Under the pieces are notes generated by a model. It made no database searches, was not told where the DNA came from, and saw nothing but the letters and a program-made list of their open reading frames with translations. Below, piece by piece: positions 1 to 64,000 of a stretch of DNA of 64,000 nucleotides (the first letter of the stretch is position 1; each line of letters starts with the position of its first letter). The stretch lies in contig LS998015.1 of the NCBI GenBank assembly GCA_900498245.1, forward strand, positions 1,825,746-1,889,745, given 5' to 3'. Origin of the DNA: Candidatus Zixiibacteriota bacterium. GTDB lineage: Bacteria; Zixibacteria; MSB-5A5; GN15; PGXB01. The translations under genes were made by a program, and so were the position numbers.

Positions 1-1326
1 AATGAATACAATCGTGTCGCCGATAAGGATGAGCGGCGCAAGAAAAAGGGCGAATTGAGAGACGAGGTCCTTCAATCCTTGGCCGAGGAATTCCCCGAAT
101 CTGAAAATACTATCAAGGCAGTCATTGACGAAACCGATGCTGAAGTCATGAGAAAGATGATCGTCGAGGAAAATCGTCGCATCGATGGCCGCGGACCGGA
201 TGACATCCGCCAGATTACGTGCGAAGTCGGGGTGCTTCCGAGAACTCACGGTTCGGCCTTATTCACCCGCGGTCAAACCCAGGCCCTGGTGGTAATGACA
301 CTGGGAACCAAAATAGATGAACAAAGGGTTGATGATCTTGAGGGGGAATCGACCAAGAGCTACATGTTGCACTATAATTTTCCGCCTTTCGCCACGGGCG
401 AGGTGCGCCCCATACGGGGAGTCAGCCGGCGCGAGGTTGGTCACGGAGCCCTTGCCGAACGGGCCCTCCAGCCGGTCATCCCGGTCGAAGAGAAGTTTCC
501 TTATACCATCCGAATTGTCTCCGACATCATGGAGTCCAACGGATCGTCCTCAATGGCTTCGGTCTGCGGCGGTTCTCTGGCCCTGATGGACGGCGGTGTG
601 CCCACGAAATCGGCCGTGGCCGGGGTGGCCATGGGACTGATTAAAGAAGGGGATAAGGTCATCGTTTTGACCGATATTCTTGGCGACGAAGATCATTTCG
701 GCGATATGGATTTCAAAGTGGCCGGGACGGCTAAAGGGATAACCGCTTTTCAGATGGATATCAAAATGACCGGCATCGATCTGGCCACGATGGGCGAAGC
801 CCTGGAAAAGGCTCGGAAGGCCCGCCTGTTCATTCTGGACAAAATGAATGCGGTGATTTCCAAGAGCCGCGAGGAAATTTCCAATTATGCTCCGCGAATT
901 ATTACTCTGAAGATCAAAGTTGATAAGATTGGCGAGGTAATTGGCCCAGGCGGCAAGATGATTCGCTCCATTATCGAAGCCACCGGCGCCAAGATTGATA
1001 TTGATGATGATGGTACGGTATTGATTGCCTCTGTTGACGGTGAAGCCGGGCAGAAGGCGCTGGAAATGGTTCAAGCGATTGTCGAAGAACCGGAGATCGG
1101 AAAAATATACTCCGGAAAGGTACGTCGAATAACCAATTTCGGGGCATTCGTGGAAATACTGCCTGGGACCGACGGTCTTCTGCATATTTCGGAAATTGAC
1201 TCAAGCCACGTGGCGCGGGTCGAAGATTTTCTGAAAGTCGGAGATACCGTGGAGGTCAAGGTCATCAATATTGATCCGGAAGGAAAAATACGGCTTTCCA
1301 GGAAGGCCCTTGTCAAACATCACTAG
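1..1326 (+). CDS. pnp: Polyribonucleotide nucleotidyltransferase, 3' part (5' end outside window)
   Basis: PNPase degrades RNA 3' to 5' by phosphorolysis and acts with the degradosome. The frame is open from base 1, so the gene starts outside the window; about 441 codons remain of the roughly 700 usual for the family. Visible are the end of the helical linker, the second RNase PH core (IDGRGPDDIR, then LFTRGQTQ and the GSSSMASVCGGSLALMD stretch), a KH domain with the VIGPGGKMI loop, and an S1 domain (GKIYSGKVRRITNFGAFVEILPG-type start) close to the C-terminus. The protein ends soon after S1 with no long acidic tail. The M16 peptidase gene follows 5 bp after the stop, the pnp-peptidase order seen in many bacteria. 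Identification is firm; only the start is missing. Confidence 0.97.
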   Translation, partial: NEYNRVADKDERRKKKGELRDEVLQSLAEEFPESENTIKAVIDETDAEVMRKMIVEENRRIDGRGPDDIRQITCEVGVLPRTHGSALFTRGQTQALVVMTLGTKIDEQRVDDLEGESTKSYMLHYNFPPFATGEVRPIRGVSRREVGHGALAERALQPVIPVEEKFPYTIRIVSDIMESNGSSSMASVCGGSLALMDGGVPTKSAVAGVAMGLIKEGDKVIVLTDILGDEDHFGDMDFKVAGTAKGITAFQMDIKMTGIDLATMGEALEKARKARLFILDKMNAVISKSREEISNYAPRIITLKIKVDKIGEVIGPGGKMIRSIIEATGAKIDIDDDGTVLIASVDGEAGQKALEMVQAIVEEPEIGKIYSGKVRRITNFGAFVEILPGTDGLLHISEIDSSHVARVEDFLKVGDTVEVKVINIDPEGKIRLSRKALVKHH

Positions 1327-1331
1327 ATAGG

Positions 1332-2603
1332 ATGAAAAGCCGTAGCGAATATCAGAAGTCTGTTCTTCCAAGCGGGTTGAGGATAGTAACCGAGCAGGTT
1401 CCCTCGGCCCGCTCGGTCGCATTTGGTGTCTGGATTGACACCGGTTCCCGCGATGAAACCAGAGAAGTCAATGGAATAACCCATTTCATTGAACATATGC
1501 TTTTCAAGGGAACCAAGACTCGCAATGCCCGGGAAATAGCCTCTTCGCTGGAATCGTTGGGCGGCTCACTCAATGCTTTTACATCGCGGGAACAGACCTG
1601 CTTCCATGCGGTCGTCCTGGACGAGCATACCCCCCAGGCAGTGGATGTGATTTCGGATATTGTCATGAATTCTACTCTATCCCCGGTCAATCTGGAACGG
1701 GAAAAACTGGTGGTAATGGAAGAAATCAGAGAAGTCGATGAAACACCCTCGGATCTCATTCATGATCTATTTTCTAATTGCTTCTGGAGAGGACAAGCTT
1801 TGGGCTGGCCCATAATGGGATCAATCAGGAATATTAAAAGCATGACCCGGGGCGGGCTTTTGAAACATCTAAGGAATCATTACCGCGCCGGTCGTGTCGT
1901 AATTTCTGCGGCGGGGAATATTTCTCATCAGAGACTGCTCAAATTGGTGAGGGGCCGATTTGAATTTGCGTCGGGAGGCAGGGGACAGGAAAAGGCGGTA
2001 TCATCGCCGGACCGATTTCTTCTTAAATCTTACCAAAAGAAGGGGAATCAAACTCACCTTTGCATTGGTTTTCCCGGCGTCAGTTTTTCTTCGCCCGAGA
2101 GAAATGTCTTGCTGGCCCTTCACGCATATCTGGGCGGGGGCATGTCCTCCGTTTTATTCCAGAAGATTCGAGAAGATAAGGGAATTGCTTATACGGTCTA
2201 CACATTTCCTGATTTCTATAGGGATGGCGGACTTTTGGGGATATATCTGGCGGCCGACAAAAAGAAGGTACCCTCGGCGATTGATATCGTTCTCAGGGAA
2301 CTGCGAAAAGTCAAACGTGAGCGGCTCTCGACCGATAAATTGTTCAAAGTCAAAGAGCAGATCAAAGGCAATATGACCTTGAGCCTGGAATCGACCATGA
2401 GCCGCATGAGCCGGCTGGCCCGTCAGGAAATTATGATCGGCCGTCGGATTTCAATCGATGAATCTCTGCGGGCGATCGATCGAATTACCGCCGATGACAT
2501 TATCGAAATAGCGCGACGGATTCTTCGGCACGACATAATGACGGTGACCTCCCTCGGCTCAGCTCACGAAGACGAAATGGCTGCCGTCGATTGGAAATTA
2601 TAA
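1332..2603 (+). CDS. M16 (insulinase-like) zinc metallopeptidase
   Basis: A 423-residue M16 protein, probably processing or degrading peptides. The inverted zinc motif HxxEH is HFIEH at residues 51-55, followed by MLFKGT as in the mitochondrial processing peptidase beta/PqqL-like branch. The third zinc ligand is expected in the MEEIREVDETP segment near residue 130. A second M16 fold half containing the LGGGMSSVLFQ and REDKGIAYTVY motifs lies at about 245-285, so it has the typical two-lobe single-chain length. It sits 5 bp behind pnp and is likely cotranscribed. No signal peptide is seen, so a cytoplasmic location is inferred. The family is certain, the substrate unknown. Confidence 0.93.
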   Translation: MKSRSEYQKSVLPSGLRIVTEQVPSARSVAFGVWIDTGSRDETREVNGITHFIEHMLFKGTKTRNAREIASSLESLGGSLNAFTSREQTCFHAVVLDEHTPQAVDVISDIVMNSTLSPVNLEREKLVVMEEIREVDETPSDLIHDLFSNCFWRGQALGWPIMGSIRNIKSMTRGGLLKHLRNHYRAGRVVISAAGNISHQRLLKLVRGRFEFASGGRGQEKAVSSPDRFLLKSYQKKGNQTHLCIGFPGVSFSSPERNVLLALHAYLGGGMSSVLFQKIREDKGIAYTVYTFPDFYRDGGLLGIYLAADKKKVPSAIDIVLRELRKVKRERLSTDKLFKVKEQIKGNMTLSLESTMSRMSRLARQEIMIGRRISIDESLRAIDRITADDIIEIARRILRHDIMTVTSLGSAHEDEMAAVDWKL

Positions 2604-2624
2604 TCGCATGAAAACGGGCTTTCT

Positions 2625-3401
2625 ATGGCCATTCTCGCCTTCCATAATATAGAATATACCTTTCCCTTAGGCGTTAATTATTATTCCCCGACACGATTTA
2701 AAAGGCTTCTTTCATTTCTTCTTGACTCCGGAGATTCCTTTGTCGCTCTCGGTCAATATTTGCAGCGTGAAGATAATAGGAACGCAATTGCTCTGACATT
2801 CGATGACGGGTATTTGTCCTTTTATGATGCGGTCTGGCCGATTCTTAAAGCCTTCTCAGTACCGGCCACAATTTTTGTCCCGTATAATTATATTGGCAAG
2901 GATAACGATTGGGATTATATGAATTTTATTCGAAAAAGCGCTCATCTCGATATAAACCGATTGAAGAAACTGGCCGGGGATGGAAATATAGAAATTGGCT
3001 CGCACGGGATGAATCATAGATCCCTGTCGAATATGGCCGATCGCCTCCTGATGGTGGAACTGGAACATTCCCGGAAAGGTCTGGAGGATATAATAGATCG
3101 CCCTGTGCGCTTTATCAGTTTCCCTTTTGGCCGGTTTGATTCCCGCACCGAGCGCTTTGCTCTCAAAGCAGGCTATTTGCGGGGATTTTCCCTTTCGCAC
3201 TTTTCCCGGGGAAACCTGGGTTTTACGCTGCCCCGGTTTTCCATAGGATATCACGACACCCCCTATTCAGTTCTGCAAAAGATTGGCGGTGGTCCGCTTG
3301 CCGGTTTGGAGAAAGCCAAGGGAGCCATTCTCAATTCCTATTCGTCCGGGACGATCCTCCTGAATAGGATCCGTTCTCGAGGGGAACGCCGGACATTTTG
3401 A
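2625..3401 (+). CDS. Polysaccharide deacetylase (NodB/CE4 family)
   Basis: A 258-residue CE4-type protein. The TFDDG motif (residues 58-62) supplies the catalytic base and a metal-binding Asp, and SHGMNH (126-131) supplies the two metal histidines spaced HxxxH. ISFPFGRF near 170 is the usual third motif. Such enzymes remove N-acetyl groups from peptidoglycan or surface polysaccharides. No clear signal peptide is present; the N-terminus MAILAFHNI reads straight into the fold, as in deacetylases of glycan biosynthesis clusters. The ATG at 2625 lies 21 bp after the M16 gene, so cotranscription is likely. The glycan substrate cannot be told from sequence. Confidence 0.88.
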   Translation: MAILAFHNIEYTFPLGVNYYSPTRFKRLLSFLLDSGDSFVALGQYLQREDNRNAIALTFDDGYLSFYDAVWPILKAFSVPATIFVPYNYIGKDNDWDYMNFIRKSAHLDINRLKKLAGDGNIEIGSHGMNHRSLSNMADRLLMVELEHSRKGLEDIIDRPVRFISFPFGRFDSRTERFALKAGYLRGFSLSHFSRGNLGFTLPRFSIGYHDTPYSVLQKIGGGPLAGLEKAKGAILNSYSSGTILLNRIRSRGERRTF

Positions 3402-3426
3402 TATCTCAAAGTAATTCCAAAAAAAC

Positions 3427-3455
3427 TTGATAATTTAACCGCATTGGCTTAAATT
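3427..3455 (+). promoter_or_regulatory. Possible sigma-70 type promoter for leuS
   Basis: TTGATA at 3427-3432 and TAAATT at 3450-3455 are separated by 17 bp, about 40 bp before the leuS start. The gap between the deacetylase and leuS (92 bp) is AT-rich, which suits a separate promoter. This is a consensus match only. Confidence 0.35.
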
Positions 3456-3493
3456 CATCAACTTGAATATAGAGCTTATAACGGAAAAAATTT

Positions 3494-5986
3494 ATGCTGA
3501 ATGAGAGAAATTCCGACTTAAAGTATAACTTTAAAGAGATCGAAGAAAAATGGCACCGGGTCTGGGAAAATGAACGGCTCTACCGGGCGCCCGACCTTCC
3601 CGGAAAAGATAAATTCTATATCCTGGTGATGTTTGCCTACCCCTCCGGCGACATTCATATGGGCCATTTCCGCAACTATATTATTGGTGATGCCGTTGCT
3701 CGCTACCAGATGATGAGAGGAAAACAGGTTCTAAATCCTTTCGGCTGGGACGCCTTTGGTCTGCCGGCCGAACGCGCCGCTATCCAGAGGGGCCTTCATC
3801 CGGCGGACTGGACTTATAGGAATATCGAGATTTCCCGCGCCACTCTGCAGAAAACCGAGGTTTCATTTGACTGGTCACGGGAAGTCATTTCCTGCAGTCC
3901 CGATTATTATAAATGGACACAGTGGATGTTTGCCCGCCTGTTCGACCACGGCCTCGCCTATCAAAAGACCGGCTGGGTAAACTGGTGCCCGGAAGATAAA
4001 ACGGTTCTGGCTAACGAACAAGTTGTTAATGGGACATGCGAACGTTGCCACACGCCGGTGGAGAAGCGCGAATTAAAGCAGTGGTATTTCCGTATTACAG
4101 ATTATGCCGAACGCCTGGTAAGAGATCTTGAAAAGCTCCCTCACTGGCCGGAAAATGTGAAAACCATGCAGCGGGAATGGATCGGCCGCTCCGTCGGGGC
4201 CGAAATTGAATTCACGATAAAGGATTCCGGCGAAAAATTACCGATTTTTACAACTCGCCCGGACACTATTTTCGGCGTAACATTCATGGCTATTGCCCCG
4301 GAATCCCCCATAGTCGACCGCCTCAATTTGGATGGAGAGCATAAACTCAGAGTCGAGGAATATCGCCGGATGGCCCTTAAACGATCTGAAATAGACCGGT
4401 CCGCCGCGACAGGGGAGAAGGACGGCGTCTTCACGGGAAAATATGCCATTAATCCATTCAACGGAGAAGAGGTGCAGTTATGGGTGGCCGATTATGTCCT
4501 CGCCGGCTACGGCACGGGCGCCGTAATGGCCGTTCCGGGACATGACAGCCGCGATTTTCTCTTTGCAAAAAAATATAATATCCCGATAAAGATAGTCATT
4601 CATCCCGATGCCGAAATAAAACTTAATTTGGCCGACATGAATGACGCCTACGCTGATCACGGGGTCATGGTAAATTCGGGCCAATTTGACGGATTAGCGG
4701 GGGAAGAGGCCATAAGGAAAGTTACGGCCTTCGCCGCAGAAAAGGGATTTGGCCGGGAAAAGATCAATTATAAACTCCGTGACTGGCTAATCTCCCGCCA
4801 GCGTTACTGGGGGGCGCCGATTCCGATAATTCATTGCCCCAATTGCGGCCCGGTGGCGGTACCGGATGAGAATCTTCCGGTGCTGTTGCCCAAAGTTGAA
4901 AATTATCTGCCCAAAGGACGTTCTCCACTTGCCGACGTCCCCGAGTATATGAATGTCAAATGCCCCAAATGCGGGCAGGATGCCGAGCGGGACCCGGACA
5001 CAATGGATACATTTGTCTGTTCCTCGTGGTATTACCTTCGCTATCTTGATCCCCACAACGACGGAATTCCCTTCGATAAAAATAAAGCGGCGGCCTGGAT
5101 GCCGATTGATCAGTACATCGGCGGCATAACCCATGCCACGGGGCACCTGATCTATTTCCGCTTTTTCCAGAAATTTCTTAAGGATATCGGCTGGGTCAAA
5201 GATGACGAGCCGGCCCTGGCGCTTTTTAATCACGGCATGGTAATGGACGAAAAATGGGAAGTGATGTCAAAATCCAAGGGAAATGTCCACTCGCCGATAG
5301 AACCGATGAAACAACGCGGCATCGATATAACTCGTTTAGCGATGTTTTTTACCGCTCCGTCGGAAAAGCCGATCGCCTGGAGCGAGGACTATCTGGTAGG
5401 CGTCGAGAAATTTATAACGGGTCGATTTTACCCGCTAATCGCTTCCTATCGCGGCACGCAACCCGATTTAAAGTGTTACTTTAAGACAAATAGTCTGAAC
5501 GACTCTGAGAAAAAAATCTATATTCGGCTGAATCAGACTATTCAAAAAGTCGATGACGATTATCGCCGGATGCAATTTAACACTGCGATTTCTGCCTTAA
5601 TGGAACTGGTTAGGGATATTGATTTTGGGAGAATTGAAAACGACGAGTTCAACGATTATTTGATTCTTAAGACCATTCAGTTAATCGCCCCGATGGCGCC
5701 GTTTCTGGCCGAGGAAATGTGGCATAAATGTGACCGAGAGGTATCGGTGTTCAGAAGCAGTTGGCCGGTATTTGATCCCGCGGCCATTCATTTTGATACA
5801 GTCAGTATTGCCATTCAGGTTAACGGGAAACTGAGATCCGAGGTTTCAATAGGCCGGAACGCTTCCGAAGAAGAAGTATTCAAATTGGCTGCAGACGATC
5901 CGCGAGTGATCAATCATTTGGATGGAAAGAAAGTCATAAAGAAGATTCTGGTGCCGAATAAGCTTCTAAATATCGTGGTAAAATAG
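3494..5986 (+). CDS. leuS: Leucyl-tRNA synthetase
   Basis: An 830-residue class I synthetase that charges tRNA-Leu. The HIGH signature is HMGH in the PSGDIHMGHFRN segment (near residue 55) and the KMSKS loop is VMSKSKGN (near 590). Between them are the CP1 editing domain with its threonine-rich TTRPDTIFG motif, the LISRQRYWG motif, and a zinc-binding insertion with CPNC and CPKC pairs. The C-terminus carries the anticodon-binding helical domain and a small terminal domain. The length is normal for bacterial LeuRS. A tRNA-Leu gene occurs 18 kb away in the same window but is unlinked. Identification is firm. Confidence 0.98.
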   Translation: MLNERNSDLKYNFKEIEEKWHRVWENERLYRAPDLPGKDKFYILVMFAYPSGDIHMGHFRNYIIGDAVARYQMMRGKQVLNPFGWDAFGLPAERAAIQRGLHPADWTYRNIEISRATLQKTEVSFDWSREVISCSPDYYKWTQWMFARLFDHGLAYQKTGWVNWCPEDKTVLANEQVVNGTCERCHTPVEKRELKQWYFRITDYAERLVRDLEKLPHWPENVKTMQREWIGRSVGAEIEFTIKDSGEKLPIFTTRPDTIFGVTFMAIAPESPIVDRLNLDGEHKLRVEEYRRMALKRSEIDRSAATGEKDGVFTGKYAINPFNGEEVQLWVADYVLAGYGTGAVMAVPGHDSRDFLFAKKYNIPIKIVIHPDAEIKLNLADMNDAYADHGVMVNSGQFDGLAGEEAIRKVTAFAAEKGFGREKINYKLRDWLISRQRYWGAPIPIIHCPNCGPVAVPDENLPVLLPKVENYLPKGRSPLADVPEYMNVKCPKCGQDAERDPDTMDTFVCSSWYYLRYLDPHNDGIPFDKNKAAAWMPIDQYIGGITHATGHLIYFRFFQKFLKDIGWVKDDEPALALFNHGMVMDEKWEVMSKSKGNVHSPIEPMKQRGIDITRLAMFFTAPSEKPIAWSEDYLVGVEKFITGRFYPLIASYRGTQPDLKCYFKTNSLNDSEKKIYIRLNQTIQKVDDDYRRMQFNTAISALMELVRDIDFGRIENDEFNDYLILKTIQLIAPMAPFLAEEMWHKCDREVSVFRSSWPVFDPAAIHFDTVSIAIQVNGKLRSEVSIGRNASEEEVFKLAADDPRVINHLDGKKVIKKILVPNKLLNIVVK

Positions 5987-6131
5987 ATAAAAATTGAAAT
6001 CGGAATGGTGAGGTCAATGAATCGGGTAAAATAAGTTAACATAATATATCTTTTGGGACACAATTTGCCATCCAATCAGCCTTAAGTAATATCCAGCACC
6101 CTGCCCTGAGCGATTCTTTAGCTTAAAGAGA

Positions 6132-7049
6132 TTAAAGCTTCTGGAAAGCCCAATTGGCCAGACGCCTGGCCTGGCTGAATCGCGAATTCGGCCCGGGGGC
6201 GCCCAATACCACGACCGTTAGTTGGCGTCCCTGGCGATCTTCAATTATTGTGGTAAGGCAATAAGCAGATTCCGATATATATCCCGTCTTCCCTGCCAGC
6301 ACGCGATATCTGGAAAATAGAAGTTTGTTAGTGTTGACTATTTTTCGCCCTCTCCGGCGGTTGATTGGCTTAAAATTAAATTCCTTGAGGGAGGTTATCC
6401 GTGCAATTTCAGGATAACTGATAGCAGCATTCACAAGACGCGCGCAGTCGGCCGCGGTGGAGCGATTTCTTTCATCAAGCCCGGTCGGTTCGAACATGAT
6501 TGTATTTTCCATCCCGATTTCCAGAGCCTTGGAATTCATGAGAGCGGCGAATTCGTTTATGTCCGAGGTCACCGATCGGGCCACCGCCCGCGCCGCCCTG
6601 TTATCGGAACGAATCAGGGCTGCGCACAGAAGATCCCGAACTTTCACCCGGTCTCCAAAGCGGAGAATCGAGCGTGATGATTTATAGCAGTCGTCCTTGG
6701 AAATCACGATAATCGAATCGGGATTATAATTATCCAAGACGACCATGGCCGTCAACAGCTTAGAAATTGATGCCACCGGCGTCGTTTCATGGGCATTATA
6801 GGAATATATCACACGGTGGCTGCCGTTATCGATGACCAGCCCCGAACGCAGATTAACCCGGATTCCCCTGCAAATGTTGGTATCCGGGAGTTGAAATTCA
6901 AAATATGTTTTTTTAACCGGCGTCCCGGCGATGGACGCCGATGTCGATTCTGTCAGCGTAACCTTGCTGCCGACAATAAATACAATAATGGCGACCAGAG
7001 TCAACAACCCGGATATCCTGAAAATTCTCCAACGCAATATTCTGGACAT
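6132..7049 (-). CDS. D-alanyl-D-alanine carboxypeptidase (peptidase S11)
   Basis: A 305-residue penicillin-binding enzyme of the DacA/S11 family that trims the terminal D-Ala of peptidoglycan stem peptides. The SxxK motif is SISK near residues 94-97, SxN is SDN in LIRSDNRAA, and the KTG triad is AGKTG near 250. An N-terminal hydrophobic segment (about residues 12-28) acts as signal or anchor; the C-terminal amphipathic anchor domain of classical DacA is absent, giving a short form. ATG at 7049 is chosen over a TTG three bases earlier; it overlaps the stop of the ABC permease gene (TGATG), so translation is probably coupled. leuS converges on it from the other side. Confidence 0.9.
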   Translation of the reverse strand: MSRILRWRIFRISGLLTLVAIIVFIVGSKVTLTESTSASIAGTPVKKTYFEFQLPDTNICRGIRVNLRSGLVIDNGSHRVIYSYNAHETTPVASISKLLTAMVVLDNYNPDSIIVISKDDCYKSSRSILRFGDRVKVRDLLCAALIRSDNRAARAVARSVTSDINEFAALMNSKALEIGMENTIMFEPTGLDERNRSTAADCARLVNAAISYPEIARITSLKEFNFKPINRRRGRKIVNTNKLLFSRYRVLAGKTGYISESAYCLTTIIEDRQGRQLTVVVLGAPGPNSRFSQARRLANWAFQKL

Positions 7050-8347
7050 CAATATTTAACCCACCTGATTATTTCCGGCAAAGTCGGCCTTTTGCCATAC
7101 ATCAATATGCCGACACGGAAAATTTTCGAAGCCAGCCAAATAACAAATACCGTCGTTGCCGCCGTCAGGAGCACTCCAATTATCGCCTGTACAATTATCG
7201 GATTGCCTAAAGAGAAACTTTCGGGGGCGATCACGTTTAATCGCAGAATCATCATGGTGGGCGTAAAGAATGGAATCAGCGATAATGTGGTAGCAATAGC
7301 AGAATCCGGCTCCTGAATGATATACATGGCGAGAATCACCGGCAAAATGAGTGACATGGTGATGGGGAAAAGATAATTCTGGGCTTCCTTATCGGTATTG
7401 CAGAGCGAACCGATGAGCGCAAAAAGAGTCGAATATAAAATATATCCGATAATAAGAAACAAAACGAAAAAGACGATTAAAACCGGGTTAAAGATAACTC
7501 CCGAAATATCCGTGCTGACATTCAAAGCGCCCCGATATGAATAGAGACCCAACCCGATAATTATCCAGACCCCTACCTGTGTCAATGATGCCAGTCCCAA
7601 CCCGATAATTTTCCCGGCCATCAACTGAAATGATGACACCGACGAAACCATTACTTCTATAATTCGTGAATTCTTTTCTTCGATTACCGAGCGCATCAAA
7701 ATCTGACCATAACCGATCACCGTCATAAAAATTATCATCACAAAGATAATCCCACCCATATACATTGTCAAAAAATCTCGTTCCTTCCCACCCGGGGCTT
7801 CCTGTCTGAGGTCTATTCTGCGGGTCAGATAGAGGACCGAATCGATCTGGAGATTGACATTTGATTTCTCCAGCCTCAGTCCCGCGAGTATATCCGATAA
7901 CTTTTTTTCGAAACGAGTGCCCGTGGCGATACTGAACGATTTGGAGACCAGAGCGACCGAGTCATTCAATGTAGCATCCTTGCCAATAATTAAATAGCTC
8001 TTTAGGTTTTGATTCAGGACGAGGGAGTCCAGTCTTTGGCGGGTCGCCGCCAATTCGGCTGAATCTTCTGGATTAACCCTCAGAATCTCATCTATTTCGT
8101 AAGAAGGATTCCCATTTTTGAGCTTATAGTTCTTAATGGCTTCGGCGAATTTCTCCCCTATTGCCTGATTATCCAAATCTATTATGGAAATATGTTCGGT
8201 CGCGGCCGGTTTTTTCGAAGCCAGCAAAGCCGGCAAAACGGAAAGACCTATCATTAAAAGTGGTGTTAGGATTATTCCTATCAAAAATGATTTCTTCTTT
8301 ACGACCTGGGCATATTCGCGGCTTATCAATATCCACAGTTTTTTCAT
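7049..8347 (-). CDS. ABC-2 type permease (NatB-like exporter subunit)
   Basis: A 432-residue membrane protein with one N-terminal membrane helix, a large extracytoplasmic region (about residues 50-190) and a C-terminal bundle of five or six helices. This is the layout of NatB-type and other ABC-2 permeases; the VIEEKNSRIIEVMVSS segment after the second helix is characteristic of this family. It overlaps the upstream ATPase gene by 4 bp and the downstream carboxypeptidase gene by one base, so the three form an operon. The substrate is unknown; family members export sodium, drugs or polymers. Confidence 0.88.
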   Translation of the reverse strand: MKKLWILISREYAQVVKKKSFLIGIILTPLLMIGLSVLPALLASKKPAATEHISIIDLDNQAIGEKFAEAIKNYKLKNGNPSYEIDEILRVNPEDSAELAATRQRLDSLVLNQNLKSYLIIGKDATLNDSVALVSKSFSIATGTRFEKKLSDILAGLRLEKSNVNLQIDSVLYLTRRIDLRQEAPGGKERDFLTMYMGGIIFVMIIFMTVIGYGQILMRSVIEEKNSRIIEVMVSSVSSFQLMAGKIIGLGLASLTQVGVWIIIGLGLYSYRGALNVSTDISGVIFNPVLIVFFVLFLIIGYILYSTLFALIGSLCNTDKEAQNYLFPITMSLILPVILAMYIIQEPDSAIATTLSLIPFFTPTMMILRLNVIAPESFSLGNPIIVQAIIGVLLTAATTVFVIWLASKIFRVGILMYGKRPTLPEIIRWVKY

Positions 8348-9276
8348 TGGGCCGCCTCCCGTTCCTCATTATAATCGGCTCCGCTGCGGGCCACTTCGAT
8401 AAAAATATCATAGAGTGATGGCTGCATCACCTGAAAGCGACGGATATTTACCCGGTCCGCAATTTTCTTCAGAATTTCGCCGCTGTCGGCATCTTTTGTC
8501 AGTTTCAATTCTATATAATTGGGAAACTCGGTTATTCCGTCAATATCGGGTATCTCCTTCACAAATGAAGCGTCCCCTTCCATTTCGATCTGAACCGAAT
8601 TCCGGCCGAAACGTGTCTTGATGTCGGCCAGGCGTCCGTCGAGAACCTTTTTGCCGTTGTTTATCAGGCAAATAAAGTCACACAGTTTTTCGGCCTGCTC
8701 CATCACGTGGGTTGAAAAAAGGATAGTTGTCCCGCGCCGTTTTTCATCGAGAATAATATCTTTGATGAGTTCGATATTCAAAGGATCGAGGCCCGAAAAC
8801 AGTTCATCGAGAATAATCATATCCGGCCGGTGAATTAGAGTCGTAATGAACTGCAATTTCTGCTGCATCCCTTTCGACAATTCTTCAACTTTCCGTTCCT
8901 TATAGCCGCGGAGCGACATCTTATCCAGCCAGCCGTCAATCCGTTCGTGTACCTCTCTCCTCGTGCAACCTTTAATTTCACCAAGGAAAGTTACGACCTC
9001 AATCAGAGTCATTTTCTTATAAAGACCCCGTTCCTCGGGTAGATAGCCGACCTTGTTGCGAAAATCGCCGTTAGCCTGATGACCGTTGACCAGAACCGAA
9101 CCGGAATCGGGCGCGATAATATCCATGATCATTCTGATCGTGGTTGTTTTGCCGGCGCCGTTCGGCCCCAGGATTCCGTAAATGGCCCCCTTGGGAACAG
9201 ACAAAGAAAGGTCATCGACCGCGACTTTTCCGTCGAAGGCCTTCCTGATTTTATCCAGACGTAAATATTCCTGCAT
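8344..9276 (-). CDS. ABC transporter ATP-binding protein (NatA-like)
   Basis: A 310-residue nucleotide-binding subunit. Walker A is GPNGAGKTT (near residue 37), the ABC signature appears as ELSKGMQQK, and Walker B with its catalytic acidic region is MIILDELFSGLDP, followed by the switch H in STHVMEQ. A C-terminal extension of about 80 residues with a DUF4162-like fold is typical of the NatA branch paired with ABC-2 permeases. ATG at 9276 is preferred over a GTG two codons upstream because AAAGG lies 6 bases before it. It is first in the operon with the permease and the D,D-carboxypeptidase. Confidence 0.93.
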   Translation of the reverse strand: MQEYLRLDKIRKAFDGKVAVDDLSLSVPKGAIYGILGPNGAGKTTTIRMIMDIIAPDSGSVLVNGHQANGDFRNKVGYLPEERGLYKKMTLIEVVTFLGEIKGCTRREVHERIDGWLDKMSLRGYKERKVEELSKGMQQKLQFITTLIHRPDMIILDELFSGLDPLNIELIKDIILDEKRRGTTILFSTHVMEQAEKLCDFICLINNGKKVLDGRLADIKTRFGRNSVQIEMEGDASFVKEIPDIDGITEFPNYIELKLTKDADSGEILKKIADRVNIRRFQVMQPSLYDIFIEVARSGADYNEEREAAQ

Positions 9277-9332
9277 ATGCACCTTTATAAATGAACTAAT
9301 TTATATCACTGCCAAGTAACGTCAACTAAAAA

Positions 9333-10100
9333 TTATAAATTGAGCATTTCCATCATGCGCCGGGCGTTTTTTACGGCCTGACCAAGATGGCAATTATTGA
9401 AAAAAATGTAGAGTTTTTTGGCTTTCCCTTCCAGTTTTTTAATTCTATCACGCCATTCTTGAAGCTCCCGATCGGAATAACTGTAATCGTATCGTAGGGC
9501 GCCCCCACCCCACCAGTGCTCGGCATTGCGGCCGTGGAGGCGCAAATAAGCGGTGTCGGTGGTATTGAATAAAATTGGCTTCAGAAGTCCTGATAATTGC
9601 GGCTCGTCGACGGAAACGTATCCTATCTCTTCTTTTCTGAAGGTATCAACCATTTCCCTATTATTCCAACTGTCATGGCGGAATTCAACAAACAAAGGAT
9701 ATGGTTCCAGAATCTTCTGGCATTCCGTTATATAGGCCAGATTCGGATCCGAGAATTTGAAAGAATAGGGGAATTGGGCCAGAATTCCTTTCAGTCTCTT
9801 CGATTCAACCATTGGTTTCAAGCATTCCTTAAAGTCGCTGGCGGCCTTTGCAATATCTTTCCTCTTGTGAGTCATTACTTCCGGCGCTTTAACGACAAAC
9901 TCAAAAGATTCCGGGGCTTTTTTATTGATATTGGCCATCACCGCGGGATGCGGGATGCGATAATAGGTGGAATTTATTTCGACTGTCGGGAAATGCTCCC
10001 TGTAAAAGTCAAACATCTTCCCCTTTTCGATATTATCCGGATAAAATACCCCTCTCCAATCTTCAAAACTGTATCCTGATGTTCCGATTTTAATTTCCAT
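9333..10100 (-). CDS. DUF72 family protein
   Basis: A 255-residue protein with the DUF72 TIM-barrel-like signature: IKIGTSGYSFEDWRG at the N-terminus, VEINSTYYRIP near residue 45, FVEFRHDSW in the middle, and AYLRLHGRN with YIFFNNCH toward the end. The family is widespread and has no settled biochemical role. The ATG at 10100 starts the conserved block directly; a TTG six codons upstream is possible but less likely. The gene follows a zinc-ribbon microprotein gene by 37 bp and could be the last gene of the membrane-protein operon upstream. Confidence 0.88.
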   Translation of the reverse strand: MEIKIGTSGYSFEDWRGVFYPDNIEKGKMFDFYREHFPTVEINSTYYRIPHPAVMANINKKAPESFEFVVKAPEVMTHKRKDIAKAASDFKECLKPMVESKRLKGILAQFPYSFKFSDPNLAYITECQKILEPYPLFVEFRHDSWNNREMVDTFRKEEIGYVSVDEPQLSGLLKPILFNTTDTAYLRLHGRNAEHWWGGGALRYDYSYSDRELQEWRDRIKKLEGKAKKLYIFFNNCHLGQAVKNARRMMEMLNL

Positions 10101-10137
10101 ACCGGTCCAATAGATCAAATAATTATACGAACCGACT

Positions 10138-10275
10138 TCAGCGATGTTGCGCTCTTCCGGGTTTCCTGACCTGCTGAAAGCGAATTCTTCCGCAATGAGA
10201 GCATATCCATTTTCGCTGTTTATGAAATGATCGCTTAACCTCTTCCATTTTCTTTTTGCAACGGGGACAAATCAT
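10138..10275 (-). CDS. Small zinc-ribbon protein, 45 residues
   Basis: This short frame codes for a 45-residue basic protein with two Cys pairs, CPRC at residues 3-6 and CSHC at 25-28 followed by GR, which is the spacing of a rubredoxin-like or zinc-ribbon knuckle fold. Its ATG overlaps the stop codon of the upstream membrane-protein gene by four bases (ATGA), so translation is likely coupled. About a third of the residues are Lys or Arg, so nucleic-acid or ribosome contact is possible, but this is only inference. I do not recognise a named family. Confidence 0.72.
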   Translation of the reverse strand: MICPRCKKKMEEVKRSFHKQRKWICSHCGRIRFQQVRKPGRAQHR

Positions 10276-10886
10276 TTTAAAATACGAAGAAAATCAGAGA
10301 GAAGAAAATCAATCCGGCCGATTAAAGTCGACAGACGGGACATTACGGTATATCCAAAGGTGGCGCCAAAAAAAATCATAAGGAAATAGGTTCCCACCTT
10401 GGCCAGTCCGCCCATATATCCCTCATGCCGGCGGCTGAAATAAAAATAGGCTAAAGTCGAAATGAGCCCGAGAACGACGACAATTGCCGAAATATCAAGG
10501 CCGTGTGCCGAAGTATATAGGGGCGCCACCGACGCCGACATCTGCTTGAGCGTTCTGGCATAAAGCATCGCCGGAATTGAAACCCCGGCTCCTGCCCCAA
10601 TCATCAAGGCAATGGGAAGCCGTGATAGCCAGGATGCCTTTGAAAAGAAACGGCTGAACATCAAAAGCCCCAGAACGAGAGGGACTACCATAATTAAATT
10701 TCCTTCTCGGAAAAGCGGATAAAACAGCCGGTCAACCAGCGTTGTTTGCCAGAAAATAACCAGCGCGTATCCGATCGAAAGGCCTATTAGAAGCGATTCC
10801 GCCCCCCTGTAAATCGGATTGTCGCGGTACAAGAAGGAATAGATGGCCAGTGTCAGGATACCGGCGACCATGATCCCGATATTCAT
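10272..10886 (-). CDS. Uncharacterised polytopic membrane protein
   Basis: A 204-residue protein with about six predicted membrane helices, starting directly with one (MNIGIMVAGILTLAIYSFLY). It shows no soluble domain or catalytic motif I recognise. It begins one base after the stop of the preceding gene and its stop overlaps the start of the zinc-ribbon gene. With the three upstream genes it forms a set in which two multi-helix proteins alternate with two single-anchor proteins, suggesting one envelope complex. The function is unknown. Confidence 0.75.
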   Translation of the reverse strand: MNIGIMVAGILTLAIYSFLYRDNPIYRGAESLLIGLSIGYALVIFWQTTLVDRLFYPLFREGNLIMVVPLVLGLLMFSRFFSKASWLSRLPIALMIGAGAGVSIPAMLYARTLKQMSASVAPLYTSAHGLDISAIVVVLGLISTLAYFYFSRRHEGYMGGLAKVGTYFLMIFFGATFGYTVMSRLSTLIGRIDFLLSDFLRILK

Positions 10887-10887
10887 T

Positions 10888-11703
10888 TTATCCTCTCCCC
10901 CGGCGGGCTCTTTGCGATCGGAAATAAACGATATTGCCCAGGATAATCATGGCAATAACAAACATATGGGTAACCGTCTGAGACCACATTCCCCTGTTAC
11001 CCGCTCCCAAATGTCCAAGCAGTCTCTCATATTCGGCGGCTCCCTTGAGACCGCCTACGTCTGAGTATAACTGACCGGATGCCAGATACGGATCGTAGGT
11101 AGTGATCATCGCCGCCGTCAAGCCGGCCATGATCTTCTGATTGTAACGGGCGCCGGCATATTCGATCCATTGCACCGCCCGATCGCCGTCGGCGATTGAT
11201 ATGACTAAAGCCACCTGACCATAATCATCGACCCCCTGCATTACCGGCAGGGTGTCCGTTTTATTACCGAAATAATCTTCGGGAAAAACCCTGACAATCG
11301 ATTCCCCCATCCCCAGTATCGCCGATATGTGCTGGGGTTTAAATCCGAGAAATACATAATCCTTTCCATACTGCTTCCCGAATTGGCGGGCTTCTCGATT
11401 CAGCATTTCATAACCAATAGCCGTTCCTTCGGCAAATAAAGACAGTCCGATCACGCGGAGATTTCGTCGAAAGACATGCTGTAATATTGCCAGACTAATC
11501 GGCTGAATTTCAGGCAGCGATGAGGCCTCATGATCAAAGGATATCATAACCACCGAAGAATCCGGCAGATTTTCAATATAGTTGAAACTTCTTTTAACCT
11601 CGGGCGACGGCCGCGACTCAAATTGAATGGGAAAGATATAAGAAATGACGGCCAGAATAAAAAGCCCGGCAAATATCAGCCAGCGAATCCTTTCCCCTTT
11701 CAT
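10888..11703 (-). CDS. Uncharacterised membrane-anchored protein with extracytoplasmic domain
   Basis: A 271-residue protein with a hydrophobic N-terminal segment (about residues 8-26), a soluble region of about 200 residues, and a C-terminal membrane helix (about 245-262) followed by an Arg-rich tail. The soluble region is predicted outside the cytoplasm and contains DSSVVMISFDHEASSLPEI and a later DDYGQVALVIS segment. I do not recognise a family. The gene overlaps the upstream membrane-protein gene by four bases (ATGA) and is followed by another membrane protein after one base. Confidence 0.75.
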   Translation of the reverse strand: MKGERIRWLIFAGLFILAVISYIFPIQFESRPSPEVKRSFNYIENLPDSSVVMISFDHEASSLPEIQPISLAILQHVFRRNLRVIGLSLFAEGTAIGYEMLNREARQFGKQYGKDYVFLGFKPQHISAILGMGESIVRVFPEDYFGNKTDTLPVMQGVDDYGQVALVISIADGDRAVQWIEYAGARYNQKIMAGLTAAMITTYDPYLASGQLYSDVGGLKGAAEYERLLGHLGAGNRGMWSQTVTHMFVIAMIILGNIVYFRSQRARRGRG

Positions 11704-12320
11704 TTTTCCCCCTGCAAATAGGTCCGCTCAATTCCGAGTATCACTCTAAGCGCCGTGGTCATGGATCCGAGTCCGATCCCGATTAATATGGCGCGGCGCG
11801 CCGCCATCGAGGGGTAGTCCTGGACCCAGAAAGTAATCTGGGAAAACGAAGAGGTGAAATACTCGGTCAAAGGGACCCGTCCAAGGAGCACGATTATGGC
11901 CGAAATCAGCAGAATTGCCGCGGGGATAGAGCGCGCCCGGAACCCCCGGAATGACGCCGAAGCGACGAAGAAGGCGAGAAGCGAAAAGACGGTCGCCTGC
12001 ATCGGCGCCTGCATATTTTCAAAAACCCACATGAATGGGGTGCCGATTTTCGTGCCGTATGAAATGGCCAGAACCGGCATCGAAAACAGTCCGACCAAGG
12101 AGATGACTTTATAGGGACGCTCCTTTTTCCTCGCTATGCTTTTCATGCTGTTGCGAATGAAACCGGCTGCCCCGACCAAGAGCGTAAATGCAAAAATTAT
12201 CTGCCACCAGTCGAGAATGCCGTTATAAACGGCTTTTGTTATCGGATGTCCGGAGAAATATTGAAGGAACATCAAGATGCCGGAAATCAGACAAATAAGG
12301 AGCGGGATTTTCGTGCGCAT
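11700..12320 (-). CDS. Uncharacterised polytopic membrane protein
   Basis: A 206-residue protein with about six hydrophobic segments spread over its whole length and short loops rich in Arg and Lys (for example RKKERPYK near residue 67). No enzyme or transporter motif is visible. It follows the next upstream gene without a gap and overlaps the downstream gene by four bases. Its size and topology resemble the other small membrane protein of this operon at 10272-10886, though I see no clear sequence similarity between them. Confidence 0.75.
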   Translation of the reverse strand: MRTKIPLLICLISGILMFLQYFSGHPITKAVYNGILDWWQIIFAFTLLVGAAGFIRNSMKSIARKKERPYKVISLVGLFSMPVLAISYGTKIGTPFMWVFENMQAPMQATVFSLLAFFVASASFRGFRARSIPAAILLISAIIVLLGRVPLTEYFTSSFSQITFWVQDYPSMAARRAILIGIGLGSMTTALRVILGIERTYLQGEK

Positions 12321-13187
12321 CTAATATTTCCACCATTTTGACAGGGGATCAAAAGTCGCCCAAATGACGGCAATAAGTATGAATAAGGCGATCAGGATTT
12401 TCATAACATCCTGCGCTTTGACCGATGATAGAATAGATTGATTTTTCGTCAGATAGCCCGATGCCGCGAACAATTCTTCACCGATCAGGGTATAGTCACA
12501 GGCCACGATGAAGAAAGCCAATTGAATGGTCGAATCGGTTCCGGCGATCTGTATGGCGCCGACATTGTTTCCGGTTTCGGCCATTATCAGGGATTCCGCT
12601 TCGAATGTGCCCAGAAGAAATATCGAAGCCGGCTTGGTCCGGCTGATTATTCCGTCAACCGCTGCAGCATAACCGAATTGGGACGAAGAGATATAAAAAA
12701 TATCGTCGGCACGATAGCGATCCGGATATCCCGCCTTCAGACATCCTTCCCGAACCACTTCCTGCGCGACCGCCATGATTACCGGGTCATGGGTGGGAAA
12801 AATTAGGCGGCAATCGTATTCCGCCGCTTTTTCGGCGATCGTGGATAATATATTCAAAGAAGCAATTGTCGTCGGCCTCTGAATATCACTTCCATATCCC
12901 GGCGTAAACAACATCGGTGTCCCCATTTCCGTGGCCCTCCCCACGGCTTCTTCGACCGCCTTCAGTCCGGCAATTTCCCGGATAGAAAATATTTTTCCTC
13001 GGCGGGCCAGCCAAATTATTATAAGGACAATTATTATTGATATTACAGATATGACCAATGTCGGAAGGGTACTCCGGTCGAACCAGACCTGATTGCTTTG
13101 TGTCCCGACCGCCCCGTATAGAATTGACGGGCCCAGCAGGTCGAGAATAAGCAAAATTGAAAGCCATTTCTTAACATGGGATTGCAT
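12321..13187 (-). CDS. Membrane protein with a conserved cytoplasmic domain (DUF6754-like)
   Basis: A 288-residue protein with a hydrophobic N-terminus (signal or first helix, residues 8-26), a second helix (about 42-60), a soluble domain of about 190 residues and a C-terminal helix (about 262-282). The soluble domain holds LKAVEEAVGRATEMGTPMLFTPG and a later FLLGTFEAESLIMAE block, which resembles the family I know as DUF6754; I could not check this. It is the first gene of a tightly packed operon with the membrane proteins at 10272-12320, and is divergent from the ABC importer at 13270. Function unknown. Confidence 0.72.
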   Translation of the reverse strand: MQSHVKKWLSILLILDLLGPSILYGAVGTQSNQVWFDRSTLPTLVISVISIIIVLIIIWLARRGKIFSIREIAGLKAVEEAVGRATEMGTPMLFTPGYGSDIQRPTTIASLNILSTIAEKAAEYDCRLIFPTHDPVIMAVAQEVVREGCLKAGYPDRYRADDIFYISSSQFGYAAAVDGIISRTKPASIFLLGTFEAESLIMAETGNNVGAIQIAGTDSTIQLAFFIVACDYTLIGEELFAASGYLTKNQSILSSVKAQDVMKILIALFILIAVIWATFDPLSKWWKY

Positions 13188-13233
13188 AATTCCATTTAAT
13201 TTCTTTTGACCGTCAAATCAACAAAAAGTTTAC

Positions 13234-13262
13234 TTGACATCGCCCCATTGGATATTTTATAG
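13234..13262 (+). promoter_or_regulatory. Sigma-70 type promoter for the sugar ABC operon, possibly leaderless
   Basis: TTGACA at 13234-13239 and TTATAG at 13257-13262 are separated by exactly 17 bp. The ATG of the binding-protein gene is at 13270, about where transcription would begin, and no Shine-Dalgarno sequence precedes it. This suggests a leaderless or nearly leaderless message. Confidence 0.5.
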
Positions 13263-13269
13263 TCGCATC

Positions 13270-14505
13270 ATGAAAACAAGCAAATATTTTTTCCTGCTTC
13301 CTGCCGCAATTTTATTGGTGCTGATGTCTTGTGCCGGCCAAAATAGCGGCCCGATCACCATTGAATGGTGGCAATTCTGGACCGATCCATCGATCCGACC
13401 GACCCTCGAAAAAATGGTCTCTGAGTATGAATCGCAAAATCCCGGAATCAAAATCAATATGACCGATCTTACCTGGGGCAACGGTCACGAAAAAATCGTC
13501 GTCGCTTTTTCATCCGGTACGGCCCCCGATGTGGTGGAACTCGGCTCCGACTGGGTATATGAATTTGCCTCTTCGGGCCAATTAATGCCGTTGACAAAAT
13601 ATCTCAACAAGGATACCTCCGGCTTTTACGGCTGGCCGCCGGCCATTTACAACAATGAAATTTATGCTATGCCGTGGATACTGGGAACCCGTGTCCTGTT
13701 CATTAATCGTACCCTGCTCACGCAAGCGATGAAAGACTCCAATTTCGTCCCGGTCAATTTTGATCAGTTGAAGACCCTCTGCTATAAGATAGATTCCCTC
13801 GGCAATGGGATTAAGGGCTTTGGCTCCAACGCCGCCGAAAAACATACTCTTTATAAGAAATTCCTCCCCTTTTTCTGGTCATTCGGCGGGCGGATTATCA
13901 GCCGCGACGGCAAATTCGCCGTAATATCGAGCCAGCAGGGTTATGATGCTCTCAAATATTATAAAAGTCTGAGCGACAGCTGTTCTCTGGTCGATACCCA
14001 GAGAAGACTCGAAGATGCATTTCTCGCGGGAAAAGTCGGTATGATAATATCAGGAGACTGGCTACTTAAACGAATCAAAAATGAAAAGATAAACATCGAT
14101 TTTATAACGGCCCTGATACCGGGACCTGTCTATCCCGGCAAATCATTCGTGGGCGGGGAATATCTCTCGCTCAGCGCAAAATCCGCCCACTCCGAGGAAG
14201 CCGTCAAATTTATCAGATATATTACTGACAGGGAAAATCAACTGACATTCTGCCAGGCAAATTATTCGGCCAACCCCTCAAGTAAGGAAGCCACTCAGGA
14301 CAAATTCTTTAATGATGATCCCAACCTGCAGGTCTTTATCAAGGAAATGAATCTCTCTCCGTTCCCGGCTCCCGACCCGCAGTGGGTTTATATCGAAGAT
14401 GTCATCGAGTCGATGCTGGAAGATGTTCTTTTTAAGGGGGTCCCTGTCGCCGACGGCTTGTATACGGCCCGATCCAAAATACAGCAGTTGATCGATAATA
14501 AATGA
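13270..14505 (+). CDS. Extracellular solute-binding lipoprotein (sugar ABC importer)
   Basis: A 411-residue family 1 binding protein that captures a sugar or oligosaccharide outside the membrane for the two permeases downstream. The N-terminus is a lipoprotein signal ending in LMSC at about residue 20. The fold starts with IEWWQFWTDP and contains the family motifs FSSGTAPDVVELG, MPWILGTRVLFINR and GKVGMIISGDWLL. The ATG at 13270 is chosen because it begins the signal peptide; the frame is open upstream to a TTG at 13234 that is instead the promoter -35 element. It overlaps the first permease gene by four bases. Confidence 0.93.
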   Translation: MKTSKYFFLLPAAILLVLMSCAGQNSGPITIEWWQFWTDPSIRPTLEKMVSEYESQNPGIKINMTDLTWGNGHEKIVVAFSSGTAPDVVELGSDWVYEFASSGQLMPLTKYLNKDTSGFYGWPPAIYNNEIYAMPWILGTRVLFINRTLLTQAMKDSNFVPVNFDQLKTLCYKIDSLGNGIKGFGSNAAEKHTLYKKFLPFFWSFGGRIISRDGKFAVISSQQGYDALKYYKSLSDSCSLVDTQRRLEDAFLAGKVGMIISGDWLLKRIKNEKINIDFITALIPGPVYPGKSFVGGEYLSLSAKSAHSEEAVKFIRYITDRENQLTFCQANYSANPSSKEATQDKFFNDDPNLQVFIKEMNLSPFPAPDPQWVYIEDVIESMLEDVLFKGVPVADGLYTARSKIQQLIDNK

Positions 14506-15365
14506 AACGCCATCGCGCTGTCGGATTTCTGTTTGCTTCTCCCTGGATCCTGACATTTCTTTTTTTCTGGCTCTATCCCCTGATTTATTCACTTTATCTC
14601 GGGTTTACCGATTATCGCCTGCTGCGGCCGTCATTTCACTGGGTCGGCTTTCAGAATTTCAGGGCTCTATTTTCCGATCCGTCATTTATTGAGGCTTTGA
14701 AAAATACCTTTGTTTTTGTCATCGGGACCATTCCCGCAACCACCATTATCTCCCTAATCATGGCCCTCTTGATTGCGAAACGATTCCCCGGGCGCACGGT
14801 CTTTCGCTCCGGCTATTTTATGCCCTCGATTACTTCCATGGTGGTCATTGCCCTGATTTTCACCAATCTGTATTCCCGGGGCGGGTATATCCATCTTTTG
14901 AGCCAAATGCTTGGCCTCCATCCTCCTGAAAATGGATTTTTGCTTTCCAGCAAAACCGCTCTTCTCGCCATAATGGCTATGGATATCTGGATGTCGGTCG
15001 GGTATTATATGCTTCTTTTTCTGGCCGGACTCAATTCAGTCCCAGAGGAATTGTATGAAGCCGCCGCCGTATTTGGAGCCGGGCGGCGAAAGCAATTTTT
15101 CTCCATTACCTTGCCCCTCTTGAAACCGGTGACGCTGTTTATAATTGTCATTAATACCATCAAGTCGTTTCAGATATTTACGGAGATCTTCGTGATGACC
15201 GGGGGCAAAAGCGGGACTTCAACGGCCGTTTATTTTGTATATGAAACCGGCTTGAGTCGCTTTGAATTCGGCTACGCCTCGGCCGCCGCGTACATTTTAT
15301 TTCTTATAATTGCGCTTTTTTCTCTGGCTCAATTCGGCTTACTCAGACAGAGGTCCTTTCAATGA
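14502..15365 (+). CDS. Sugar ABC transporter permease (MalF/UgpA type)
   Basis: A 287-residue inner-membrane permease with six helices. The binding-protein-dependent permease signature (EAA loop) is EELYEAAAVFGAGRRKQFFSI near residue 185, the site that docks the ATPase. It overlaps the binding-protein gene (ATGA) and the second permease gene (ATGA), so the three are coupled. No ATPase gene lies next to them, so a shared MsmX/UgpC-like ATPase encoded elsewhere must be assumed. Confidence 0.94.
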   Translation: MKRHRAVGFLFASPWILTFLFFWLYPLIYSLYLGFTDYRLLRPSFHWVGFQNFRALFSDPSFIEALKNTFVFVIGTIPATTIISLIMALLIAKRFPGRTVFRSGYFMPSITSMVVIALIFTNLYSRGGYIHLLSQMLGLHPPENGFLLSSKTALLAIMAMDIWMSVGYYMLLFLAGLNSVPEELYEAAAVFGAGRRKQFFSITLPLLKPVTLFIIVINTIKSFQIFTEIFVMTGGKSGTSTAVYFVYETGLSRFEFGYASAAAYILFLIIALFSLAQFGLLRQRSFQ

Positions 15366-16165
15366 GACTGCTCAAATATATCGTTTTGATTATTATCCTG
15401 TTCATAATGATTTTCCCTCTGCTCTGGATGTTTCGGGTTTCCCTTTCCCCGGCCGACTTGGCGACGGATCTATCGGGCTTTGTTTCAGGCGGTCTCACAT
15501 TAAAATCGTACCTGGATATTTTTTCATCCGGACGAATGGCCCTCTACCTGTTCAATTCCCTTTTCGTTGGAATCGTTGTGACACTGGGCAATATATTATT
15601 CTGTTTCATGGTCGGCTATGCGTTATCCCGGTACCGGTTTATCGCCAGAAAATTCTGGTTTTATTCGGTTATTTTTGTTCTCATGATACCGGCTCATATC
15701 ATAATAATTCCTCTTTATTTGATTATTTACAAAGCAGGCCTTTATGATACGTACTGGGCCCTGATTCTCCCATTTTTGGTCAATCCGATCGGAATTTTTC
15801 TGGTTAAACAATATGTTGATGCTCTGCCGTCGTCAATGGAGGAAGCGGCCCGCATTGATGGCGCCGGGGAATTTGGCATTTTAGTCAGAATTGTGATGCC
15901 CCTCTGCCGCCCGGCCCTGGCCGTCTTGGCTATTCAATCCTTCATGACTAATTGGAATTCTTTTATTTTCCCTTTCATTTTGACCTCATCGGAATCGGTC
16001 CGAACTCTGCCGGTTGGCTTGGCGCTGTATCAGGGGCATCAGGCGATAGATTGGCCCCATTTGATGGCCGGTTCCACCCTGGCAGTGGTGCCGATTTTGA
16101 TTGTCTTTTTATTCTTTCAAAGGCAGATTGTCTCCGGCCTAACTGCCGGTGCCATAAAGCAATAG
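15362..16165 (+). CDS. Sugar ABC transporter permease (MalG/UgpE type)
   Basis: A 267-residue partner permease with six helices and the EAA loop MEEAARIDGAGEFGILVRIVMP near residue 160. The PLLWMFRVSLSP start and the QSFMTNWNSFIFPF segment are usual for the MalG branch. It is the last gene of the three-gene importer operon; the OmpA-like lipoprotein gene follows after 96 bp behind its own likely promoter. Confidence 0.94.
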   Translation: MRLLKYIVLIIILFIMIFPLLWMFRVSLSPADLATDLSGFVSGGLTLKSYLDIFSSGRMALYLFNSLFVGIVVTLGNILFCFMVGYALSRYRFIARKFWFYSVIFVLMIPAHIIIIPLYLIIYKAGLYDTYWALILPFLVNPIGIFLVKQYVDALPSSMEEAARIDGAGEFGILVRIVMPLCRPALAVLAIQSFMTNWNSFIFPFILTSSESVRTLPVGLALYQGHQAIDWPHLMAGSTLAVVPILIVFLFFQRQIVSGLTAGAIKQ

Positions 16166-16187
16166 CTCGCTGGAACCATTTTTTCTC

Positions 16188-16222
16188 TTGACAGTATAAT
16201 GGCAGAAGGGTTACTTTACAAT
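16188..16222 (+). promoter_or_regulatory. Possible promoter for the OmpA-like lipoprotein gene
   Basis: TTGACA at 16188-16193 precedes two weak -10 candidates, TACTTT at 16212-16217 (18 bp spacing) and TACAAT at 16217-16222. The downstream GGAGGAG at about 16252-16258 is the ribosome-binding site of the lipoprotein gene, leaving a leader of about 35-40 bases. Confidence 0.35.
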
Positions 16223-16261
16223 ACTAGCATGTTTTCAAACGTCAAGTATATTGGAGGAGAG

Positions 16262-16858
16262 ATGGGAAAGAAACTGGCTTTTGCAGCATTGGTAGCGGTT
16301 CTGCTTTTAATAGCCGGATGCGCCAGCAAGGGATATGTGGACAAACAGATTGCTGATATGCAAACTAAGGTACAGGCTGACGTAAGTTCAGCCAAGGCTC
16401 AGTCCGATGCCAACGCCGTTGAAATTCAGAAGATTCAGGCCGCAACTGACGAACTTTCCAAGAAGACTGATAAGGCCCTCAATCAGGCCAAGGGTTTTGA
16501 GAATTATCAGGTCATTTGGGAAGGAACCGTCAACTATGCGTTCGATAGTTATGATCTGAATCAGGTAGCGACCGATAACCTGGAGGCCCTCGGGCAGAAG
16601 ATGATTGATGTGAAACAATCCATCCTGGAAATTGCCGGATATACCGACCGAACAGGACCCGCCAGTTACAATTTCGAACTGGGGATTAAAAGGGCCGAAG
16701 CCGTCAAGACACATATGACTGACAAATTCGGTATTCCGCTTTACAGGATGTATACGGTCAGTTATGGCAAAACAAAACCTGTCGCCATGCCCGATGAGGC
16801 CAACGCCAACGCTAAAAATCGCCGGGTAGTTCTTAAACTCTGGGGTCCACTCCAGTAA
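16262..16858 (+). CDS. OmpA-family lipoprotein (Pal-like)
   Basis: A 198-residue outer-membrane lipoprotein that should tether the envelope to peptidoglycan. The signal peptide ends in the lipobox LIAGC (Cys about residue 20). Residues about 25-85 form an alanine- and lysine-rich coiled-coil stalk resembling Lpp. The C-terminal OmpA domain starts at VNYAFDSYDL and includes ILEIAGYTDRTG, FNFEL-type RAEAVK and NRRVVLKLW, with the peptidoglycan-binding Asp and Arg positions kept. The ATG at 16262 has a strong GGAGGAG site just before it; an upstream in-frame TTG at 16199 would destroy the signal peptide. Confidence 0.92.
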   Translation: MGKKLAFAALVAVLLLIAGCASKGYVDKQIADMQTKVQADVSSAKAQSDANAVEIQKIQAATDELSKKTDKALNQAKGFENYQVIWEGTVNYAFDSYDLNQVATDNLEALGQKMIDVKQSILEIAGYTDRTGPASYNFELGIKRAEAVKTHMTDKFGIPLYRMYTVSYGKTKPVAMPDEANANAKNRRVVLKLWGPLQ

Positions 16859-16883
16859 AAGGAATTCCAGAGATGATTTTTGA

Positions 16884-16912
16884 GGCGGGGAATAATCCCC
16901 GCCTTTTCTATT
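16884..16912. terminator. Bidirectional intrinsic terminator
   Basis: GGCGGGG (16884-16890) pairs with CCCCGCC (16897-16903) around a 6-base loop and is followed by TTTTCTATTT. It lies between the converging OmpA-like lipoprotein gene and the Ig-like lipoprotein gene and ends the former. Confidence 0.85.
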
Positions 16913-18602
16913 TAAATATGAAATCTAAACCGGCCGATTCAAAACGGGAGCGGACTCTGACTGTATCAGGATAATGGGCCGACGGCTCAGCCAGTTCGAA
17001 CGGTGTCAGCGATCCCAAATCCTGTTTTTGATTGCCGTTCCTATCGACAAAACCCGACAGCAGGTATTTCCCGCCGGGCAAAGACAACTGGAAAGTTGAA
17101 TCAGTTAATTTTTCTTGAAAAACCTTGTGGTCGGGAACGGAGCTAAATATCAGATAAATTTGATATGTAGAATCGCTATTATGCGGCCGGGATACAGTCC
17201 CGGAAATGGCCCCCAGCGAGTCCCGGCTGTAGGTCTTGAAGGAATATGTCTTTATAGAATCCCCCCCCAAATTGCCGGCCATGTCGCGAAGCCATGCTTG
17301 ATTGATTTCCAGACGATAGCTCTCCCCCCAGCGGGCCGGGATGCTTAAGTCCAAGCGAAAATCATCTTTCCATTGCCATACTGCGGGCACAATTGAACTA
17401 TCAGTAAGTTTGACGATTGCCATGGAATCAGCGCCGAAGCCCTTATCAATTGGCTCGGAAAAATTTATTTCAATAATCGAATCGTCGGGGAAATTTGTCT
17501 GGCCGCTCAGCGATACCGATATAATCTCCGGCTGGATTTCGTCCTTTCCGAATTTAATTTGCATCACGCTACCCTCGATATTGGAAGTATCCAAGGAGCC
17601 GAAACACTCTTTGCTTAAGGCAAAGCGCCAGGACCCTTCAGATAGATTGGGGAAATAAAAGCTATAGGAACTCAAAGTGTCATCCGGATTTTCGAATAGG
17701 GACGACGGATGCAGAATAATGCCACTGCTGTCAACTGCGCTCATACTGATTTTTTTCAGATTTTCAGCCAAGTTCTTTGCTTTCAATTTCCCCGAAAATC
17801 GGACCCGAATCAGGCGGTCCGAAGTGAGCGATGTCGATAGAATCGTTGCGGTGATGGTGTCCGTGCGGCGCATGTAGAAATCGATTGAAGGCGATATCCC
17901 GATGGGAGAAATATCGACAAAATAATTAGGGATGCCATAATCTTCGTCAGGATAGTCGAATCGCCTGTTATTATTTATGTCTTTAAAAGCCAGACTCACA
18001 AACTTTCCGCGTGGCAGAAAATCCTGGGCATATTTGCCGTCGCTTCCCGATACGGTCAAAAATTCCGGAATGACCGAATCAAAAGTTTTGTATGAATAAT
18101 TTGAGGCCGTGTCATAGAAACCGACCGTTATCCCGGCCGCGGGATTGATTCCCTGATATATCATACCGGCGGTTTTTCCGTCGCTTATGCTATCCCCGGT
18201 CGTAAAGGCGAACTGAAAAGACTGTGCCATCTTATTGTTCCGGTAGTCAATTACCGAGGAACCGACATTCACTATGTACGTCGTCTTTTCGGCAAAGGAG
18301 TCGGGCATTATGATGTACATCTCGTGACCGTGCCACTTGAATCTTGGTTTTTTATCCGTCAGGGGTGTTATAAAACAGGCGGCCTCCGCCGAGCGATGAT
18401 CAACGCCTTCAGAGAACAGGATTGAAACCGTGTTGGAGCTCGTGATTTTGACCGCCCCGGCCGATGGAGAGGTTTTTAGTATTGATGGGCCCATTTTATC
18501 TTCCGGACCCCCGGGCGGCGGCTCGATTTTGGCACATTGCAGAATTATGGCCGCGGCAGGAAGTAGTATTAGCGGAGCCAAGATATGCCGGAGCCGCCTC
18601 AC
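16908..18602 (-). CDS. Ig-like domain lipoprotein
   Basis: A 564-residue surface protein. The N-terminus is a lipoprotein signal with Cys at about residue 23 (ILQC), followed by a PPPGGPEDK linker typical of Bacteroidetes-type Ig-like lipoproteins. Residues about 40-135 form a Big_5/SbsA Ig-like domain (SPSAGAVKI, FSEGVD, TTYIVNVG, FAFTTG). A second such domain is seen around 355-455 (FPDDSIIEINFSEPID, LEINQAWLRDMAGN), with carboxypeptidase-regulatory-like beta repeats elsewhere. The start is GTG, overlapping the stop of the TPR gene by four bases (GTGA). It is the third gene behind tyrS. Function is probably structural; no catalytic motif is seen. Confidence 0.82.
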   Translation of the reverse strand: MRRLRHILAPLILLPAAAIILQCAKIEPPPGGPEDKMGPSILKTSPSAGAVKITSSNTVSILFSEGVDHRSAEAACFITPLTDKKPRFKWHGHEMYIIMPDSFAEKTTYIVNVGSSVIDYRNNKMAQSFQFAFTTGDSISDGKTAGMIYQGINPAAGITVGFYDTASNYSYKTFDSVIPEFLTVSGSDGKYAQDFLPRGKFVSLAFKDINNNRRFDYPDEDYGIPNYFVDISPIGISPSIDFYMRRTDTITATILSTSLTSDRLIRVRFSGKLKAKNLAENLKKISMSAVDSSGIILHPSSLFENPDDTLSSYSFYFPNLSEGSWRFALSKECFGSLDTSNIEGSVMQIKFGKDEIQPEIISVSLSGQTNFPDDSIIEINFSEPIDKGFGADSMAIVKLTDSSIVPAVWQWKDDFRLDLSIPARWGESYRLEINQAWLRDMAGNLGGDSIKTYSFKTYSRDSLGAISGTVSRPHNSDSTYQIYLIFSSVPDHKVFQEKLTDSTFQLSLPGGKYLLSGFVDRNGNQKQDLGSLTPFELAEPSAHYPDTVRVRSRFESAGLDFIFK

Positions 18603-20206
18603 TTGCTGAGTTTCTCCTTAAGATCCCGATTGTCCGGCACGATTTTTATCGCTTTCTCCCAATATACCCGGGCGTTGGCGGAATCCCCGAGGGCCTCATA
18701 GGCATCTCCCAAGTGCTCTAATACGGTCGGATCATTATCAATGGCTTGGTTAGCCTTCAGAAGTTCTTTAAGAGCCGATTTATATTCGCCTTTTTTATAA
18801 AGCACCCATCCGTAACTATCGATATAGGCGCCATTTTCCGGTTGCATGGCCAGAGCTTTTCTTATTAACTCCTCGGCATAATCAAGGCGCTCATTGTTGA
18901 CTGCCAGCATGTATGCCAGATAATTCAGTGATGGTGCATGATCGGGCCTGATCCGCAAAATTGTCTCGAATGTTTCGATGGCTCCAGAGAGATCATGACT
19001 ATTGTCTTGGGCAGAACCCAGAATAAACATGACGCGTATGGAATCATCGATATTTCTCATATGCTTCAGGGCATCTTGATAAGTGGCCAGCTCCTTTCGG
19101 CTGGAATCCATTTCATGATAGGCAAGTCCGAGATTAAGCCAGCCATCGCTGACGGAATCGGCCATCTCCGTGACCTTAGTGAAAGAGGCCGCCGCATCAC
19201 CATATTTTTTCTCTAAGAATAGAATTCTTCCCAGATAGAAGCGATTGACAGCGCTTTCATCGCCTTCGTCGAGAAGTGCGGAAAATATCGAGTCGGCCTG
19301 CTTGAGACTGTCGGCGTTAAAAAGCAGAATACCCAGCCTTCTTACAATATTTTTATCCTGCGGGGCCAGGGGGATGATAGTTCGGGCAGTCTTAATGGCC
19401 TTATCCAATTCATTCGCATCTTCATAAAATCCCAAGAGTCTGGTTTGGATTAGGGCATTTTGGGGTGACAGTCTGGCCGCCTTCTCAAGATAATCCTTGG
19501 CCCCGGTGCTGTCACCTTTATCCTCCAATATGACCGATATTCCCAGGTAGGAACGGACATTATCCGGGCCTCCATATAGACTGATCGATTGCTGGTAATT
19601 GTTCAGGGCCTCACTAGTTTTCCCGAGCCTCATTTGCAAATTGGCGATCTCCTGAAAAACCCGATAACTCGGTGATAGACGCGCGACGTTTTCATAGGCC
19701 CAGAGCGCCGAATCGAGATTGTTCATCTGCTGGTAGTAGGCCGCGATATAATGAAAGGCCCCGATATTGTTCGTGTCGAGTTTGACTGCCGCAAGGTATC
19801 CTGACAGGGCCGAATCGTCTATTCCCAGCGCGCGATAACTGTCCGCTATCAGGAGCCACCCTTCGGCCTCATGATTCTTAACCTTTTCCAACTCGTTAAT
19901 TGCATGTCTAAAATCATTCATGCGGAAAAAAGTCTCGGCATAAGCATACCGCAATTCCCGGGACTCCGGATAAGTCTTCAGGGCCTCTTCGTAATAATGA
20001 TTAGCCGACTGGATATCACCGAGTTGCTCCAGAATGTCGCCATTGATAAAATCCAAATAGGCCTGCCTGTTGACCGTGTCACGGGCCGGCAAGGGAGGAA
20101 ATTCGTTGGCGCGCTCCGCTATGCCCGGTACGCCTTTGCGCCCGCCACAACCGGAAATAGCAAGAATCAGGATAATAGCCGCATATATCAGATAATCGGT
20201 TTTCAT
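18599..20206 (-). CDS. TPR-repeat lipoprotein
   Basis: A 535-residue lipoprotein starting with a signal peptide that ends in LAISGCGG (Cys about 19). From about residue 45 to the end it is a nearly continuous array of tetratricopeptide repeats with the usual W/G/Y/A/F/A/P spacing (for example GDIQSANHYYEEALKTYP, GWLNLGLAYHEM, LEHLGDAYEALGDSANARVYWEKA). Such proteins scaffold envelope complexes, as PilF- and BamD-like proteins do. The ATG at 20206 is chosen because it starts the signal peptide; an upstream GTG would add a charged, non-signal extension. It lies 47 bp behind tyrS and is coupled to the Ig-like lipoprotein gene downstream. Confidence 0.85.
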   Translation of the reverse strand: MKTDYLIYAAIILILAISGCGGRKGVPGIAERANEFPPLPARDTVNRQAYLDFINGDILEQLGDIQSANHYYEEALKTYPESRELRYAYAETFFRMNDFRHAINELEKVKNHEAEGWLLIADSYRALGIDDSALSGYLAAVKLDTNNIGAFHYIAAYYQQMNNLDSALWAYENVARLSPSYRVFQEIANLQMRLGKTSEALNNYQQSISLYGGPDNVRSYLGISVILEDKGDSTGAKDYLEKAARLSPQNALIQTRLLGFYEDANELDKAIKTARTIIPLAPQDKNIVRRLGILLFNADSLKQADSIFSALLDEGDESAVNRFYLGRILFLEKKYGDAAASFTKVTEMADSVSDGWLNLGLAYHEMDSSRKELATYQDALKHMRNIDDSIRVMFILGSAQDNSHDLSGAIETFETILRIRPDHAPSLNYLAYMLAVNNERLDYAEELIRKALAMQPENGAYIDSYGWVLYKKGEYKSALKELLKANQAIDNDPTVLEHLGDAYEALGDSANARVYWEKAIKIVPDNRDLKEKLSK

Positions 20207-20253
20207 AACAACTTTATAGCCAATATCGATAACCTTCGGTTCCGTCCTAATCA

Positions 20254-21483
20254 CTATAATTTTAATCTCAGGAACCGCCGTTTGCCGACCTTTAGAAGCA
20301 ATTCATTTTTAAGCGTCACTTTGGCGTTTTCATCATCAATTTTCCTGGCGTCGATCGATACTCCCCCTCCCCTGATCAGCCTTCTGGCCTCGCTCCCGCT
20401 GGCCGCCAGACCGGCATCCGTCAGGAGCTTAATGATCCATACCTCGGTCCCATAGGCGCGGCAATCAAATTCCGAAATTTCGTCGGGCAGTTCCTTCTTC
20501 GAAAAGACCCTTTCAAACTCTTCTCTGGCCCGCATCGCGGCGTCACTATTATGATACATCCGCACGAGCGTTTCGGCCAGTCTCTTTTTTAGAATCATGG
20601 GATTGATTTCCCTATCCCCCAATTGCCCCTTGATTACCGCCAGTTCTTCCATAGGGACATCAGTGGCCAATTCGAAATATGAATAAATCAAGTTGTCCGG
20701 TATTGACATCACTTTTCCAAATATCTCTCCCGGGGGCTCATCGATACCGATATAATTCCCCATCGATTTGGACATTCTATTTTGACCGTCAAGGCCGACC
20801 AGCACCGGAAGAGTCAAAACCACCTGAGGAGATATGCCGTAATCTAATTGAATTTCTCGCCCCGTAAGGAGGTTGAATTTCTGTTCGGTGGCGCCGATTT
20901 CCACATCGGCTTTTATGGCAACCGAATCGTAGGCCTGCATCAAGGGATAATACAGCTCATGGATCGAAATCGGATTCCCCGCCTTATAGCGTTTGTCAAA
21001 ATCATCCCGTTCCAGCATGCGCGCCACGGTGAATTTGGCGGCCAATTCCAGAATATCCTTGAATGACATCTTGGAGAACCATTCGCCGTTGTGATGTATC
21101 TCGGTCTTGGATTCGTCAAGGATCTTGAAAAACTGCTGCTGATAGGTCTTGGCGTTCTCCATAATTTTGTCATAGGAAAGCTGGGGACGGGTCGCAGATC
21201 GCCCCGATGGGTCTCCTACCAGAGCGGTATAATCGCCTACAATCAAGACAATTTTATGACCCAGGTCCTGAAACTGCTTCAACTTGCGGATACCGACGGT
21301 ATGTCCGATATGAATATCCGGTGCAGTAGGATCGAATCCCTGCTTCACCCTTAGCGGTTTGTTTTCATTTATCGATTTCCTCAGACGTTCTTTGAATTCC
21401 TCTTCGGGGAGCAACTCCACCGCGCCGCGGGAGATAAGTTCAAATTGTCGTTCAAATTCCTGCTTCATAAACTGAGTTCCCAT
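20254..21483 (-). CDS. tyrS: Tyrosyl-tRNA synthetase
   Basis: A 409-residue class I synthetase with HIGH at residues 58-61 (DPTAPDIHIGHTVG), the ALVGDPSGRS motif, and the KMSKS loop as RMSKSMGN near 240. The C-terminus is an S4 RNA-binding domain (SEARRLIRGGGVSIDARKI). The length and the PDIHIGH form fit the TyrZ-like bacterial subgroup. ATG at 21483 is used; a second ATG five codons in is possible. It heads an operon with the TPR and Ig-like lipoproteins and is divergent from the penicillin-binding protein gene. Confidence 0.97.
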   Translation of the reverse strand: MGTQFMKQEFERQFELISRGAVELLPEEEFKERLRKSINENKPLRVKQGFDPTAPDIHIGHTVGIRKLKQFQDLGHKIVLIVGDYTALVGDPSGRSATRPQLSYDKIMENAKTYQQQFFKILDESKTEIHHNGEWFSKMSFKDILELAAKFTVARMLERDDFDKRYKAGNPISIHELYYPLMQAYDSVAIKADVEIGATEQKFNLLTGREIQLDYGISPQVVLTLPVLVGLDGQNRMSKSMGNYIGIDEPPGEIFGKVMSIPDNLIYSYFELATDVPMEELAVIKGQLGDREINPMILKKRLAETLVRMYHNSDAAMRAREEFERVFSKKELPDEISEFDCRAYGTEVWIIKLLTDAGLAASGSEARRLIRGGGVSIDARKIDDENAKVTLKNELLLKVGKRRFLRLKL

Positions 21484-21675
21484 TTTAGTAAAATCTGCTT
21501 AAGATATTTCATATCAGTCTGTTGCGACGATAAGCAATTAATGCCCAAAAAACAAGGAGTAATATTTTTTGACTTCAAAGGCTTTTCAAATTAGTATAAT
21601 ATTTATTATAATGTATCGGAAAAAAATGGAAATTTTGCTCGAAATATTCCGCGAGATTGGATTTTTTGGGAATTG

Positions 21676-23817
21676 ATGAAGAAGTTTTTTAATGTTGATG
21701 CCGTTGACGGCCGTCGAGTGTTACGCTCCATAATTATTCTGAGCGCCCTTCTCCTTATTCTTGCCTGCATAATAACTTATTGGCTCTATTTGGTCTACAA
21801 GGAAGACCTTCCCTCTTTTGAAAGTCTACACAATATTGAACCCTCCCTTAAAACCAAAATATACGCCGCCGACGGGACTCTCCTGCAGGAATTTTTTAAT
21901 GAAAATAGAGCGCTTGTACCGTATAACAAGATCCCGCCTCAGATGATTGACATGCTCTTGGCTGTCGAAGATCGGGAGTTCTTTGATCATTGGGGCATCA
22001 ATATTCCTCGAACGTTTAAGGCTTTCGCCATCGACGTAGTTCGTTGGCGCCGGGCCCAGGGGGCATCCACCATTACTCAACAACTGGCCCGCATGCTTTT
22101 CCTTCATCGCCAGAAAACGGTCGAACGCAAAATAAAGGAAGCCCTTACCGCCATAAAACTGGAACGTACATATTCCAAAGAAGAAATTCTTCAGATGTAC
22201 CTCAATCAATATTATTTCGGCCGGGGAGCGTACGGTATATCAGCCGCCGCCAAAGCCTATTTCAACAAATCCGTCGATGAATTGACCATTAACGATTGTG
22301 CTCTTTTGGTCGGCCTGTTGAAGGCCCCAAGTCGCTATTCCGACTCCCCGGAACAATCGCTGCGGATACGAAATTCCTCCCTTTACTCATATTATGATTG
22401 GGGTAAAATGAGCCGGCATGACTATGATTCCCTGCGCGCCCTGCCTCTCGATCTGTCTTCGCCCAAAAGCGAATCGGGGCGGGCTCCCTACTTTACCGAA
22501 ATGGTGCGGCAATATCTCCTTGATAAATATGGCGAGGATGTCCTCTATACGGGTGGTTTGAAAGTCATTACGACACTGGATTGGGATCTGCAACAGACAG
22601 CTGAAACGGAAATGAAGCAGAAGCTGAACACGATGCAGGCCTATTATGAAAGAGTCTATGGAATAAACAATCCCAACTACACCAATTTTATCCCGGATTC
22701 GACTGAGCCGGGAGGGGGTCATCGGGTGTTCAAAGAAATCCAGGGAGCCTCGGTCACAATTGAAAATGATAACGGCAATGTTCTGTCATTAATGGGCGGC
22801 AAGTCTTTCGCGGAAAGTAAATTCAATCGCGCCGTTCAGGCCCTGCGCCAGCCGGGTTCCTCCTTCAAACCATTTGTTTATACGGCCGCCATTGACAATG
22901 GATATCACCCCAGTGATATTTTCTATGATGACCCGATTGTTTTGACCATTCCGGGCGCCAAGGAATGGCGACCGCAAAATTTCGATAATGAATTCATGGG
23001 GGAAATGACTCTCCGTGACGGGCTCCGTCTTTCCCGAAATCTGATCGCGATTAAATTACTTCTAAAATTGAATCCCGATCAGGTTATTTTCTACGCCAAT
23101 AAGATGGGAATCACGACGCCCCTGCAACCGGTGGCATCGCTGGCGATCGGGACGAGCGAAGTCCGCTTGATTGATATTACTTCTGCGTATACGGTCTTCC
23201 CTAACGGCGGCATAAAGGTTCCTTATCGCTATATTTTAAAAATAATCGACCGTTACGGTAATGTCATGGAGGACAATACTAATATTCATAAGGAGGAGGT
23301 TCTATCGGCCCAAACCGCCTATATCATGGTCAATATGCTTCAGTCGGTGGTAGACAACGGTACTGGAAGGGGCGCCCGGACCCTTGGCTTTATGCGCCCG
23401 GCAGGCGGCAAAACCGGAACGTCGGACAATTTTACTGATAATTGGTTTGTCGGCTTTACGCCGCAGATAACGACAGGCGTTTGGGTCGGCTTCGACGATA
23501 AAACCTCCATCGGCAAGAACCAGACCGGCAGCGCCAACGCCCTGCCTATCTGGACCGCCATTATGATGAAGGCTCATTCTACTCTTCCCACTCAGGACTT
23601 CTCCGTTCCCGACGGAATAACCTTTGCCGACATTTGCCTTAATTCCGGCAAACTGGCAACCGATCGCTGTATCGACGTCCGCCGGGAGGTTTTCAAGATC
23701 GGGGACGTCCCAACCGAAACCTGCCCGGTTCACCCTTCGAAAAAATTATATGTCGGGCCCTCCAACATCGACCGTTTCAATATTCCTGAGGACAGCGCTG
23801 ACGTCTATCATTTTTAG
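21676..23817 (+). CDS. Class A penicillin-binding protein (PBP1A family)
   Basis: A 713-residue bifunctional peptidoglycan synthase. A membrane anchor lies at about residues 16-38. The GT51 glycosyltransferase domain follows, with EDREFFDHWG and GASTITQQLAR. The transpeptidase domain has SSFK (active serine in QPGSSFKPF), SRN as the second motif, and KTGTSDN as the third. The C-terminal tail has two cysteine-containing stretches (FADICLNSGKLATDRC and ETCPVHP), common in this family. ATG at 21676 is preferred to the TTG one codon upstream. The 190 bp between it and tyrS is AT-rich and must carry both divergent promoters; I could not fix a convincing pair. Confidence 0.96.
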   Translation: MKKFFNVDAVDGRRVLRSIIILSALLLILACIITYWLYLVYKEDLPSFESLHNIEPSLKTKIYAADGTLLQEFFNENRALVPYNKIPPQMIDMLLAVEDREFFDHWGINIPRTFKAFAIDVVRWRRAQGASTITQQLARMLFLHRQKTVERKIKEALTAIKLERTYSKEEILQMYLNQYYFGRGAYGISAAAKAYFNKSVDELTINDCALLVGLLKAPSRYSDSPEQSLRIRNSSLYSYYDWGKMSRHDYDSLRALPLDLSSPKSESGRAPYFTEMVRQYLLDKYGEDVLYTGGLKVITTLDWDLQQTAETEMKQKLNTMQAYYERVYGINNPNYTNFIPDSTEPGGGHRVFKEIQGASVTIENDNGNVLSLMGGKSFAESKFNRAVQALRQPGSSFKPFVYTAAIDNGYHPSDIFYDDPIVLTIPGAKEWRPQNFDNEFMGEMTLRDGLRLSRNLIAIKLLLKLNPDQVIFYANKMGITTPLQPVASLAIGTSEVRLIDITSAYTVFPNGGIKVPYRYILKIIDRYGNVMEDNTNIHKEEVLSAQTAYIMVNMLQSVVDNGTGRGARTLGFMRPAGGKTGTSDNFTDNWFVGFTPQITTGVWVGFDDKTSIGKNQTGSANALPIWTAIMMKAHSTLPTQDFSVPDGITFADICLNSGKLATDRCIDVRREVFKIGDVPTETCPVHPSKKLYVGPSNIDRFNIPEDSADVYHF

Positions 23818-23910
23818 GATCTTGCCGTCCCTCCAAATTGCCCGGCAATTCCAAATCGTATACTCTATAATTTGAGTCCGAACGTCAATTCGTCCCGGTA
23901 TATATACTTC

Positions 23911-23938
23911 TTGACAGCGGACCGGCAGAACCTATATT
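23911..23938 (+). promoter_or_regulatory. Promoter of tRNA-Leu
   Basis: TTGACA at 23911-23916 and TATATT at 23933-23938 are 16 bp apart. The tRNA starts 12 bp after the -10 element, giving a 5' leader of only a few bases. Confidence 0.7.
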
Positions 23939-23949
23939 TGGATTTCAAC

Positions 23950-24033
23950 GCCGGAGTGGTGAAACTGGTAGACGCAGAGGACTCAAAATCCTCCGATGGC
24001 AACATCATGTCGGTTCGATTCCGACCTCCGGCA
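23950..24033 (+). tRNA. tRNA-Leu(CAA)
   Basis: An 84-base class II tRNA. The 7-bp acceptor stem pairs GCCGGAG with CTCCGGC, the discriminator base is A, and CCA is not encoded. The anticodon loop CTCAAAA gives anticodon CAA (reading UUG). The long variable arm (GATG...CATC) is typical of tRNA-Leu, and the T-arm has GGTTCGATTCC. It resembles the leuX-type tRNA that is a known integration site in enterobacteria. Its 3' end is partly repeated near 26951-26991. Confidence 0.95.
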
Positions 24034-24224
24034 TTATTTCAGGACAACTAAATTTAATCGGGATTTGGCACGTGGATTTTGCCCTAATTTGACTCGATGC
24101 CGCCCCAAATAAGCCCCAAATTTGTAGTTTCAACTTATTTATTGCCAAATCTTTGAAGTCTGGCTACATTTAGACGGGCAGACTTTTTAATCTTAGACAT
24201 TGGACATCTTATGGAGGCAATGAA

Positions 24225-26828
24225 ATGCCTATTGAAGATGACAATAATAATACTCGCACATTCACTGTCGTAACCAAAGGCACCAGAATCGGTCATTATC
24301 AGATTATTGAGAAGATTGGTTCCGGTGGCATGGGTGAGGTCTACCTGGCTGAGGACACTGAACTCAATCGTAAGGTCGCCCTCAAATTTCTCCCGCCTCA
24401 TCTCTGCCAAGATGCCGATTGTCGGGCGCGGTTCAGGCGCGAGGCGCAGGCAGCGGCCAAGCTGAATCATCCCAATATTGTCACGATTCACGAAGTCAGC
24501 GAGTTCAACGGACGGCCATTCTTTGCAATGGAAAATGTGGAAGGACAGACTATTCGAGATTTCGGCAAAGGCAAGGAACAACCGCTCAGCCGAACCATCG
24601 AGTTTGCGATTCAGGTCTGTGAAGGACTGGCCAAAGCACATTCGGCAGGCATAGTCCACCGCGACATAAAGCCATCAAATATCCTTATTGATATTGAAGG
24701 TCGAGCCAAGATCGTTGACTTTGGATTAGCCTCAATTCGCGGGAGTGAGCACTTGACGAAGACCGGCTCGACTCTCGGCACGGTAAGCTATATGTCGCCG
24801 GAACAGGCCCGGGGCGAAGAAGTTGATGCACGAACCGATTTGTTTTCTCTAGGTTTCGTTCTCTACGAAATGATTGCGGGCAAGTCCCCGTTCAAAGCTG
24901 AGTCCGAGATTGCGACAATCAAGAATGTCATTGAGGCTGTTCCTGAGCCGCTGGCGCGGTACAAGAACAACGTGCCGGATGAACTTCAGAGGATCATAAA
25001 TAAAGCCCTGACCAAAGACAGGAATCTGCGTTATCAGCATGCAGATGAGTTGTCAGCGGACCTAAAACGGCTTATTTCGACAGTCGGTTCTGCGCCCAGC
25101 CCGTCCAAGCGGAAGCGCCAAATTGTGGTGCCGGCGCTTGCGATTATTGGTGTGTTGATCGCTGTCCTGGTTATCAGGCCCTGGCGCGACCGGCAGACAC
25201 CGTCTCACGATGCGAACACCAACATGAAGCGAATTGCAGTAGTGCCGTTTCGGAATCAGACCGGCGTTCCGTCGCTCGATCCGCTGGGAAGAATAGTTGC
25301 AGACTGGACCACTCAAAGCCTTCATGCGATCGGAATCGGGGAGATTGTTCCGACAGAACGAATCCCCCGGAAGAGTGAAAACCTGAGTATTAAGGATATA
25401 GTCGATTCGACCGGCGCCGGCGTCATTGTGATGGGTGCGATCTACAAATTCGGCGATTCTATTCAGTTTCAGGCGCAAATCACAAGTGCGGAAGAGAAAC
25501 TTTTCCAGGCGCTTGAACCGATATCCGCGCCTTCCGGGAATGTTATGAATGGGGTCGAACTGGTGCGTCAGAAGATCCTGGGAGCCATCGGCCTCCTGTT
25601 CAACGAGCGTCTCTCCGCTTCCGATACGCTTGAGGTCCAAACGGTGCGGCCTCCAAAGTATGCCGCTTATGTTGAATTCATAGAAGGGATGGACGCTCAC
25701 ACCGCCACGTTCGATATGGTGTCAGCTTTGAAGCATTACAAGCGGGCATATTTCTTGGACAGCACTTATTTTCAGCCGCTTCTTGCTGCAATAGCCGTTT
25801 GCACAAATCTCGATCGATATGAGGAAGGCGACTCCATAGTGCAGATGCTCAACTTCCGGCGGGACCGACTTACGGCAGGACAGCAGATAAGTCTCGAATA
25901 TTCCAGTGGTCTCTTAATGGGCGACTGGGATAGAGCGTTGCTGGCTGCCAGGAGAGGATTCGAATTGCAGCACGACTTTGATTGGGCCTACGCCCTCGGG
26001 CTTTGTGCCTACTCTGCAAATCATCCTCATGAGGCCATACGGGTTGCTGAAAGCATTGATCCAGCAAAGGGCTGGATGAAGTCATGGAGTTATTATTGGT
26101 CAGGTCTGTCATGTGCCTATCATTCCGTAGGAGACCACGCGAAGGAGCTGACCGTCATATCGAGGGGTCGAAAGCAATTCCCCACTTCCTTAAACCTAAT
26201 AGACGCCGAGGTTCAAGCCCTTGCGGCCTCCGGCAAGGTCGATGAAGTTTCGAAGCGACTCATTGAATGCGAGGCCGCTAGGCCCCAGGTCGACTGGAGC
26301 AGGGAATGGAATGCAGGACTCATTATGCAAACGGCCGGAGAGGAATTCCGGGCTCACGGTCGTGAACCGGAAGCTATGGAATGCTTCAATAAGGCAATTA
26401 CATGGTATCGAAACTTGCAAGTCGACAAACTCAAATCACTGCGCTTCATTTATGCCCAAGCGTTGGCCAAGGACCGGCAATACGACAGCGCCAGAAGCGT
26501 CATTGACCAACTCCTTGAAAGCCGTCCGGATAGTATAGATTACAGGGGATGGCTAGGTATTGTTGCGGCTAAGCAAGGGGACACGCAGCAGGCCGGGGAA
26601 GTCGTGGACTGGCTTCAGAATCTGCATCGTCCCTACCTGATGGGGGCTCATACGTATTATCTGGCAAGCATTGTCGCCAGCCTAGGTGAGAGGGATCGGG
26701 CGGTGGAGCTAATGAGGCAGAGTTTCCAACAGGGGAAGCAGTATTGGATCGACATACATAGGAACTTTGCTTTCGAATCGCTGTGGAATTATCAGCCCTA
26801 TATTGAGCTGATGAAACCAAAGGATTGA
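24225..26828 (+). CDS. Ser/Thr protein kinase with TolB-like and TPR domains
   Basis: An 867-residue one-pass membrane kinase. The kinase domain (about 25-290) has the glycine loop GSGGMGEV (32-39), Lys54 in VALKF, HRDIKPSN (145-152) and DFG (165-167), so it should be active. A membrane helix follows at about 300-318 (VVPALAIIGVLIAVLVI). The outer part starts with a TolB/FlgO-like domain (KRIAVVPFRNQTGVPSLDP, about 335-470) and continues as TPR-like helices to the end. GGAGG at 24213-24217 precedes the ATG. The gene is bounded by tRNA-Leu and a truncated paralogue. The same kinase-TolB-TPR architecture is common in Acidobacteria and related deep branches. The signal sensed is unknown. Confidence 0.92.
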   Translation: MPIEDDNNNTRTFTVVTKGTRIGHYQIIEKIGSGGMGEVYLAEDTELNRKVALKFLPPHLCQDADCRARFRREAQAAAKLNHPNIVTIHEVSEFNGRPFFAMENVEGQTIRDFGKGKEQPLSRTIEFAIQVCEGLAKAHSAGIVHRDIKPSNILIDIEGRAKIVDFGLASIRGSEHLTKTGSTLGTVSYMSPEQARGEEVDARTDLFSLGFVLYEMIAGKSPFKAESEIATIKNVIEAVPEPLARYKNNVPDELQRIINKALTKDRNLRYQHADELSADLKRLISTVGSAPSPSKRKRQIVVPALAIIGVLIAVLVIRPWRDRQTPSHDANTNMKRIAVVPFRNQTGVPSLDPLGRIVADWTTQSLHAIGIGEIVPTERIPRKSENLSIKDIVDSTGAGVIVMGAIYKFGDSIQFQAQITSAEEKLFQALEPISAPSGNVMNGVELVRQKILGAIGLLFNERLSASDTLEVQTVRPPKYAAYVEFIEGMDAHTATFDMVSALKHYKRAYFLDSTYFQPLLAAIAVCTNLDRYEEGDSIVQMLNFRRDRLTAGQQISLEYSSGLLMGDWDRALLAARRGFELQHDFDWAYALGLCAYSANHPHEAIRVAESIDPAKGWMKSWSYYWSGLSCAYHSVGDHAKELTVISRGRKQFPTSLNLIDAEVQALAASGKVDEVSKRLIECEAARPQVDWSREWNAGLIMQTAGEEFRAHGREPEAMECFNKAITWYRNLQVDKLKSLRFIYAQALAKDRQYDSARSVIDQLLESRPDSIDYRGWLGIVAAKQGDTQQAGEVVDWLQNLHRPYLMGAHTYYLASIVASLGERDRAVELMRQSFQQGKQYWIDIHRNFAFESLWNYQPYIELMKPKD

Positions 26829-26829
26829 T

Positions 26830-26937
26830 GTGAACCGACCTGATGACGACAAGACCAGAAACTTCGTGCCGCTTGCCAACGGCATGATGGTTTCACACTA
26901 CCGGATAATCGAGCGCATTATATTTAGTAATTTGTAG
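26830..26937 (+). pseudogene. 5' fragment of a second Ser/Thr kinase gene
   Basis: A GTG start behind AAAGGA opens a 35-codon frame directly after the first kinase gene. Its translation keeps the family N-terminus: acidic residues, an NG turn, then MVSHYRIIERI, matching IGHYQIIEKI of the intact kinase at residues 22-31. Homology stops exactly where the glycine loop should begin, and five unrelated codons lead to a TAG. This is a real gene beheaded by deletion or recombination. The degraded tRNA 3' end follows 13 bp later. Confidence 0.75.
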
Positions 26938-26950
26938 AGTAAACGGCGAA

Positions 26951-26991
26951 ATCCTTGTGTCGGTTTTGTTCCAATTCCGACCTGCGGCATT
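26951..26991 (+). repeat. Degraded copy of the tRNA-Leu 3' end (possible attachment site)
   Basis: The segment contains TGTCGGTT, then after a short insertion ATTCCGACCT-G-CGGCATT, which matches tRNA bases 24018-24035 at 17 of 18 positions. The upstream AATCCT also matches the anticodon stem, while the variable arm is missing. It cannot fold as a tRNA. Confidence 0.6.
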
Positions 26992-27012
26992 TATTAATCC
27001 CAAGATCCATAA

Positions 27013-27044
27013 AGAAATAAAAAGGACGGCTCGGCGGCCGTCCT
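27013..27044 (-). terminator. Intrinsic terminator of the PKD-dockerin gene
   Basis: On the minus strand GGACGGC (27043-27037) pairs with GCCGTCC (27030-27024) and is followed by TTTTTATTTC. It lies 26 bp past the stop of the gene at 27070. Confidence 0.85.
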
Positions 27045-27069
27045 CCAATTCTCCTTCGACACTTCTTAC

Positions 27070-28749
27070 TTATGGACAATTGAGATCCAATCCTTGTTTG
27101 TACATATAATTAATTAGATAGGAAACATCCAGAATATTAATCCCTCCTGAATGATTGACATCAACCGATGCAAGCGACTGGGGTGCCTGTCCATGTTTGT
27201 ACAAATAGTTTATGATAAAGCTGACATCGAGTATATTGACAGTCCAGCTGTTATTGGCATCGCCGCATTTCCATTCAACCGATACGAAATTATCCCTGGC
27301 AACGGGCACATAGTTAAAACTGGAGCCAATAAAACTGGCCTGATGTCCCTCAAATCCCCCCATTTTTATCGAGGACGTTCCGGGAACCGCTGAAAAGGGA
27401 ATCGTAATATATAGTGTCATAACCGGCCCCATCCCCGGGGATAGACGATCTCCAACATTCGCGGAGAAGGCCAGAAGAAACTCGACAAGATGATTGGCGG
27501 TATCAGAATAGGTACTTCGGCAACTGTCGAAATAATCTGTTCTGCATCCAGCCGTGGTAAAAGAATCCAAATGCAGGTCCAGTGAGCCGGAATAATCAAT
27601 CGGAATAATCAGTCTTTCAAGGGGGGCATTATTTGTGACATTAATTTGTACCTCAAATTTTTTACCCGGGTAGCCGATCACATCAGTCGCACCGACGGTA
27701 TCTGCTAGGATTGAAACATAATCCGACTTTGTCATATGGTATGAATCCCCGCCAACATTTCCAAAAAGGGTTATATCATAACAACCGGGAGAATGAAATG
27801 TATGCTGAACCGTTTGACCGAAAGCACTGTCCCCGTCACCGAAATCCCATTTCCAGTCTGTCGCGCCATTGAATGTGGTCCCCTGGAAAGCGACTGTCAA
27901 CGAATCCTGCGCCCATATGGTATCGGCCGTAAAATCGACGTCAAGTCCGACAAAAGCCATTTTATGATTTTCCAGGTATGGAATTGACAACACATTGTTT
28001 TTGGCATCGATATCAATATTGGACGGATATCCGGGCAGGTTTGACATCAATTCGACAGGATTCGCCAGGTTTTTATCATAGCGGAAGATTTTTCGCGTTT
28101 CATAGCAGGAGAAATAATAGTTTCCATCCCTGTCTCTCGCAACACCGTCATAGGGGCCGCAGGGATAAGTGGTAATGTTGGTTATTACAGGATTAGGGAG
28201 ACTGATGGTTTGGATCTGGGCCGCTTGAGAATACCCGACAGCAACCAGGCGATTGTTTTCGGGATCAAATTCCACATCCTGTGTCCGCGACGAAAGCCCC
28301 AGGCAAAATGAGGAATATGAATAGTCCGCGAGATCAATTCTAAAGATCTTGCCGACGAGGGCATTATCGGAAACATAAAGATAGCCGGATGTGTCTGAAG
28401 CCATTCCCGTCAGCAATTGTGCCTCCGGAATGCTTATATTCGCCACGAGATTGCCTGAATTTAGATTTATTGCATAAACCCCTTTATCATAAGAAACATA
28501 AATAATATCCCCGACAATATGATTTGATATTATGGGACCAAGACCCGTTTTGAAAATCCTCTGTTGACCGCTTTCATCAATTTCAACAATCTTACTGGCC
28601 GCGAGCAGGGCCAGGCAGGTAACCAGATAGCGATTTTGGAGCGTATCATAAGAGGCGCATTTGGGATACCGGAGAAGACTGCGCCCCTGCGCTGACATTG
28701 TAAATACAATCAAAAGCGCCGGGATCAATGACTGGACTTTCTTCCGCAT
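27070..28749 (-). CDS. Secreted beta-propeller/PKD/cohesin-like protein with C-terminal dockerin
   Basis: A 559-residue exported protein. After a signal peptide (about 1-22) comes a beta-propeller-like region (about 25-280) made of repeats such as GMASDTSGYLYVSDN and DRDGNYYFSCYETRKIF. A PKD domain follows (WKWDFGDGDS, QHTFHSPGCYDITLFG, about 300-350). The next part (about 365-485) has the extended-strand pattern of a cohesin-like or Ig-like fold. The C-terminus is a dockerin-type module: [20 protein letters not shown] and DVNHSGGINILDVSYLIN, two calcium loops each followed by a helix. The ATG at 28749 is preceded by GGAGG; upstream in-frame codons lack a signal. It is divergent from the sigma factor gene. 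No enzyme motif is seen. Confidence 0.85.
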   Translation of the reverse strand: MRKKVQSLIPALLIVFTMSAQGRSLLRYPKCASYDTLQNRYLVTCLALLAASKIVEIDESGQQRIFKTGLGPIISNHIVGDIIYVSYDKGVYAINLNSGNLVANISIPEAQLLTGMASDTSGYLYVSDNALVGKIFRIDLADYSYSSFCLGLSSRTQDVEFDPENNRLVAVGYSQAAQIQTISLPNPVITNITTYPCGPYDGVARDRDGNYYFSCYETRKIFRYDKNLANPVELMSNLPGYPSNIDIDAKNNVLSIPYLENHKMAFVGLDVDFTADTIWAQDSLTVAFQGTTFNGATDWKWDFGDGDSAFGQTVQHTFHSPGCYDITLFGNVGGDSYHMTKSDYVSILADTVGATDVIGYPGKKFEVQINVTNNAPLERLIIPIDYSGSLDLHLDSFTTAGCRTDYFDSCRSTYSDTANHLVEFLLAFSANVGDRLSPGMGPVMTLYITIPFSAVPGTSSIKMGGFEGHQASFIGSSFNYVPVARDNFVSVEWKCGDANNSWTVNILDVSFIINYLYKHGQAPQSLASVDVNHSGGINILDVSYLINYMYKQGLDLNCP

Positions 28750-28970
28750 AAAACCTCCATATAGATTAATTGTGGTTGGCAGAATCTGCTTTTTATCAAT
28801 AGGCCGACTAATGCGGGGAATCTTACAAACTTGTTCTGTCAATCACCTGTCGGTCAGAATGGAGGAATTGTATCTGAATTTAATGATAATCGCAGAAACT
28901 CAATAAAAATTGCGCTTATTGCCAAATTATGGTTTAATTGGTATATTATAAAAATATTTTTAAGTATTAC

Positions 28971-29531
28971 ATGCTGGATATCAATACCTTATACGAAAAG
29001 GCCCGTAGCGGGGGGCGCGCCCAGGAAGACGAACTATTTTCTGTTTTGACTGTAAGATTTCGCCTTATTGCCGGCCATAGAATTAGGAATGGTGAGGATG
29101 CTGAAGATGTTGTACAGGAAAGTCTGGCGGTAATTTGCCGCGAATTTAGGAAGACCGAAATTCACTCGAGTTTTGCGGCCTGGGCATATGAAGTCCTGAG
29201 GCACAGGATGCTTTCCTATTTCGAAAGGAGAAATACGCTGCGCAGTAGATCCGAACCTCTAGATGAGGAATTACAAATTTCGGACAAGTCTCTGGCAAAT
29301 GATTTGGCCGACTTGAAAACCTCATTAATAGATTGCCTTATGGAGATCGGCGGATATAATATTCGTTATGCCCGTATTTTGAATCTCCATCACCAGGGCT
29401 ATGATACCGAGGAGATCTGCCGGAAATTGAGTGTCAGTCCGGGCAATTTTTATTTAATCTTATGCCGGGCCCGCCTTCTGCTCGATAAATGCCTCCGAGG
29501 GAAAGGATATTATGGGCGAAAAGTGCAATAA
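28971..29531 (+). CDS. Sigma-70 family RNA polymerase sigma factor (ECF-like)
   Basis: A 186-residue sigma factor. Region 2 includes EDAEDVVQESLAVICREF and SFAAWAYEVLRHRMLSYFERR (about 40-90), matching the DxxQexf core-binding and -10 recognition segments. Region 4 is the helix-turn-helix ARILNLHHQGYDTEEICRKL with SPGNFYLILCRARLLL at about 130-175. The ATG at 28971 is used; the TTG 33 bases upstream has no support. The downstream anti-sigma gene overlaps by 20 bases, so the pair is translated together. The target promoters are unknown, though the neighbouring secreted dockerin genes are candidates. Confidence 0.88.
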   Translation: MLDINTLYEKARSGGRAQEDELFSVLTVRFRLIAGHRIRNGEDAEDVVQESLAVICREFRKTEIHSSFAAWAYEVLRHRMLSYFERRNTLRSRSEPLDEELQISDKSLANDLADLKTSLIDCLMEIGGYNIRYARILNLHHQGYDTEEICRKLSVSPGNFYLILCRARLLLDKCLRGKGYYGRKVQ

Positions 29532-31761
29532 CATCCGCTTTCAAGATATGCTTCATGCTTATGAGTTGCATATGCTCTCGGGGAACGACCTGGAGGCCTT
29601 TGAACAGCACCTGCTGGAATGTGAATACTGCGCCCGGGAGGTCGAGCGGCTGAAGGAAGTTTCGGATCTTCTTGAGCATGACTCTCAGGTCGCCTTAAAT
29701 TTGGAACAAATTGCCTCTCGGGGTCGGGAGACTTCATCCGCTACGATAGATGCGGAGTCTCCTTACGGTCAGAAACGTTACCGCTTTATTGCAGCCGCCG
29801 TTCTGGCGGCCGCCATAATCATATTTCTTGTCCTGAAACCCTGGGATATTAAAATAGTCCCCGAAAAATCGGCCTATGCCGAAAACCGTCTTACTATAAT
29901 GTTTTTCGAAAATGTGCCGGATCCCTCGGACACTTCGAAATTGGGCGAAATTGCGACCAACCTTCTAATTAATGACCTTTCCGGTTCCGGATTTCTTCAG
30001 GTTCTTTCGAGCCAGAGGTTGTATGACATTATGCGGCTTTTGGCCTTTGATGGGGCATCCCGGTTCGACAAAAATATTACTACCCTCGTGGCCGAAAAAG
30101 CCAAAGCCAAGTGGATACTGAACGGGGCCATTTTAAAAAGCGAGCCCAATATTGTTATCGCCTCGCAACTCTCCGATGTTTCGTCAGGCGCGGTAATAGC
30201 CAGCCAGAAAATTACCGGGCGACCCGGTGAAGACATTTTCGCTTTGATAGATACATTGGCTCAAGCCATTGAAAAAGATCTCTCGCTTCCGTCCGAATTG
30301 TCCCTGCCGACAAAAGTTCGGATTTCTCAAATGGGCGGCCAATCGCGCGAGGCCTGGCGCTATTATCTCCAGGGAGTGGATAATTATAATAAGCTCTATT
30401 TGCATGATGCCGTCGGCGATTTCAAGAAAGCGCTCGAATACGACTCCACTCTGGCGATGGTCTATTATTATTTGGCCCTTATTAATGATCCCGCTCATAT
30501 CAAAAAAGCCGAAGAATATTCATCAAAAGTCGGAATCAAAGAGAAATATTATATCGACATTCTGAGCGCCAATATTTCCAACGATACCAAAGTCGCCGAC
30601 CGCCTGCTACGCGAACTGGTCGGCAAATTTCCCGAAGAGAAAATGGCGTACTTCTGGCTTAGTAGAATCGAACAACGGCGGGATCATATTCTCCAATCCG
30701 CCGATTTTCTCAACAAGACCATTGCCCTCGATTCCCTGTACAAAATGGCCTATGTCAACCTGATTTATTCCTATATTTCGCTCGATAGTTTCTCCGCCGC
30801 CCTCCATGCCGCCGATCGTTATGCCGCTATAGCACCGGACGAAGTCAATCCCCTTGATTGCAGGGGTGACATATATTCGGCTTTTGGCAAAAATGAGGAA
30901 GCCATTAAGGAATTTCGGGCGGTTCTGAAAATAAAGCCGGACTTCAACGAATATAAGACTCTTAAAAAATTGACCATACTGCGGCTTTGCTCCGGTGATT
31001 ATTCCGCTTTGGACAGTTCCAACAAAGTTATTGATTCCTTCGATGCCAAACAAAAATACTGGCTTCTCCCCTATTTGAAAATGTATCAGGGGAAATTATA
31101 TCAGGCAATTAATTATTTCGACAGCGCCGCCGCACTAAACGATTCCGTAGTGGTCTATCGTTTGAATAAGGCTCGAATATATGAAGATCTGGATAAACCT
31201 CAAAGAAGTCTCGAGGATCTCGAGTGGGTTTTGAAACTGATCAATGAAGAATATCCCAATGAACAACTCGCCTATCGGAATCTTTTTATTTACTACCTTG
31301 CCAAAGCGGATTTGTTCGACAGCGCTCTGTCGCAGGCCGAACAACTCGGACAGTGGTGCGAAGCACGGGAATATTCCGATCGTTACTATTGGGGAGCGCT
31401 GGGAAGCATCGAATTGGCCAGGGAGAATTATGCCCGGGCCGCCGGATATTTCGACAAGGCCTCAAGCCCGGATCGCGATCTGACAATATATTACCTGGCC
31501 GGATTGGCGTACCTTTTTGACAATCAATATGCCAAGTCCGCCGCCCTGCTGGAACGCGTTACCAGAGAATGCCCCCTGATTTATTCATCCGGCACCTGGC
31601 CGGTAAAAGCCAATTATTATCTGGGACGGGCCTATGAAGCGATGGGCAAAAAGAGCGAAGCCGCTTACCGCTTTCAATACTTCACCGACCTCTGGAAAGA
31701 TGCCGATCCGCAGATTGAATGCTTGCTCGATGCCCGGGCCCGATTGCTGAAATTGAAATAA
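29512..31761 (+). CDS. Zinc-finger anti-sigma factor fused to TolB-like and TPR domains
   Basis: A 749-residue protein. The N-terminus is a zf-HC2 anti-sigma domain with HxxxCxxC ligands at His33, Cys37 and Cys40. One membrane helix lies at about 91-109. The outer part begins with a TolB/FlgO-like domain (ENRLTIMFFENVPDPSDTSKL, about 122-265) of the same type as in the kinase at 24225. From about 275 to the end there are TPR repeats (for example YYYLALINDPAHIKKAEEY, NPLDCRGDIYSAFGKNEEAIKEF, NYYLGRAYEAMGKKSEAAYRF). It should hold the sigma factor encoded just upstream at the membrane and release it on a signal read by the TPR domain. ATG at 29512 follows GAAAGGA. Confidence 0.88.
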   Translation: MGEKCNNIRFQDMLHAYELHMLSGNDLEAFEQHLLECEYCAREVERLKEVSDLLEHDSQVALNLEQIASRGRETSSATIDAESPYGQKRYRFIAAAVLAAAIIIFLVLKPWDIKIVPEKSAYAENRLTIMFFENVPDPSDTSKLGEIATNLLINDLSGSGFLQVLSSQRLYDIMRLLAFDGASRFDKNITTLVAEKAKAKWILNGAILKSEPNIVIASQLSDVSSGAVIASQKITGRPGEDIFALIDTLAQAIEKDLSLPSELSLPTKVRISQMGGQSREAWRYYLQGVDNYNKLYLHDAVGDFKKALEYDSTLAMVYYYLALINDPAHIKKAEEYSSKVGIKEKYYIDILSANISNDTKVADRLLRELVGKFPEEKMAYFWLSRIEQRRDHILQSADFLNKTIALDSLYKMAYVNLIYSYISLDSFSAALHAADRYAAIAPDEVNPLDCRGDIYSAFGKNEEAIKEFRAVLKIKPDFNEYKTLKKLTILRLCSGDYSALDSSNKVIDSFDAKQKYWLLPYLKMYQGKLYQAINYFDSAAALNDSVVVYRLNKARIYEDLDKPQRSLEDLEWVLKLINEEYPNEQLAYRNLFIYYLAKADLFDSALSQAEQLGQWCEAREYSDRYYWGALGSIELARENYARAAGYFDKASSPDRDLTIYYLAGLAYLFDNQYAKSAALLERVTRECPLIYSSGTWPVKANYYLGRAYEAMGKKSEAAYRFQYFTDLWKDADPQIECLLDARARLLKLK

Positions 31762-31824
31762 CCGAAGAGGGACAATTATTCCTATCGGTTTGTCTTAAGA
31801 TGGAAGTAAGGAGGTCATTTATAT

Positions 31825-32289
31825 ATGACGGATAAATTCGACTTAAGGGCCGAAACAGAGGCCGTAGAGAATGTCATTAAGGACTCAATTCGCTGGGCCA
31901 TGACTAAAGATACAGATATGCTATACCGCTCCTTTATGCCCGATTCATCGCTCTTCTGGTTCTCCCCGGACGATGCCGGAACCGTCAAAGGCATCGATAA
32001 TTTCAAGGAACTTGTCGAAACCGTCTTTATGAGCCCTTCCTTCAAGGCCGTCAGCTCCGATTTCAAGGATTTAAAGATCACATTCTCCCATTCCGGCGAG
32101 TGCGCCTGGTGGTCCTGCTATCTCGATGATTTCAATGAATGGAACGGCAAGCCGTCAAATTGGGAGAATGTCCGCTGGACCGGAGTGCTGGAGAAAATTG
32201 ACGGCGCATGGCGGATCCGCCAGATGCACTTCTCTTATTCTCTGGAATTCATGCGGGCCGAAATCAAGAGGGCCGTTTCGGAAACATGA
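31825..32289 (+). CDS. SnoaL/NTF2-like fold protein
   Basis: A 154-residue cytoplasmic protein with the cone-like alpha+beta pattern of the SnoaL-like/DUF4440 group: an N-terminal helix pair (AVENVIKDSIRWAMTKDTDMLY), FWFSPDDAGTVKGIDNFKELVE, then strands CAWWSCYLDDF and WTGVLEKIDGAWRIRQMHFSY. Members bind small hydrophobic ligands or are ketosteroid-isomerase-like; no catalytic residue can be assigned. AGGAGG lies about 10 bases before the ATG. It follows the anti-sigma gene by 63 bp and may share its transcript. A bidirectional terminator separates it from the dockerin gene. Confidence 0.8.
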   Translation: MTDKFDLRAETEAVENVIKDSIRWAMTKDTDMLYRSFMPDSSLFWFSPDDAGTVKGIDNFKELVETVFMSPSFKAVSSDFKDLKITFSHSGECAWWSCYLDDFNEWNGKPSNWENVRWTGVLEKIDGAWRIRQMHFSYSLEFMRAEIKRAVSET

Positions 32290-32320
32290 GATTCAAATAG
32301 CAGTTGACTATATAAGCAGA

Positions 32321-32350
32321 GGGGCCGCCATCAAAGCGGCCCCTTTAAAT
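32321..32350. terminator. Bidirectional intrinsic terminator
   Basis: GGGGCCGC (32321-32328) pairs with GCGGCCCC (32336-32343) and is followed by TTTAAATTT. It lies between the converging SnoaL-like gene and the large dockerin gene. Confidence 0.85.
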
Positions 32351-32370
32351 TTCGAATTGAATTTCCCGGA

Positions 32371-35300
32371 TTAGTCGGTTGGTGCCGAACAGGGCGCCCT
32401 TGGCACTTTCGCATTATTGCAGGAACACGTAATGCACCCGCATTGCATAGAGGGACCACTTTTATACAAAGCGTTGATGAAATAGGCAACATCCAAAATA
32501 TTGATATTACCACTGGCGTTGACATCGCCGTCATCAGGACAAGCAGGCTCCGGTCCCTGCTTGTATAAATAATTGATCAAATAACTGACATCCAGAATGT
32601 TCACGACATGGTCATTATTGGCGTCCCCGGGATTCCAGCAACATGTGCAACACATTCTGTCCAAATAAAAGATATTATGATTCACTAACCATATTTTGGC
32701 TTTGTCTATCGAGGCCTGCAATCCGGCCAATCCGCTGTTATAAACTGTTGAAAAAATCTTTATGAAGACTAAGGTATCCCTTGTAGATATATAGAAATTA
32801 CCATAGCAGGCCACCATATTCAAATCCTGATACAGGGAATCTTGCATCGATGGCACCGTTGACTGCCATGCCTCATATCCGGTCAGACCCGCCAATTTAT
32901 TATATAGTGCTTGTGGCGGAAAATTTCCCAGCATTCTCTGCCAGTTGCCGTTGGTTCCGGTGAACATGCATTTCGGATGGCCGATGGAATCGGTCCAAAA
33001 TGTTGAGTTGGTTCGAAATCCGACGCAATAGCTGAATCCCCCATATCTTTGATTGGCCAAAACACAATCGTTCCAGGTCGAATATCGGCCGGTGTCGGCG
33101 CCATATTCCGCGCCGTACACATACATCATCTTCCTGGAAGCGTCAAACCCTGAGCCGTTTTCGACCCCCGAATCGGAAGGGATATCCCAATCCATTACCT
33201 CCCCAAGAAAAACGTCGATAAGCGTTGAAGCTGTCCGATTATAAAACTTGGTTCTCTGCACAATAAAATCACTGCTGTCGGGATCTGTCGGAGCGAAATA
33301 CTCGCATTCCACTCCGATTGCTGAATCATGGGTGATAAATCTCCCCGTATACCCGTACTGGTAACCGGGATAGGATGTACTGTCCAAAATGCCGCCTTCC
33401 AGCGGCCGAAAGCCATTTTCGCTAAGCCAATCACTGTTCCAGATATAGTTATTATATAGGGTATCGGTGGACAATTTAGCCCTCAGGACAAAGGGACTGG
33501 CGTCGTATAAATAGGTTCGGGCATTGTCGTTTGCCCCGGTAATATTGTTGGCCGTGTCGCAATCATTGAAAAATGCCATTCCATTCCAGCCGTAATTAAG
33601 GGTTCCGCCTCGACCCAAATTCCCGGCGTTATTGAACCAGACTGACTTGCTGGTGGTTCGAATCCTGGCCCATCCCGGCGGCTGAACGGTATCGGCGATA
33701 ATTATGTGAACTTGCATTGTGTCGGGGCTGCTCGCGAAGTCACCTGCAAATATGAGTAGTCCGCTGTACCCCGTCGTCCCCATCACGCCCGGCCCGCCCA
33801 AAAGTACATGCATATCAAAATAATTGGGCGTTAAGTATGAAATGCTTGTCGGAGTCGTTCCCAGATTCAGCCAATCGACCGATGTGCCGGTCAGTTTTAC
33901 GGCTGTTACGCTTGAAATATTCATATCGGTATTGCCGATATTAAAAAGACGAACGATTGTATCCAGTTGAACATTGGGTAATGTCCAGGCCGGGTCTTCA
34001 ATGGCATAGGGGCTCCAGGCAAAGGCGCTTCCCCGGACTGGCTCAATACACGGCACCCAGAACCATTTCATCGGATTCATTGTCCAGATACCGGCGTCCC
34101 GCACGCACCCGCCGGGATATTTGTCATTGACATAGAATATATCAAGAAATTTTGCGCCGGCATATGTACCCGACGGGTCAATCACGGGCACGCCGCTGAA
34201 ATCGGCCCCGGAGCCGAGAGTATCTATGCCAAAACGGGACATGGATGGCCATTGGTCGGCGTCGCATTCGATATGACCGCCGGTATTTCCCGCGGTGTCG
34301 CATCGCGGAGTATAGGAATTGGTCAGATTCCGGGCAATATCCCAGTTGTAACCGCCATTGTCGGAAACCGAAATATACAACTCTCCATTGGCCGTTCCGG
34401 ACTTATTTGCTTGTGTAAAGGCGGTGAACTGGCAATCGTCACCGATGCCGTTATAGATATCATTGAATTGCACAAAGAGCGCATAGAATTTGCCGTCGCA
34501 CTCCGAAATCTGCATCTTCACAATGCTCATTTCATTCCAGGTTCCGCCGTTACAGCCCTGCTCCGGAAGATCCCAGTTGGCGTTCTTTATCACCCGGACT
34601 TCATCGGTCCCATCGTCCCAGTGAAACAGCATACTGCCGTAAAAATGGGGCCAGGTCCCCCCGCCTGACGGCGAATATTCCCGGGCATCCCAGATGATAT
34701 GCAGTTTGTCTTGAGTATCAATCAGGGCCGAAAGGTCGGCGTGCGCCAGCCAGCCCGATTTGGAGGAATCAAACTTTGTAACATTAGTTCCGCCAGTCGA
34801 CGGTACCCAACTCCCCGGGGCCCCCATATTATTCGATTTGCGGTACCAGACATCGTTGACGCGCTGGTCGCCGTTGCGAATGCCCGATTCACTCCCCCCC
34901 GGAAGATCGTACGGGTAAGGGGCCAGCCAAACCATCGCCACCTTCCGGCTAACTCTCGATGTCGTCACCACATAAGCAATATCATTGACCGTATCGACTG
35001 TTACCGGCGGATAATCCCAAACGCCGTTTTCAGCGCTTCCGACTCTGCGGAAATATCCCAAAATCGAAGGCGGACTTGTGACGTTTCCCTGCTGGGCTAG
35101 AAGATGAGTGACCGTGTCCGTCCCATATACCTGATATTCGATATTCGGCCAAATCATATAGTTCACCCCGTTCCCGGCGGGGAAGTAATGCATGGCGGAG
35201 TCCGGAAGGCGGCTTCTATAGGGGCTGAAAAAGCATGAGCCAACACCGAAATCATACCAGACCGTCGAGGCATAGTCGGATGCCTCACCCGTTCTCGAGT

Positions 35301-35829
35301 GGTGATTGCCGATGACAACCTTCCCTTCAGGTGTCACATCTATACCGGTATATCCGGAAATATTATTGGTCAAATCATGTATATCACACCCGCCGCTGTC
35401 CGCTTGTCCCTCCTGCGCAAATAGTCCTTGAACCGGATCCCAGGCCTCATAACTGGTCCGGCGGCCCTCTCCGGGGACACGGGCTATTTGTTTCGTCCAG
35501 GTGAAATGGATCCACTGATTGCCCCGCCAGTCCACCTGACGGTTCATTCGCCCGTTGGACTGATAGTCGTATGTCGTCGATCCGACTTTTCGACCGGGGG
35601 ATAGCGATGCGCTCTGGTCAAAGCCAAGACTCTGGACTGAGCCCTTGGCCGGCGCTACATACTCCTCCGCTCCCGCCGACTTGACCATCGGCGCCCGCTT
35701 AATCGAAACCACGTTGGGATTTTTCACCTTGTCCGATTCCATCATTCCAAAAATTTTTCCGGAAAGGAGAATGAATATCAAAAGGAGTATTATTGATTTA
35801 AGTGCCTTAAAATTGACAAAACGCCTCAT
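32371..35829 (-). CDS. Very large secreted protein with C-terminal dockerin
   Basis: A 1152-residue exported protein. The signal peptide (residues about 8-28, LKSIILLLIFILLSGKIFG) follows a GGGAGG ribosome site. The first 600 residues look like a sialidase- or beta-propeller-type sheet protein, with repeated WxxxG and Asp-box-like segments (SVSDNGGYNWDIARN) and many Trp/Gly/Asp. The middle (about 600-730) resembles an Ig-like abnormal spindle/ASH-type domain (FNIGNTDMNISSV). After a further beta-rich part the C-terminus is a Cys-rich linker (CCTCCWNPGD) and a dockerin with two NILDV loops, ending in a second Cys-rich tail (CGCITCSCNN). No enzyme motif is clear. Surface or matrix role inferred. 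Confidence 0.82.
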   Translation of the reverse strand: MRRFVNFKALKSIILLLIFILLSGKIFGMMESDKVKNPNVVSIKRAPMVKSAGAEEYVAPAKGSVQSLGFDQSASLSPGRKVGSTTYDYQSNGRMNRQVDWRGNQWIHFTWTKQIARVPGEGRRTSYEAWDPVQGLFAQEGQADSGGCDIHDLTNNISGYTGIDVTPEGKVVIGNHHSRTGEASDYASTVWYDFGVGSCFFSPYRSRLPDSAMHYFPAGNGVNYMIWPNIEYQVYGTDTVTHLLAQQGNVTSPPSILGYFRRVGSAENGVWDYPPVTVDTVNDIAYVVTTSRVSRKVAMVWLAPYPYDLPGGSESGIRNGDQRVNDVWYRKSNNMGAPGSWVPSTGGTNVTKFDSSKSGWLAHADLSALIDTQDKLHIIWDAREYSPSGGGTWPHFYGSMLFHWDDGTDEVRVIKNANWDLPEQGCNGGTWNEMSIVKMQISECDGKFYALFVQFNDIYNGIGDDCQFTAFTQANKSGTANGELYISVSDNGGYNWDIARNLTNSYTPRCDTAGNTGGHIECDADQWPSMSRFGIDTLGSGADFSGVPVIDPSGTYAGAKFLDIFYVNDKYPGGCVRDAGIWTMNPMKWFWVPCIEPVRGSAFAWSPYAIEDPAWTLPNVQLDTIVRLFNIGNTDMNISSVTAVKLTGTSVDWLNLGTTPTSISYLTPNYFDMHVLLGGPGVMGTTGYSGLLIFAGDFASSPDTMQVHIIIADTVQPPGWARIRTTSKSVWFNNAGNLGRGGTLNYGWNGMAFFNDCDTANNITGANDNARTYLYDASPFVLRAKLSTDTLYNNYIWNSDWLSENGFRPLEGGILDSTSYPGYQYGYTGRFITHDSAIGVECEYFAPTDPDSSDFIVQRTKFYNRTASTLIDVFLGEVMDWDIPSDSGVENGSGFDASRKMMYVYGAEYGADTGRYSTWNDCVLANQRYGGFSYCVGFRTNSTFWTDSIGHPKCMFTGTNGNWQRMLGNFPPQALYNKLAGLTGYEAWQSTVPSMQDSLYQDLNMVACYGNFYISTRDTLVFIKIFSTVYNSGLAGLQASIDKAKIWLVNHNIFYLDRMCCTCCWNPGDANNDHVVNILDVSYLINYLYKQGPEPACPDDGDVNASGNINILDVAYFINALYKSGPSMQCGCITCSCNNAKVPRAPCSAPTD

Positions 35830-35994
35830 AACAAACCTCCCTGCGTCCCAGTCAAAGAATTTTCATGGAATCCTAGTTCCGCCTTTACTTTTAATCCTTA
35901 TCTTAATATAAGCCTTCTCGACTCTCCCGGCGGTTACCAGATGGCTCTGGTGAGGACAACTATAATATAATCTGCCTTAATATTTTGTAAAGCC

Positions 35995-36028
35995 TAATTT
36001 TAAGGCGATCAATTGAATGCCGATCGCC
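35995..36028 (-). terminator. Possible hairpin upstream of the large dockerin gene
   Basis: On the minus strand GGCGATC (36028-36022) and GATCGCC (36010-36004) form a 7-bp stem followed by TTAAAATT, 43-67 bp after the stop of the thrombospondin-repeat gene. The U-tract is weak. Confidence 0.4.
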
Positions 36029-36070
36029 ATGCTATATTTACATACTGGGTGGTGCCTCTTTACCCCTCCT

Positions 36071-37972
36071 CTAAAGGCAATTCAGAGCCGGCCCGGATTT
36101 GTAAAGAAAATTGATCAGATACGCCACATCCAGGATATTTATGCTCCCGGTATGATTTACATCCGCCGTCTGTATCGGATTTGGGGCCGCCCCGTGCTTG
36201 TAAAGGAAATTTATGATGAAACTCACATCGAGAATATTAACCATCCCGTTCCCGTTGGCGTCACCGCAGATAAATATGCAGGCATCACCGACCCCGTCAT
36301 GATCGCTGTCAAGTTGATCGGGATTATAGACGGTCGGGCAGTTATCCACGCCGTCCGGCACACCATCGTTGTCGTCATCGGGATCACAGGCGTTTCCCAA
36401 CCCGTCGGTATCGCTATCAATCTGCTCGGGATTATAAACCGTCGGGCAATTATCGCAAAGATCCCCGACACCATCGGCATCGGTATCGCTTTGGTCCGGA
36501 TTGACAATTGTCAGGCAATTGTCGCAGGCATCGCCGATTCCGTCCAAATCGGTGTCGGTCTGTTCGACATTGGATATGAGAACGCAATTGTCACAACTAT
36601 TGAGAATCCCGTCACCGTCATCATCACCCTGACCCAACTCCACATAGTCAAGTTGAGTATTGGATGAAACCACCTGTTCCCATACGGCGTTGGCCCCGCC
36701 GTTGGCGATATCGGCATTGCGGAACTCGCCTAGAACCTGATCGGACATTATTACCGGATCGGTCCAGGTACTCCCCCCGTCGCAGGTGAAGGTAGCATAG
36801 GCCAATTCATTGCGATCAAAAGTGATGACAAAATTGCGATCGCTGATATGAGCGATTCGGGGATAATCCCCGAGCGAGTCGGTTCCGGCTACGAGCACCG
36901 CCTCGGAGAGATGAGTGATATCACCGTCAGATGTGTGCCAGCAGACTATTTTGCCTTCCACCGGATTCATTGGGTCACTATTGATCACGGTCGCCGCTAT
37001 CAGCACATCTCCATCATAGGCGGCCACGGCCGGGAATCTTATATCCAAATAGGGATCGGCATAATGTTTCCCTACTGCCGCGCCCGGAAGTTCCCACTGT
37101 CCGAAACGATCCTGACGAACAAATAGTTGCCATTGATATACCGAAGTGTCAAAACGGTCATATACGGCGTAGCTCTTTTTTGTGACATGATCAATTGCCG
37201 CCGACGTGCTGAAACATCCTCCCAGCGAATCATACCAGTCGATCAAAGTATATCCCAGATTGTCGATCTGATAGAAAATTACTGGCACATCAATCAGATT
37301 CGTGTCCGCAATGGTCCGGCTCATTACCAGCGATTGGAATCCCCAGTTCCAGGATTCCATGCCGCTGTCGCAGGCGATATCGCTCATTTTCATATCGTGC
37401 CACCCGGTAATACTCCAATCCACCCATTGTCCCGACCAGGTGCTGAGCGATTCCGGTTTGGGGAACTGCATAAGAATGATCCCGCCGCCGCTGAAAAATG
37501 ACGGTGGCGACACCATGCCGGCGTAAAATTCCTTGCCGCTTTTCCAATAATCAAGCGACGGGTAAGTTACTCCCTGGATATCCCAGGCGCAGGCGGTGTT
37601 CCAGGTGGACCCATTATCTGTTGAAATGTTCCACCAAATATACCCGTCGGTCGGACTGCCTTCGTAATACTCGTACCCTTTAAAAATCATTCCCCGGTTG
37701 TTTTTGCCGAGGGCCGGATGCAGCATTTCTGTGACGGCCATCGCCGATTGGTTCACGGCCGGTTTGAGATTCAACGGCGTTTCCCCCGGCCGGCTCCGCG
37801 GAAGAGGAAGCTGTTGGAACGGCCTCATCTGGCTCCGATGGTGTTCCGAATATGTCTGAGTTATGGTTGCTGAATATTGCGGGACAGCGGCAAGTACAAT
37901 CTGCGGGATTGCAATCAGTACCAGAAATGCCGTCACCGAACTTATTGATCTGACAAATTTAAGCGGAAACAT
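36071..37972 (-). CDS. Secreted protein with thrombospondin type 3 repeats and dockerin
   Basis: A 633-residue exported protein with signal peptide (about 8-29). Residues about 60-430 form a propeller-like region with Asp-box-like [10 protein letters not shown] and [13 protein letters not shown] motifs. Residues about 440-560 are five calcium-binding thrombospondin type 3 repeats (DxDxDGxGDxCDNC units such as [14 protein letters not shown]). A dockerin ends the protein: [20 protein letters not shown] and [21 protein letters not shown] at 37972 is preceded by AGGAGG with good spacing; the GTG at 37978 is too close to it. Its propeller and dockerin resemble those of the gene at 32371, so they are probably paralogues. 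Confidence 0.86.
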
Positions 37973-38110
37973 GGCCACCCTCCTATTGATAACAGATACC
38001 TATTACCCAGAAATGAAGACAATTTAATATAAATTAAATTATAATCTCAGCAAGTAAAATAAGTCCGGGGATTATCCTGACTGGATTCCGAAATGCTCGC
38101 CATAGAATAG

Positions 38111-38140
38111 AAAAAGGGGCGGCACTTTGACCGTCCCTTA
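38111..38140 (-). terminator. Intrinsic terminator behind the orphan dockerin fragment
   Basis: On the minus strand GGGACGG and CCGCCCC form a stem with one mismatch around TCAAAGTG, followed by TTTTT. It sits about 40 bp past the fragment's stop. Confidence 0.6.
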
Positions 38141-38178
38141 ATTTCTGCAATTCGCCTGAAACTATGCCGATTAGTTAA

Positions 38179-38427
38179 TCACATGTAAGATACATCAAGG
38201 ATATTGAGGACGCCATTGGCATTGACATCCCCTTGTGATTGGCATATAAGCGCCGGCCCCGACTTATAAAGAAAATTTATGATATAACTTACATCGAGAA
38301 TATTGAAAGCCCCGTTGTTATTGGCGTCGCCCGGCTTTATACAGCAGCTTCCCGACCCAAAGGATTGCCAGAATCCCTGATTAACCATATTCATCCCGCC
38401 TGTGGCGGCCCCGGCGGCCGGAGCCAT
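38179..38427 (-). pseudogene. Orphan dockerin fragment
   Basis: The frame codes for an Ala/Gly-rich start, a short GFWQSFGSGSCC linker and a dockerin-type module (GDANNNGAFNILDVSYIIN, then DVNANGVLNILDVSY). The second loop's helix is missing: after NILDVSYM a TGA stops the frame, whereas a shift of two bases would let ATT AAC continue the expected helix. There is no signal peptide and no ribosome site before the ATG at 38427. It is most likely the decayed 3' end of a fourth dockerin gene, cut by an upstream deletion next to the TetR gene. Confidence 0.55.
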
Positions 38428-38459
38428 TGGGCTATTTGGGCAATGATGCCCGGCCGTCT

Positions 38460-39086
38460 TCAACCTTTTTCGACGCGATGCTGCTCGAAATATCCGTTTA
38501 TAAGAGACTCGAGCGCCCTTTCCAATCTCTTCCAACCGAAATTGGAATGCAGATCAATACCCAAATATTCTTCCGCGGTCTTGGAATGAAGAACCAAAAA
38601 AGTGATTCCGGCGTGCAACAGCGCCGCGGCGGCCCCCAGATCGAGTTCATGATATTTGCCTTGCTCGATCGGAAGCGCTCCCAGCATCTCCGTCCGTTGT
38701 TTCTCCCGAATTCTGGAAAGACGATCCGTCAATTCATTATTATGAATCAGTTCCCAACGGACAATCTCCTGGGTCAATTTCCGTCGCCGCATTTCTTTCA
38801 GATAGTTCAGTAAAATCGTAATGCTGATCTGCTCCGGATTGGGCACCCTCCTGAGATTGATCTCGGCGCCGACCAGATCCGTGGCCGTCGGCCAATAATT
38901 CCCATCTTCGGCGATGGCCTGAAGAAGTTCCGGCAGACCTCCAAAATAGCGGTAAATCAGAACTTTGCTCACTTTGGCCTCGCGGGCGACCGAATTTATG
39001 CCCAGTTGCCGGAAGCCCTTTTGGGCCAATAGGCGACCCGCGGCTTCAATTATCTTCTTTCGCGTTCGCTCCTTGTCGCGCTCCAC
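38460..39086 (-). CDS. TetR/AcrR-family transcriptional regulator
   Basis: A 208-residue repressor. The N-terminal helix-turn-helix covers TRKKIIEAAGRLLAQKGFRQLGINSVAREAKVSKVLIYRYFGG (quoted only by its ends: TRKKIIEAAG at about residue 8 and YRYFGG at about 45). The rest is a helical ligand-binding and dimer domain that I cannot match to a subgroup. GTG at 39086 is chosen because GGGGAGG lies 6 bases upstream; a TTG five codons earlier would overlap that site. It is divergent from the hydrogenase operon, with 680 bp between them that hold three similar dyads. Confidence 0.88.
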   Translation of the reverse strand: MERDKERTRKKIIEAAGRLLAQKGFRQLGINSVAREAKVSKVLIYRYFGGLPELLQAIAEDGNYWPTATDLVGAEINLRRVPNPEQISITILLNYLKEMRRRKLTQEIVRWELIHNNELTDRLSRIREKQRTEMLGALPIEQGKYHELDLGAAAALLHAGITFLVLHSKTAEEYLGIDLHSNFGWKRLERALESLINGYFEQHRVEKG

Positions 39087-39343
39087 GTTATGCCTCCCCA
39101 AAAATGAAACGGCCCGTTGTCGCTCGATTTAGACGTAGCCGAATCCATTTGCGAAAAATCAAAAATTATGAATTGCATAAATATAGATTATCATCCGCCA
39201 AATTGCCATTCCAAATAAATATTATTTTGAAGTGAAATCTTGAGATCTCAGACATCCTGATTCTCCATAAAATGGAATAACTTGTCGTTAATACGAAATT
39301 TGCTTACTGATTTGCTCATCATAACGCCTTGAAATATCTTTAT

Positions 39344-39453
39344 GTAACCATCTGGTGACTGCACAATATACTGTTACTATCCGGTGACACATTTTGCCTT
39401 TAGGCGCATCATCATACTTGCTCCCCCGTAATATAAGTCACCCGCACGGTTAC
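39344..39453. promoter_or_regulatory. Three similar operator-like dyads
   Basis: GTAACC-ATCT-GGTGAC at 39344-39359, GTTACT-ATCC-GGTGAC at 39373-39388 and GTCACC-CGCAC-GGTTAC at 39437-39453 share the outline GTnACC-N4/5-GGTnAC. The first is palindromic at 12 of 16 positions. The first two start 29 bp apart, the third 64 bp later in the opposite orientation. They suit binding by a dimeric regulator; the TetR-family protein encoded next door is the obvious candidate. Confidence 0.5.
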
Positions 39454-39664
39454 ATCAGTAAGGGGCATATCCCCTAACTTGTCTACCTGCAATAAAATAT
39501 CATAACAGAATGGCAATTAATTAAATCGGCTAATTATTGTATTATTTTCTTTAAGTAATTTGAACAACATTTCTCTTTTTTTACCAATTGCACCGCCTTT
39601 CCAAACCAATATTGCGAACGCTGCAACATCTTGCCCCACATAAATTTCTTGACCAATATTTTGT

Positions 39665-39691
39665 TTGAACTAGATTTCCGATAGATATAAC
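39665..39691 (+). promoter_or_regulatory. Weak promoter candidate for the hdr operon
   Basis: TTGAAC at 39665-39670 and TATAAC at 39686-39691 are 15 bp apart, 75 bp before the hdrC start. The spacing is shorter than ideal. Confidence 0.25.
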
Positions 39692-39766
39692 AGCAGCGCC
39701 GATAAACAAATAAGCGACCATAAATATCGCATTTAGCGATCAATAAAGTTATCTGCGTGAGGTAAT

Positions 39767-40354
39767 ATGAAAAATGAAATAACTCCCTTTCCCAAGGCCG
39801 AGGCGGACCTTCGGGCCGCTTTCTGGGATCAGGTAAGTAGTTTCCCCGAGGGCCACAAAATTAAACTATGCCTGCAGTGTGGCACCTGTACCGGAACCTG
39901 TCCGGTCTCCTATGCCATGGATATCACGCCGCGCCAAATAGTGGCCCTTTTTCGGGCCGGCCATATTGAGGAAATTCTCAACAGCCGGGCCATCTGGCTC
40001 TGCGCCTCATGCTATTCCTGCACGGTTCGGTGTCCCGCGGGAATCCGGGTGACCGATACCCTTTATGCCTTAAAGAGAATCGCAATGGACAAAGATATTC
40101 ATCCCCGGCGCTTCCCCGTCCACTCCCTTTCCCGGGCCTTCACTAATAATGTATACAAATATGGAAGGAACTATGAATTGGGCCTGGGTATACGTTATTT
40201 TCTTTCGACCGACTTTGTGAAATTATTCTCAAACATGGGCTACGGATTATCGATGATTAGGCGTGGTCGTTTGGGTCTTGTGCCCAAAAAACTGAAACGC
40301 GTCAATCAAATCCGGGCCATCATCGAAAAAGCCAATCAATTCGAGGAGGCCTGA
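39767..40354 (+). CDS. hdrC: HdrC-like iron-sulfur subunit
   Basis: A 195-residue ferredoxin-type subunit of heterodisulfide-reductase complexes. Two [4Fe-4S] motifs are present: CLQCGTCTGTCP (about residues 32-43) and CASCYSCTVRCP (about 77-88). It passes electrons from HdrA to the HdrB active site. The rest is helical and soluble, with no membrane segment, so this is the cytoplasmic HdrABC type and not HdrDE. GTGAGG precedes the ATG. Its stop overlaps the hdrB start (TGATG). It is the first of eleven genes in one coupled operon. Confidence 0.93.
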   Translation: MKNEITPFPKAEADLRAAFWDQVSSFPEGHKIKLCLQCGTCTGTCPVSYAMDITPRQIVALFRAGHIEEILNSRAIWLCASCYSCTVRCPAGIRVTDTLYALKRIAMDKDIHPRRFPVHSLSRAFTNNVYKYGRNYELGLGIRYFLSTDFVKLFSNMGYGLSMIRRGRLGLVPKKLKRVNQIRAIIEKANQFEEA

Positions 40355-41235
40355 TGCTACAGTACGCCTATTATCCCGGATGCAGTCTGGAACATACGGC
40401 CAGCCCCTATGACAAATCGATCAGGGCGGTTTTTAAGGCGCTGGATATCGGGCTGCATGAAATTGAAGATTGGAATTGCTGCGGTGCCACCATGTATATG
40501 TCGGTAAAGAAGATTGTCGGCTATTCTATCAGTGCCCGCAATCTTGCTATCGCCCAGAATATGGGCATGTCAATATGCGCTCCCTGCAGCAGTTGCTACA
40601 CCATACTTAATAAGACCAATCGGCACATCGCCTGGAATCCCAAGGAACGAGACAAAATTAACGGTGCCCTGCAAGCCGCCGGTCTCTCCTATAATATCCA
40701 CGTCGATGTCCGTCATCCCCTTGATATCCTGGCCAATGATGTCGGCTTTGAGGCGATTGCCGCCAAAGTGGTCTCCCCCCTCAAAGGGATCAAGGTTGCT
40801 CCCTATTACGGCTGTCAGATCACCCGCCCGCACGGCCTTTTCGACGATATTGACAGTCCCATGACAATGGATCATCTTTTGGAAAATATCGGAGCCGAGG
40901 TGGTTCATTACCCCTGCAAGGTTCGCTGTTGCGGAGGCATGCTCATGACCACCCAGGAAAATATCGCCCTGGCTCTCAATCTGAAATTGCTGGAAGCCGC
41001 GACCTTTAACGGCGCTGATATAATTGCCACCGCCTGTCCTTTGTGCCAGATGAATCTTGAGGCCTACCAGAAGAAAATTAATAAGACCTTTAATCGCAAC
41101 TTCCATCTGCCGGTGGTCTATTTCAGCCATCTGCTCGGGACCGCATTGGGAATCGATCCCCGGCAAATGGGCATGGAGCAGTTTATTATCGCTCCTGAGA
41201 AACTTGCCCATCTTCCGAAAGAGGTGAAAGCATGA
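40354..41235 (+). CDS. hdrB: HdrB-like subunit with two CCG domains
   Basis: A 293-residue catalytic-type subunit. Both CCG motifs are complete: GC near residue 9, NCCG near 43 and CAPCSSC near 72-78 in the first; GCQITRP near 153, RCCGG near 191 and CPLC near 229 in the second. In the methanogen enzyme these bind two noncubane [4Fe-4S] clusters that cleave the CoM-S-S-CoB disulfide. This organism shows no methanogenesis genes here, so the true acceptor is probably another disulfide or a different low-molecular partner. It overlaps hdrC by one base and the HdrA N-half gene by four. Confidence 0.92.
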   Translation: MLQYAYYPGCSLEHTASPYDKSIRAVFKALDIGLHEIEDWNCCGATMYMSVKKIVGYSISARNLAIAQNMGMSICAPCSSCYTILNKTNRHIAWNPKERDKINGALQAAGLSYNIHVDVRHPLDILANDVGFEAIAAKVVSPLKGIKVAPYYGCQITRPHGLFDDIDSPMTMDHLLENIGAEVVHYPCKVRCCGGMLMTTQENIALALNLKLLEAATFNGADIIATACPLCQMNLEAYQKKINKTFNRNFHLPVVYFSHLLGTALGIDPRQMGMEQFIIAPEKLAHLPKEVKA

Positions 41236-42200
41236 GTGCTGAGCCCTTGAATCAAAATAATGTCCGTGTGGGCGTTTATGTCTGCCATTGCGGGACAAAT
41301 ATCGCAAAAACTGTTGATGTCGTCAAAGTCGCTGAAACCTTGCAGCAGGTGCCGGGAGTGATCGTTTCGCGCCATTACCGGTTCATGTGTTCCGATCCGG
41401 GGCAGGAAATGATCCAGAAAGACGTAAAGGAACATAAACTAAACCGTATCGTGGTTGCCGCCTGCAGTCCCCTGATGCATGAACCGACCTTTCGCAAGGC
41501 AGTCGAGACCGCCGGTTTGAATCGCTACTTTTTTGAAATGGCCAATATCCGCGAACAAGTCAGTTGGGTTACCGTTGATCCCCGTACGGCCACTGAGAAA
41601 GCCATCCGACTTCTCCATGGCGCCGTGGCTCGTGTCAAATTCCATGAGCCGCTGGAAATGCGGCGGGTTCCAATAACGCGGCGCGTCTTGATTGTCGGCG
41701 GCGGAATTGCCGGCATTGAGGCGGCCTTACAGATTGCCGATGCCGGATTTGAAGTCGTTCTGGTGGAAAAGGACTCTTCGATCGGCGGGCACATGAGCCG
41801 CTTTGACAAGACCTTCCCGACCCTTGATTGCGCCGCATGTATCCTTACGCCGAAAATGGTCTCGGTCGGTAAACACCCCAATATCCGCCTGATGACCTGG
41901 GCCGAAGTAGATGAAGTAAAAGGATATGTGGGGAATTTCAAGATTAAAATCCGCAAGAAAGCCCGCTATGTCGATCCCACCCTATGCAACAGTTGCGGTT
42001 CATGCTATGAAGCCTGTCCCAGTCGACCCTATCCGACCATGCGGCGGCTGATGCTGGGGAAACAGGTTGTTAAGGAAGGCAAAGCCCTTGAAATCCGGCA
42101 TCCCGGTATTATGGGACCGGAGCATGATCTCACCGTACTGACAGCCGCTCAGCCGATGCCTGAGTCCTTCGCTGTTCCCGTTAAAGGAGGTGCCAGATGA
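41232..42200 (+). CDS. hdrA: N-terminal half of a split HdrA
   Basis: A 322-residue protein matching only the first part of HdrA. Residues 10-140 are the HdrA N-terminal domain (VGVYVCHCGTNI, RIVVAACSPLMHEPTF). Residues 150-245 begin the FAD-binding thioredoxin-reductase-like domain (GGGIAG at 156-161, EKDSSIGGHMSRFDKTFPT). An inserted [4Fe-4S] motif follows at Cys252, 255, 258 and 262. The protein then ends after about 55 unrelated residues, where full-length HdrA (about 650) goes on with the rest of the FAD domain. That remainder is found in the gene at 44735-46492. The gene overlaps hdrB and nuoE-like neighbours by four bases each, so the truncation is not a frameshift at its ends. Confidence 0.88.
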   Translation: MSAEPLNQNNVRVGVYVCHCGTNIAKTVDVVKVAETLQQVPGVIVSRHYRFMCSDPGQEMIQKDVKEHKLNRIVVAACSPLMHEPTFRKAVETAGLNRYFFEMANIREQVSWVTVDPRTATEKAIRLLHGAVARVKFHEPLEMRRVPITRRVLIVGGGIAGIEAALQIADAGFEVVLVEKDSSIGGHMSRFDKTFPTLDCAACILTPKMVSVGKHPNIRLMTWAEVDEVKGYVGNFKIKIRKKARYVDPTLCNSCGSCYEACPSRPYPTMRRLMLGKQVVKEGKALEIRHPGIMGPEHDLTVLTAAQPMPESFAVPVKGGAR

Positions 42201-42715
42201 GTATAACTGCCGAGGAAAGATACAGCCTGGAGCAGTCCATTCACGATATTGTTGACCGGTATCAGGCCAAACCAACCGCTCTGATCATGGTCCTGCAGGA
42301 TATTCAAAAGCATTTTCGTTATCTCCCCAAAGAGGCACTCAATGTTGTGGCCCGCAAAATGGATCTTCCCATTGCCCAGATTTACGGCGTCGCCACCTTT
42401 TTCAGGGCTTTTAGTCTGAAGCCCAAAGGAAAACATCACATTTGTGTCTGCACCGGTACGGCCTGCCATGTCCGTCAGGCCGGCGTGCTGATCGATAAGT
42501 TCGAACGAGATTTGGCCATTAAAGCGGGAGAAACAACGCCCAATCTCGAATTCAGCCTTGAAACCGTCAATTGTATGGGGGCCTGCGCCCTGGGCCCTCT
42601 TATTACGGTCGATGAGGAATATTATGGAAATATGACCGTATCAAAGGCCGATGTCATCATGAAAAAACTGCATGGCCAGGAAGAAACAACGGATGAGAAT
42701 GGGGAGGCAGTATGA
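42197..42715 (+). CDS. NuoE/HydC-like [2Fe-2S] thioredoxin-fold subunit
   Basis: A 172-residue protein of the 24-kDa complex I family. A helical N-terminus (ALIMVLQDIQKHFRYLPKEAL, YGVATFFRAF) leads to the thioredoxin-like ferredoxin with four Cys ligands: CTGTAC near residues 77-82 and CMGAC near 117-121. With the NuoF-like subunit it forms the NAD(P)H-oxidising module of electron-bifurcating hydrogenases and formate dehydrogenases. ATGA overlaps join it to both neighbours. Confidence 0.94.
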   Translation: MSITAEERYSLEQSIHDIVDRYQAKPTALIMVLQDIQKHFRYLPKEALNVVARKMDLPIAQIYGVATFFRAFSLKPKGKHHICVCTGTACHVRQAGVLIDKFERDLAIKAGETTPNLEFSLETVNCMGACALGPLITVDEEYYGNMTVSKADVIMKKLHGQEETTDENGEAV

Positions 42716-44724
42716 AAGCGGAAAGACTCGCATCACCCCACGACCTGCAGGAACTCGCCAGAAATCTTATTGATCAGAGACGGGGCGGCAAAACCATTAT
42801 TTCTGTCTGCGCCGGAACCGGCTGCATGGCCTGCGGCTGTTTGAAAGTCATTGAATCGCTTCGTAAAAAAATCAGTGAAAACGGATTGGATGAAGTTGTA
42901 GAAATAAAGGCCACTGGATGCCCCGGTCCTTGTGAATTGGGACCCCTCATGACAATCTATCCCAAGAAGATATTTTATGTCAAAGTAAAACCCCGTGATA
43001 TCGATTTGATTGTCGATCAAACCATCAAGGCCGATAAGGTGGTCCATAAACTGCTCTATAAGGACCCCGTATCCGGTAGAAGTATAGAGCGTGTGGATGA
43101 GGTGCCTTTCTTCAAAAAACAGATGCGCCAACTCATCGGCAAAAATAATCAAATTGATCCCACATCAATTCATGACTATATCGCCCTCAACGGCTATCAG
43201 GCCCTGGCCAGGGCCCTCAGGGGAATGACTCCTGAGAAAATAATCGAGGAAATAAAAAAATCCGGTCTGAGGGGTCGGGGGGGCGGCGGCTATCCGACCG
43301 GGCGAAAATGGGACTCCTGTCGCAAGGCCAAAGGAACCCCCAAATATGTTATCTGCAACGCCGATGAAGGCGATCCGGGGGCCTTTATGAATCGCTCCCT
43401 CCTTGAAGGAAATCCGCACTCTGTCATTGAGGGGATGGTGATCGGGGCCTATGCTATCGGAAGCGAATATGGATATATATACGTCCGCAATGAATACCCC
43501 TTGGCCGCAAAAAACATCATGACCGCCATACTCGCCGCTCGTGAATACGGATTATTGGGTCAAAATATACTCGGTAGCGGTTTCAATTTCGATTTGGAAG
43601 TCTCTCGTGGCGGCGGTGCCTTTGTTTGCGGGGAATCAACCGCTCTTATGGCGTCCCTCGAAGGGAAAACCGGTGAACCGCGCGCCAAGTATATTCATAC
43701 CGTTGAAGCCGGTCTCTGGGATAAACCCTCGAATCTGAATAATGTCGAAACGTGGGCTAATGTCCCGCTTATTATCGAGCGCGGTGCCGAATGGTTTTCA
43801 AAGATCGGCACCGCGGGATCAAAAGGAACCAAAATTTTCGCTTTAACCGGTAAAGTCAACAGCACCGGACTGGTGGAGGTTCCGATGGGAATTACCCTGC
43901 GAGAGATCCTTTACGATATCGGTGGCGGGGTGCGGGGCAATAAGAGGTTCAAGGCCGTCCAAACCGGGGGTCCCTCCGGTGGAACCCTGATCGTGGAAGT
44001 CGGCGAGCCTATGATTCACGAAAGCATGGTTGCTCACGGCGACATTCGTGAAGACGAAAAGGCCCTGAATCTCCTCGATCTGCCGGTCGATTTCGATGAG
44101 TTGACCAAAGCCGGTTCCATGATGGGTTCCGGGGGAATGATCGTGATGGACGAAGATTCGTGCATGGTTGATGTGGCCAAGTACTTTCTCAATTTTCTCC
44201 AGGAAGAGAGTTGCGGAAAATGTCTTCCGTGCCGTGAGGGGCTGCGCACTATGCTTGAGATCCTGACCCGCATCACGCAAGGCAAAGGGCAAATGGAAGA
44301 TCTGGAGACCCTGGAGAATTTGTCACAGGTCATTATTGACACCAGTCTCTGCCAGTTGGGCGGGAGCGCGCCTAACCCGGTGCTTTCCACCCTGCGCTAT
44401 TTTCGCCAGGAATATATTGCTCACATAAAGGAAAAACGCTGCCCGGCAGGGGTCTGTAAGGACCTCGTCTCTCACGCCATTGACTTTAAATGCAACGGAT
44501 GTCATGCCTGTTTTAAGTCGTGTCCAACCAATGCGATTGTGGGCAAACCTAAAGAATTACATTATATCGACCAGGCCAAGTGCATACAGTGCGGGGCCTG
44601 CTATCAGATATGCCAATATGATGCCATCAAACGGGTGAAACGGGGCGTTGGAGAGTCTATTCAGTCCAGCGCCCGCGAGATGTGGCAGCCCTCGGCCAAA
44701 CTTGAAACCGTCAATATGGCATAG
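42712..44724 (+). CDS. NuoF/HydB-like FMN and Fe-S subunit (NADH-binding)
   Basis: A 670-residue flavoprotein. Residues 30-80 form a second [2Fe-2S] thioredoxin-like domain (Cys33, 38, 70 and 74). The NuoF core follows with the glycine-rich NADH/FMN site GLRGRGGGGYPTG (about 184-196), ADEGDPGAFMNR and GAYAIGSEYGYIYVRNEYP, an SLBB domain, and the [4Fe-4S] ligands SCGKCLPCREG near 500. Two further [4Fe-4S] motifs end the chain (CNGCHACFKSCP and CIQCGACYQICQ). The order is that of HydB of trimeric bifurcating hydrogenases rather than plain NuoF. It should carry the NAD(H) reaction of the complex. It overlaps the nuoE-like gene by four bases. Confidence 0.95.
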   Translation: MKAERLASPHDLQELARNLIDQRRGGKTIISVCAGTGCMACGCLKVIESLRKKISENGLDEVVEIKATGCPGPCELGPLMTIYPKKIFYVKVKPRDIDLIVDQTIKADKVVHKLLYKDPVSGRSIERVDEVPFFKKQMRQLIGKNNQIDPTSIHDYIALNGYQALARALRGMTPEKIIEEIKKSGLRGRGGGGYPTGRKWDSCRKAKGTPKYVICNADEGDPGAFMNRSLLEGNPHSVIEGMVIGAYAIGSEYGYIYVRNEYPLAAKNIMTAILAAREYGLLGQNILGSGFNFDLEVSRGGGAFVCGESTALMASLEGKTGEPRAKYIHTVEAGLWDKPSNLNNVETWANVPLIIERGAEWFSKIGTAGSKGTKIFALTGKVNSTGLVEVPMGITLREILYDIGGGVRGNKRFKAVQTGGPSGGTLIVEVGEPMIHESMVAHGDIREDEKALNLLDLPVDFDELTKAGSMMGSGGMIVMDEDSCMVDVAKYFLNFLQEESCGKCLPCREGLRTMLEILTRITQGKGQMEDLETLENLSQVIIDTSLCQLGGSAPNPVLSTLRYFRQEYIAHIKEKRCPAGVCKDLVSHAIDFKCNGCHACFKSCPTNAIVGKPKELHYIDQAKCIQCGACYQICQYDAIKRVKRGVGESIQSSAREMWQPSAKLETVNMA

Positions 44725-44734
44725 GAGCGAAAAT

Positions 44735-46492
44735 ATGAACAAAGTGAAAATAACCATTGATGATCACCCGGTGGAAATTGACGAAGGCACTTTCGTTTTG
44801 GATGCGGCCAGGAGTCTGGGCGTGTATATTCCGACCCTCTGTCATTATCCTTACATGACTCCCTATGCGGCCTGTCGCATCTGCGTGGTCGAAGCCAGGG
44901 ACAGTAGAGGCTGGTCCAAAATTGTCACCTCCTGCAATTATCCCGTCTGGGATGGCCTAAAGATTCTAACCACCACTCCGCGCGTTCTCAATGCCCGCCG
45001 AACCAATTTGGAAATGCTGATTAGCCGCTGTGCGCCGATTCCCATCCTCCAGCAACTGGCGGAGCAATTCGGCATCGAGAATCCCCGCTGGGGTGATAAC
45101 GAAGATACCTGCATTTTATGCGGACTCTGCGTACGGGTTTGCGATGAAGTGGTTGGAGCGCATGCCCTGTCTTTCAGCGATCGGGGAATATCCCGGAAAG
45201 TTTCCACGCCCTTTAGCGGCGAAAGCGACGATTGCATCCTATGCGGAGCCTGCGCCAAAGTCTGCCCCACCGGTCACATAAAACTCGAGGAAATCGAAAA
45301 TCGGCAAATTGTCCACCATGAAATCAATCTGGGGCCCAATTCCGCCATCACTCTTCCCTTCCGGCAGGCCGTTCCCAATGTCCCCCGCATAAATCCGGAA
45401 CATTGCATTCACTTCAACACCGGCGGCTGCAAAGTCTGTTCACGGGTCTGCCCCAAAGATTGCATTCATTATGATGACACCGAACAGACCGAAGAAATGG
45501 AAATCGGGGCCGTTATTATGGCCACCGGTTTTGACAACTTCGACCCCACTCCGCTGAAGCAATTTGGCTACGGTCGCTATCCGAACGTCATAACATCCGA
45601 AGAATTTGAAATGATGAATAATGCCGCCGGGCCGACCGGTGGCAAGATTTTGATGGAAAACGGCGAAGAACCGCGAGCCATCGGTATTTTACATTGCATC
45701 GGCAGCCGCGACCAGAATCATCATAAGTATTGCAGCCGTGTCTGTTGCATGTATGCCTTCAAGTTTTCCCATCTTGTTAAAGAGAAGACCGGCGCCGAAG
45801 TCTATCAGTTCTATATTGATATCCGCAGTTTCGGCAAGGGTTACGAGGAATTCTACCAGAGGATTCTTGACGAAGATGTGAATATCATACGCGGCAAAGC
45901 CGCCGAAGTTGTTCCATCCGGGTACCGAAGAGGTGAAGAGGGGCACCTTTTGATCCAGTGCGAGGATACGCTGATCGGGAAATTCCGCGAAATTCCCGTA
46001 GATATGGTCATCCTCTGCACGGCTCTGGAGGCGCGCAAGGATGCCAAAGAGATGGCCCGCAAATTCAACATTTCAACCGGCGCCGACGGATGGTTCATTG
46101 AGGCCCATCCGAAGCTGGGACCGGTTTCAACCACCACCGATGGCGTCTATCTGGCCGGGACCTGCCAGGGCCCAAAAGATATTCCCGATACCGTGGCCCA
46201 GGGCGGGGCGGCCGCCTCGCATGCTCTCAAGCTGCTCTGTCAGGGGGAAATTATGATGGATGCCGCCTATGCGGAAATTCGCGAAGAGTTCTGCAGCGGT
46301 TGCCGCATGTGTAACGACCTCTGCTCATATAACGCCATTGATTTTCTCAGTGATAAAAAAGTCAGTGTCATCAATTCCGCGATGTGCAAAGCCTGCGGAA
46401 CTTGCGTGGCGGCCTGCCCCTCCGGCGCTATTGTGGCCCGCCACTTCACTGACGATCAAATCTACGCGCAAATCGAAGGGATGCTGATATGA
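44735..46492 (+). CDS. Fusion of NuoG-like N-terminus with the C-terminal half of HdrA
   Basis: A 585-residue fusion. Residues 1-75 are a plant-type [2Fe-2S] domain (Cys36, 47, 50 and 67) as in NuoG/HoxU. The His-ligated cluster region that normally follows is degenerate. Two [4Fe-4S] motifs come next (Cys126/129/132/136 and Cys167/170/173/177). From about residue 195 the chain is HdrA: LPFRQAVPN, Cys224 and Cys232/235/239, GAVIMATGFDNFDP, GRYPNVITSEEFE, HCIGSRDQN with YCSRVCCMYA, YIDIRSFGKG, and GTCQGPKDIPDTVAQ, which closes the FAD site. Two terminal [4Fe-4S] motifs (CSGCRMCNDLC, CKACGTCVAAC) finish it. ATG at 44735 follows AGGAG and has a 10-bp gap to nuoF; an upstream TTG is not supported. 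Confidence 0.9.
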   Translation: MNKVKITIDDHPVEIDEGTFVLDAARSLGVYIPTLCHYPYMTPYAACRICVVEARDSRGWSKIVTSCNYPVWDGLKILTTTPRVLNARRTNLEMLISRCAPIPILQQLAEQFGIENPRWGDNEDTCILCGLCVRVCDEVVGAHALSFSDRGISRKVSTPFSGESDDCILCGACAKVCPTGHIKLEEIENRQIVHHEINLGPNSAITLPFRQAVPNVPRINPEHCIHFNTGGCKVCSRVCPKDCIHYDDTEQTEEMEIGAVIMATGFDNFDPTPLKQFGYGRYPNVITSEEFEMMNNAAGPTGGKILMENGEEPRAIGILHCIGSRDQNHHKYCSRVCCMYAFKFSHLVKEKTGAEVYQFYIDIRSFGKGYEEFYQRILDEDVNIIRGKAAEVVPSGYRRGEEGHLLIQCEDTLIGKFREIPVDMVILCTALEARKDAKEMARKFNISTGADGWFIEAHPKLGPVSTTTDGVYLAGTCQGPKDIPDTVAQGGAAASHALKLLCQGEIMMDAAYAEIREEFCSGCRMCNDLCSYNAIDFLSDKKVSVINSAMCKACGTCVAACPSGAIVARHFTDDQIYAQIEGMLI

Positions 46493-46944
46493 GTTTCGAA
46501 CCCAAAATAATCGGATTCCTCTGCAACTGGTGCAGTTATACCGGTGCCGACCTGGCCGGGACGGCCCGGATGAAATATCCGCCCAACATGATGAGTATTC
46601 GTGTCATGTGCAGTGGCCGAATCGATCCCGGCTTCATCCTCAGTGCCTTCAGCAAAGGCGCCGATGGCGTCCTGGTTTGTGGTTGCCATCCCGGCGATTG
46701 CCATTATGTAGAGGGAAATTACAAGTGCATGCGCCGCATTCCTCTCACGAAAAAAATACTCAATGAGATGGGAATCGCGCCGGAACGGCTTCGTCTGGAA
46801 TGGGTCTCGGCTTCCGAAGGAGCCCGCTTCCAGCAAATTGTATCCGAGTTCACCGAACAGATTCGTGCCCTGGGGCCGCTCCAGTTGAAAGAGATGATAT
46901 TTGAGCCCGACGAGCATCTTCACCACGAAGCAGGGAGGTTATAG
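46489..46944 (+). CDS. mvhD: MvhD/FlpD-like subunit
   Basis: A 151-residue subunit that bridges the hydrogenase and HdrA and binds a [2Fe-2S] cluster. Family motifs are CNWCSYTGADLAG (residues 12-24), IRVMCSGRID near 40, and GVLVCGCHPGDCHY with GNYKCMRR in the middle. In methanogens it passes electrons from MvhAG to HdrA. Here it lies between the fused HdrA C-half gene (ATGA overlap) and the hydrogenase small subunit (2-bp gap), the same relative position as in Mvh operons. Confidence 0.94.
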   Translation: MSFEPKIIGFLCNWCSYTGADLAGTARMKYPPNMMSIRVMCSGRIDPGFILSAFSKGADGVLVCGCHPGDCHYVEGNYKCMRRIPLTKKILNEMGIAPERLRLEWVSASEGARFQQIVSEFTEQIRALGPLQLKEMIFEPDEHLHHEAGRL

Positions 46945-46946
46945 TT

Positions 46947-47918
46947 ATGGCAAAACCAAAATTAGCGGTCTATTGGGCGGCTTCGTGCGGCGGTTGCGAT
47001 ATCGCCATCCTCGATATCGAGGAAAAAATCCTTGATGTCGCGGGCTTCTTTGACCCGGTTTTCTGGCCATGTGCGATGGATACGAAATATGATGATATTC
47101 GCAATATGCCGGATAAATCAATCACTCTGACCCTCTTTAATGGCGCCATCCGCAACGATGAGAATTATGAAATAGCCAAACTTCTCAGGCAGAAGTCGGT
47201 CGTCCTCTGTGCCTTCGGCAGTTGCGCTTCGGAAGGATGTATCCCTGGCCTGGCCAATTTGTATGATAAAACGTCCATCATCGACTACGTCTACAAAAAA
47301 TCACCGTCGCTGGATAACCCCGAAGGAACTATTCCCTCGATTGCCCACAAGGTTCCCGAAGGTGTCATAACCATTCCGGAGATGTGGAATACCGTCCGGA
47401 CATTGGGGCAGACGGTCGATGTCGATTATATAATCCCGGGATGTCCTCCCCAGTCCAACCAGATTGCGGCTGTTGTGGCGGCCGTAATTAACATTCTGAG
47501 TAATGGCAAGCCGCTCCCTCCCAAAGGGACTGTTCTGGGCGCCAGCGATAAGAGTTGTTGCGATGAATGTCAGCGGGAACGAAATGTCAAAAAGATAAAG
47601 AAATTCGTCCGGCCCTATGAAATCAGGACCGATCCCAATCTCTGCCTTCTGGAACAAGGCATTGTCTGTATGGGCCCGGCCACTCGCGCCGGGTGCGGCG
47701 CCAAATGTGTGAACGCCGGTGTTCCTTGCCGAGGCTGCTATGGTTTGCCGATTAATATCCGGGATCAGGGGGCCAAAATGGCCTCCGCCATCGCCAGCGT
47801 GATCGATTCCACCGATCCCGACGAAATCGAAAAAATAATCGCCACCATTCCCGATCCGGTCGGGACCTTCTATCGATTCAGTCTTCCCGATTCCATGTTG
47901 AGGAGGGTACAGCGATGA
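46947..47918 (+). CDS. mvhG: [NiFe]-hydrogenase small subunit (group 3c, MvhG-like)
   Basis: A 323-residue soluble small subunit without twin-arginine signal. The proximal-cluster motif is SCGGCDIAILD (residues 13-23), with further ligands in GSCASEGCIPG and IIPGCPPQ. Two more clusters use cysteines in CCDECQRE, CLLEQGIVCMG and GCGAKCVNAGVPCRGCYG. The low size and lack of a membrane signal fit the cytoplasmic methyl-viologen-reducing group. GGAGG lies just before the ATG. It overlaps the large subunit gene by four bases. Confidence 0.94.
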   Translation: MAKPKLAVYWAASCGGCDIAILDIEEKILDVAGFFDPVFWPCAMDTKYDDIRNMPDKSITLTLFNGAIRNDENYEIAKLLRQKSVVLCAFGSCASEGCIPGLANLYDKTSIIDYVYKKSPSLDNPEGTIPSIAHKVPEGVITIPEMWNTVRTLGQTVDVDYIIPGCPPQSNQIAAVVAAVINILSNGKPLPPKGTVLGASDKSCCDECQRERNVKKIKKFVRPYEIRTDPNLCLLEQGIVCMGPATRAGCGAKCVNAGVPCRGCYGLPINIRDQGAKMASAIASVIDSTDPDEIEKIIATIPDPVGTFYRFSLPDSMLRRVQR

Positions 47919-49399
47919 AGCAAATACTGATTGATCCCATCACTCGCCTTGAAGGGCATGGCAAAATACATCTGTTTGTCAATGATGATGGCAGTCTCGC
48001 CAATGCTTATTTTCAGGTCCCGGAACTTCGCGGCTTTGAACGGTTCTGCGTGGGGCGGCCGGTCGAGGAAATGTGCCGGATCACGACCCGGATTTGCGGG
48101 GTTTGCCCCGATGCTCATCATATGGCCGCCGCCAAGGCCGCTGACGCCGTCTATGGCGTCACTATCCCATCGGCGGCGCGCAAACTCCGGGAATTGATGT
48201 ACAACGCATTTTATGCCGGTGACCATACCACTCACTTTTATGCCCTGGGCGGGCCGGATTTCGTCTGCGGTCCCGACGCCCCGCCGGCCGAGAGAAATAT
48301 CTTGGGTGTGATTGCGAAAGTCGGACTCGATGCCGGGAAGAAAGTCATTGCCCAGCGAGCCCGAGGCCAGAGAATTATTGAGATAATCGGCGGGAAGAAG
48401 GTCCATCCCGTGACCTCTCTCCCCGGGGGGCTTTCCAAACGCATCACCAGAGAAGAACAGCAGGAAATGATTGCGATAGGAAAAGAGATGGTGGAATTCG
48501 CCAAATTCACCATCAAGGTTCTAAATGATGTGGTTCTATCTAATGATGCTTATGTCGATCTTATTCTCTCTGACACTTTCGCTCACAAAACCTATAACAT
48601 GGGCTTGGTCGATGCTGGCAACAAGGTCACTTTTTATGACGGTACGGTGCGTGTCACCGCGCCCGACGGCACCGAGCATGCCAAATATGCCCCGAAGGAC
48701 TATCTCAATTATGTCGCCGAACATGTCGAGCCGTACAGTTATCTGAAATATCCTTTCCTGAAAAAAGTCGGTTGGAAAGGTTTTGTTGACGGTATGGAGT
48801 CCGGTGTCTATAAGGCCAGTCCTCTATCCCGACTCAATGTCTCCGACGGCATGGCCACACCGCTGGCGCAGGCCGAATATGAACGATTCTACGAAACCCT
48901 TACCGGAGACAAATCCGGCAAGACCCCGGTGCACGCCACTCTGGCCACCCATTGGGCCCGCGTCGTCGAATTGGTCTTCGCCTGCGAGGCCACTCTGTTG
49001 CAGGCTCAAGATGAAGAAATAATCTCGGATCATGTTTTTGAACCGCCCACCGGAATAGTGGGAGAAGGCGTCGGAATCGTGGAAGCACCTCGCGGGACCC
49101 TGACCCATCATTATAAGACCGACAAGAATGGCATTATTACCGAGGCCAATTTAATTGTCGGCACTACTAACAATAATGCGCCTATATCCATGTCGATAAA
49201 AAAAGCCGCCGAGGGCCTGATTAAGAAAGGGCATGAGATAACCGATGGCACTCTCAATAGAATCGAGATGGCCTTCCGGGCCTATGATCCCTGCTTCGGC
49301 TGCGCCACTCATTCCCTTCCCGGGCAGATGCCGATGGAAATTCTTATCCACGATGCCTGCAGCGGTGAGATAATTCAATCGCGAAGGAGGAACTTATGA
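47915..49399 (+). CDS. mvhA: [NiFe]-hydrogenase large subunit (group 3c, MvhA-like)
   Basis: A 494-residue catalytic subunit. The L1 motif RICGVC carries Cys61 and Cys64; the L2 motif DPCFGCATH carries Cys460 and Cys463, so all four Ni ligands are present. A 28-residue tail follows His466, which the maturation protease encoded next should remove. The N-terminal IDPITRLEGHGKI block is universal in the family. It takes up or releases H2 in the cytoplasm. The gene overlaps both neighbours by four bases. Confidence 0.96.
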   Translation: MKQILIDPITRLEGHGKIHLFVNDDGSLANAYFQVPELRGFERFCVGRPVEEMCRITTRICGVCPDAHHMAAAKAADAVYGVTIPSAARKLRELMYNAFYAGDHTTHFYALGGPDFVCGPDAPPAERNILGVIAKVGLDAGKKVIAQRARGQRIIEIIGGKKVHPVTSLPGGLSKRITREEQQEMIAIGKEMVEFAKFTIKVLNDVVLSNDAYVDLILSDTFAHKTYNMGLVDAGNKVTFYDGTVRVTAPDGTEHAKYAPKDYLNYVAEHVEPYSYLKYPFLKKVGWKGFVDGMESGVYKASPLSRLNVSDGMATPLAQAEYERFYETLTGDKSGKTPVHATLATHWARVVELVFACEATLLQAQDEEIISDHVFEPPTGIVGEGVGIVEAPRGTLTHHYKTDKNGIITEANLIVGTTNNNAPISMSIKKAAEGLIKKGHEITDGTLNRIEMAFRAYDPCFGCATHSLPGQMPMEILIHDACSGEIIQSRRRNL

Positions 49400-49914
49400 A
49401 ACCTCTCCTTGTGTTGTGTCTTGGCAACGAGATCCTGTCTGATGACGCCTTTGGCTCTCATGTTGCTCGACAGCTGAACCGCATCGAATATGAACTCGGC
49501 CAGGATGTGGAAGTGGTTTTTGCCTCTCTGGCCGGATTTAATCTTCTTGACTTGCTAGCCGGTAGAAAGAAGGCCTTGATCGTCGATACTATCATTACGA
49601 AAAAGGTCGAACCTGGGACCGTTCATTTTTTTCCCATGGGCGATCTTATCCCGTCGCGGAATCTGGCCGGCAGTCATGAAATTTCTTTGCCGAATGCCTT
49701 AAAACTGGCCGATTTGATGGGCATCAACACCCCCGATGATATTGATGTGCTGGCGGTTGAGGCCCAGGATGTCGAAACCTTGAGCGAACAGCTCACCGAG
49801 GCGGTCAAAGCCGCCATTCCGGAAGCGGTCGAATATGTCAAGGGTTGGGTTGTATTAAGAAATCAGGAGATATCGTCCAATGGAAACGGAGAGCAGAAAA
49901 GTGCCTCTATCTGA
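49396..49914 (+). CDS. Hydrogenase maturation protease (HyaD/HycI family)
   Basis: A 172-residue endopeptidase that trims the C-terminal extension of the large subunit once nickel is inserted. The family start LCLGNEILSDDAFG (about residues 5-18) contains the conserved Glu and Asp that bind nickel, and VDTIITKKVEPGTV and GSHEISLPNAL hold the second Asp and the conserved His. It overlaps mvhA by four bases and the next gene by 35. Confidence 0.92.
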   Translation: MKPLLVLCLGNEILSDDAFGSHVARQLNRIEYELGQDVEVVFASLAGFNLLDLLAGRKKALIVDTIITKKVEPGTVHFFPMGDLIPSRNLAGSHEISLPNALKLADLMGINTPDDIDVLAVEAQDVETLSEQLTEAVKAAIPEAVEYVKGWVVLRNQEISSNGNGEQKSASI

Positions 49915-50197
49915 AGGGGAGCCAAAAACGTGCCCTGAGTGCAATGGACGCGGCTGGGTCGATAACCGCTGCATCACTCCGGATCACGCTCACAAATGTA
50001 CCTATTGTCATGGTAAAGGATTTGACGCCCTGGAAAATACCTGTTACGCCTGCCATGGTACCGGCCAAATCGAAATCCGCCAGGTTGACTTGAATCCCTG
50101 CCCGCTCTGCGCCGGCGCCGGAATATATCCGGTTCCGGAATCGATGACAATAAAAGAATTTGCCTTTCGCCCCGGCCTCAAGAATAGAAAGGATTAA
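49880..50197 (+). CDS. Small CxxCxGxG zinc-finger protein (DnaJ-like cysteine-rich domain)
   Basis: A 105-residue protein whose centre has four knuckles: CPECNGRG, CTYCHGKG, CYACHGTG and CPLCAGAG. This is the two-zinc layout of the DnaJ cysteine-rich domain without a J domain. It starts inside the maturation protease gene in another frame, with GGAGATA upstream, and ends the hydrogenase operon. A role in assembling the metal-rich complex is plausible from context but not shown. Confidence 0.8.
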   Translation: METESRKVPLSEGEPKTCPECNGRGWVDNRCITPDHAHKCTYCHGKGFDALENTCYACHGTGQIEIRQVDLNPCPLCAGAGIYPVPESMTIKEFAFRPGLKNRKD

Positions 50198-50245
50198 TGG
50201 GGATAATAAAAAAGTCGGAGTAACAGTTGTCAGGTCTACTCCAGA

Positions 50246-50291
50246 TGGGGCAGGTCTCAGTCCTTTCTACACCCTGCCCCATTTTTATTTT
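50246..50291 (+). terminator. Intrinsic terminator of the hydrogenase operon
   Basis: TGGGGCAGG (50246-50254) pairs with CCTGCCCCA (50273-50281) around an 18-base loop, followed by TTTTTATTTT. It is about 50 bp past the last gene of the operon. Confidence 0.75.
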
Positions 50292-50433
50292 GTCCCAAGA
50301 CGATTTTCCTCTTCCCCTTTTAGATAAGTTTGCTACGGACCTTAAAATACTTATATTGTCGCCTGATGAGGCAAGGAGTAATTGTGTTAGCCCGATTATT
50401 CCAAAGGGCCGTTTATTATTAGGAGAAACTTAA

Positions 50434-53400
50434 TTGAATTTAAAGGAAATTCTTAGAGGATATAGCTTTTTGGGCTTTCTTCTGTCGCGCAAGGCCTGGG
50501 AAAGTCTGGAATTTGCGAAATTAAGCGGGTCGCTTCACTCAAAAGGCCCGCTTTCAGAAATATATTTATTGCGCCAGGTCGCCGATCGCATTAATGAGAA
50601 AAATATTGCGACAGGCATTTCAGTGCCCGCCGTACGCGCCGGTGAATTGGCTTCGGTGAGTATTCTCGTCGATATTCTTCGATATTTAATTGAAATTTAT
50701 GTTCACGAGGAACAGCCCGGCTCAATCGAGCGGGGATTGAAGTGGGTCGGGGGACAGCAGGGAAAAGATATTGTTTCGCAGCCGCCCCCTTCATTCGTCC
50801 GCCTTTTTCCGCCGGTTTCGGTTCTCCGGGGACAACAATTGGAGCCGGATTATTTCCGCAATTCTCAGGAAACACCATCGGAAAATGATCGCTTGATAGG
50901 CGAGATGACGCTTCTCTATATATCGAACGCCAATCCGGCTTTTCGCCCGTACCTGCTCCTTTTTGGTGATTCCGACCTGAAAACGCAATCGCCCTATGTC
51001 GCCATGATTCAGAATCTGGAGATTTATTTCGCTTCGCAGCCGCCGCTTTCTCATCTCGGGCTGACTCTATTCCAATGTCTCTATGCCCCTATTACGGCTT
51101 CTCCGGATTCTTTAAAAGACCAATTGGAATATATCCGCCGCCACTGGGGGCACTTCCTTCCGCTGGATCTCCTCGAGCGGCTCCTGCTGGCGGTCGATAT
51201 TCTTGAAGAAGAACGGGCCATGCGCGGTTTGGGCGCCGGCCGAATCGAGGCCCTTCGTTTTGACCGTGATTTCTTTGGATATGATCTCGCCTATGCCGAG
51301 CCGGCCGCTTTTAGCCGCGATGCCGATTGGATGTCTAATGTCGTTCTCATGGCCAAAAGCGTCTATGTCTGGCTCTTTCAACTTTCGCAAAAATATCAGC
51401 GGGATATCCGGCTTTTAAGCGACATCCCCGATGAGGAACTGGACCTATTGGCCCGCTGGGGCTTTACCGGTCTCTGGCTCATCGGTCTTTGGGAACGTTC
51501 CGACGCATCCCGCAAAATTAAACAGGCGATGGGCAATCCCGAAGCCGCCTCCTCCGCCTATTCTCTGTATGATTATGTTATCGCTCGTGATCTTGGAGGT
51601 GAGGACGCATTTCAGCAATTGAAGGAACGTGCCGCCCGTCGCGGCCTCCGCCTTGCCAGTGATATGGTCCCTAATCATATGGGCATCTATTCCAAATGGA
51701 CGATTGAACACCCGCAATGGTTTCTTCAATCCGATCACCCCCCCTTCCCGGTTTATCAATACAATGGGATGGATCTTTCCGAGGATCCGCGGGTCTGTCT
51801 TCAGATCGAAGACGGATATTGGCAACAGCGCGATGCCGCCGTCGTTTTCAAACGTATCGATAAATGGACCGGCGACACCAGATATATTTATCACGGCAAT
51901 GATGGTACCAGTATGCCGTGGAATGATACCGCTCAATTGAATTTCCTTATGCCCGAAGTCCGCGAGGCCGTCATACAGACGATTCTGCATGTGGCCAGGA
52001 AATTTTCTATTATTCGTTTTGATGCCGCCATGACCCTGGCCAAGCGCCATTATCAACGGCTTTGGTTTCCACAACCCGGCGAAGGCGGTGCCATTCCGTC
52101 ACGGGCCGAGCACGGTATGACCCGGGCCCAGTTTGATACCCTCATGCCGAAAGAATTCTGGCGCGAGGTCGTCGACCGCGTTGCGCAGGAGGTCCCTGAA
52201 ACCCTGCTTCTGGCCGAGGCTTTTTGGCTCATGGAGGGATATTTTGTTCGCACCCTGGGTATGCATCGAGTCTATAACAGCGCTTTCATGAATATGCTCA
52301 AAATGGAAGACAACGCCAAATACCGGACCACTTTAAAGAATGTCCTCGAATTCAGCCCCGAGGTCATTAAAAGATTTGTCAATTTTATGAATAACCCCGA
52401 CGAACGGAGCGCGGTCGATCAATTCGGGCGTGACGACAAATATTTTGGGGTGGCCGTAATGATGGTGACCATGCCGGGTCTCCCAATGTTTGGTCATGGA
52501 CAAATTGAGGGATTTTCGGAAAAGTATGGCATGGAATATCGTCGCTCCTATTGGGATGAAAAAATAGATTGGGGAATGGTGCATCGACACGAAAACCAGA
52601 TATTCCCTCTGATGCGCCGCCGTCACCTCTTCAGCGGGGCCGCTAATTTTGCTTTCTTTGATTTCGTGACTCCCGACGGCTGGGTGGACGAAAATGTCTT
52701 TGCCTATACCAATCGGGCCGGTGGCGAACGCGCCGTAATTCTTTACAATAATGCCTATAACACGACCCGGGGAACAATTCATACTTCGACCGCCATAAAC
52801 ATCGGCGATGGCGATAAATCTGTCCTGGTCCGACGCTCTCTCGGTGAAGCGCTGGCTCTAAATTCCTCTTCCGATTGTTTTTACGCCTTCCGCGATTATC
52901 AATCCGGACTAGAATACATTCGCTACGCACGTAATCTCATTGAACAGGGGTTATTTGCCGAGTTGCATGCTTATCAATATCATGCCTTCCTGGATTTTCG
53001 GGAAATTCATGATAACGACGGTTCCTGGCGGCGGCTGGAACAGAAACTGGACGGCGCAGGTGTTCCCAATATCGATGATGCCTATCGGGAGATGATTTTG
53101 GAACCGGTTCTCACCCCTTTCCGGCGCCTGGTCGATTACAATCGTCTCAAAAATTTATCAGAAACCTATCCTGACGAGCGAAAAAATATAATTTCAAATG
53201 CGAGCGATTTTTATTCATCCGCCGCCCGCTTCGCCGGTCTGACCGTCGGGATTGCGCCCATAATACAGCGCTTCATGTCCCATCTCGATTTATTGAGAAT
53301 CGCCCCCGGGCGAATCGAGAGCAAATCCAAACGCAAAATAAAACCATTAAAAGTGGATTCTGAAAAGCTTCCGGCATCGCATATTTTGAGCCATGTCATA

Positions 53401-53910
53401 TTTTCCTGGCTGGCATTGAGTCATATGGGGCAACTTTGGCCCGAAAAGGACAAAAGTGAAAAGATAGAATTGACCCTTAAATTTATTTCGGACTGGCTCC
53501 TATTGAAGCAGGTTAGAGATTCATTTGAATCATTGCTTGAAAATCCCGACCAGGCATATTGGGATTCTCAACTTGTTTATATATTACTGTCGCATTCCGA
53601 TTCGTTCATTTTCGCGGAAAAGGGGAAACTGAGTGATGCCATGCGTCAACTTCTGATCGACACGGTCGTCCGCGAGTATTTGCAGGTTCATAGTTTCGAC
53701 AATACCCTCTGGCTTAACAAGGAACGGTTGGTTCGACTCTGCGATTCTCTGGCTGTGACTTCCTGGCTCCATTCCACCGGAGTCGATAGTACTCTCGCCT
53801 CAAATTTCACTAAATTTCATGATTATTTTAATGAAATAAAGGAGTGCGGTGAAAGAGCCCAATACAACATTGATAAACTGCTAGCCCTTCTTTCAAAAAA
53901 TGATCATTAA
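50434..53910 (+). CDS. Very large GH13-family alpha-amylase-like protein
   Basis: A 1158-residue cytoplasmic protein. Residues about 1-260 are a helical region without known match. The GH13 barrel (about 270-760) has region I DMVPNH (Asp410), region II IRFDAAMTL with the nucleophile Asp530, region III LLAEAFW with the acid/base Glu595, and NNPDE with Asp656 as the likely third acid. The last 350 residues are helical again. The size suggests a glucan or maltodextrin enzyme acting in storage metabolism; the reaction cannot be told. The start is TTG, directly after a stop codon in the same frame, with AGGAG about 9 bases upstream; no other start is near. No signal peptide. Confidence 0.85.
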   Translation: MNLKEILRGYSFLGFLLSRKAWESLEFAKLSGSLHSKGPLSEIYLLRQVADRINEKNIATGISVPAVRAGELASVSILVDILRYLIEIYVHEEQPGSIERGLKWVGGQQGKDIVSQPPPSFVRLFPPVSVLRGQQLEPDYFRNSQETPSENDRLIGEMTLLYISNANPAFRPYLLLFGDSDLKTQSPYVAMIQNLEIYFASQPPLSHLGLTLFQCLYAPITASPDSLKDQLEYIRRHWGHFLPLDLLERLLLAVDILEEERAMRGLGAGRIEALRFDRDFFGYDLAYAEPAAFSRDADWMSNVVLMAKSVYVWLFQLSQKYQRDIRLLSDIPDEELDLLARWGFTGLWLIGLWERSDASRKIKQAMGNPEAASSAYSLYDYVIARDLGGEDAFQQLKERAARRGLRLASDMVPNHMGIYSKWTIEHPQWFLQSDHPPFPVYQYNGMDLSEDPRVCLQIEDGYWQQRDAAVVFKRIDKWTGDTRYIYHGNDGTSMPWNDTAQLNFLMPEVREAVIQTILHVARKFSIIRFDAAMTLAKRHYQRLWFPQPGEGGAIPSRAEHGMTRAQFDTLMPKEFWREVVDRVAQEVPETLLLAEAFWLMEGYFVRTLGMHRVYNSAFMNMLKMEDNAKYRTTLKNVLEFSPEVIKRFVNFMNNPDERSAVDQFGRDDKYFGVAVMMVTMPGLPMFGHGQIEGFSEKYGMEYRRSYWDEKIDWGMVHRHENQIFPLMRRRHLFSGAANFAFFDFVTPDGWVDENVFAYTNRAGGERAVILYNNAYNTTRGTIHTSTAINIGDGDKSVLVRRSLGEALALNSSSDCFYAFRDYQSGLEYIRYARNLIEQGLFAELHAYQYHAFLDFREIHDNDGSWRRLEQKLDGAGVPNIDDAYREMILEPVLTPFRRLVDYNRLKNLSETYPDERKNIISNASDFYSSAARFAGLTVGIAPIIQRFMSHLDLLRIAPGRIESKSKRKIKPLKVDSEKLPASHILSHVIFSWLALSHMGQLWPEKDKSEKIELTLKFISDWLLLKQVRDSFESLLENPDQAYWDSQLVYILLSHSDSFIFAEKGKLSDAMRQLLIDTVVREYLQVHSFDNTLWLNKERLVRLCDSLAVTSWLHSTGVDSTLASNFTKFHDYFNEIKECGERAQYNIDKLLALLSKNDH

Positions 53911-53917
53911 AATAAGA

Positions 53918-53942
53918 GGGCGAATGCATATTCGCCCCCTTG
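53918..53942. terminator. Hairpin terminator between converging genes
   Basis: GGGCGAAT (53918-53925) pairs with ATTCGCCC (53930-53937) around a GCAT loop. On the minus strand it is followed by TCTTATTTT, ending the LemA operon; on the plus strand it lies just past the GH13 gene. Confidence 0.75.
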
Positions 53943-53968
53943 GGATAGTTCCCGATTAAAAGACTTTT

Positions 53969-54595
53969 TTATTTATTTGATTCCGGTTTTAGGTCCTCGA
54001 CATTCAATGTTTTGATTTCTCCCTCATAATACTTGATATCGGTCGGGAATTTCTTCATGAAGCCGCCTACTATCGATGCCCACGCCGAGCCCCGATAGGT
54101 ATTGTAATCCTTGATGGCCGTTACCCAGTCGTCCAGGGCGGTTTTGATTTCATTAACGGCCACTTCCATATTCCGCATATTTTCCTGCGATGTTTGCACT
54201 GCCTGCAGTTGCGGGTAAGCTTCCACCTGAATCCGGAAAGCCATCGCCGTGCGTACGACTTCCGCCCCGGTTTTGGTCAAATCCTCGGTATCTTTGCCTT
54301 CGCTCAGGGCCTTTTCATAGGCATCGGCGGCCGCTTTATAGCCGCTCCGCGCTTCCGCCACCGCCTTGAATGTTTCCGATTCATGAGCCATATATTGATC
54401 GGCAATGTCCCAGACCCCCTTGATTTTCTCCGTACAAGTGTTCAGAGCCGCCGAATAATGCGATTTTGCTCCTTCCACCGCCTGATAGTTTCTATTGAGA
54501 TTGTTCCATACACCCACCACCGAAAATGTGATGATGGCTCCTGCAATAATGATGAGAACTACGACAATACCCAGGCCAAATAAAAAACTCCGCAT
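53969..54595 (-). CDS. LemA family protein
   Basis: A 208-residue membrane-anchored helical protein. An N-terminal helix (about residues 4-26) is followed by a LemA-like coiled bundle (NLNRNYQAVEGAKSHYSAALN, VEAYPQLQAVQTSQENM, IKDYNTYRGSAWASIV). The family is often encoded with TPM proteins, as here, and its role is unclear. GGGAGG precedes the ATG. It is the last of four genes in the minus-strand operon that begins with a radical SAM enzyme. Confidence 0.9.
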   Translation of the reverse strand: MRSFLFGLGIVVVLIIIAGAIITFSVVGVWNNLNRNYQAVEGAKSHYSAALNTCTEKIKGVWDIADQYMAHESETFKAVAEARSGYKAAADAYEKALSEGKDTEDLTKTGAEVVRTAMAFRIQVEAYPQLQAVQTSQENMRNMEVAVNEIKTALDDWVTAIKDYNTYRGSAWASIVGGFMKKFPTDIKYYEGEIKTLNVEDLKPESNK

Positions 54596-54626
54596 TTGAT
54601 AACCTCCCTATTTGATAAAGTGACAT

Positions 54627-55175
54627 TTATTGCTTGCCGTAAATATTTCGCAAAACCTTATCTGTTTCTTGGACCAATTCTACCACGCCCCTGTCAAAAT
54701 TACCGAAATTGAAGTACTCAATGGTATTATCCATTATTGCACCATAATCCGTGGTGGCAAATTGCGGCAATCCCCGGCCCACCGAAATCGTCAACTTCTC
54801 CGCCGCATCCGGGCGAATCAGCCAGACTACGCCGTTATTCCCCCCTTCGGTACTCATCCCCTTTCGCCCCAAACCCAACCATCGTCCGTAATGAGTCGCC
54901 CAATCGACTGGATGTTTTACGCTATCAATCAAGACTACCACCATTTCGGCGATTCCATCTTCTTTTAGTTTTTGACAGATAGCATCACCGGTCCGTATGG
55001 TTTCCAGGGATAGAATGTTGACATTATCGATAATCCACGATGTCCCCAGCGGCGGGAAAGCGGGATCCCCTTCCGGCACACTTATATTTTGATCATAGCG
55101 GCCGCTATCCTTCCCGCCGCAAGCCATCCCTATCGGTAGAAGAAGCAATAGCACCCATGATAATGACTTAATCAT
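54627..55175 (-). CDS. TPM-domain lipoprotein (YgcG-like)
   Basis: A 182-residue lipoprotein; the signal ends in PIGMAC at about residue 19. The mature part holds a TPM domain (VNILSLETIRTGDAICQKL, NNGVVWLIRPDAAEKLTISVGRG), a fold seen in membrane-protein quality control and redox-linked envelope proteins. The start at 55175 is chosen because it begins the signal peptide and overlaps the stop of the upstream gene (ATGA). The out-of-frame upstream extension to 55286 only reads through the Cys-Ala tail of that gene. Confidence 0.87.
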   Translation of the reverse strand: MIKSLSWVLLLLLPIGMACGGKDSGRYDQNISVPEGDPAFPPLGTSWIIDNVNILSLETIRTGDAICQKLKEDGIAEMVVVLIDSVKHPVDWATHYGRWLGLGRKGMSTEGGNNGVVWLIRPDAAEKLTISVGRGLPQFATTDYGAIMDNTIEYFNFGNFDRGVVELVQETDKVLRNIYGKQ

Positions 55176-56140
55176 ACTTTTCTCCCGGGCCTGCAGATAG
55201 GACAGGAATGCGTCTCTTTCCGGCTGCATCCGGCCCCGCCTCCTCCGGCGCAGGCGCAGGCACAGGCGCAAGATACACAGGCGCACGCGCAGGAAAATCC
55301 GCCGCCTCCGAATCCGCCGCCACCCCCGGTGCTTCGTCCGCCGCTTCCGCCCGAACTGCTTCCTCCTCGTCCCCCGAATATCCCCCCGTAAAATATGCTT
55401 CCGCCCGAATATTTCTTTTTCTTTGAAGAGAGAAGGGCGACAATTAAAAAGAAAACTATAAATCCGAAAATAAATATAATTAATGGTGAATATCCTGAAT
55501 CCCCGCCGCCTTCCTTCTTCAGCCTATTCTGATTTATTCCCACCGGGAATATTTTTTTGGGAATTGAAATCGATATTGACAATTTCTTCCCTCGCGATAG
55601 ATCGGTTTTGCGCCACGACATCGCGTTACCGGCTAAGTTCGTCGGCTTCGGCTCGGCTGTAACTGTATTAATGTCGGCGAAAAATACGACTGTAACGTCG
55701 AGCGTATCTATAGCCGCCCGATCATACCACCCCGGGGTAAAATCCAGTTTATAATTGTCTTTGTCGGCGTAGAACAGTTTGTTCTGAGCCAGAGTAAAGT
55801 CGATCTCAAAAGTCTCGCCCTCGCGGTAGTCCTGATTCAAATCAAGCCGTACCCCCGACCAACTCCCCTGGCTGGCATTGGAAACCTGTGTTGCCGCTCC
55901 CCCGAATCTCTCTATCCTGAAATCTCCACCCGAGGTTCCCACCGTGATCCAGGGAATATGGCCCCCGGTGACTTTCCATTTCTGATAATATTCGATTCGT
56001 ACCGTTCCATTGGATGATGGCGTCAGGGTTACCCGATAATCTAATATCTCATAGGTCCCGGTGTCTCGAGCCGAAATCGGCCCGGCAATTATTGAAAACA
56101 ATAGCCCGACTGCGAATATCAGAACGAATCTTTTTATCAT
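55172..56140 (-). CDS. DUF2207-like membrane protein with a Cys-Ala repeat tail
   Basis: A 322-residue protein. After a signal peptide (about 5-24) comes a beta-rich DUF2207-type domain (about 28-195), a membrane helix (219-237), a Gly/Ser-rich stretch (246-282), and an unusual tail: cysteines at 284, 286, 288, 291, 293, 295, 297, 305, 313 and 316, most separated by single alanines, ending in a GGGGAGC turn and a CPIC pair. Ala and Cys codons vary along the repeat (GCG/GCC, TGC/TGT), so it is kept at protein level. It overlaps the upstream radical SAM gene and the downstream TPM gene by four bases each. The tail is a likely substrate for that enzyme. A metal-binding tail is the main alternative. 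Confidence 0.82.
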   Translation of the reverse strand: MIKRFVLIFAVGLLFSIIAGPISARDTGTYEILDYRVTLTPSSNGTVRIEYYQKWKVTGGHIPWITVGTSGGDFRIERFGGAATQVSNASQGSWSGVRLDLNQDYREGETFEIDFTLAQNKLFYADKDNYKLDFTPGWYDRAAIDTLDVTVVFFADINTVTAEPKPTNLAGNAMSWRKTDLSRGKKLSISISIPKKIFPVGINQNRLKKEGGGDSGYSPLIIFIFGFIVFFLIVALLSSKKKKYSGGSIFYGGIFGGRGGSSSGGSGGRSTGGGGGFGGGGFSCACACVSCACACACAGGGGAGCSRKETHSCPICRPGRKV

Positions 56141-57519
56141 TGAGCTTCTCCCGCCTTCTGCCCGCTGTGGCGTTCGGATTTATCTAGCGGGCAACCCCCG
56201 CCGCATGAACCTTCAAACTGACAGATTCCGCAGGCTTCCGGCTTCATTAGATGATTGCGAAGGGCCCGGCAGGTCGGATGTTTCCAAATAGATTTCCATT
56301 CATCCGTCAAAATATTCCCGACCGTTTCCGGCCAGGATTGACAGGGAAGCACCGTGCCGTCCGGCTGAATTGTCATATTATGCGCCGCCGCCGAACAGGC
56401 TTTGATGCCGAACCCCAGCTGCATCGGATTTATTCCTTTATTGTAACAAGTGGGAGAGTACCACTGGAAATTTATGCTCAATTTATCTGCCAATTCGCAT
56501 CCCTTGAGCAATACCGTCTTTAGTTCGTCATCACTTAGCCCGTGCTCTTCCTTTAGTTTTATGCCTCCGCCACTGCATATCAAGGTATTGCAGGCCATAT
56601 TTTTTATGCCCAAATCGTGGAGCCAATTCATTGTCTCCGGGAATTTTTCGGCATTAATCTTGGTCAGCGTGGTATTGGTCACAACCTGCAGCCCGGCCGC
56701 AAGCGCCTCCTTTAATCCGGCGGCGGTTTTTTCGAACGATCCAATCGCCCCGGTCACTTTGTCATGGATTTGATTATCATCCGATTCCACCGTTACCTGA
56801 ACATAATCCAGACTCGCCTCCCTCAATGGCCTCGCCAAATCCATCAGCGTTGTACCGTTGGTCACCAGGCCGGTGACAAACTCTTCGGCGCGGCCGACCA
56901 GATCCACGATATCTTTGCGCATTGTCGGTTCGCCGCCGGTAAAAACCACCTGGGGGATTCCGAGCTTCCAGATTATCTCAAAAACGTGGACCCATTCGTC
57001 GAGCGTCAATTCCTTGGTTATTTCTTTGTCGCCGACATAACATTTCTGACACTCCAGATTACATCTATATGTTACCGCCAGATCCATCCGCGCCGGAGCG
57101 CTCCAATCGCCGTATTTAATTTCCCTGGCCGTCAAACCGGCCTCTATCGGGCAGGTTCCTTTGGCGATTTCCATCAGGGTACCGAAAATTCTGTTTAAAT
57201 CGGAAAAAATCATATCACGAGATACTCGGCCTCTTCCCAGTGAGAATTTTCTGGTATATTTCGCGCTCATCTTGTCAACCACGTATTTCATCACCGCATC
57301 CGATTCATCCCCATCCCCCTGTTGATAAAGCCACATGGCCTCGATCAGGAAGGCCACGAAATCGGCCGCTGTCTGATCCAAAATAAGCGGCGGCTGCTGC
57401 CCGTCGATCCAGAGGAAATTATCCCGGATGGGGTCTTTCAGGCGAAGATGAAAACGATGACCGTTAATGGTGGCGTGATGAACGCCGTCGCTTTTAAATC
57501 GCGGCTTTTCCCCTACCAT
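56137..57519 (-). CDS. Radical SAM/SPASM peptide-modifying enzyme
   Basis: A 460-residue radical SAM protein. The AdoMet cluster motif CxxxCxxC is Cys153, Cys157 and Cys160 (TYRCNLECQKC), followed by the GGEPTMRKD motif. The C-terminus is a SPASM domain with cysteines in KACSAAAHN, VLPCQSW, HPTCRAL and a final CGICQ...CGGGC set for auxiliary clusters. Residues 1-110 form a separate domain (QPPLILDQTAADFVAFL) resembling the PqqD/RRE fold used to bind leader peptides. Such enzymes install thioethers or other crosslinks at cysteines. It heads the operon and its stop overlaps the start of the Cys-Ala protein by four bases. Confidence 0.92.
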   Translation of the reverse strand: MVGEKPRFKSDGVHHATINGHRFHLRLKDPIRDNFLWIDGQQPPLILDQTAADFVAFLIEAMWLYQQGDGDESDAVMKYVVDKMSAKYTRKFSLGRGRVSRDMIFSDLNRIFGTLMEIAKGTCPIEAGLTAREIKYGDWSAPARMDLAVTYRCNLECQKCYVGDKEITKELTLDEWVHVFEIIWKLGIPQVVFTGGEPTMRKDIVDLVGRAEEFVTGLVTNGTTLMDLARPLREASLDYVQVTVESDDNQIHDKVTGAIGSFEKTAAGLKEALAAGLQVVTNTTLTKINAEKFPETMNWLHDLGIKNMACNTLICSGGGIKLKEEHGLSDDELKTVLLKGCELADKLSINFQWYSPTCYNKGINPMQLGFGIKACSAAAHNMTIQPDGTVLPCQSWPETVGNILTDEWKSIWKHPTCRALRNHLMKPEACGICQFEGSCGGGCPLDKSERHSGQKAGEAQ

Positions 57520-57612
57520 GCCTCTCCTTTCGCAAATTGCCGAATAGCGCGAAAATTCCTTAAAATATAGAAAATTAAAATATCATTACGCAAATCCGGA
57601 ATGATTGTTACC

Positions 57613-58842
57613 TTAAGACCCTGCCATCGCCTTCCCGGCCAACCAGCCGGTCGTCCAGGCGCTCTGAAAATTAAATCCCCCCGTTATCCCGTCTATATCA
57701 AGAATTTCTCCTGCCATGAATAATCCCGGAACAATTCGGCTCTGCATCGATTTGAAATCTATTCCCTTCAAACTGACCCCCCCGCAGGTGACAAATTCAT
57801 CCTTAAAAATGCCCTTCCCTGTTATAGCGAATTCCGCATTTGTAAGCTGCCCCAAAAGGTATGACTCCGCTTCCCGCGTCAAATTGGACCACTTCTGCTC
57901 CTTGGGAATTCCGGACATTTGAACCAATCTTTGCCAGTATCTCCTGGGAACCGGGAATGGGCTCTCTCCTCCCACTTCTTTGCGTCCATGTTTCCTTCGG
58001 TATGATTGAAAGGTATGTGATATTTGCTCTTTTGTTCTTTCGGGGATAAAATTGATCGTCAAATTTGCTTGATAATTACTCTCATGGAGCCATCTGGCGC
58101 CCCACGCCGATAATTTTAGCACCGCCGGTCCGCTCAAACCCCAGTGCGTTATGAGCATCGGGCCAACCTGCTTCAATCGCTTTTCCCCTACCTTTAGAAC
58201 AAGTTGCAGCGCCTTGAAACTCAATCCGGAAAGCCCTTCAAGTCTTTTATCCGGGATTTCAAAGGTGAAAAGCGACGGCACGGGAGCCATTATTTCGTGT
58301 CCCATCAGCCGGGCTATTTCGTAGCCGCGTTCATTACTTCCGGTCGCGAGAAGCAGCCTGTCAAAACTCCCCCTATTTTCTCTCCCGATAGACAATTCAA
58401 AACGTCGGCGCCCTTTCTCGAAATCAATTATTTTGGCGCCGGTAATCCTCGATTTTGTCCGGACTTCGATTCCGGCACCTCTTGCCGACTCCACAAGGCA
58501 GTCTACGATTGTCTCGGAGTCATCGGTTGCGGGGAACATCCGTCCGTCCTCTTCGGCCTTCAAAATCACTCCCCGCTTTTTGAACCATGCGATGGTATCT
58601 CGCGGCTGAAAACGGCTGAATGCCCCTCTCAGTTCTTTGAAGCCCCGTGGATAGTTCTTTACTAACTCCGCCGGATCAAAGCAAGAGTGAGTGACATTGC
58701 ATCGACCGCCTCCGGAGATGCGGACTTTGCTCAATACCTGTTGCGATGCTTCAAACAGTACTATTTCGGAAGGACGCTTTTGGGCGGCCGTAATCGCTCC
58801 GAAAAATCCGGCCGGACCGCCGCCTATTATCGCCAGGCGCAC
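57613..58842 (-). CDS. FAD-dependent oxidoreductase of the HI0933/BaiN family
   Basis: A 409-residue flavoprotein with an N-terminal dinucleotide-binding loop GGGPAG (residues 7-12), the ISGGGRCNVTH motif near 45, and the C-terminal CGGVSLKGIDFKSMQS and GEILDIDGITGGFNFQSAW motifs that close the FAD site. The physiological substrate of the family is not settled. It begins with GTG. It is separated from the radical SAM gene by 93 bp and is probably independent. Confidence 0.9.
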   Translation of the reverse strand: MRLAIIGGGPAGFFGAITAAQKRPSEIVLFEASQQVLSKVRISGGGRCNVTHSCFDPAELVKNYPRGFKELRGAFSRFQPRDTIAWFKKRGVILKAEEDGRMFPATDDSETIVDCLVESARGAGIEVRTKSRITGAKIIDFEKGRRRFELSIGRENRGSFDRLLLATGSNERGYEIARLMGHEIMAPVPSLFTFEIPDKRLEGLSGLSFKALQLVLKVGEKRLKQVGPMLITHWGLSGPAVLKLSAWGARWLHESNYQANLTINFIPERTKEQISHTFQSYRRKHGRKEVGGESPFPVPRRYWQRLVQMSGIPKEQKWSNLTREAESYLLGQLTNAEFAITGKGIFKDEFVTCGGVSLKGIDFKSMQSRIVPGLFMAGEILDIDGITGGFNFQSAWTTGWLAGKAMAGS

Positions 58843-58999
58843 TGTAATTCCGGATATTTTGTTTTAGGCCGCATAGCTCCAATATCTACCTTTTTGACCC
58901 TTTTGCCAAAGCAAATCAATCCGCGGTTTTAGCCTTATGTCCGGTTATTGAGAGAATGCTTATTATTGAAATTTTGAAGGTAATCGAAATTGAATCAGT

Positions 59000-59458
59000 T
59001 CAGCGGGCGGTCTTAAGTTCCGCCTCAAACCACAACCCGCACCATATAAGTACCATTAATCCCTGCAAGTAGACGGGCCAGGCCGGACCGACCATAAAAA
59101 GCATGCCGATTAGGGCAAGTCCATACATAATCTTAACGAAAGCAACCTTGAAACGGGCCGCCAATAAGTGAAATACGCCAAAAGCGAGGGAAAGGATTAT
59201 AAGGGTAGGTGCCAAAAATTTGATCAGCCAAAACCATAGATTCATTTGGTAAATTCCTGAATGTCCTTGGGTAAGATCCCAGAGCAAAAAACCATGAGCG
59301 GAAACAAAAAACACCCCAATAACAAGAAATAGCAGTCCCTGCAAATTTTCGTTTTTCAGTTCTCGGATGCCAACCATAAAGAAAAACAAAGCGCCGCCTA
59401 AAAGGGCGGATATCTGGAAGAAAGTTATATTTGAAAAGATTATATTAATCAGGTTCAT
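59000..59458 (-). CDS. Uncharacterised small membrane protein
   Basis: A 152-residue protein with four or five hydrophobic segments covering most of its length. The ATG at 59458 is chosen because GGAG lies about 9 bases upstream and the helix starts at once; a start 31 codons further upstream is possible. No conserved motif is recognised. The 234 bp between it and the hydrolase gene at 59692 holds no other evident gene. Confidence 0.65.
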   Translation of the reverse strand: MNLINIIFSNITFFQISALLGGALFFFMVGIRELKNENLQGLLFLVIGVFFVSAHGFLLWDLTQGHSGIYQMNLWFWLIKFLAPTLIILSLAFGVFHLLAARFKVAFVKIMYGLALIGMLFMVGPAWPVYLQGLMVLIWCGLWFEAELKTAR

Positions 59459-59691
59459 TGTATTAGCTCCACAATATATCAGCGCAACCGTTATGCCAAT
59501 ATTTGGATTTTTCCGTGAAAACATATCCCCTTGCCAGACAAGAGGAAGCACGCATTGCTCCGGGCAAGATAACGCCTCTGTGTATGGAAAATCAGAAGAT
59601 ATGCAATTGATTTAATTTTCATATTGCATATTGACCCTGATTGGCATTTGGCTACCTTATAGGGGCGCAGTCCGAAAATCAGAAGGAGTAA

Positions 59692-60486
59692 ATGGCTGAT
59701 ATTAAATTAAGAAAATATGGCAATCCGCCTTACCGGACCGTCGTCCTTCATGGTGGTCCCGGGGCTCCGGGATATATGGCCCCGGTGGCGCGGGAATTGA
59801 GTCGCTTGACCGGGGTATTGGAACCGATGCAAACCAAAGACTCGGTGCAGGGGCAAATCGACGAATTAAGGGAAACGATATTGGAGCATGGCTTGCCTCG
59901 GGTGACACTTATCGGCTCTTCATGGGGCGCTGTTCTGGGTCTGCTTTTCGCCGCGTCCAATTTAAATATGGTGCGGAAATTGATCTTGATTGGTTCGGCG
60001 GTCTTCGACACCGAAAATTCCTCCAGAATTGATGCCATTCGTGCCGGACGCCTGGATGACAAATCTCGCCAGCGTTATTTTGAAATCAAAAAACTCCTCG
60101 GCAATGTTTCTGACAGACAGAAATTGGTACTGTTTGAGGAATGGGGCAGACTCTGTTCCCGAGCAGACATGTTTGATCCTGTCACGACCGATCTGGAGGT
60201 TATTGAAGTGCAGAGTGAGATAAACAATATGGTCTGGTCCGATTTCAAAGCCATGCGGGACAATCCCGGCTGTCTCAGGCGTCTATTCACCGCCGTTAAT
60301 ATCCCCGTGATCGTGATCCATGGCGATTATGATCCCCACCCGATTGAGGGGATTCGCCCCTTTCTCGAGAGCTGTATCAAAGACATCACCTTTCACATCT
60401 TGCCCCAGTGTGGCCATTATCCCTGGATTGAACGTCACGCCTTTGCCCGCTTTTATGATATCTTGGGAGCAAATTTAGATAGTTAA
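59692..60486 (+). CDS. Alpha/beta hydrolase (proline iminopeptidase-like)
   Basis: A 264-residue cytoplasmic hydrolase. The oxyanion-hole motif is HGGPG at residues 20-24, the nucleophile elbow GSSWG at 75-79 with Ser77, the acid in HGDYDPHP near 205, and the His in QCGHYPWIE near 243. The HGGPGAPGY start suits prolyl aminopeptidase relatives, but small esterases share it. AAGGAG precedes the ATG. It appears monocistronic. Confidence 0.88.
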   Translation: MADIKLRKYGNPPYRTVVLHGGPGAPGYMAPVARELSRLTGVLEPMQTKDSVQGQIDELRETILEHGLPRVTLIGSSWGAVLGLLFAASNLNMVRKLILIGSAVFDTENSSRIDAIRAGRLDDKSRQRYFEIKKLLGNVSDRQKLVLFEEWGRLCSRADMFDPVTTDLEVIEVQSEINNMVWSDFKAMRDNPGCLRRLFTAVNIPVIVIHGDYDPHPIEGIRPFLESCIKDITFHILPQCGHYPWIERHAFARFYDILGANLDS

Positions 60487-60627
60487 TTATGCGTCAACAG
60501 ATTATCCTCTGCCGGCCTCCCGTCTCCCTGTAATTCAGGCATTAATAATTAAATAAGTCGGGAAGAAAACCGTCCTTTCTATGTATCCCCACTGGAAGCA
60601 TCAATCAATTATTAAAGGAGGTTGGCC

Positions 60628-62622
60628 ATGCGTTCCAGTAATTCCAAGGCAAAATTCCCCACCCTTTTCTTCTCCTTCATCCTGCTTGTCTTTTTCCAGT
60701 CTGCGCTATCAGGGGAAATTAAGGGCCGGGTGACAGATGCCGGCGATGGTTCCCCTGTTCGGGGAGCATCTATCAACATCGTCGGATTCAAGAGCGGCGC
60801 TATAACTGACAACGATGGTCGATATCGCATTATGAACGTACCCTCCGGGACCTTCATCTTAAGGGCCACCGCCTTAGAATATGAACAATGTGAAATCAAA
60901 GATATTGTCCTGAAAGATAAGGGCATAACCATAGTCGATTTTCAGTTGAAGAGAACGGTTTCGGAGTTGGGCAAAGTCATTAAAGTCGAGGCCGAAAGAG
61001 AAGCCGTAAATAAATACTCACCTCAGAACATGGTAAAACTGGATGCCGATGCCACCCGGACCTCACCGGATGAAAAAAACGGGACCATTCGACGAAAAGT
61101 GGCGCCTGTGCCCTCAACGGCAAGTCCTAATTTCTTCGCTCCCCAATGCATCAATCCTCCCGGACAAAAAGTCGCCCCATATCCTAATTATCCTTACGGC
61201 CCATCAACCGGCGGAAATACTCCTGTCAATGGTCAGCCCTATGATGCCATGTTTTTCAAAAGCTACGGCACCAATCCTTTTATTGATACGGAAGATGACC
61301 CTCTTTCTACTTTTGCCGCCGATGTTGATGACGCCTCTTTCGTTATGGCCCGGGCCTATCTGAAAGACGGGAACTTGCCGCCTGATGAAGCCATTCGAAC
61401 CGAGGAATTCATTAATCATTTCAAATACGACTATGCGCCTCCCGATAACGGGCCATTCAATGTCGATGCCGAAGGGGCGCCCTATCCTTTCGGTCGCAAA
61501 TCCATCTTGTTGAAAATCGGCATCAAGGGACGCGAAATTGATGTCGAATCGCGTAAACCGGCCAACTTGATTTTCGTCATTGATGTCTCCGGATCCATGG
61601 CCACCGGGGGCCGTCTGGAGATGGTTAAAGATGCCCTTCGCATCCTGGTTGATAATCTTTTTGAGGATGATCGTATCGGCATTGTCGCCTATAGCACCTC
61701 CGCCTGGAAAGTCCTCCCTCCCACTTCAGTTTACTATCGGCACGAAATATTGTCGGCTATCGAATCTCTTCATCCCACGAATTCCACTAATGCCGAGGCC
61801 GGTCTGCGGCTGGGGTACGAATTGGCCGATCGCATCTTTGACCGCGATCGCATCAATCGTCTTATTCTCTGCTCCGACGGTGTTGCCAATGTCGGGAATA
61901 CTTCAGCCGATGATATGTTGCAATGGATTAAAGGATATGCCGAACGAGGAATTTTTCTTACTGCCGTCGGATTCGGAATCAGCAATTACAATGATATTCT
62001 TCTTGAACAGCTGGGAGATAAAGGAAATGGCAACTACTACTATGTCAATAGTCGGGTGGATGCTCGCAAAATATTTCTTGAAAATCTGAACGGCACTCTT
62101 CAGGTGATTGCCAAAGATGTCAAGATTCAAGTCTCTTTTGATCCGGCCACTGTCGCCAGCTATCGTTTGCTCGGCTACGAAAATCGCGATGTTGCCGATG
62201 AGCAATTTCGCAACGATAGGGTCGATGGCGGCGAAATTGGCGCCGGTCATCAAGTAACCGCCCTTTACGAAATCAAGCTTCGCCCCGGCCGCACTTCCCC
62301 CCATATAGCGGATCTAAACATTCGCTTCAAGCATCCCAATGCATCTCAGGCCGGAGAGTTCCAATACTCGCTGACCACCAGATATATTCGTAATGATTTT
62401 GACAATGCTTCCGCCGATTTCAAAATCGCCGCGGCGGCCGCGCAATTCGCCGAAATCCTGCGCAAATCATATTGGGCCAAAGACGCCCGTCTGTCTGATG
62501 TTCAGGCGGTGGTCAGGGAGGTCATGAGAGAAAGACATACCTCGGAAATATCCGAACTCCTTGACATGATTCAGAACGCAGAGCGACTTGAAAACCGCGT
62601 TGTCAATCGGGACCTGGATTAG
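60628..62622 (+). CDS. VWA-domain protein with carboxypeptidase-like N-terminal domain (YfbK type)
   Basis: A 664-residue exported protein. A signal peptide (about 8-28) leads to a carboxypeptidase-regulatory-like beta domain (GRVTDAGDGSPVRGASI, 33-105). A Pro-rich linker follows and then the YfbK N-terminal region (STFAADVDDASFVMARAYL). The von Willebrand A domain (about 310-480) has the MIDAS motif DVSGS with ILCSDGVANVG as its later metal site. A C-terminal domain (VKIQVSFDPATVASYRLLGYENR) matches the DUF3520 region of the family. ATG at 60628 has AAGGAGG 7 bases upstream; the in-frame TTG before it is less likely. A strong terminator follows. Confidence 0.92.
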   Translation: MRSSNSKAKFPTLFFSFILLVFFQSALSGEIKGRVTDAGDGSPVRGASINIVGFKSGAITDNDGRYRIMNVPSGTFILRATALEYEQCEIKDIVLKDKGITIVDFQLKRTVSELGKVIKVEAEREAVNKYSPQNMVKLDADATRTSPDEKNGTIRRKVAPVPSTASPNFFAPQCINPPGQKVAPYPNYPYGPSTGGNTPVNGQPYDAMFFKSYGTNPFIDTEDDPLSTFAADVDDASFVMARAYLKDGNLPPDEAIRTEEFINHFKYDYAPPDNGPFNVDAEGAPYPFGRKSILLKIGIKGREIDVESRKPANLIFVIDVSGSMATGGRLEMVKDALRILVDNLFEDDRIGIVAYSTSAWKVLPPTSVYYRHEILSAIESLHPTNSTNAEAGLRLGYELADRIFDRDRINRLILCSDGVANVGNTSADDMLQWIKGYAERGIFLTAVGFGISNYNDILLEQLGDKGNGNYYYVNSRVDARKIFLENLNGTLQVIAKDVKIQVSFDPATVASYRLLGYENRDVADEQFRNDRVDGGEIGAGHQVTALYEIKLRPGRTSPHIADLNIRFKHPNASQAGEFQYSLTTRYIRNDFDNASADFKIAAAAAQFAEILRKSYWAKDARLSDVQAVVREVMRERHTSEISELLDMIQNAERLENRVVNRDLD

Positions 62623-62630
62623 AAACAAAT

Positions 62631-62662
62631 GGGGAGAGCCCCGGCTCTCCCCTACTTTTTTT
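62631..62662 (+). terminator. Intrinsic terminator of the VWA gene
   Basis: GGGGAGAGCC (62631-62640) pairs with GGCTCTCCCC (62643-62652), followed by TACTTTTTTT. Confidence 0.92.
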
Positions 62663-62696
62663 GCGGTTATGAATTAGTTTCGATGGGATTGAATTC

Positions 62697-62951
62697 CTAA
62701 TCCGCCTTTTTGACCACCACAATCGTGCAATTCGCCACCAGTGCCGCCAGTGCTCCCAGGGCCGCCGCGACCGGAAGTAGCAGCGCTCCCACCGATGCTA
62801 TCGTGACCGGTATTTCCAGCAGTGACTCCCCTTTTTCATTCTTGATAATGATTCTTCTGATATTGGCTTCGTGGAGGAGTCTCTTGACCGTTTCCACCAA
62901 TTGCCCGCCGGAAACCTTGATTTCCTCGGTAAAAGTTTTTTCTTCAGTCAT
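62697..62951 (-). CDS. DUF4342 family protein
   Basis: An 84-residue protein matching DUF4342: EEIKVSGGQLVETVKRLLHEANIRRI and EKGESLLEIP at the N-terminus, then a hydrophobic stretch (about 48-72, SVGALLLPVAAALGALAALVA) and a short NCTIVVVK strand. Only the membrane-associated location can be suggested. The function of the family is unknown. Confidence 0.85.
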   Translation of the reverse strand: MTEEKTFTEEIKVSGGQLVETVKRLLHEANIRRIIIKNEKGESLLEIPVTIASVGALLLPVAAALGALAALVANCTIVVVKKAD

Positions 62952-63071
62952 AAATATCCCTTCTTTGAATTACAGAGTTAATATATCCAAGAACGCTCGG
63001 ATTGTTTCATAAATACTGCGCCTTATGTCACTTCTATAGTAGACTAATCCGCCCTTTAATGTAATAAATTC

Positions 63072-63099
63072 TTGACTTTAGATTAAAATAAGATATTTT
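63072..63099 (+). promoter_or_regulatory. Promoter candidate for the last two secreted-protein genes
   Basis: TTGACT at 63072-63077 and TATTTT at 63094-63099 are 16 bp apart, about 90 bp before the GTG at 63190. The match is moderate. Confidence 0.4.
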
Positions 63100-63189
63100 T
63101 CAACTAGGTAATAGCATCTTGTTTGACGATTTTATTTTTAGATATTTGTCCGGAGCGACAACTAAAAGGATGACCAGAAAGGCAACATC

Positions 63190-63591
63190 GTGATCAAACG
63201 CACCCGTCTGAATATCTCTAACTCATTGATAATCATTATAATATTTCTTTTTGGCTGTTTTGTCGCTGCCAGGGCTTCGACTGCTTTTATCGATTTGGAC
63301 GGCGATGGCTTTAGCGACAATCCCCCCGCCACCATTGGCTCGCTATCCACTTCCTCCTCCGAAAATGCCGACCAGGGGAAATATGTATCATTCGAATTAA
63401 GCGGCGGTGCCTTTGCAACACCCTCAAATGCCTGTTCCGCTCGTTTTGAATCGTTCAAATTTGGCGCCAGGGCGCTTGATCGCAATAGATTTAGCTTTGA
63501 TTCCGATAATTTCGGTCCCGCCAGTGCTGTCGGTATTACCGGCCTGTCCAATGCCGGAGGGGTCTGTTCCGGAGGTTCTTGTCACCGTTGA
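63190..63591 (+). CDS. Small secreted protein with a calcium-loop-like motif
   Basis: A 133-residue exported protein with a signal peptide (about 11-29). The mature N-terminus has DLDGDGFSDN (about 34-43), an EF-hand-like or dockerin-like calcium loop, and the rest is Ser/Gly/Asn-rich with four cysteines, three of them in the last 15 residues. No family is recognised. The start is GTG. The next gene begins inside its stop region, so the two are likely cotranscribed. Confidence 0.6.
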   Translation: MIKRTRLNISNSLIIIIIFLFGCFVAARASTAFIDLDGDGFSDNPPATIGSLSTSSSENADQGKYVSFELSGGAFATPSNACSARFESFKFGARALDRNRFSFDSDNFGPASAVGITGLSNAGGVCSGGSCHR

Positions 63592-64000
63592 GCACCCTTC
63601 AGAGCACTTTTAAAATTGCCATCATATATATATTGATTGGCATCCCCGCTGTATCGGCTTCCGCCGATGTAAAAACTGATATTACGGCAACTTCCGGATA
63701 TACCTCCAACCTTCTTAATGATTCCACACGCCTCGAAGATTCCTATAGCACCATAAATGCGGCGCTTTTCATATATCCGGTGGCTCCTCTGGAATTTGAA
63801 ATCAATAATCGCTATACCTACTATTCCCGGTATTACAAATTGAGCAATTTTCAGGGTAGTGCCGGTTTTAAATTCATCCCGACGCGCGCTGATTCCCGCC
63901 TGTCGGTCGCCCTTAATGCCCGTTTTTCGTCTCAGATTTATCGCGATTCCATAAACATTGACAACAGCGGCATTACCAATATCAGCAGCAATAATGATAA
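63588..64000 (+). CDS. Secreted beta-rich protein, partial (cut by window end)
   Basis: An open frame of 137 codons runs to the window edge from a TTG that overlaps the stop of the gene before it, with GGAGG 12 bases upstream. A signal peptide of about 25 residues (IAIIYILIGIPAVSASA) is followed by alternating hydrophilic strands rich in Tyr, Asn and Ser (SGYTSNLLNDSTRLEDSYST, FEINNRYTYYSRYYKLSNF), the pattern of an outer-membrane beta-barrel start. The barrel itself would lie beyond the window. Confidence 0.7.
   Translation, partial: MSTLQSTFKIAIIYILIGIPAVSASADVKTDITATSGYTSNLLNDSTRLEDSYSTINAALFIYPVAPLEFEINNRYTYYSRYYKLSNFQGSAGFKFIPTRADSRLSVALNARFSSQIYRDSINIDNSGITNISSNND

What the first reader, a model, noticed from the sequence alone, without database searches (positions are those of the whole stretch)
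55172..57519. Radical SAM/SPASM enzyme coupled to a membrane protein with a Cys-Ala repeat tail
The DUF2207-like protein ends in ten cysteines within its last 39 residues, seven of them in a CACAC-VS-CACACAC pattern between a glycine-rich region and a GGGGAGC turn. The gene overlaps, by ATGA, a radical SAM enzyme with SPASM clusters and an N-terminal domain that resembles a leader-binding RRE. Sactipeptide-type enzymes crosslink cysteines, so the tail may be a substrate on a large, membrane-bound carrier instead of a small peptide. I have a vague memory of similar Cys-Ala tails in other DUF2207-type proteins but cannot name a described function.
Basis: partly seen in the sequence, partly recalled or inferred. 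Interest (0 to 1): 0.88.

Follow-up and report, generated by a model that had tools for sequence, protein, structure and literature searches.

The report
Enzyme paired with cysteine-alanine protein tails
A membrane protein ending in an alternating cysteine-alanine tail is encoded right beside a radical enzyme of the kind that rebuilds peptides, and the same pair turns up together across many bacterial and archaeal phyla, which points to an apparently undescribed way of chemically modifying the inner end of a membrane protein.

Summary
The 322-aa protein (56140-55172, -) has a signal peptide, an exported DUF2207-type domain, one membrane helix and an inward-facing Gly-rich tail that holds all ten of its cysteines (SCACACVSCACACACAGGGGAGC...CPIC). 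It overlaps by ATGA a radical SAM/SPASM enzyme with a PqqD-like RRE domain, and by a second ATGA a TPM-domain gene, followed by LemA. In 88 of 114 tail genes the enzyme lies within 500 bases on the same strand; nearly all the rest lie at edges of stored DNA in genomes that hold it. In unbiased genome sets enzyme and tail co-occur almost perfectly (10/10 against 0/110; 17/17 against 0/123), while ordinary DUF2207 proteins occur without the enzyme. A sister enzyme clade pairs instead with a (CHSA)n tail. So the tail is very probably the enzyme's substrate. Thioether crosslinking is the likeliest chemistry but unproven; the cellular role is unknown. No described family or held paper covers the pair. 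Best filed as a new variant of RRE-guided radical SAM peptide modification.

The parts
56137..57519 (-). Radical SAM/SPASM enzyme with N-terminal RRE-like domain, 460 aa (P0002), the presumed tail-modifying enzyme
   Evidence: Pfam Radical_SAM 1.5e-24 and SPASM 1.2e-9; AlphaFold pLDDT 90.6; Foldseek best hits SkfB, SuiB, CteB
57163..57483 (-). RRE (PqqD-like) domain of the enzyme, residues 13-119: four strands then three helices
   Evidence: PqqD Pfam matches in 34/63 homologues; Foldseek top hit TbiB1 RRE with bound leader, prob 0.96, E 0.07
57040..57063 (-). CX3CX2C motif (C153, C157, C160) for the SAM-cleaving 4Fe-4S cluster
   Evidence: Invariant in 63/63 aligned homologues
56191..56397 (-). 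SPASM region, residues 375-443: C375/C393/C443 and CX2CX5CX3C
   Evidence: C375 and C393 in 63/63 and C443 in 62/63; C430/C433/C439 in 41/41 non-Bacillota-type and 0/22 Bacillota-type enzymes
55172..56140 (-). Tail carrier, 322 aa: signal peptide, exported DUF2207-type domain, one membrane helix, Gly-rich linker, Cys-Ala tail
   Evidence: domain homologous to the other tailed carriers, hhalign 99.9% E 8.8e-32
55511..56068 (-). Exported (DUF2207-type) domain of the carrier, residues 25-210
55427..55483 (-). Predicted transmembrane helix, residues 220-238, followed by KKKK (tail on the cytosolic side)
   Evidence: Hydropathy and charge count; same topology reported for DUF2207 proteins (PMC10457818)
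55370..55411 (-). Conserved juxtamembrane motif YSGGSIFYGGIFGG, candidate RRE-binding site (inference)
   Evidence: GG-IFYGG kept in the four sister carriers L002, L045, L060, L066
55226..55294 (-). Cys-Ala tail, residues 283-305 SCACACVSCACACACAGGGGAGC, presumed site of modification
   Evidence: Identical in 5 carriers of this subtype; middle residue of CxC is Ala in 562/569 cases over 114 tails
55175..55225 (-). Carrier C-terminus SRKETHSCPICRPGRKV with a CPxC pair
   Evidence: H-x-CPxC kept in L002, L045, L060, L066
54627..55175 (-). TPM-domain protein (P0003), overlaps the carrier by ATGA
   Evidence: Pfam TPM_phosphatase 8.5e-13; same position in L002 and L066
53969..54595 (-). LemA family protein (P0004), last gene of the presumed operon
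   Evidence: Pfam LemA 6.1e-15; same position in L002, L045, L066

Best explanation
A dedicated post-translational modification system. The RRE domain of the radical SAM/SPASM enzyme docks on the cytosolic, Gly-rich C-terminal segment of a DUF2207-type membrane protein, and the enzyme then modifies the alternating Cys-Ala tail, most probably by abstracting hydrogen from residues between the cysteines and closing Cys-S-to-carbon thioether bridges (about -2 Da each). The modified tail stays on its membrane carrier as a compact, thiol-masked structure facing the cytosol. Shown: the gene pair, its strong conservation and co-occurrence, tail conservation, the enzyme's domain make-up. Strongly inferred: the tail is the substrate (about 0.85). 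Inferred: thioether chemistry (about 0.5); the tail is retained rather than cleaved off (about 0.7). The physiological role (stress or envelope-related, from one DUF2207 mutant) is a guess.
For: (1) 88/114 tail genes have the enzyme within 500 nt on the same strand, 39 upstream and 49 downstream, 3 more within 2 kb; of 21 genomes behind loci with none in the stored stretch, 19 hold a homologue at E<=1e-65. (2) Unbiased sets: in Lachnospiraceae 10 of 120 genomes have the enzyme and all 10 have a tail beside it; none of the other 110 has the tail pattern; in a Chloroflexota class 17/17 tail-positive genomes have the enzyme and 0 of 123 enzyme-negative genomes have the tail; Fisher p 8.6e-15 and 7.8e-16, relatedness not corrected. 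(3) Domain control: 14 of those 120 genomes have a bona fide DUF2207 protein but only 2 of the 14 have the enzyme, and three such proteins end in Gly/Ser without Cys: the enzyme follows the tail, not the domain. (4) A sister enzyme clade is next to DUF2207 carriers with another Cys repeat, (CHSA)n, in 5 genomes. Tail subtypes follow enzyme clades: 7 changes against a shuffled mean of 27.8. (5) The enzyme looks like a peptide maturase: RRE, nearest solved structures SkfB, SuiB, CteB. (6) Aux I has three conserved Cys, so an open site as in the sactisynthases CteB and SkfB (PMC6231123). (7) Ala is a known acceptor in thuricin CD, and QhpD makes thioethers inside a protein (PMC5682303).
Against: No chemistry observed. 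Short-range Cys-Ala alternation is unlike the characterised sactipeptides. L085 (G133) and L100 (G148) have a tail but no enzyme at E<=1e-30 in their small genomes of unstated completeness. G280 and G334 have the enzyme with no tail found beside it, and in G375 enzyme and tail lie on different contigs. The RRE is not called by Pfam on the window enzyme itself. Many loci come from MAGs.
Confidence: 0.66

Rival explanations
1. The enzyme is a radical SAM epimerase that turns alternate residues of the tail into D-amino acids, giving an L/D-alternating helix with no mass change, as in polytheonamide-type proteusins and epipeptides.
For: Strict alternation (Ala in 562/569 CxC positions) recalls the near-perfect alternate epimerisation of polytheonamide (PMC5682303); epimerases are also radical SAM enzymes with an extra Fe-S cluster; some clusters carry a methyltransferase.
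Against: Does not need so many invariant Cys, nor Cys at spacing four in the (CHSA)n tails. Closest solved folds are crosslinking maturases.
Confidence: 0.13
2. The tail is a metal- or Fe-S-binding ribbon of free thiols; the enzyme modifies it little or only helps load it.
For: CxC repeats resemble metallothionein motifs (general knowledge); the (CHSA)n tails add His at every repeat; zinc-ribbon membrane protein genes sit in many clusters.
Against: A metal-binding tail would not need a dedicated RRE-bearing radical SAM enzyme in nearly every genome. Ala, not only Cys, is near-invariant.
Confidence: 0.13
3. The membrane protein is only a precursor: the modified tail is cut off at the Gly-rich stretch and released as a small RiPP.
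For: Gly-rich stretch before the core; the enzyme has a RiPP-type RRE.
Against: The tail is predicted on the cytosolic side; no peptidase or exporter gene recurs among the commonest neighbour clusters; the exported domain is itself conserved.
Confidence: 0.12
4. The enzyme oxidises individual Cys (formylglycine-like, as anaerobic sulfatase-maturating enzymes do) without crosslinks.
For: anSME folds are among the Foldseek hits and act on Cys in large proteins.
Against: No sulfatase-type CxPxR motif in the tail; anSME Aux clusters are fully ligated (PMC6231123) whereas three Aux I Cys are conserved here.
Confidence: 0.05
5. Coincidental operon neighbours; the enzyme acts on something else and the tail is an unmodified low-complexity end.
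For: Low-complexity Gly-rich ends are usual in DUF2207 proteins (PMC10457818).
Against: Near-perfect two-way co-occurrence, two gene orders, matched tail and enzyme clades, and a domain control.
Confidence: 0.04

Closest known systems
Sactipeptide and ranthipeptide maturases (SkfB, AlbA, CteB)
   Same: RRE + radical SAM + SPASM or Twitch architecture; Cys-rich substrate region; three Aux I cysteines; best solved-structure matches
   Different: Substrate is a roughly 300-700 aa membrane protein with an alternating Cys-Ala repeat at its cytosolic C-terminus, not a short leader-core peptide; no recurrent exporter or peptidase seen; chemistry not shown
QhpD (quinohemoprotein amine dehydrogenase thioether synthase)
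   Same: Radical SAM enzyme that makes Cys thioethers in a protein rather than a released peptide (PMC5682303)
   Different: Different substrate protein; Cys-to-Asp/Glu links; the Cys-Ala repeats here contain no acidic residue
Anaerobic sulfatase-maturating enzymes (anSME)
   Same: SPASM radical SAM enzyme acting on Cys of a large protein
   Different: Fully ligated Aux clusters; single sulfatase-type target motif; no RRE (general knowledge)
Proteusin and epipeptide radical SAM epimerases (PoyD, YydG)
   Same: Radical SAM modification of alternating residues (PMC5682303)
   Different: Precursors are peptides; no Cys repeat needed
DUF2207 membrane proteins (Pfam PF09972)
   Same: Signal peptide, extracellular N-domain, cytosolic C-terminus with a Gly/Ser-rich stretch (PMC10457818); remote homology of the carrier
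   Different: Ordinary DUF2207 proteins lack the Cys repeat and the enzyme

Membership tests
Radical SAM/SPASM enzymes | Radical_SAM domain with CX3CX2C | tested here: met
   Pfam 87.5 bits against cut-off 29.5; C153/C157/C160 invariant
Radical SAM/SPASM enzymes | SPASM domain with CX2CX5CX3C | tested here: met
   Pfam SPASM 38.7 bits against cut-off 21.5; C430/433/439/443. Bacillota-type homologues lack the first three
RRE (PqqD-like) domain | Strands followed by three helices, PqqD-like | tested here: met
   AlphaFold E-E-E-E-H-H-H; PqqD in 34/63 homologues, over cut-off in the (CHSA)n enzyme L184; Foldseek top hit TbiB1 RRE. Not called by Pfam on the window sequence alone
Sactipeptides | Short precursor peptide with N-terminal leader and Cys-rich core | tested here: not met
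   322-aa membrane protein with the repeat at its C-terminus
Sactipeptides | Cys-S to C-alpha thioether bonds | not testable with these tools
   Needs mass spectrometry and NMR
Sactipeptides | Peptidase and exporter genes in the cluster | tested here: inconclusive
   Not among the recurrent neighbour clusters in 8-kb loci, apart from an ABC ATPase cluster in 10 loci
DUF2207 (PF09972) | Match over the Pfam gathering score | tested here: inconclusive
   None for the window carrier; 6/103 tailed carriers at E<=0.01; 31.0 bits against 24.4 for the (CHSA)n carrier L184; profile links 99.9% and 97.4%
TIGR04222 membrane proteins | Score over the NCBIfam cut-off | tested here: not met
   No match for P0001; 5/103 homologues, best E 3.2e-4
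Known NCBIfam radical SAM equivalogs | Score over an equivalog cut-off | tested here: not met
   Best 115.5 bits against cut-off 500

The most novel reading that the evidence does not exclude
A widespread, ancient or much-transferred system, present in both bacteria and archaea, in which RRE-guided radical SAM enzymes rebuild repetitive Cys-Ala or Cys-His-Ser-Ala tails on the cytosolic end of DUF2207 membrane proteins, giving a permanent cofactor-like or structural element of the membrane protein itself, sometimes with a pseudo-radical-SAM partner and a methyltransferase.
Probability: 0.55. Interest if true: 0.92.

Novelty: new variant of a known kind. Interest (0 to 1): 0.86.

Why it matters
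It would extend RRE-guided radical SAM chemistry from small secreted peptides to a membrane protein kept by the cell, in many phyla of bacteria and archaea, including gut Lachnospiraceae and Asgard archaea. It gives DUF2207, a common family of unknown function, a testable biochemical handle, and offers a very regular substrate on which to study how these enzymes choose bonds. Named-strain hosts exist (Ornatilinea apprima P3M-1, Gemmiger formicilis ATCC 27749).

Tried and rejected
Low-complexity artefact: rejected, since tail amino acids are fixed while codons vary and enzyme and tail co-occur. Defence system: PADLOC gave only generic viperin-like radical SAM matches for the enzyme. Known NCBIfam maturase or NCBIfam carrier family: none. 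Five loci of the pattern scan were chance reading frames (L021, L022, L033, L043, L063), and the four viral-contig hits gave no support. Solved structures for the carrier: none convincing. Literature: the motif, DUF2207 with radical SAM, and related wordings were searched; only 7 papers in the held open-access library mention DUF2207 and none found describes the pair. A direct profile comparison of the window carriers with the (CHSA)n carriers failed; homology rests on the intermediate set. The comparison is partly circular (P0001 is in A1) and is not used. The careful tree did not finish; the quick tree is used.
Full report
1. Observation. Window 56140-55172 (-) encodes a 322-aa protein and 57519-56137 (-) a 460-aa radical SAM/SPASM enzyme; they overlap by ATGA. 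All ten Cys of the carrier are in its last 39 residues. The Cys-Ala motif occurs only there in the window and never in 100 shuffles. The carrier overlaps by a second ATGA a TPM-domain gene, and LemA follows, so the presumed operon is enzyme, carrier, TPM, LemA. The only same-genus genome available has the same order; carrier 72% and enzyme 76% identical. Over a 27-residue stretch covering the tail, 25 residues are identical with 12 synonymous codon changes, and the 23 residues SCACACVSCACACACAGGGGAGC are all kept. That is selection on the protein. None of the other 130 genomes searched in the phylum has the tail pattern, and none of the other 58 relatives has the enzyme at E<=1e-50.

2. Spread. 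Record titles name Bacillota (Lachnospiraceae, Oscillospiraceae), Chloroflexota, Acidobacteriota, Aminicenantes, Krumholzibacteriia, Zixiibacteriota, Coatesbacteria, Pirellulales, Armatimonadetes and, among archaea, Heimdall-, Hodarch- and Sigynarchaeota, Bathyarchaeota, Thermoproteota and Methanomassiliicoccales. Many are MAGs, so single records may be misbinned. Of 114 tail genes, 88 have a homologue of the window enzyme within 500 nt on the same strand (39 upstream, 49 downstream), 3 within 2 kb, 21 have none but lie near an end of the stored DNA, and 2 have room but none. Of 21 genomes behind loci lacking it in the stored stretch, 19 hold a homologue at E<=1e-65; G133 (L085) and G148 (L100) do not at 1e-30. 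A few of the adjacent homologues are pseudo-enzymes without CX3CX2C.

3. Two-way co-occurrence in sets not chosen by the tail. Lachnospiraceae, 120 genomes: 7 with the exact tail pattern, 10 with the enzyme (E<=1e-131); all 7 are among the 10, and the other three have the variant CACACACASSGRAGC beside the enzyme. Class of Ornatilinea (Chloroflexota), 150 genomes: 17 with a CACAGCACAC-type tail, all among 27 with the enzyme (E<=1e-100); 0 of 123 without the enzyme have the tail. Of the ten enzyme-positive genomes without that tail, five have a (CHSA)n tail beside the enzyme, G281 has the enzyme at a contig end, G403 has it on a 3.5-kb contig, G280 and G334 have no adjacent carrier, and G299 was not followed further. 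In G375 enzyme and tail lie on different contigs. Fisher p values ignore relatedness. Control: 14 of the 120 Lachnospiraceae genomes have a DUF2207 protein over the Pfam cut-off but only two of these have the enzyme; three examined end in Gly/Ser without Cys.

4. Tail rules. Between two cysteines the residue is Ala in 562 of 569 cases; about 228 of these are forced by the search pattern, so about 334 of 341 unforced. Subtypes: GGGR at the end (50), GGGRAGC then mostly K-D-F-Y (46), GGGGAGC (4, the window type), others in archaea. Subtypes follow enzyme clades on a quick tree (7 changes, shuffled mean 27.8), though shared ancestry alone can do this. The (CHSA)n tails (five genomes; e.g. [25 protein letters not shown]...) belong to carriers and enzymes of which the one scanned matches DUF2207 and PqqD over cut-off.

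5. Enzyme. AlphaFold model pLDDT 90.6, N-domain strands then three helices, the RRE order (definition in PMC12710340). The N-domain alone has as best Foldseek hit the lasso-peptide RRE TbiB1 with bound leader (prob 0.96 but E 0.07); PqqD matches 34 of 63 homologues, with the search run at E<=1. Full-length best hits: SkfB, SuiB, CteB. C375 and C393 are in 63/63 and C443 in 62/63; the other SPASM cysteines are in 41/41 non-Bacillota-type and 0/22 Bacillota-type enzymes, which are therefore Twitch-like, as SkfB is (PMC6231123). Three conserved Aux I cysteines suggest an open site; this is inferred from sequence.

6. Carrier. Most full-length carriers have a signal peptide, one main membrane helix near residue 230 and more positive charge after it than before (67 of 100; 20 the other way), so the tail should face the cytosol. 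The same topology, with a Gly/Ser-rich inner end, is reported for DUF2207 proteins (PMC10457818). Profile comparison links the window carriers to the other tailed carriers at 99.9%, and those to the (CHSA)n carriers at 97.4%.

7. Neighbours. Chloroflexota and archaeal loci often read zinc-ribbon membrane protein, carrier, enzyme, pseudo-enzyme without CX3CX2C, class I methyltransferase (19 and 24 loci for ribbon and methyltransferase). The window type has TPM and LemA.

8. Mechanism. Shown: the pair, its conservation and co-occurrence. Strongly inferred: the tail is the substrate. Inferred: RRE docking near the tail, thioether formation, retention on the carrier. Ala is an acceptor in thuricin CD and QhpD crosslinks a protein (PMC5682303), so both elements have precedent. 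The role in the cell is open; the one DUF2207 mutant found in the held library, in Streptococcus mutans, has acid, oxidative-stress and biofilm defects (PMC10457818), but that protein was not examined here for a tail.

9. Novelty. No NCBIfam family covers carrier or enzyme and no held paper was found; the library lacks most subscription journals, so a prior description cannot be excluded. It works like a RiPP maturation system but fails the short-precursor criterion of sactipeptides, so it is filed as a new variant.

Noticed in passing
L181-L185 (e.g. L184:2310-4061): DUF2207 carriers with a different C-terminal repeat, (CHSA)n, directly beside a sister-clade radical SAM enzyme: a second tail type.
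   Followed up: partly
L012:4123-5316, L037:4275-5450, L114:5246-6424, L017:1670-2977: Pseudo-radical-SAM proteins lacking CX3CX2C next to the active enzyme or the tail carrier; possible docking partners.
   Followed up: partly
L114:6421-7173, L012:428-829: A class I methyltransferase (24 loci) and a small zinc-ribbon membrane protein (19 loci) recur in the Chloroflexota and archaeal clusters.
   Followed up: partly
L069:2065-3744, L089:2807-4429: Active radical SAM enzymes with their own Gly/Cys-rich C-terminal extension (GGGCSGCSGSCGTGG), next to a tail-less carrier paralogue.
   Followed up: no
Bacillota-type enzymes in alignment A3: All 22 lack three of the SPASM cysteines that all 41 others have: a clean SPASM/Twitch split inside one enzyme family.
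   Followed up: partly
L025: Three carrier-like genes in tandem behind one enzyme, two of them with differing Cys-rich tails.
   Followed up: no
window 50434-53910 (+): A 1158-aa ORF resembling an alpha-amylase-type glycoside hydrolase just past the operon on the opposite strand (by eye).
   Followed up: no
window 60622-62622 (+): A 666-aa ORF that looks like a von Willebrand factor A protein with an N-terminal carboxypeptidase-regulatory-like domain (by eye).
   Followed up: no
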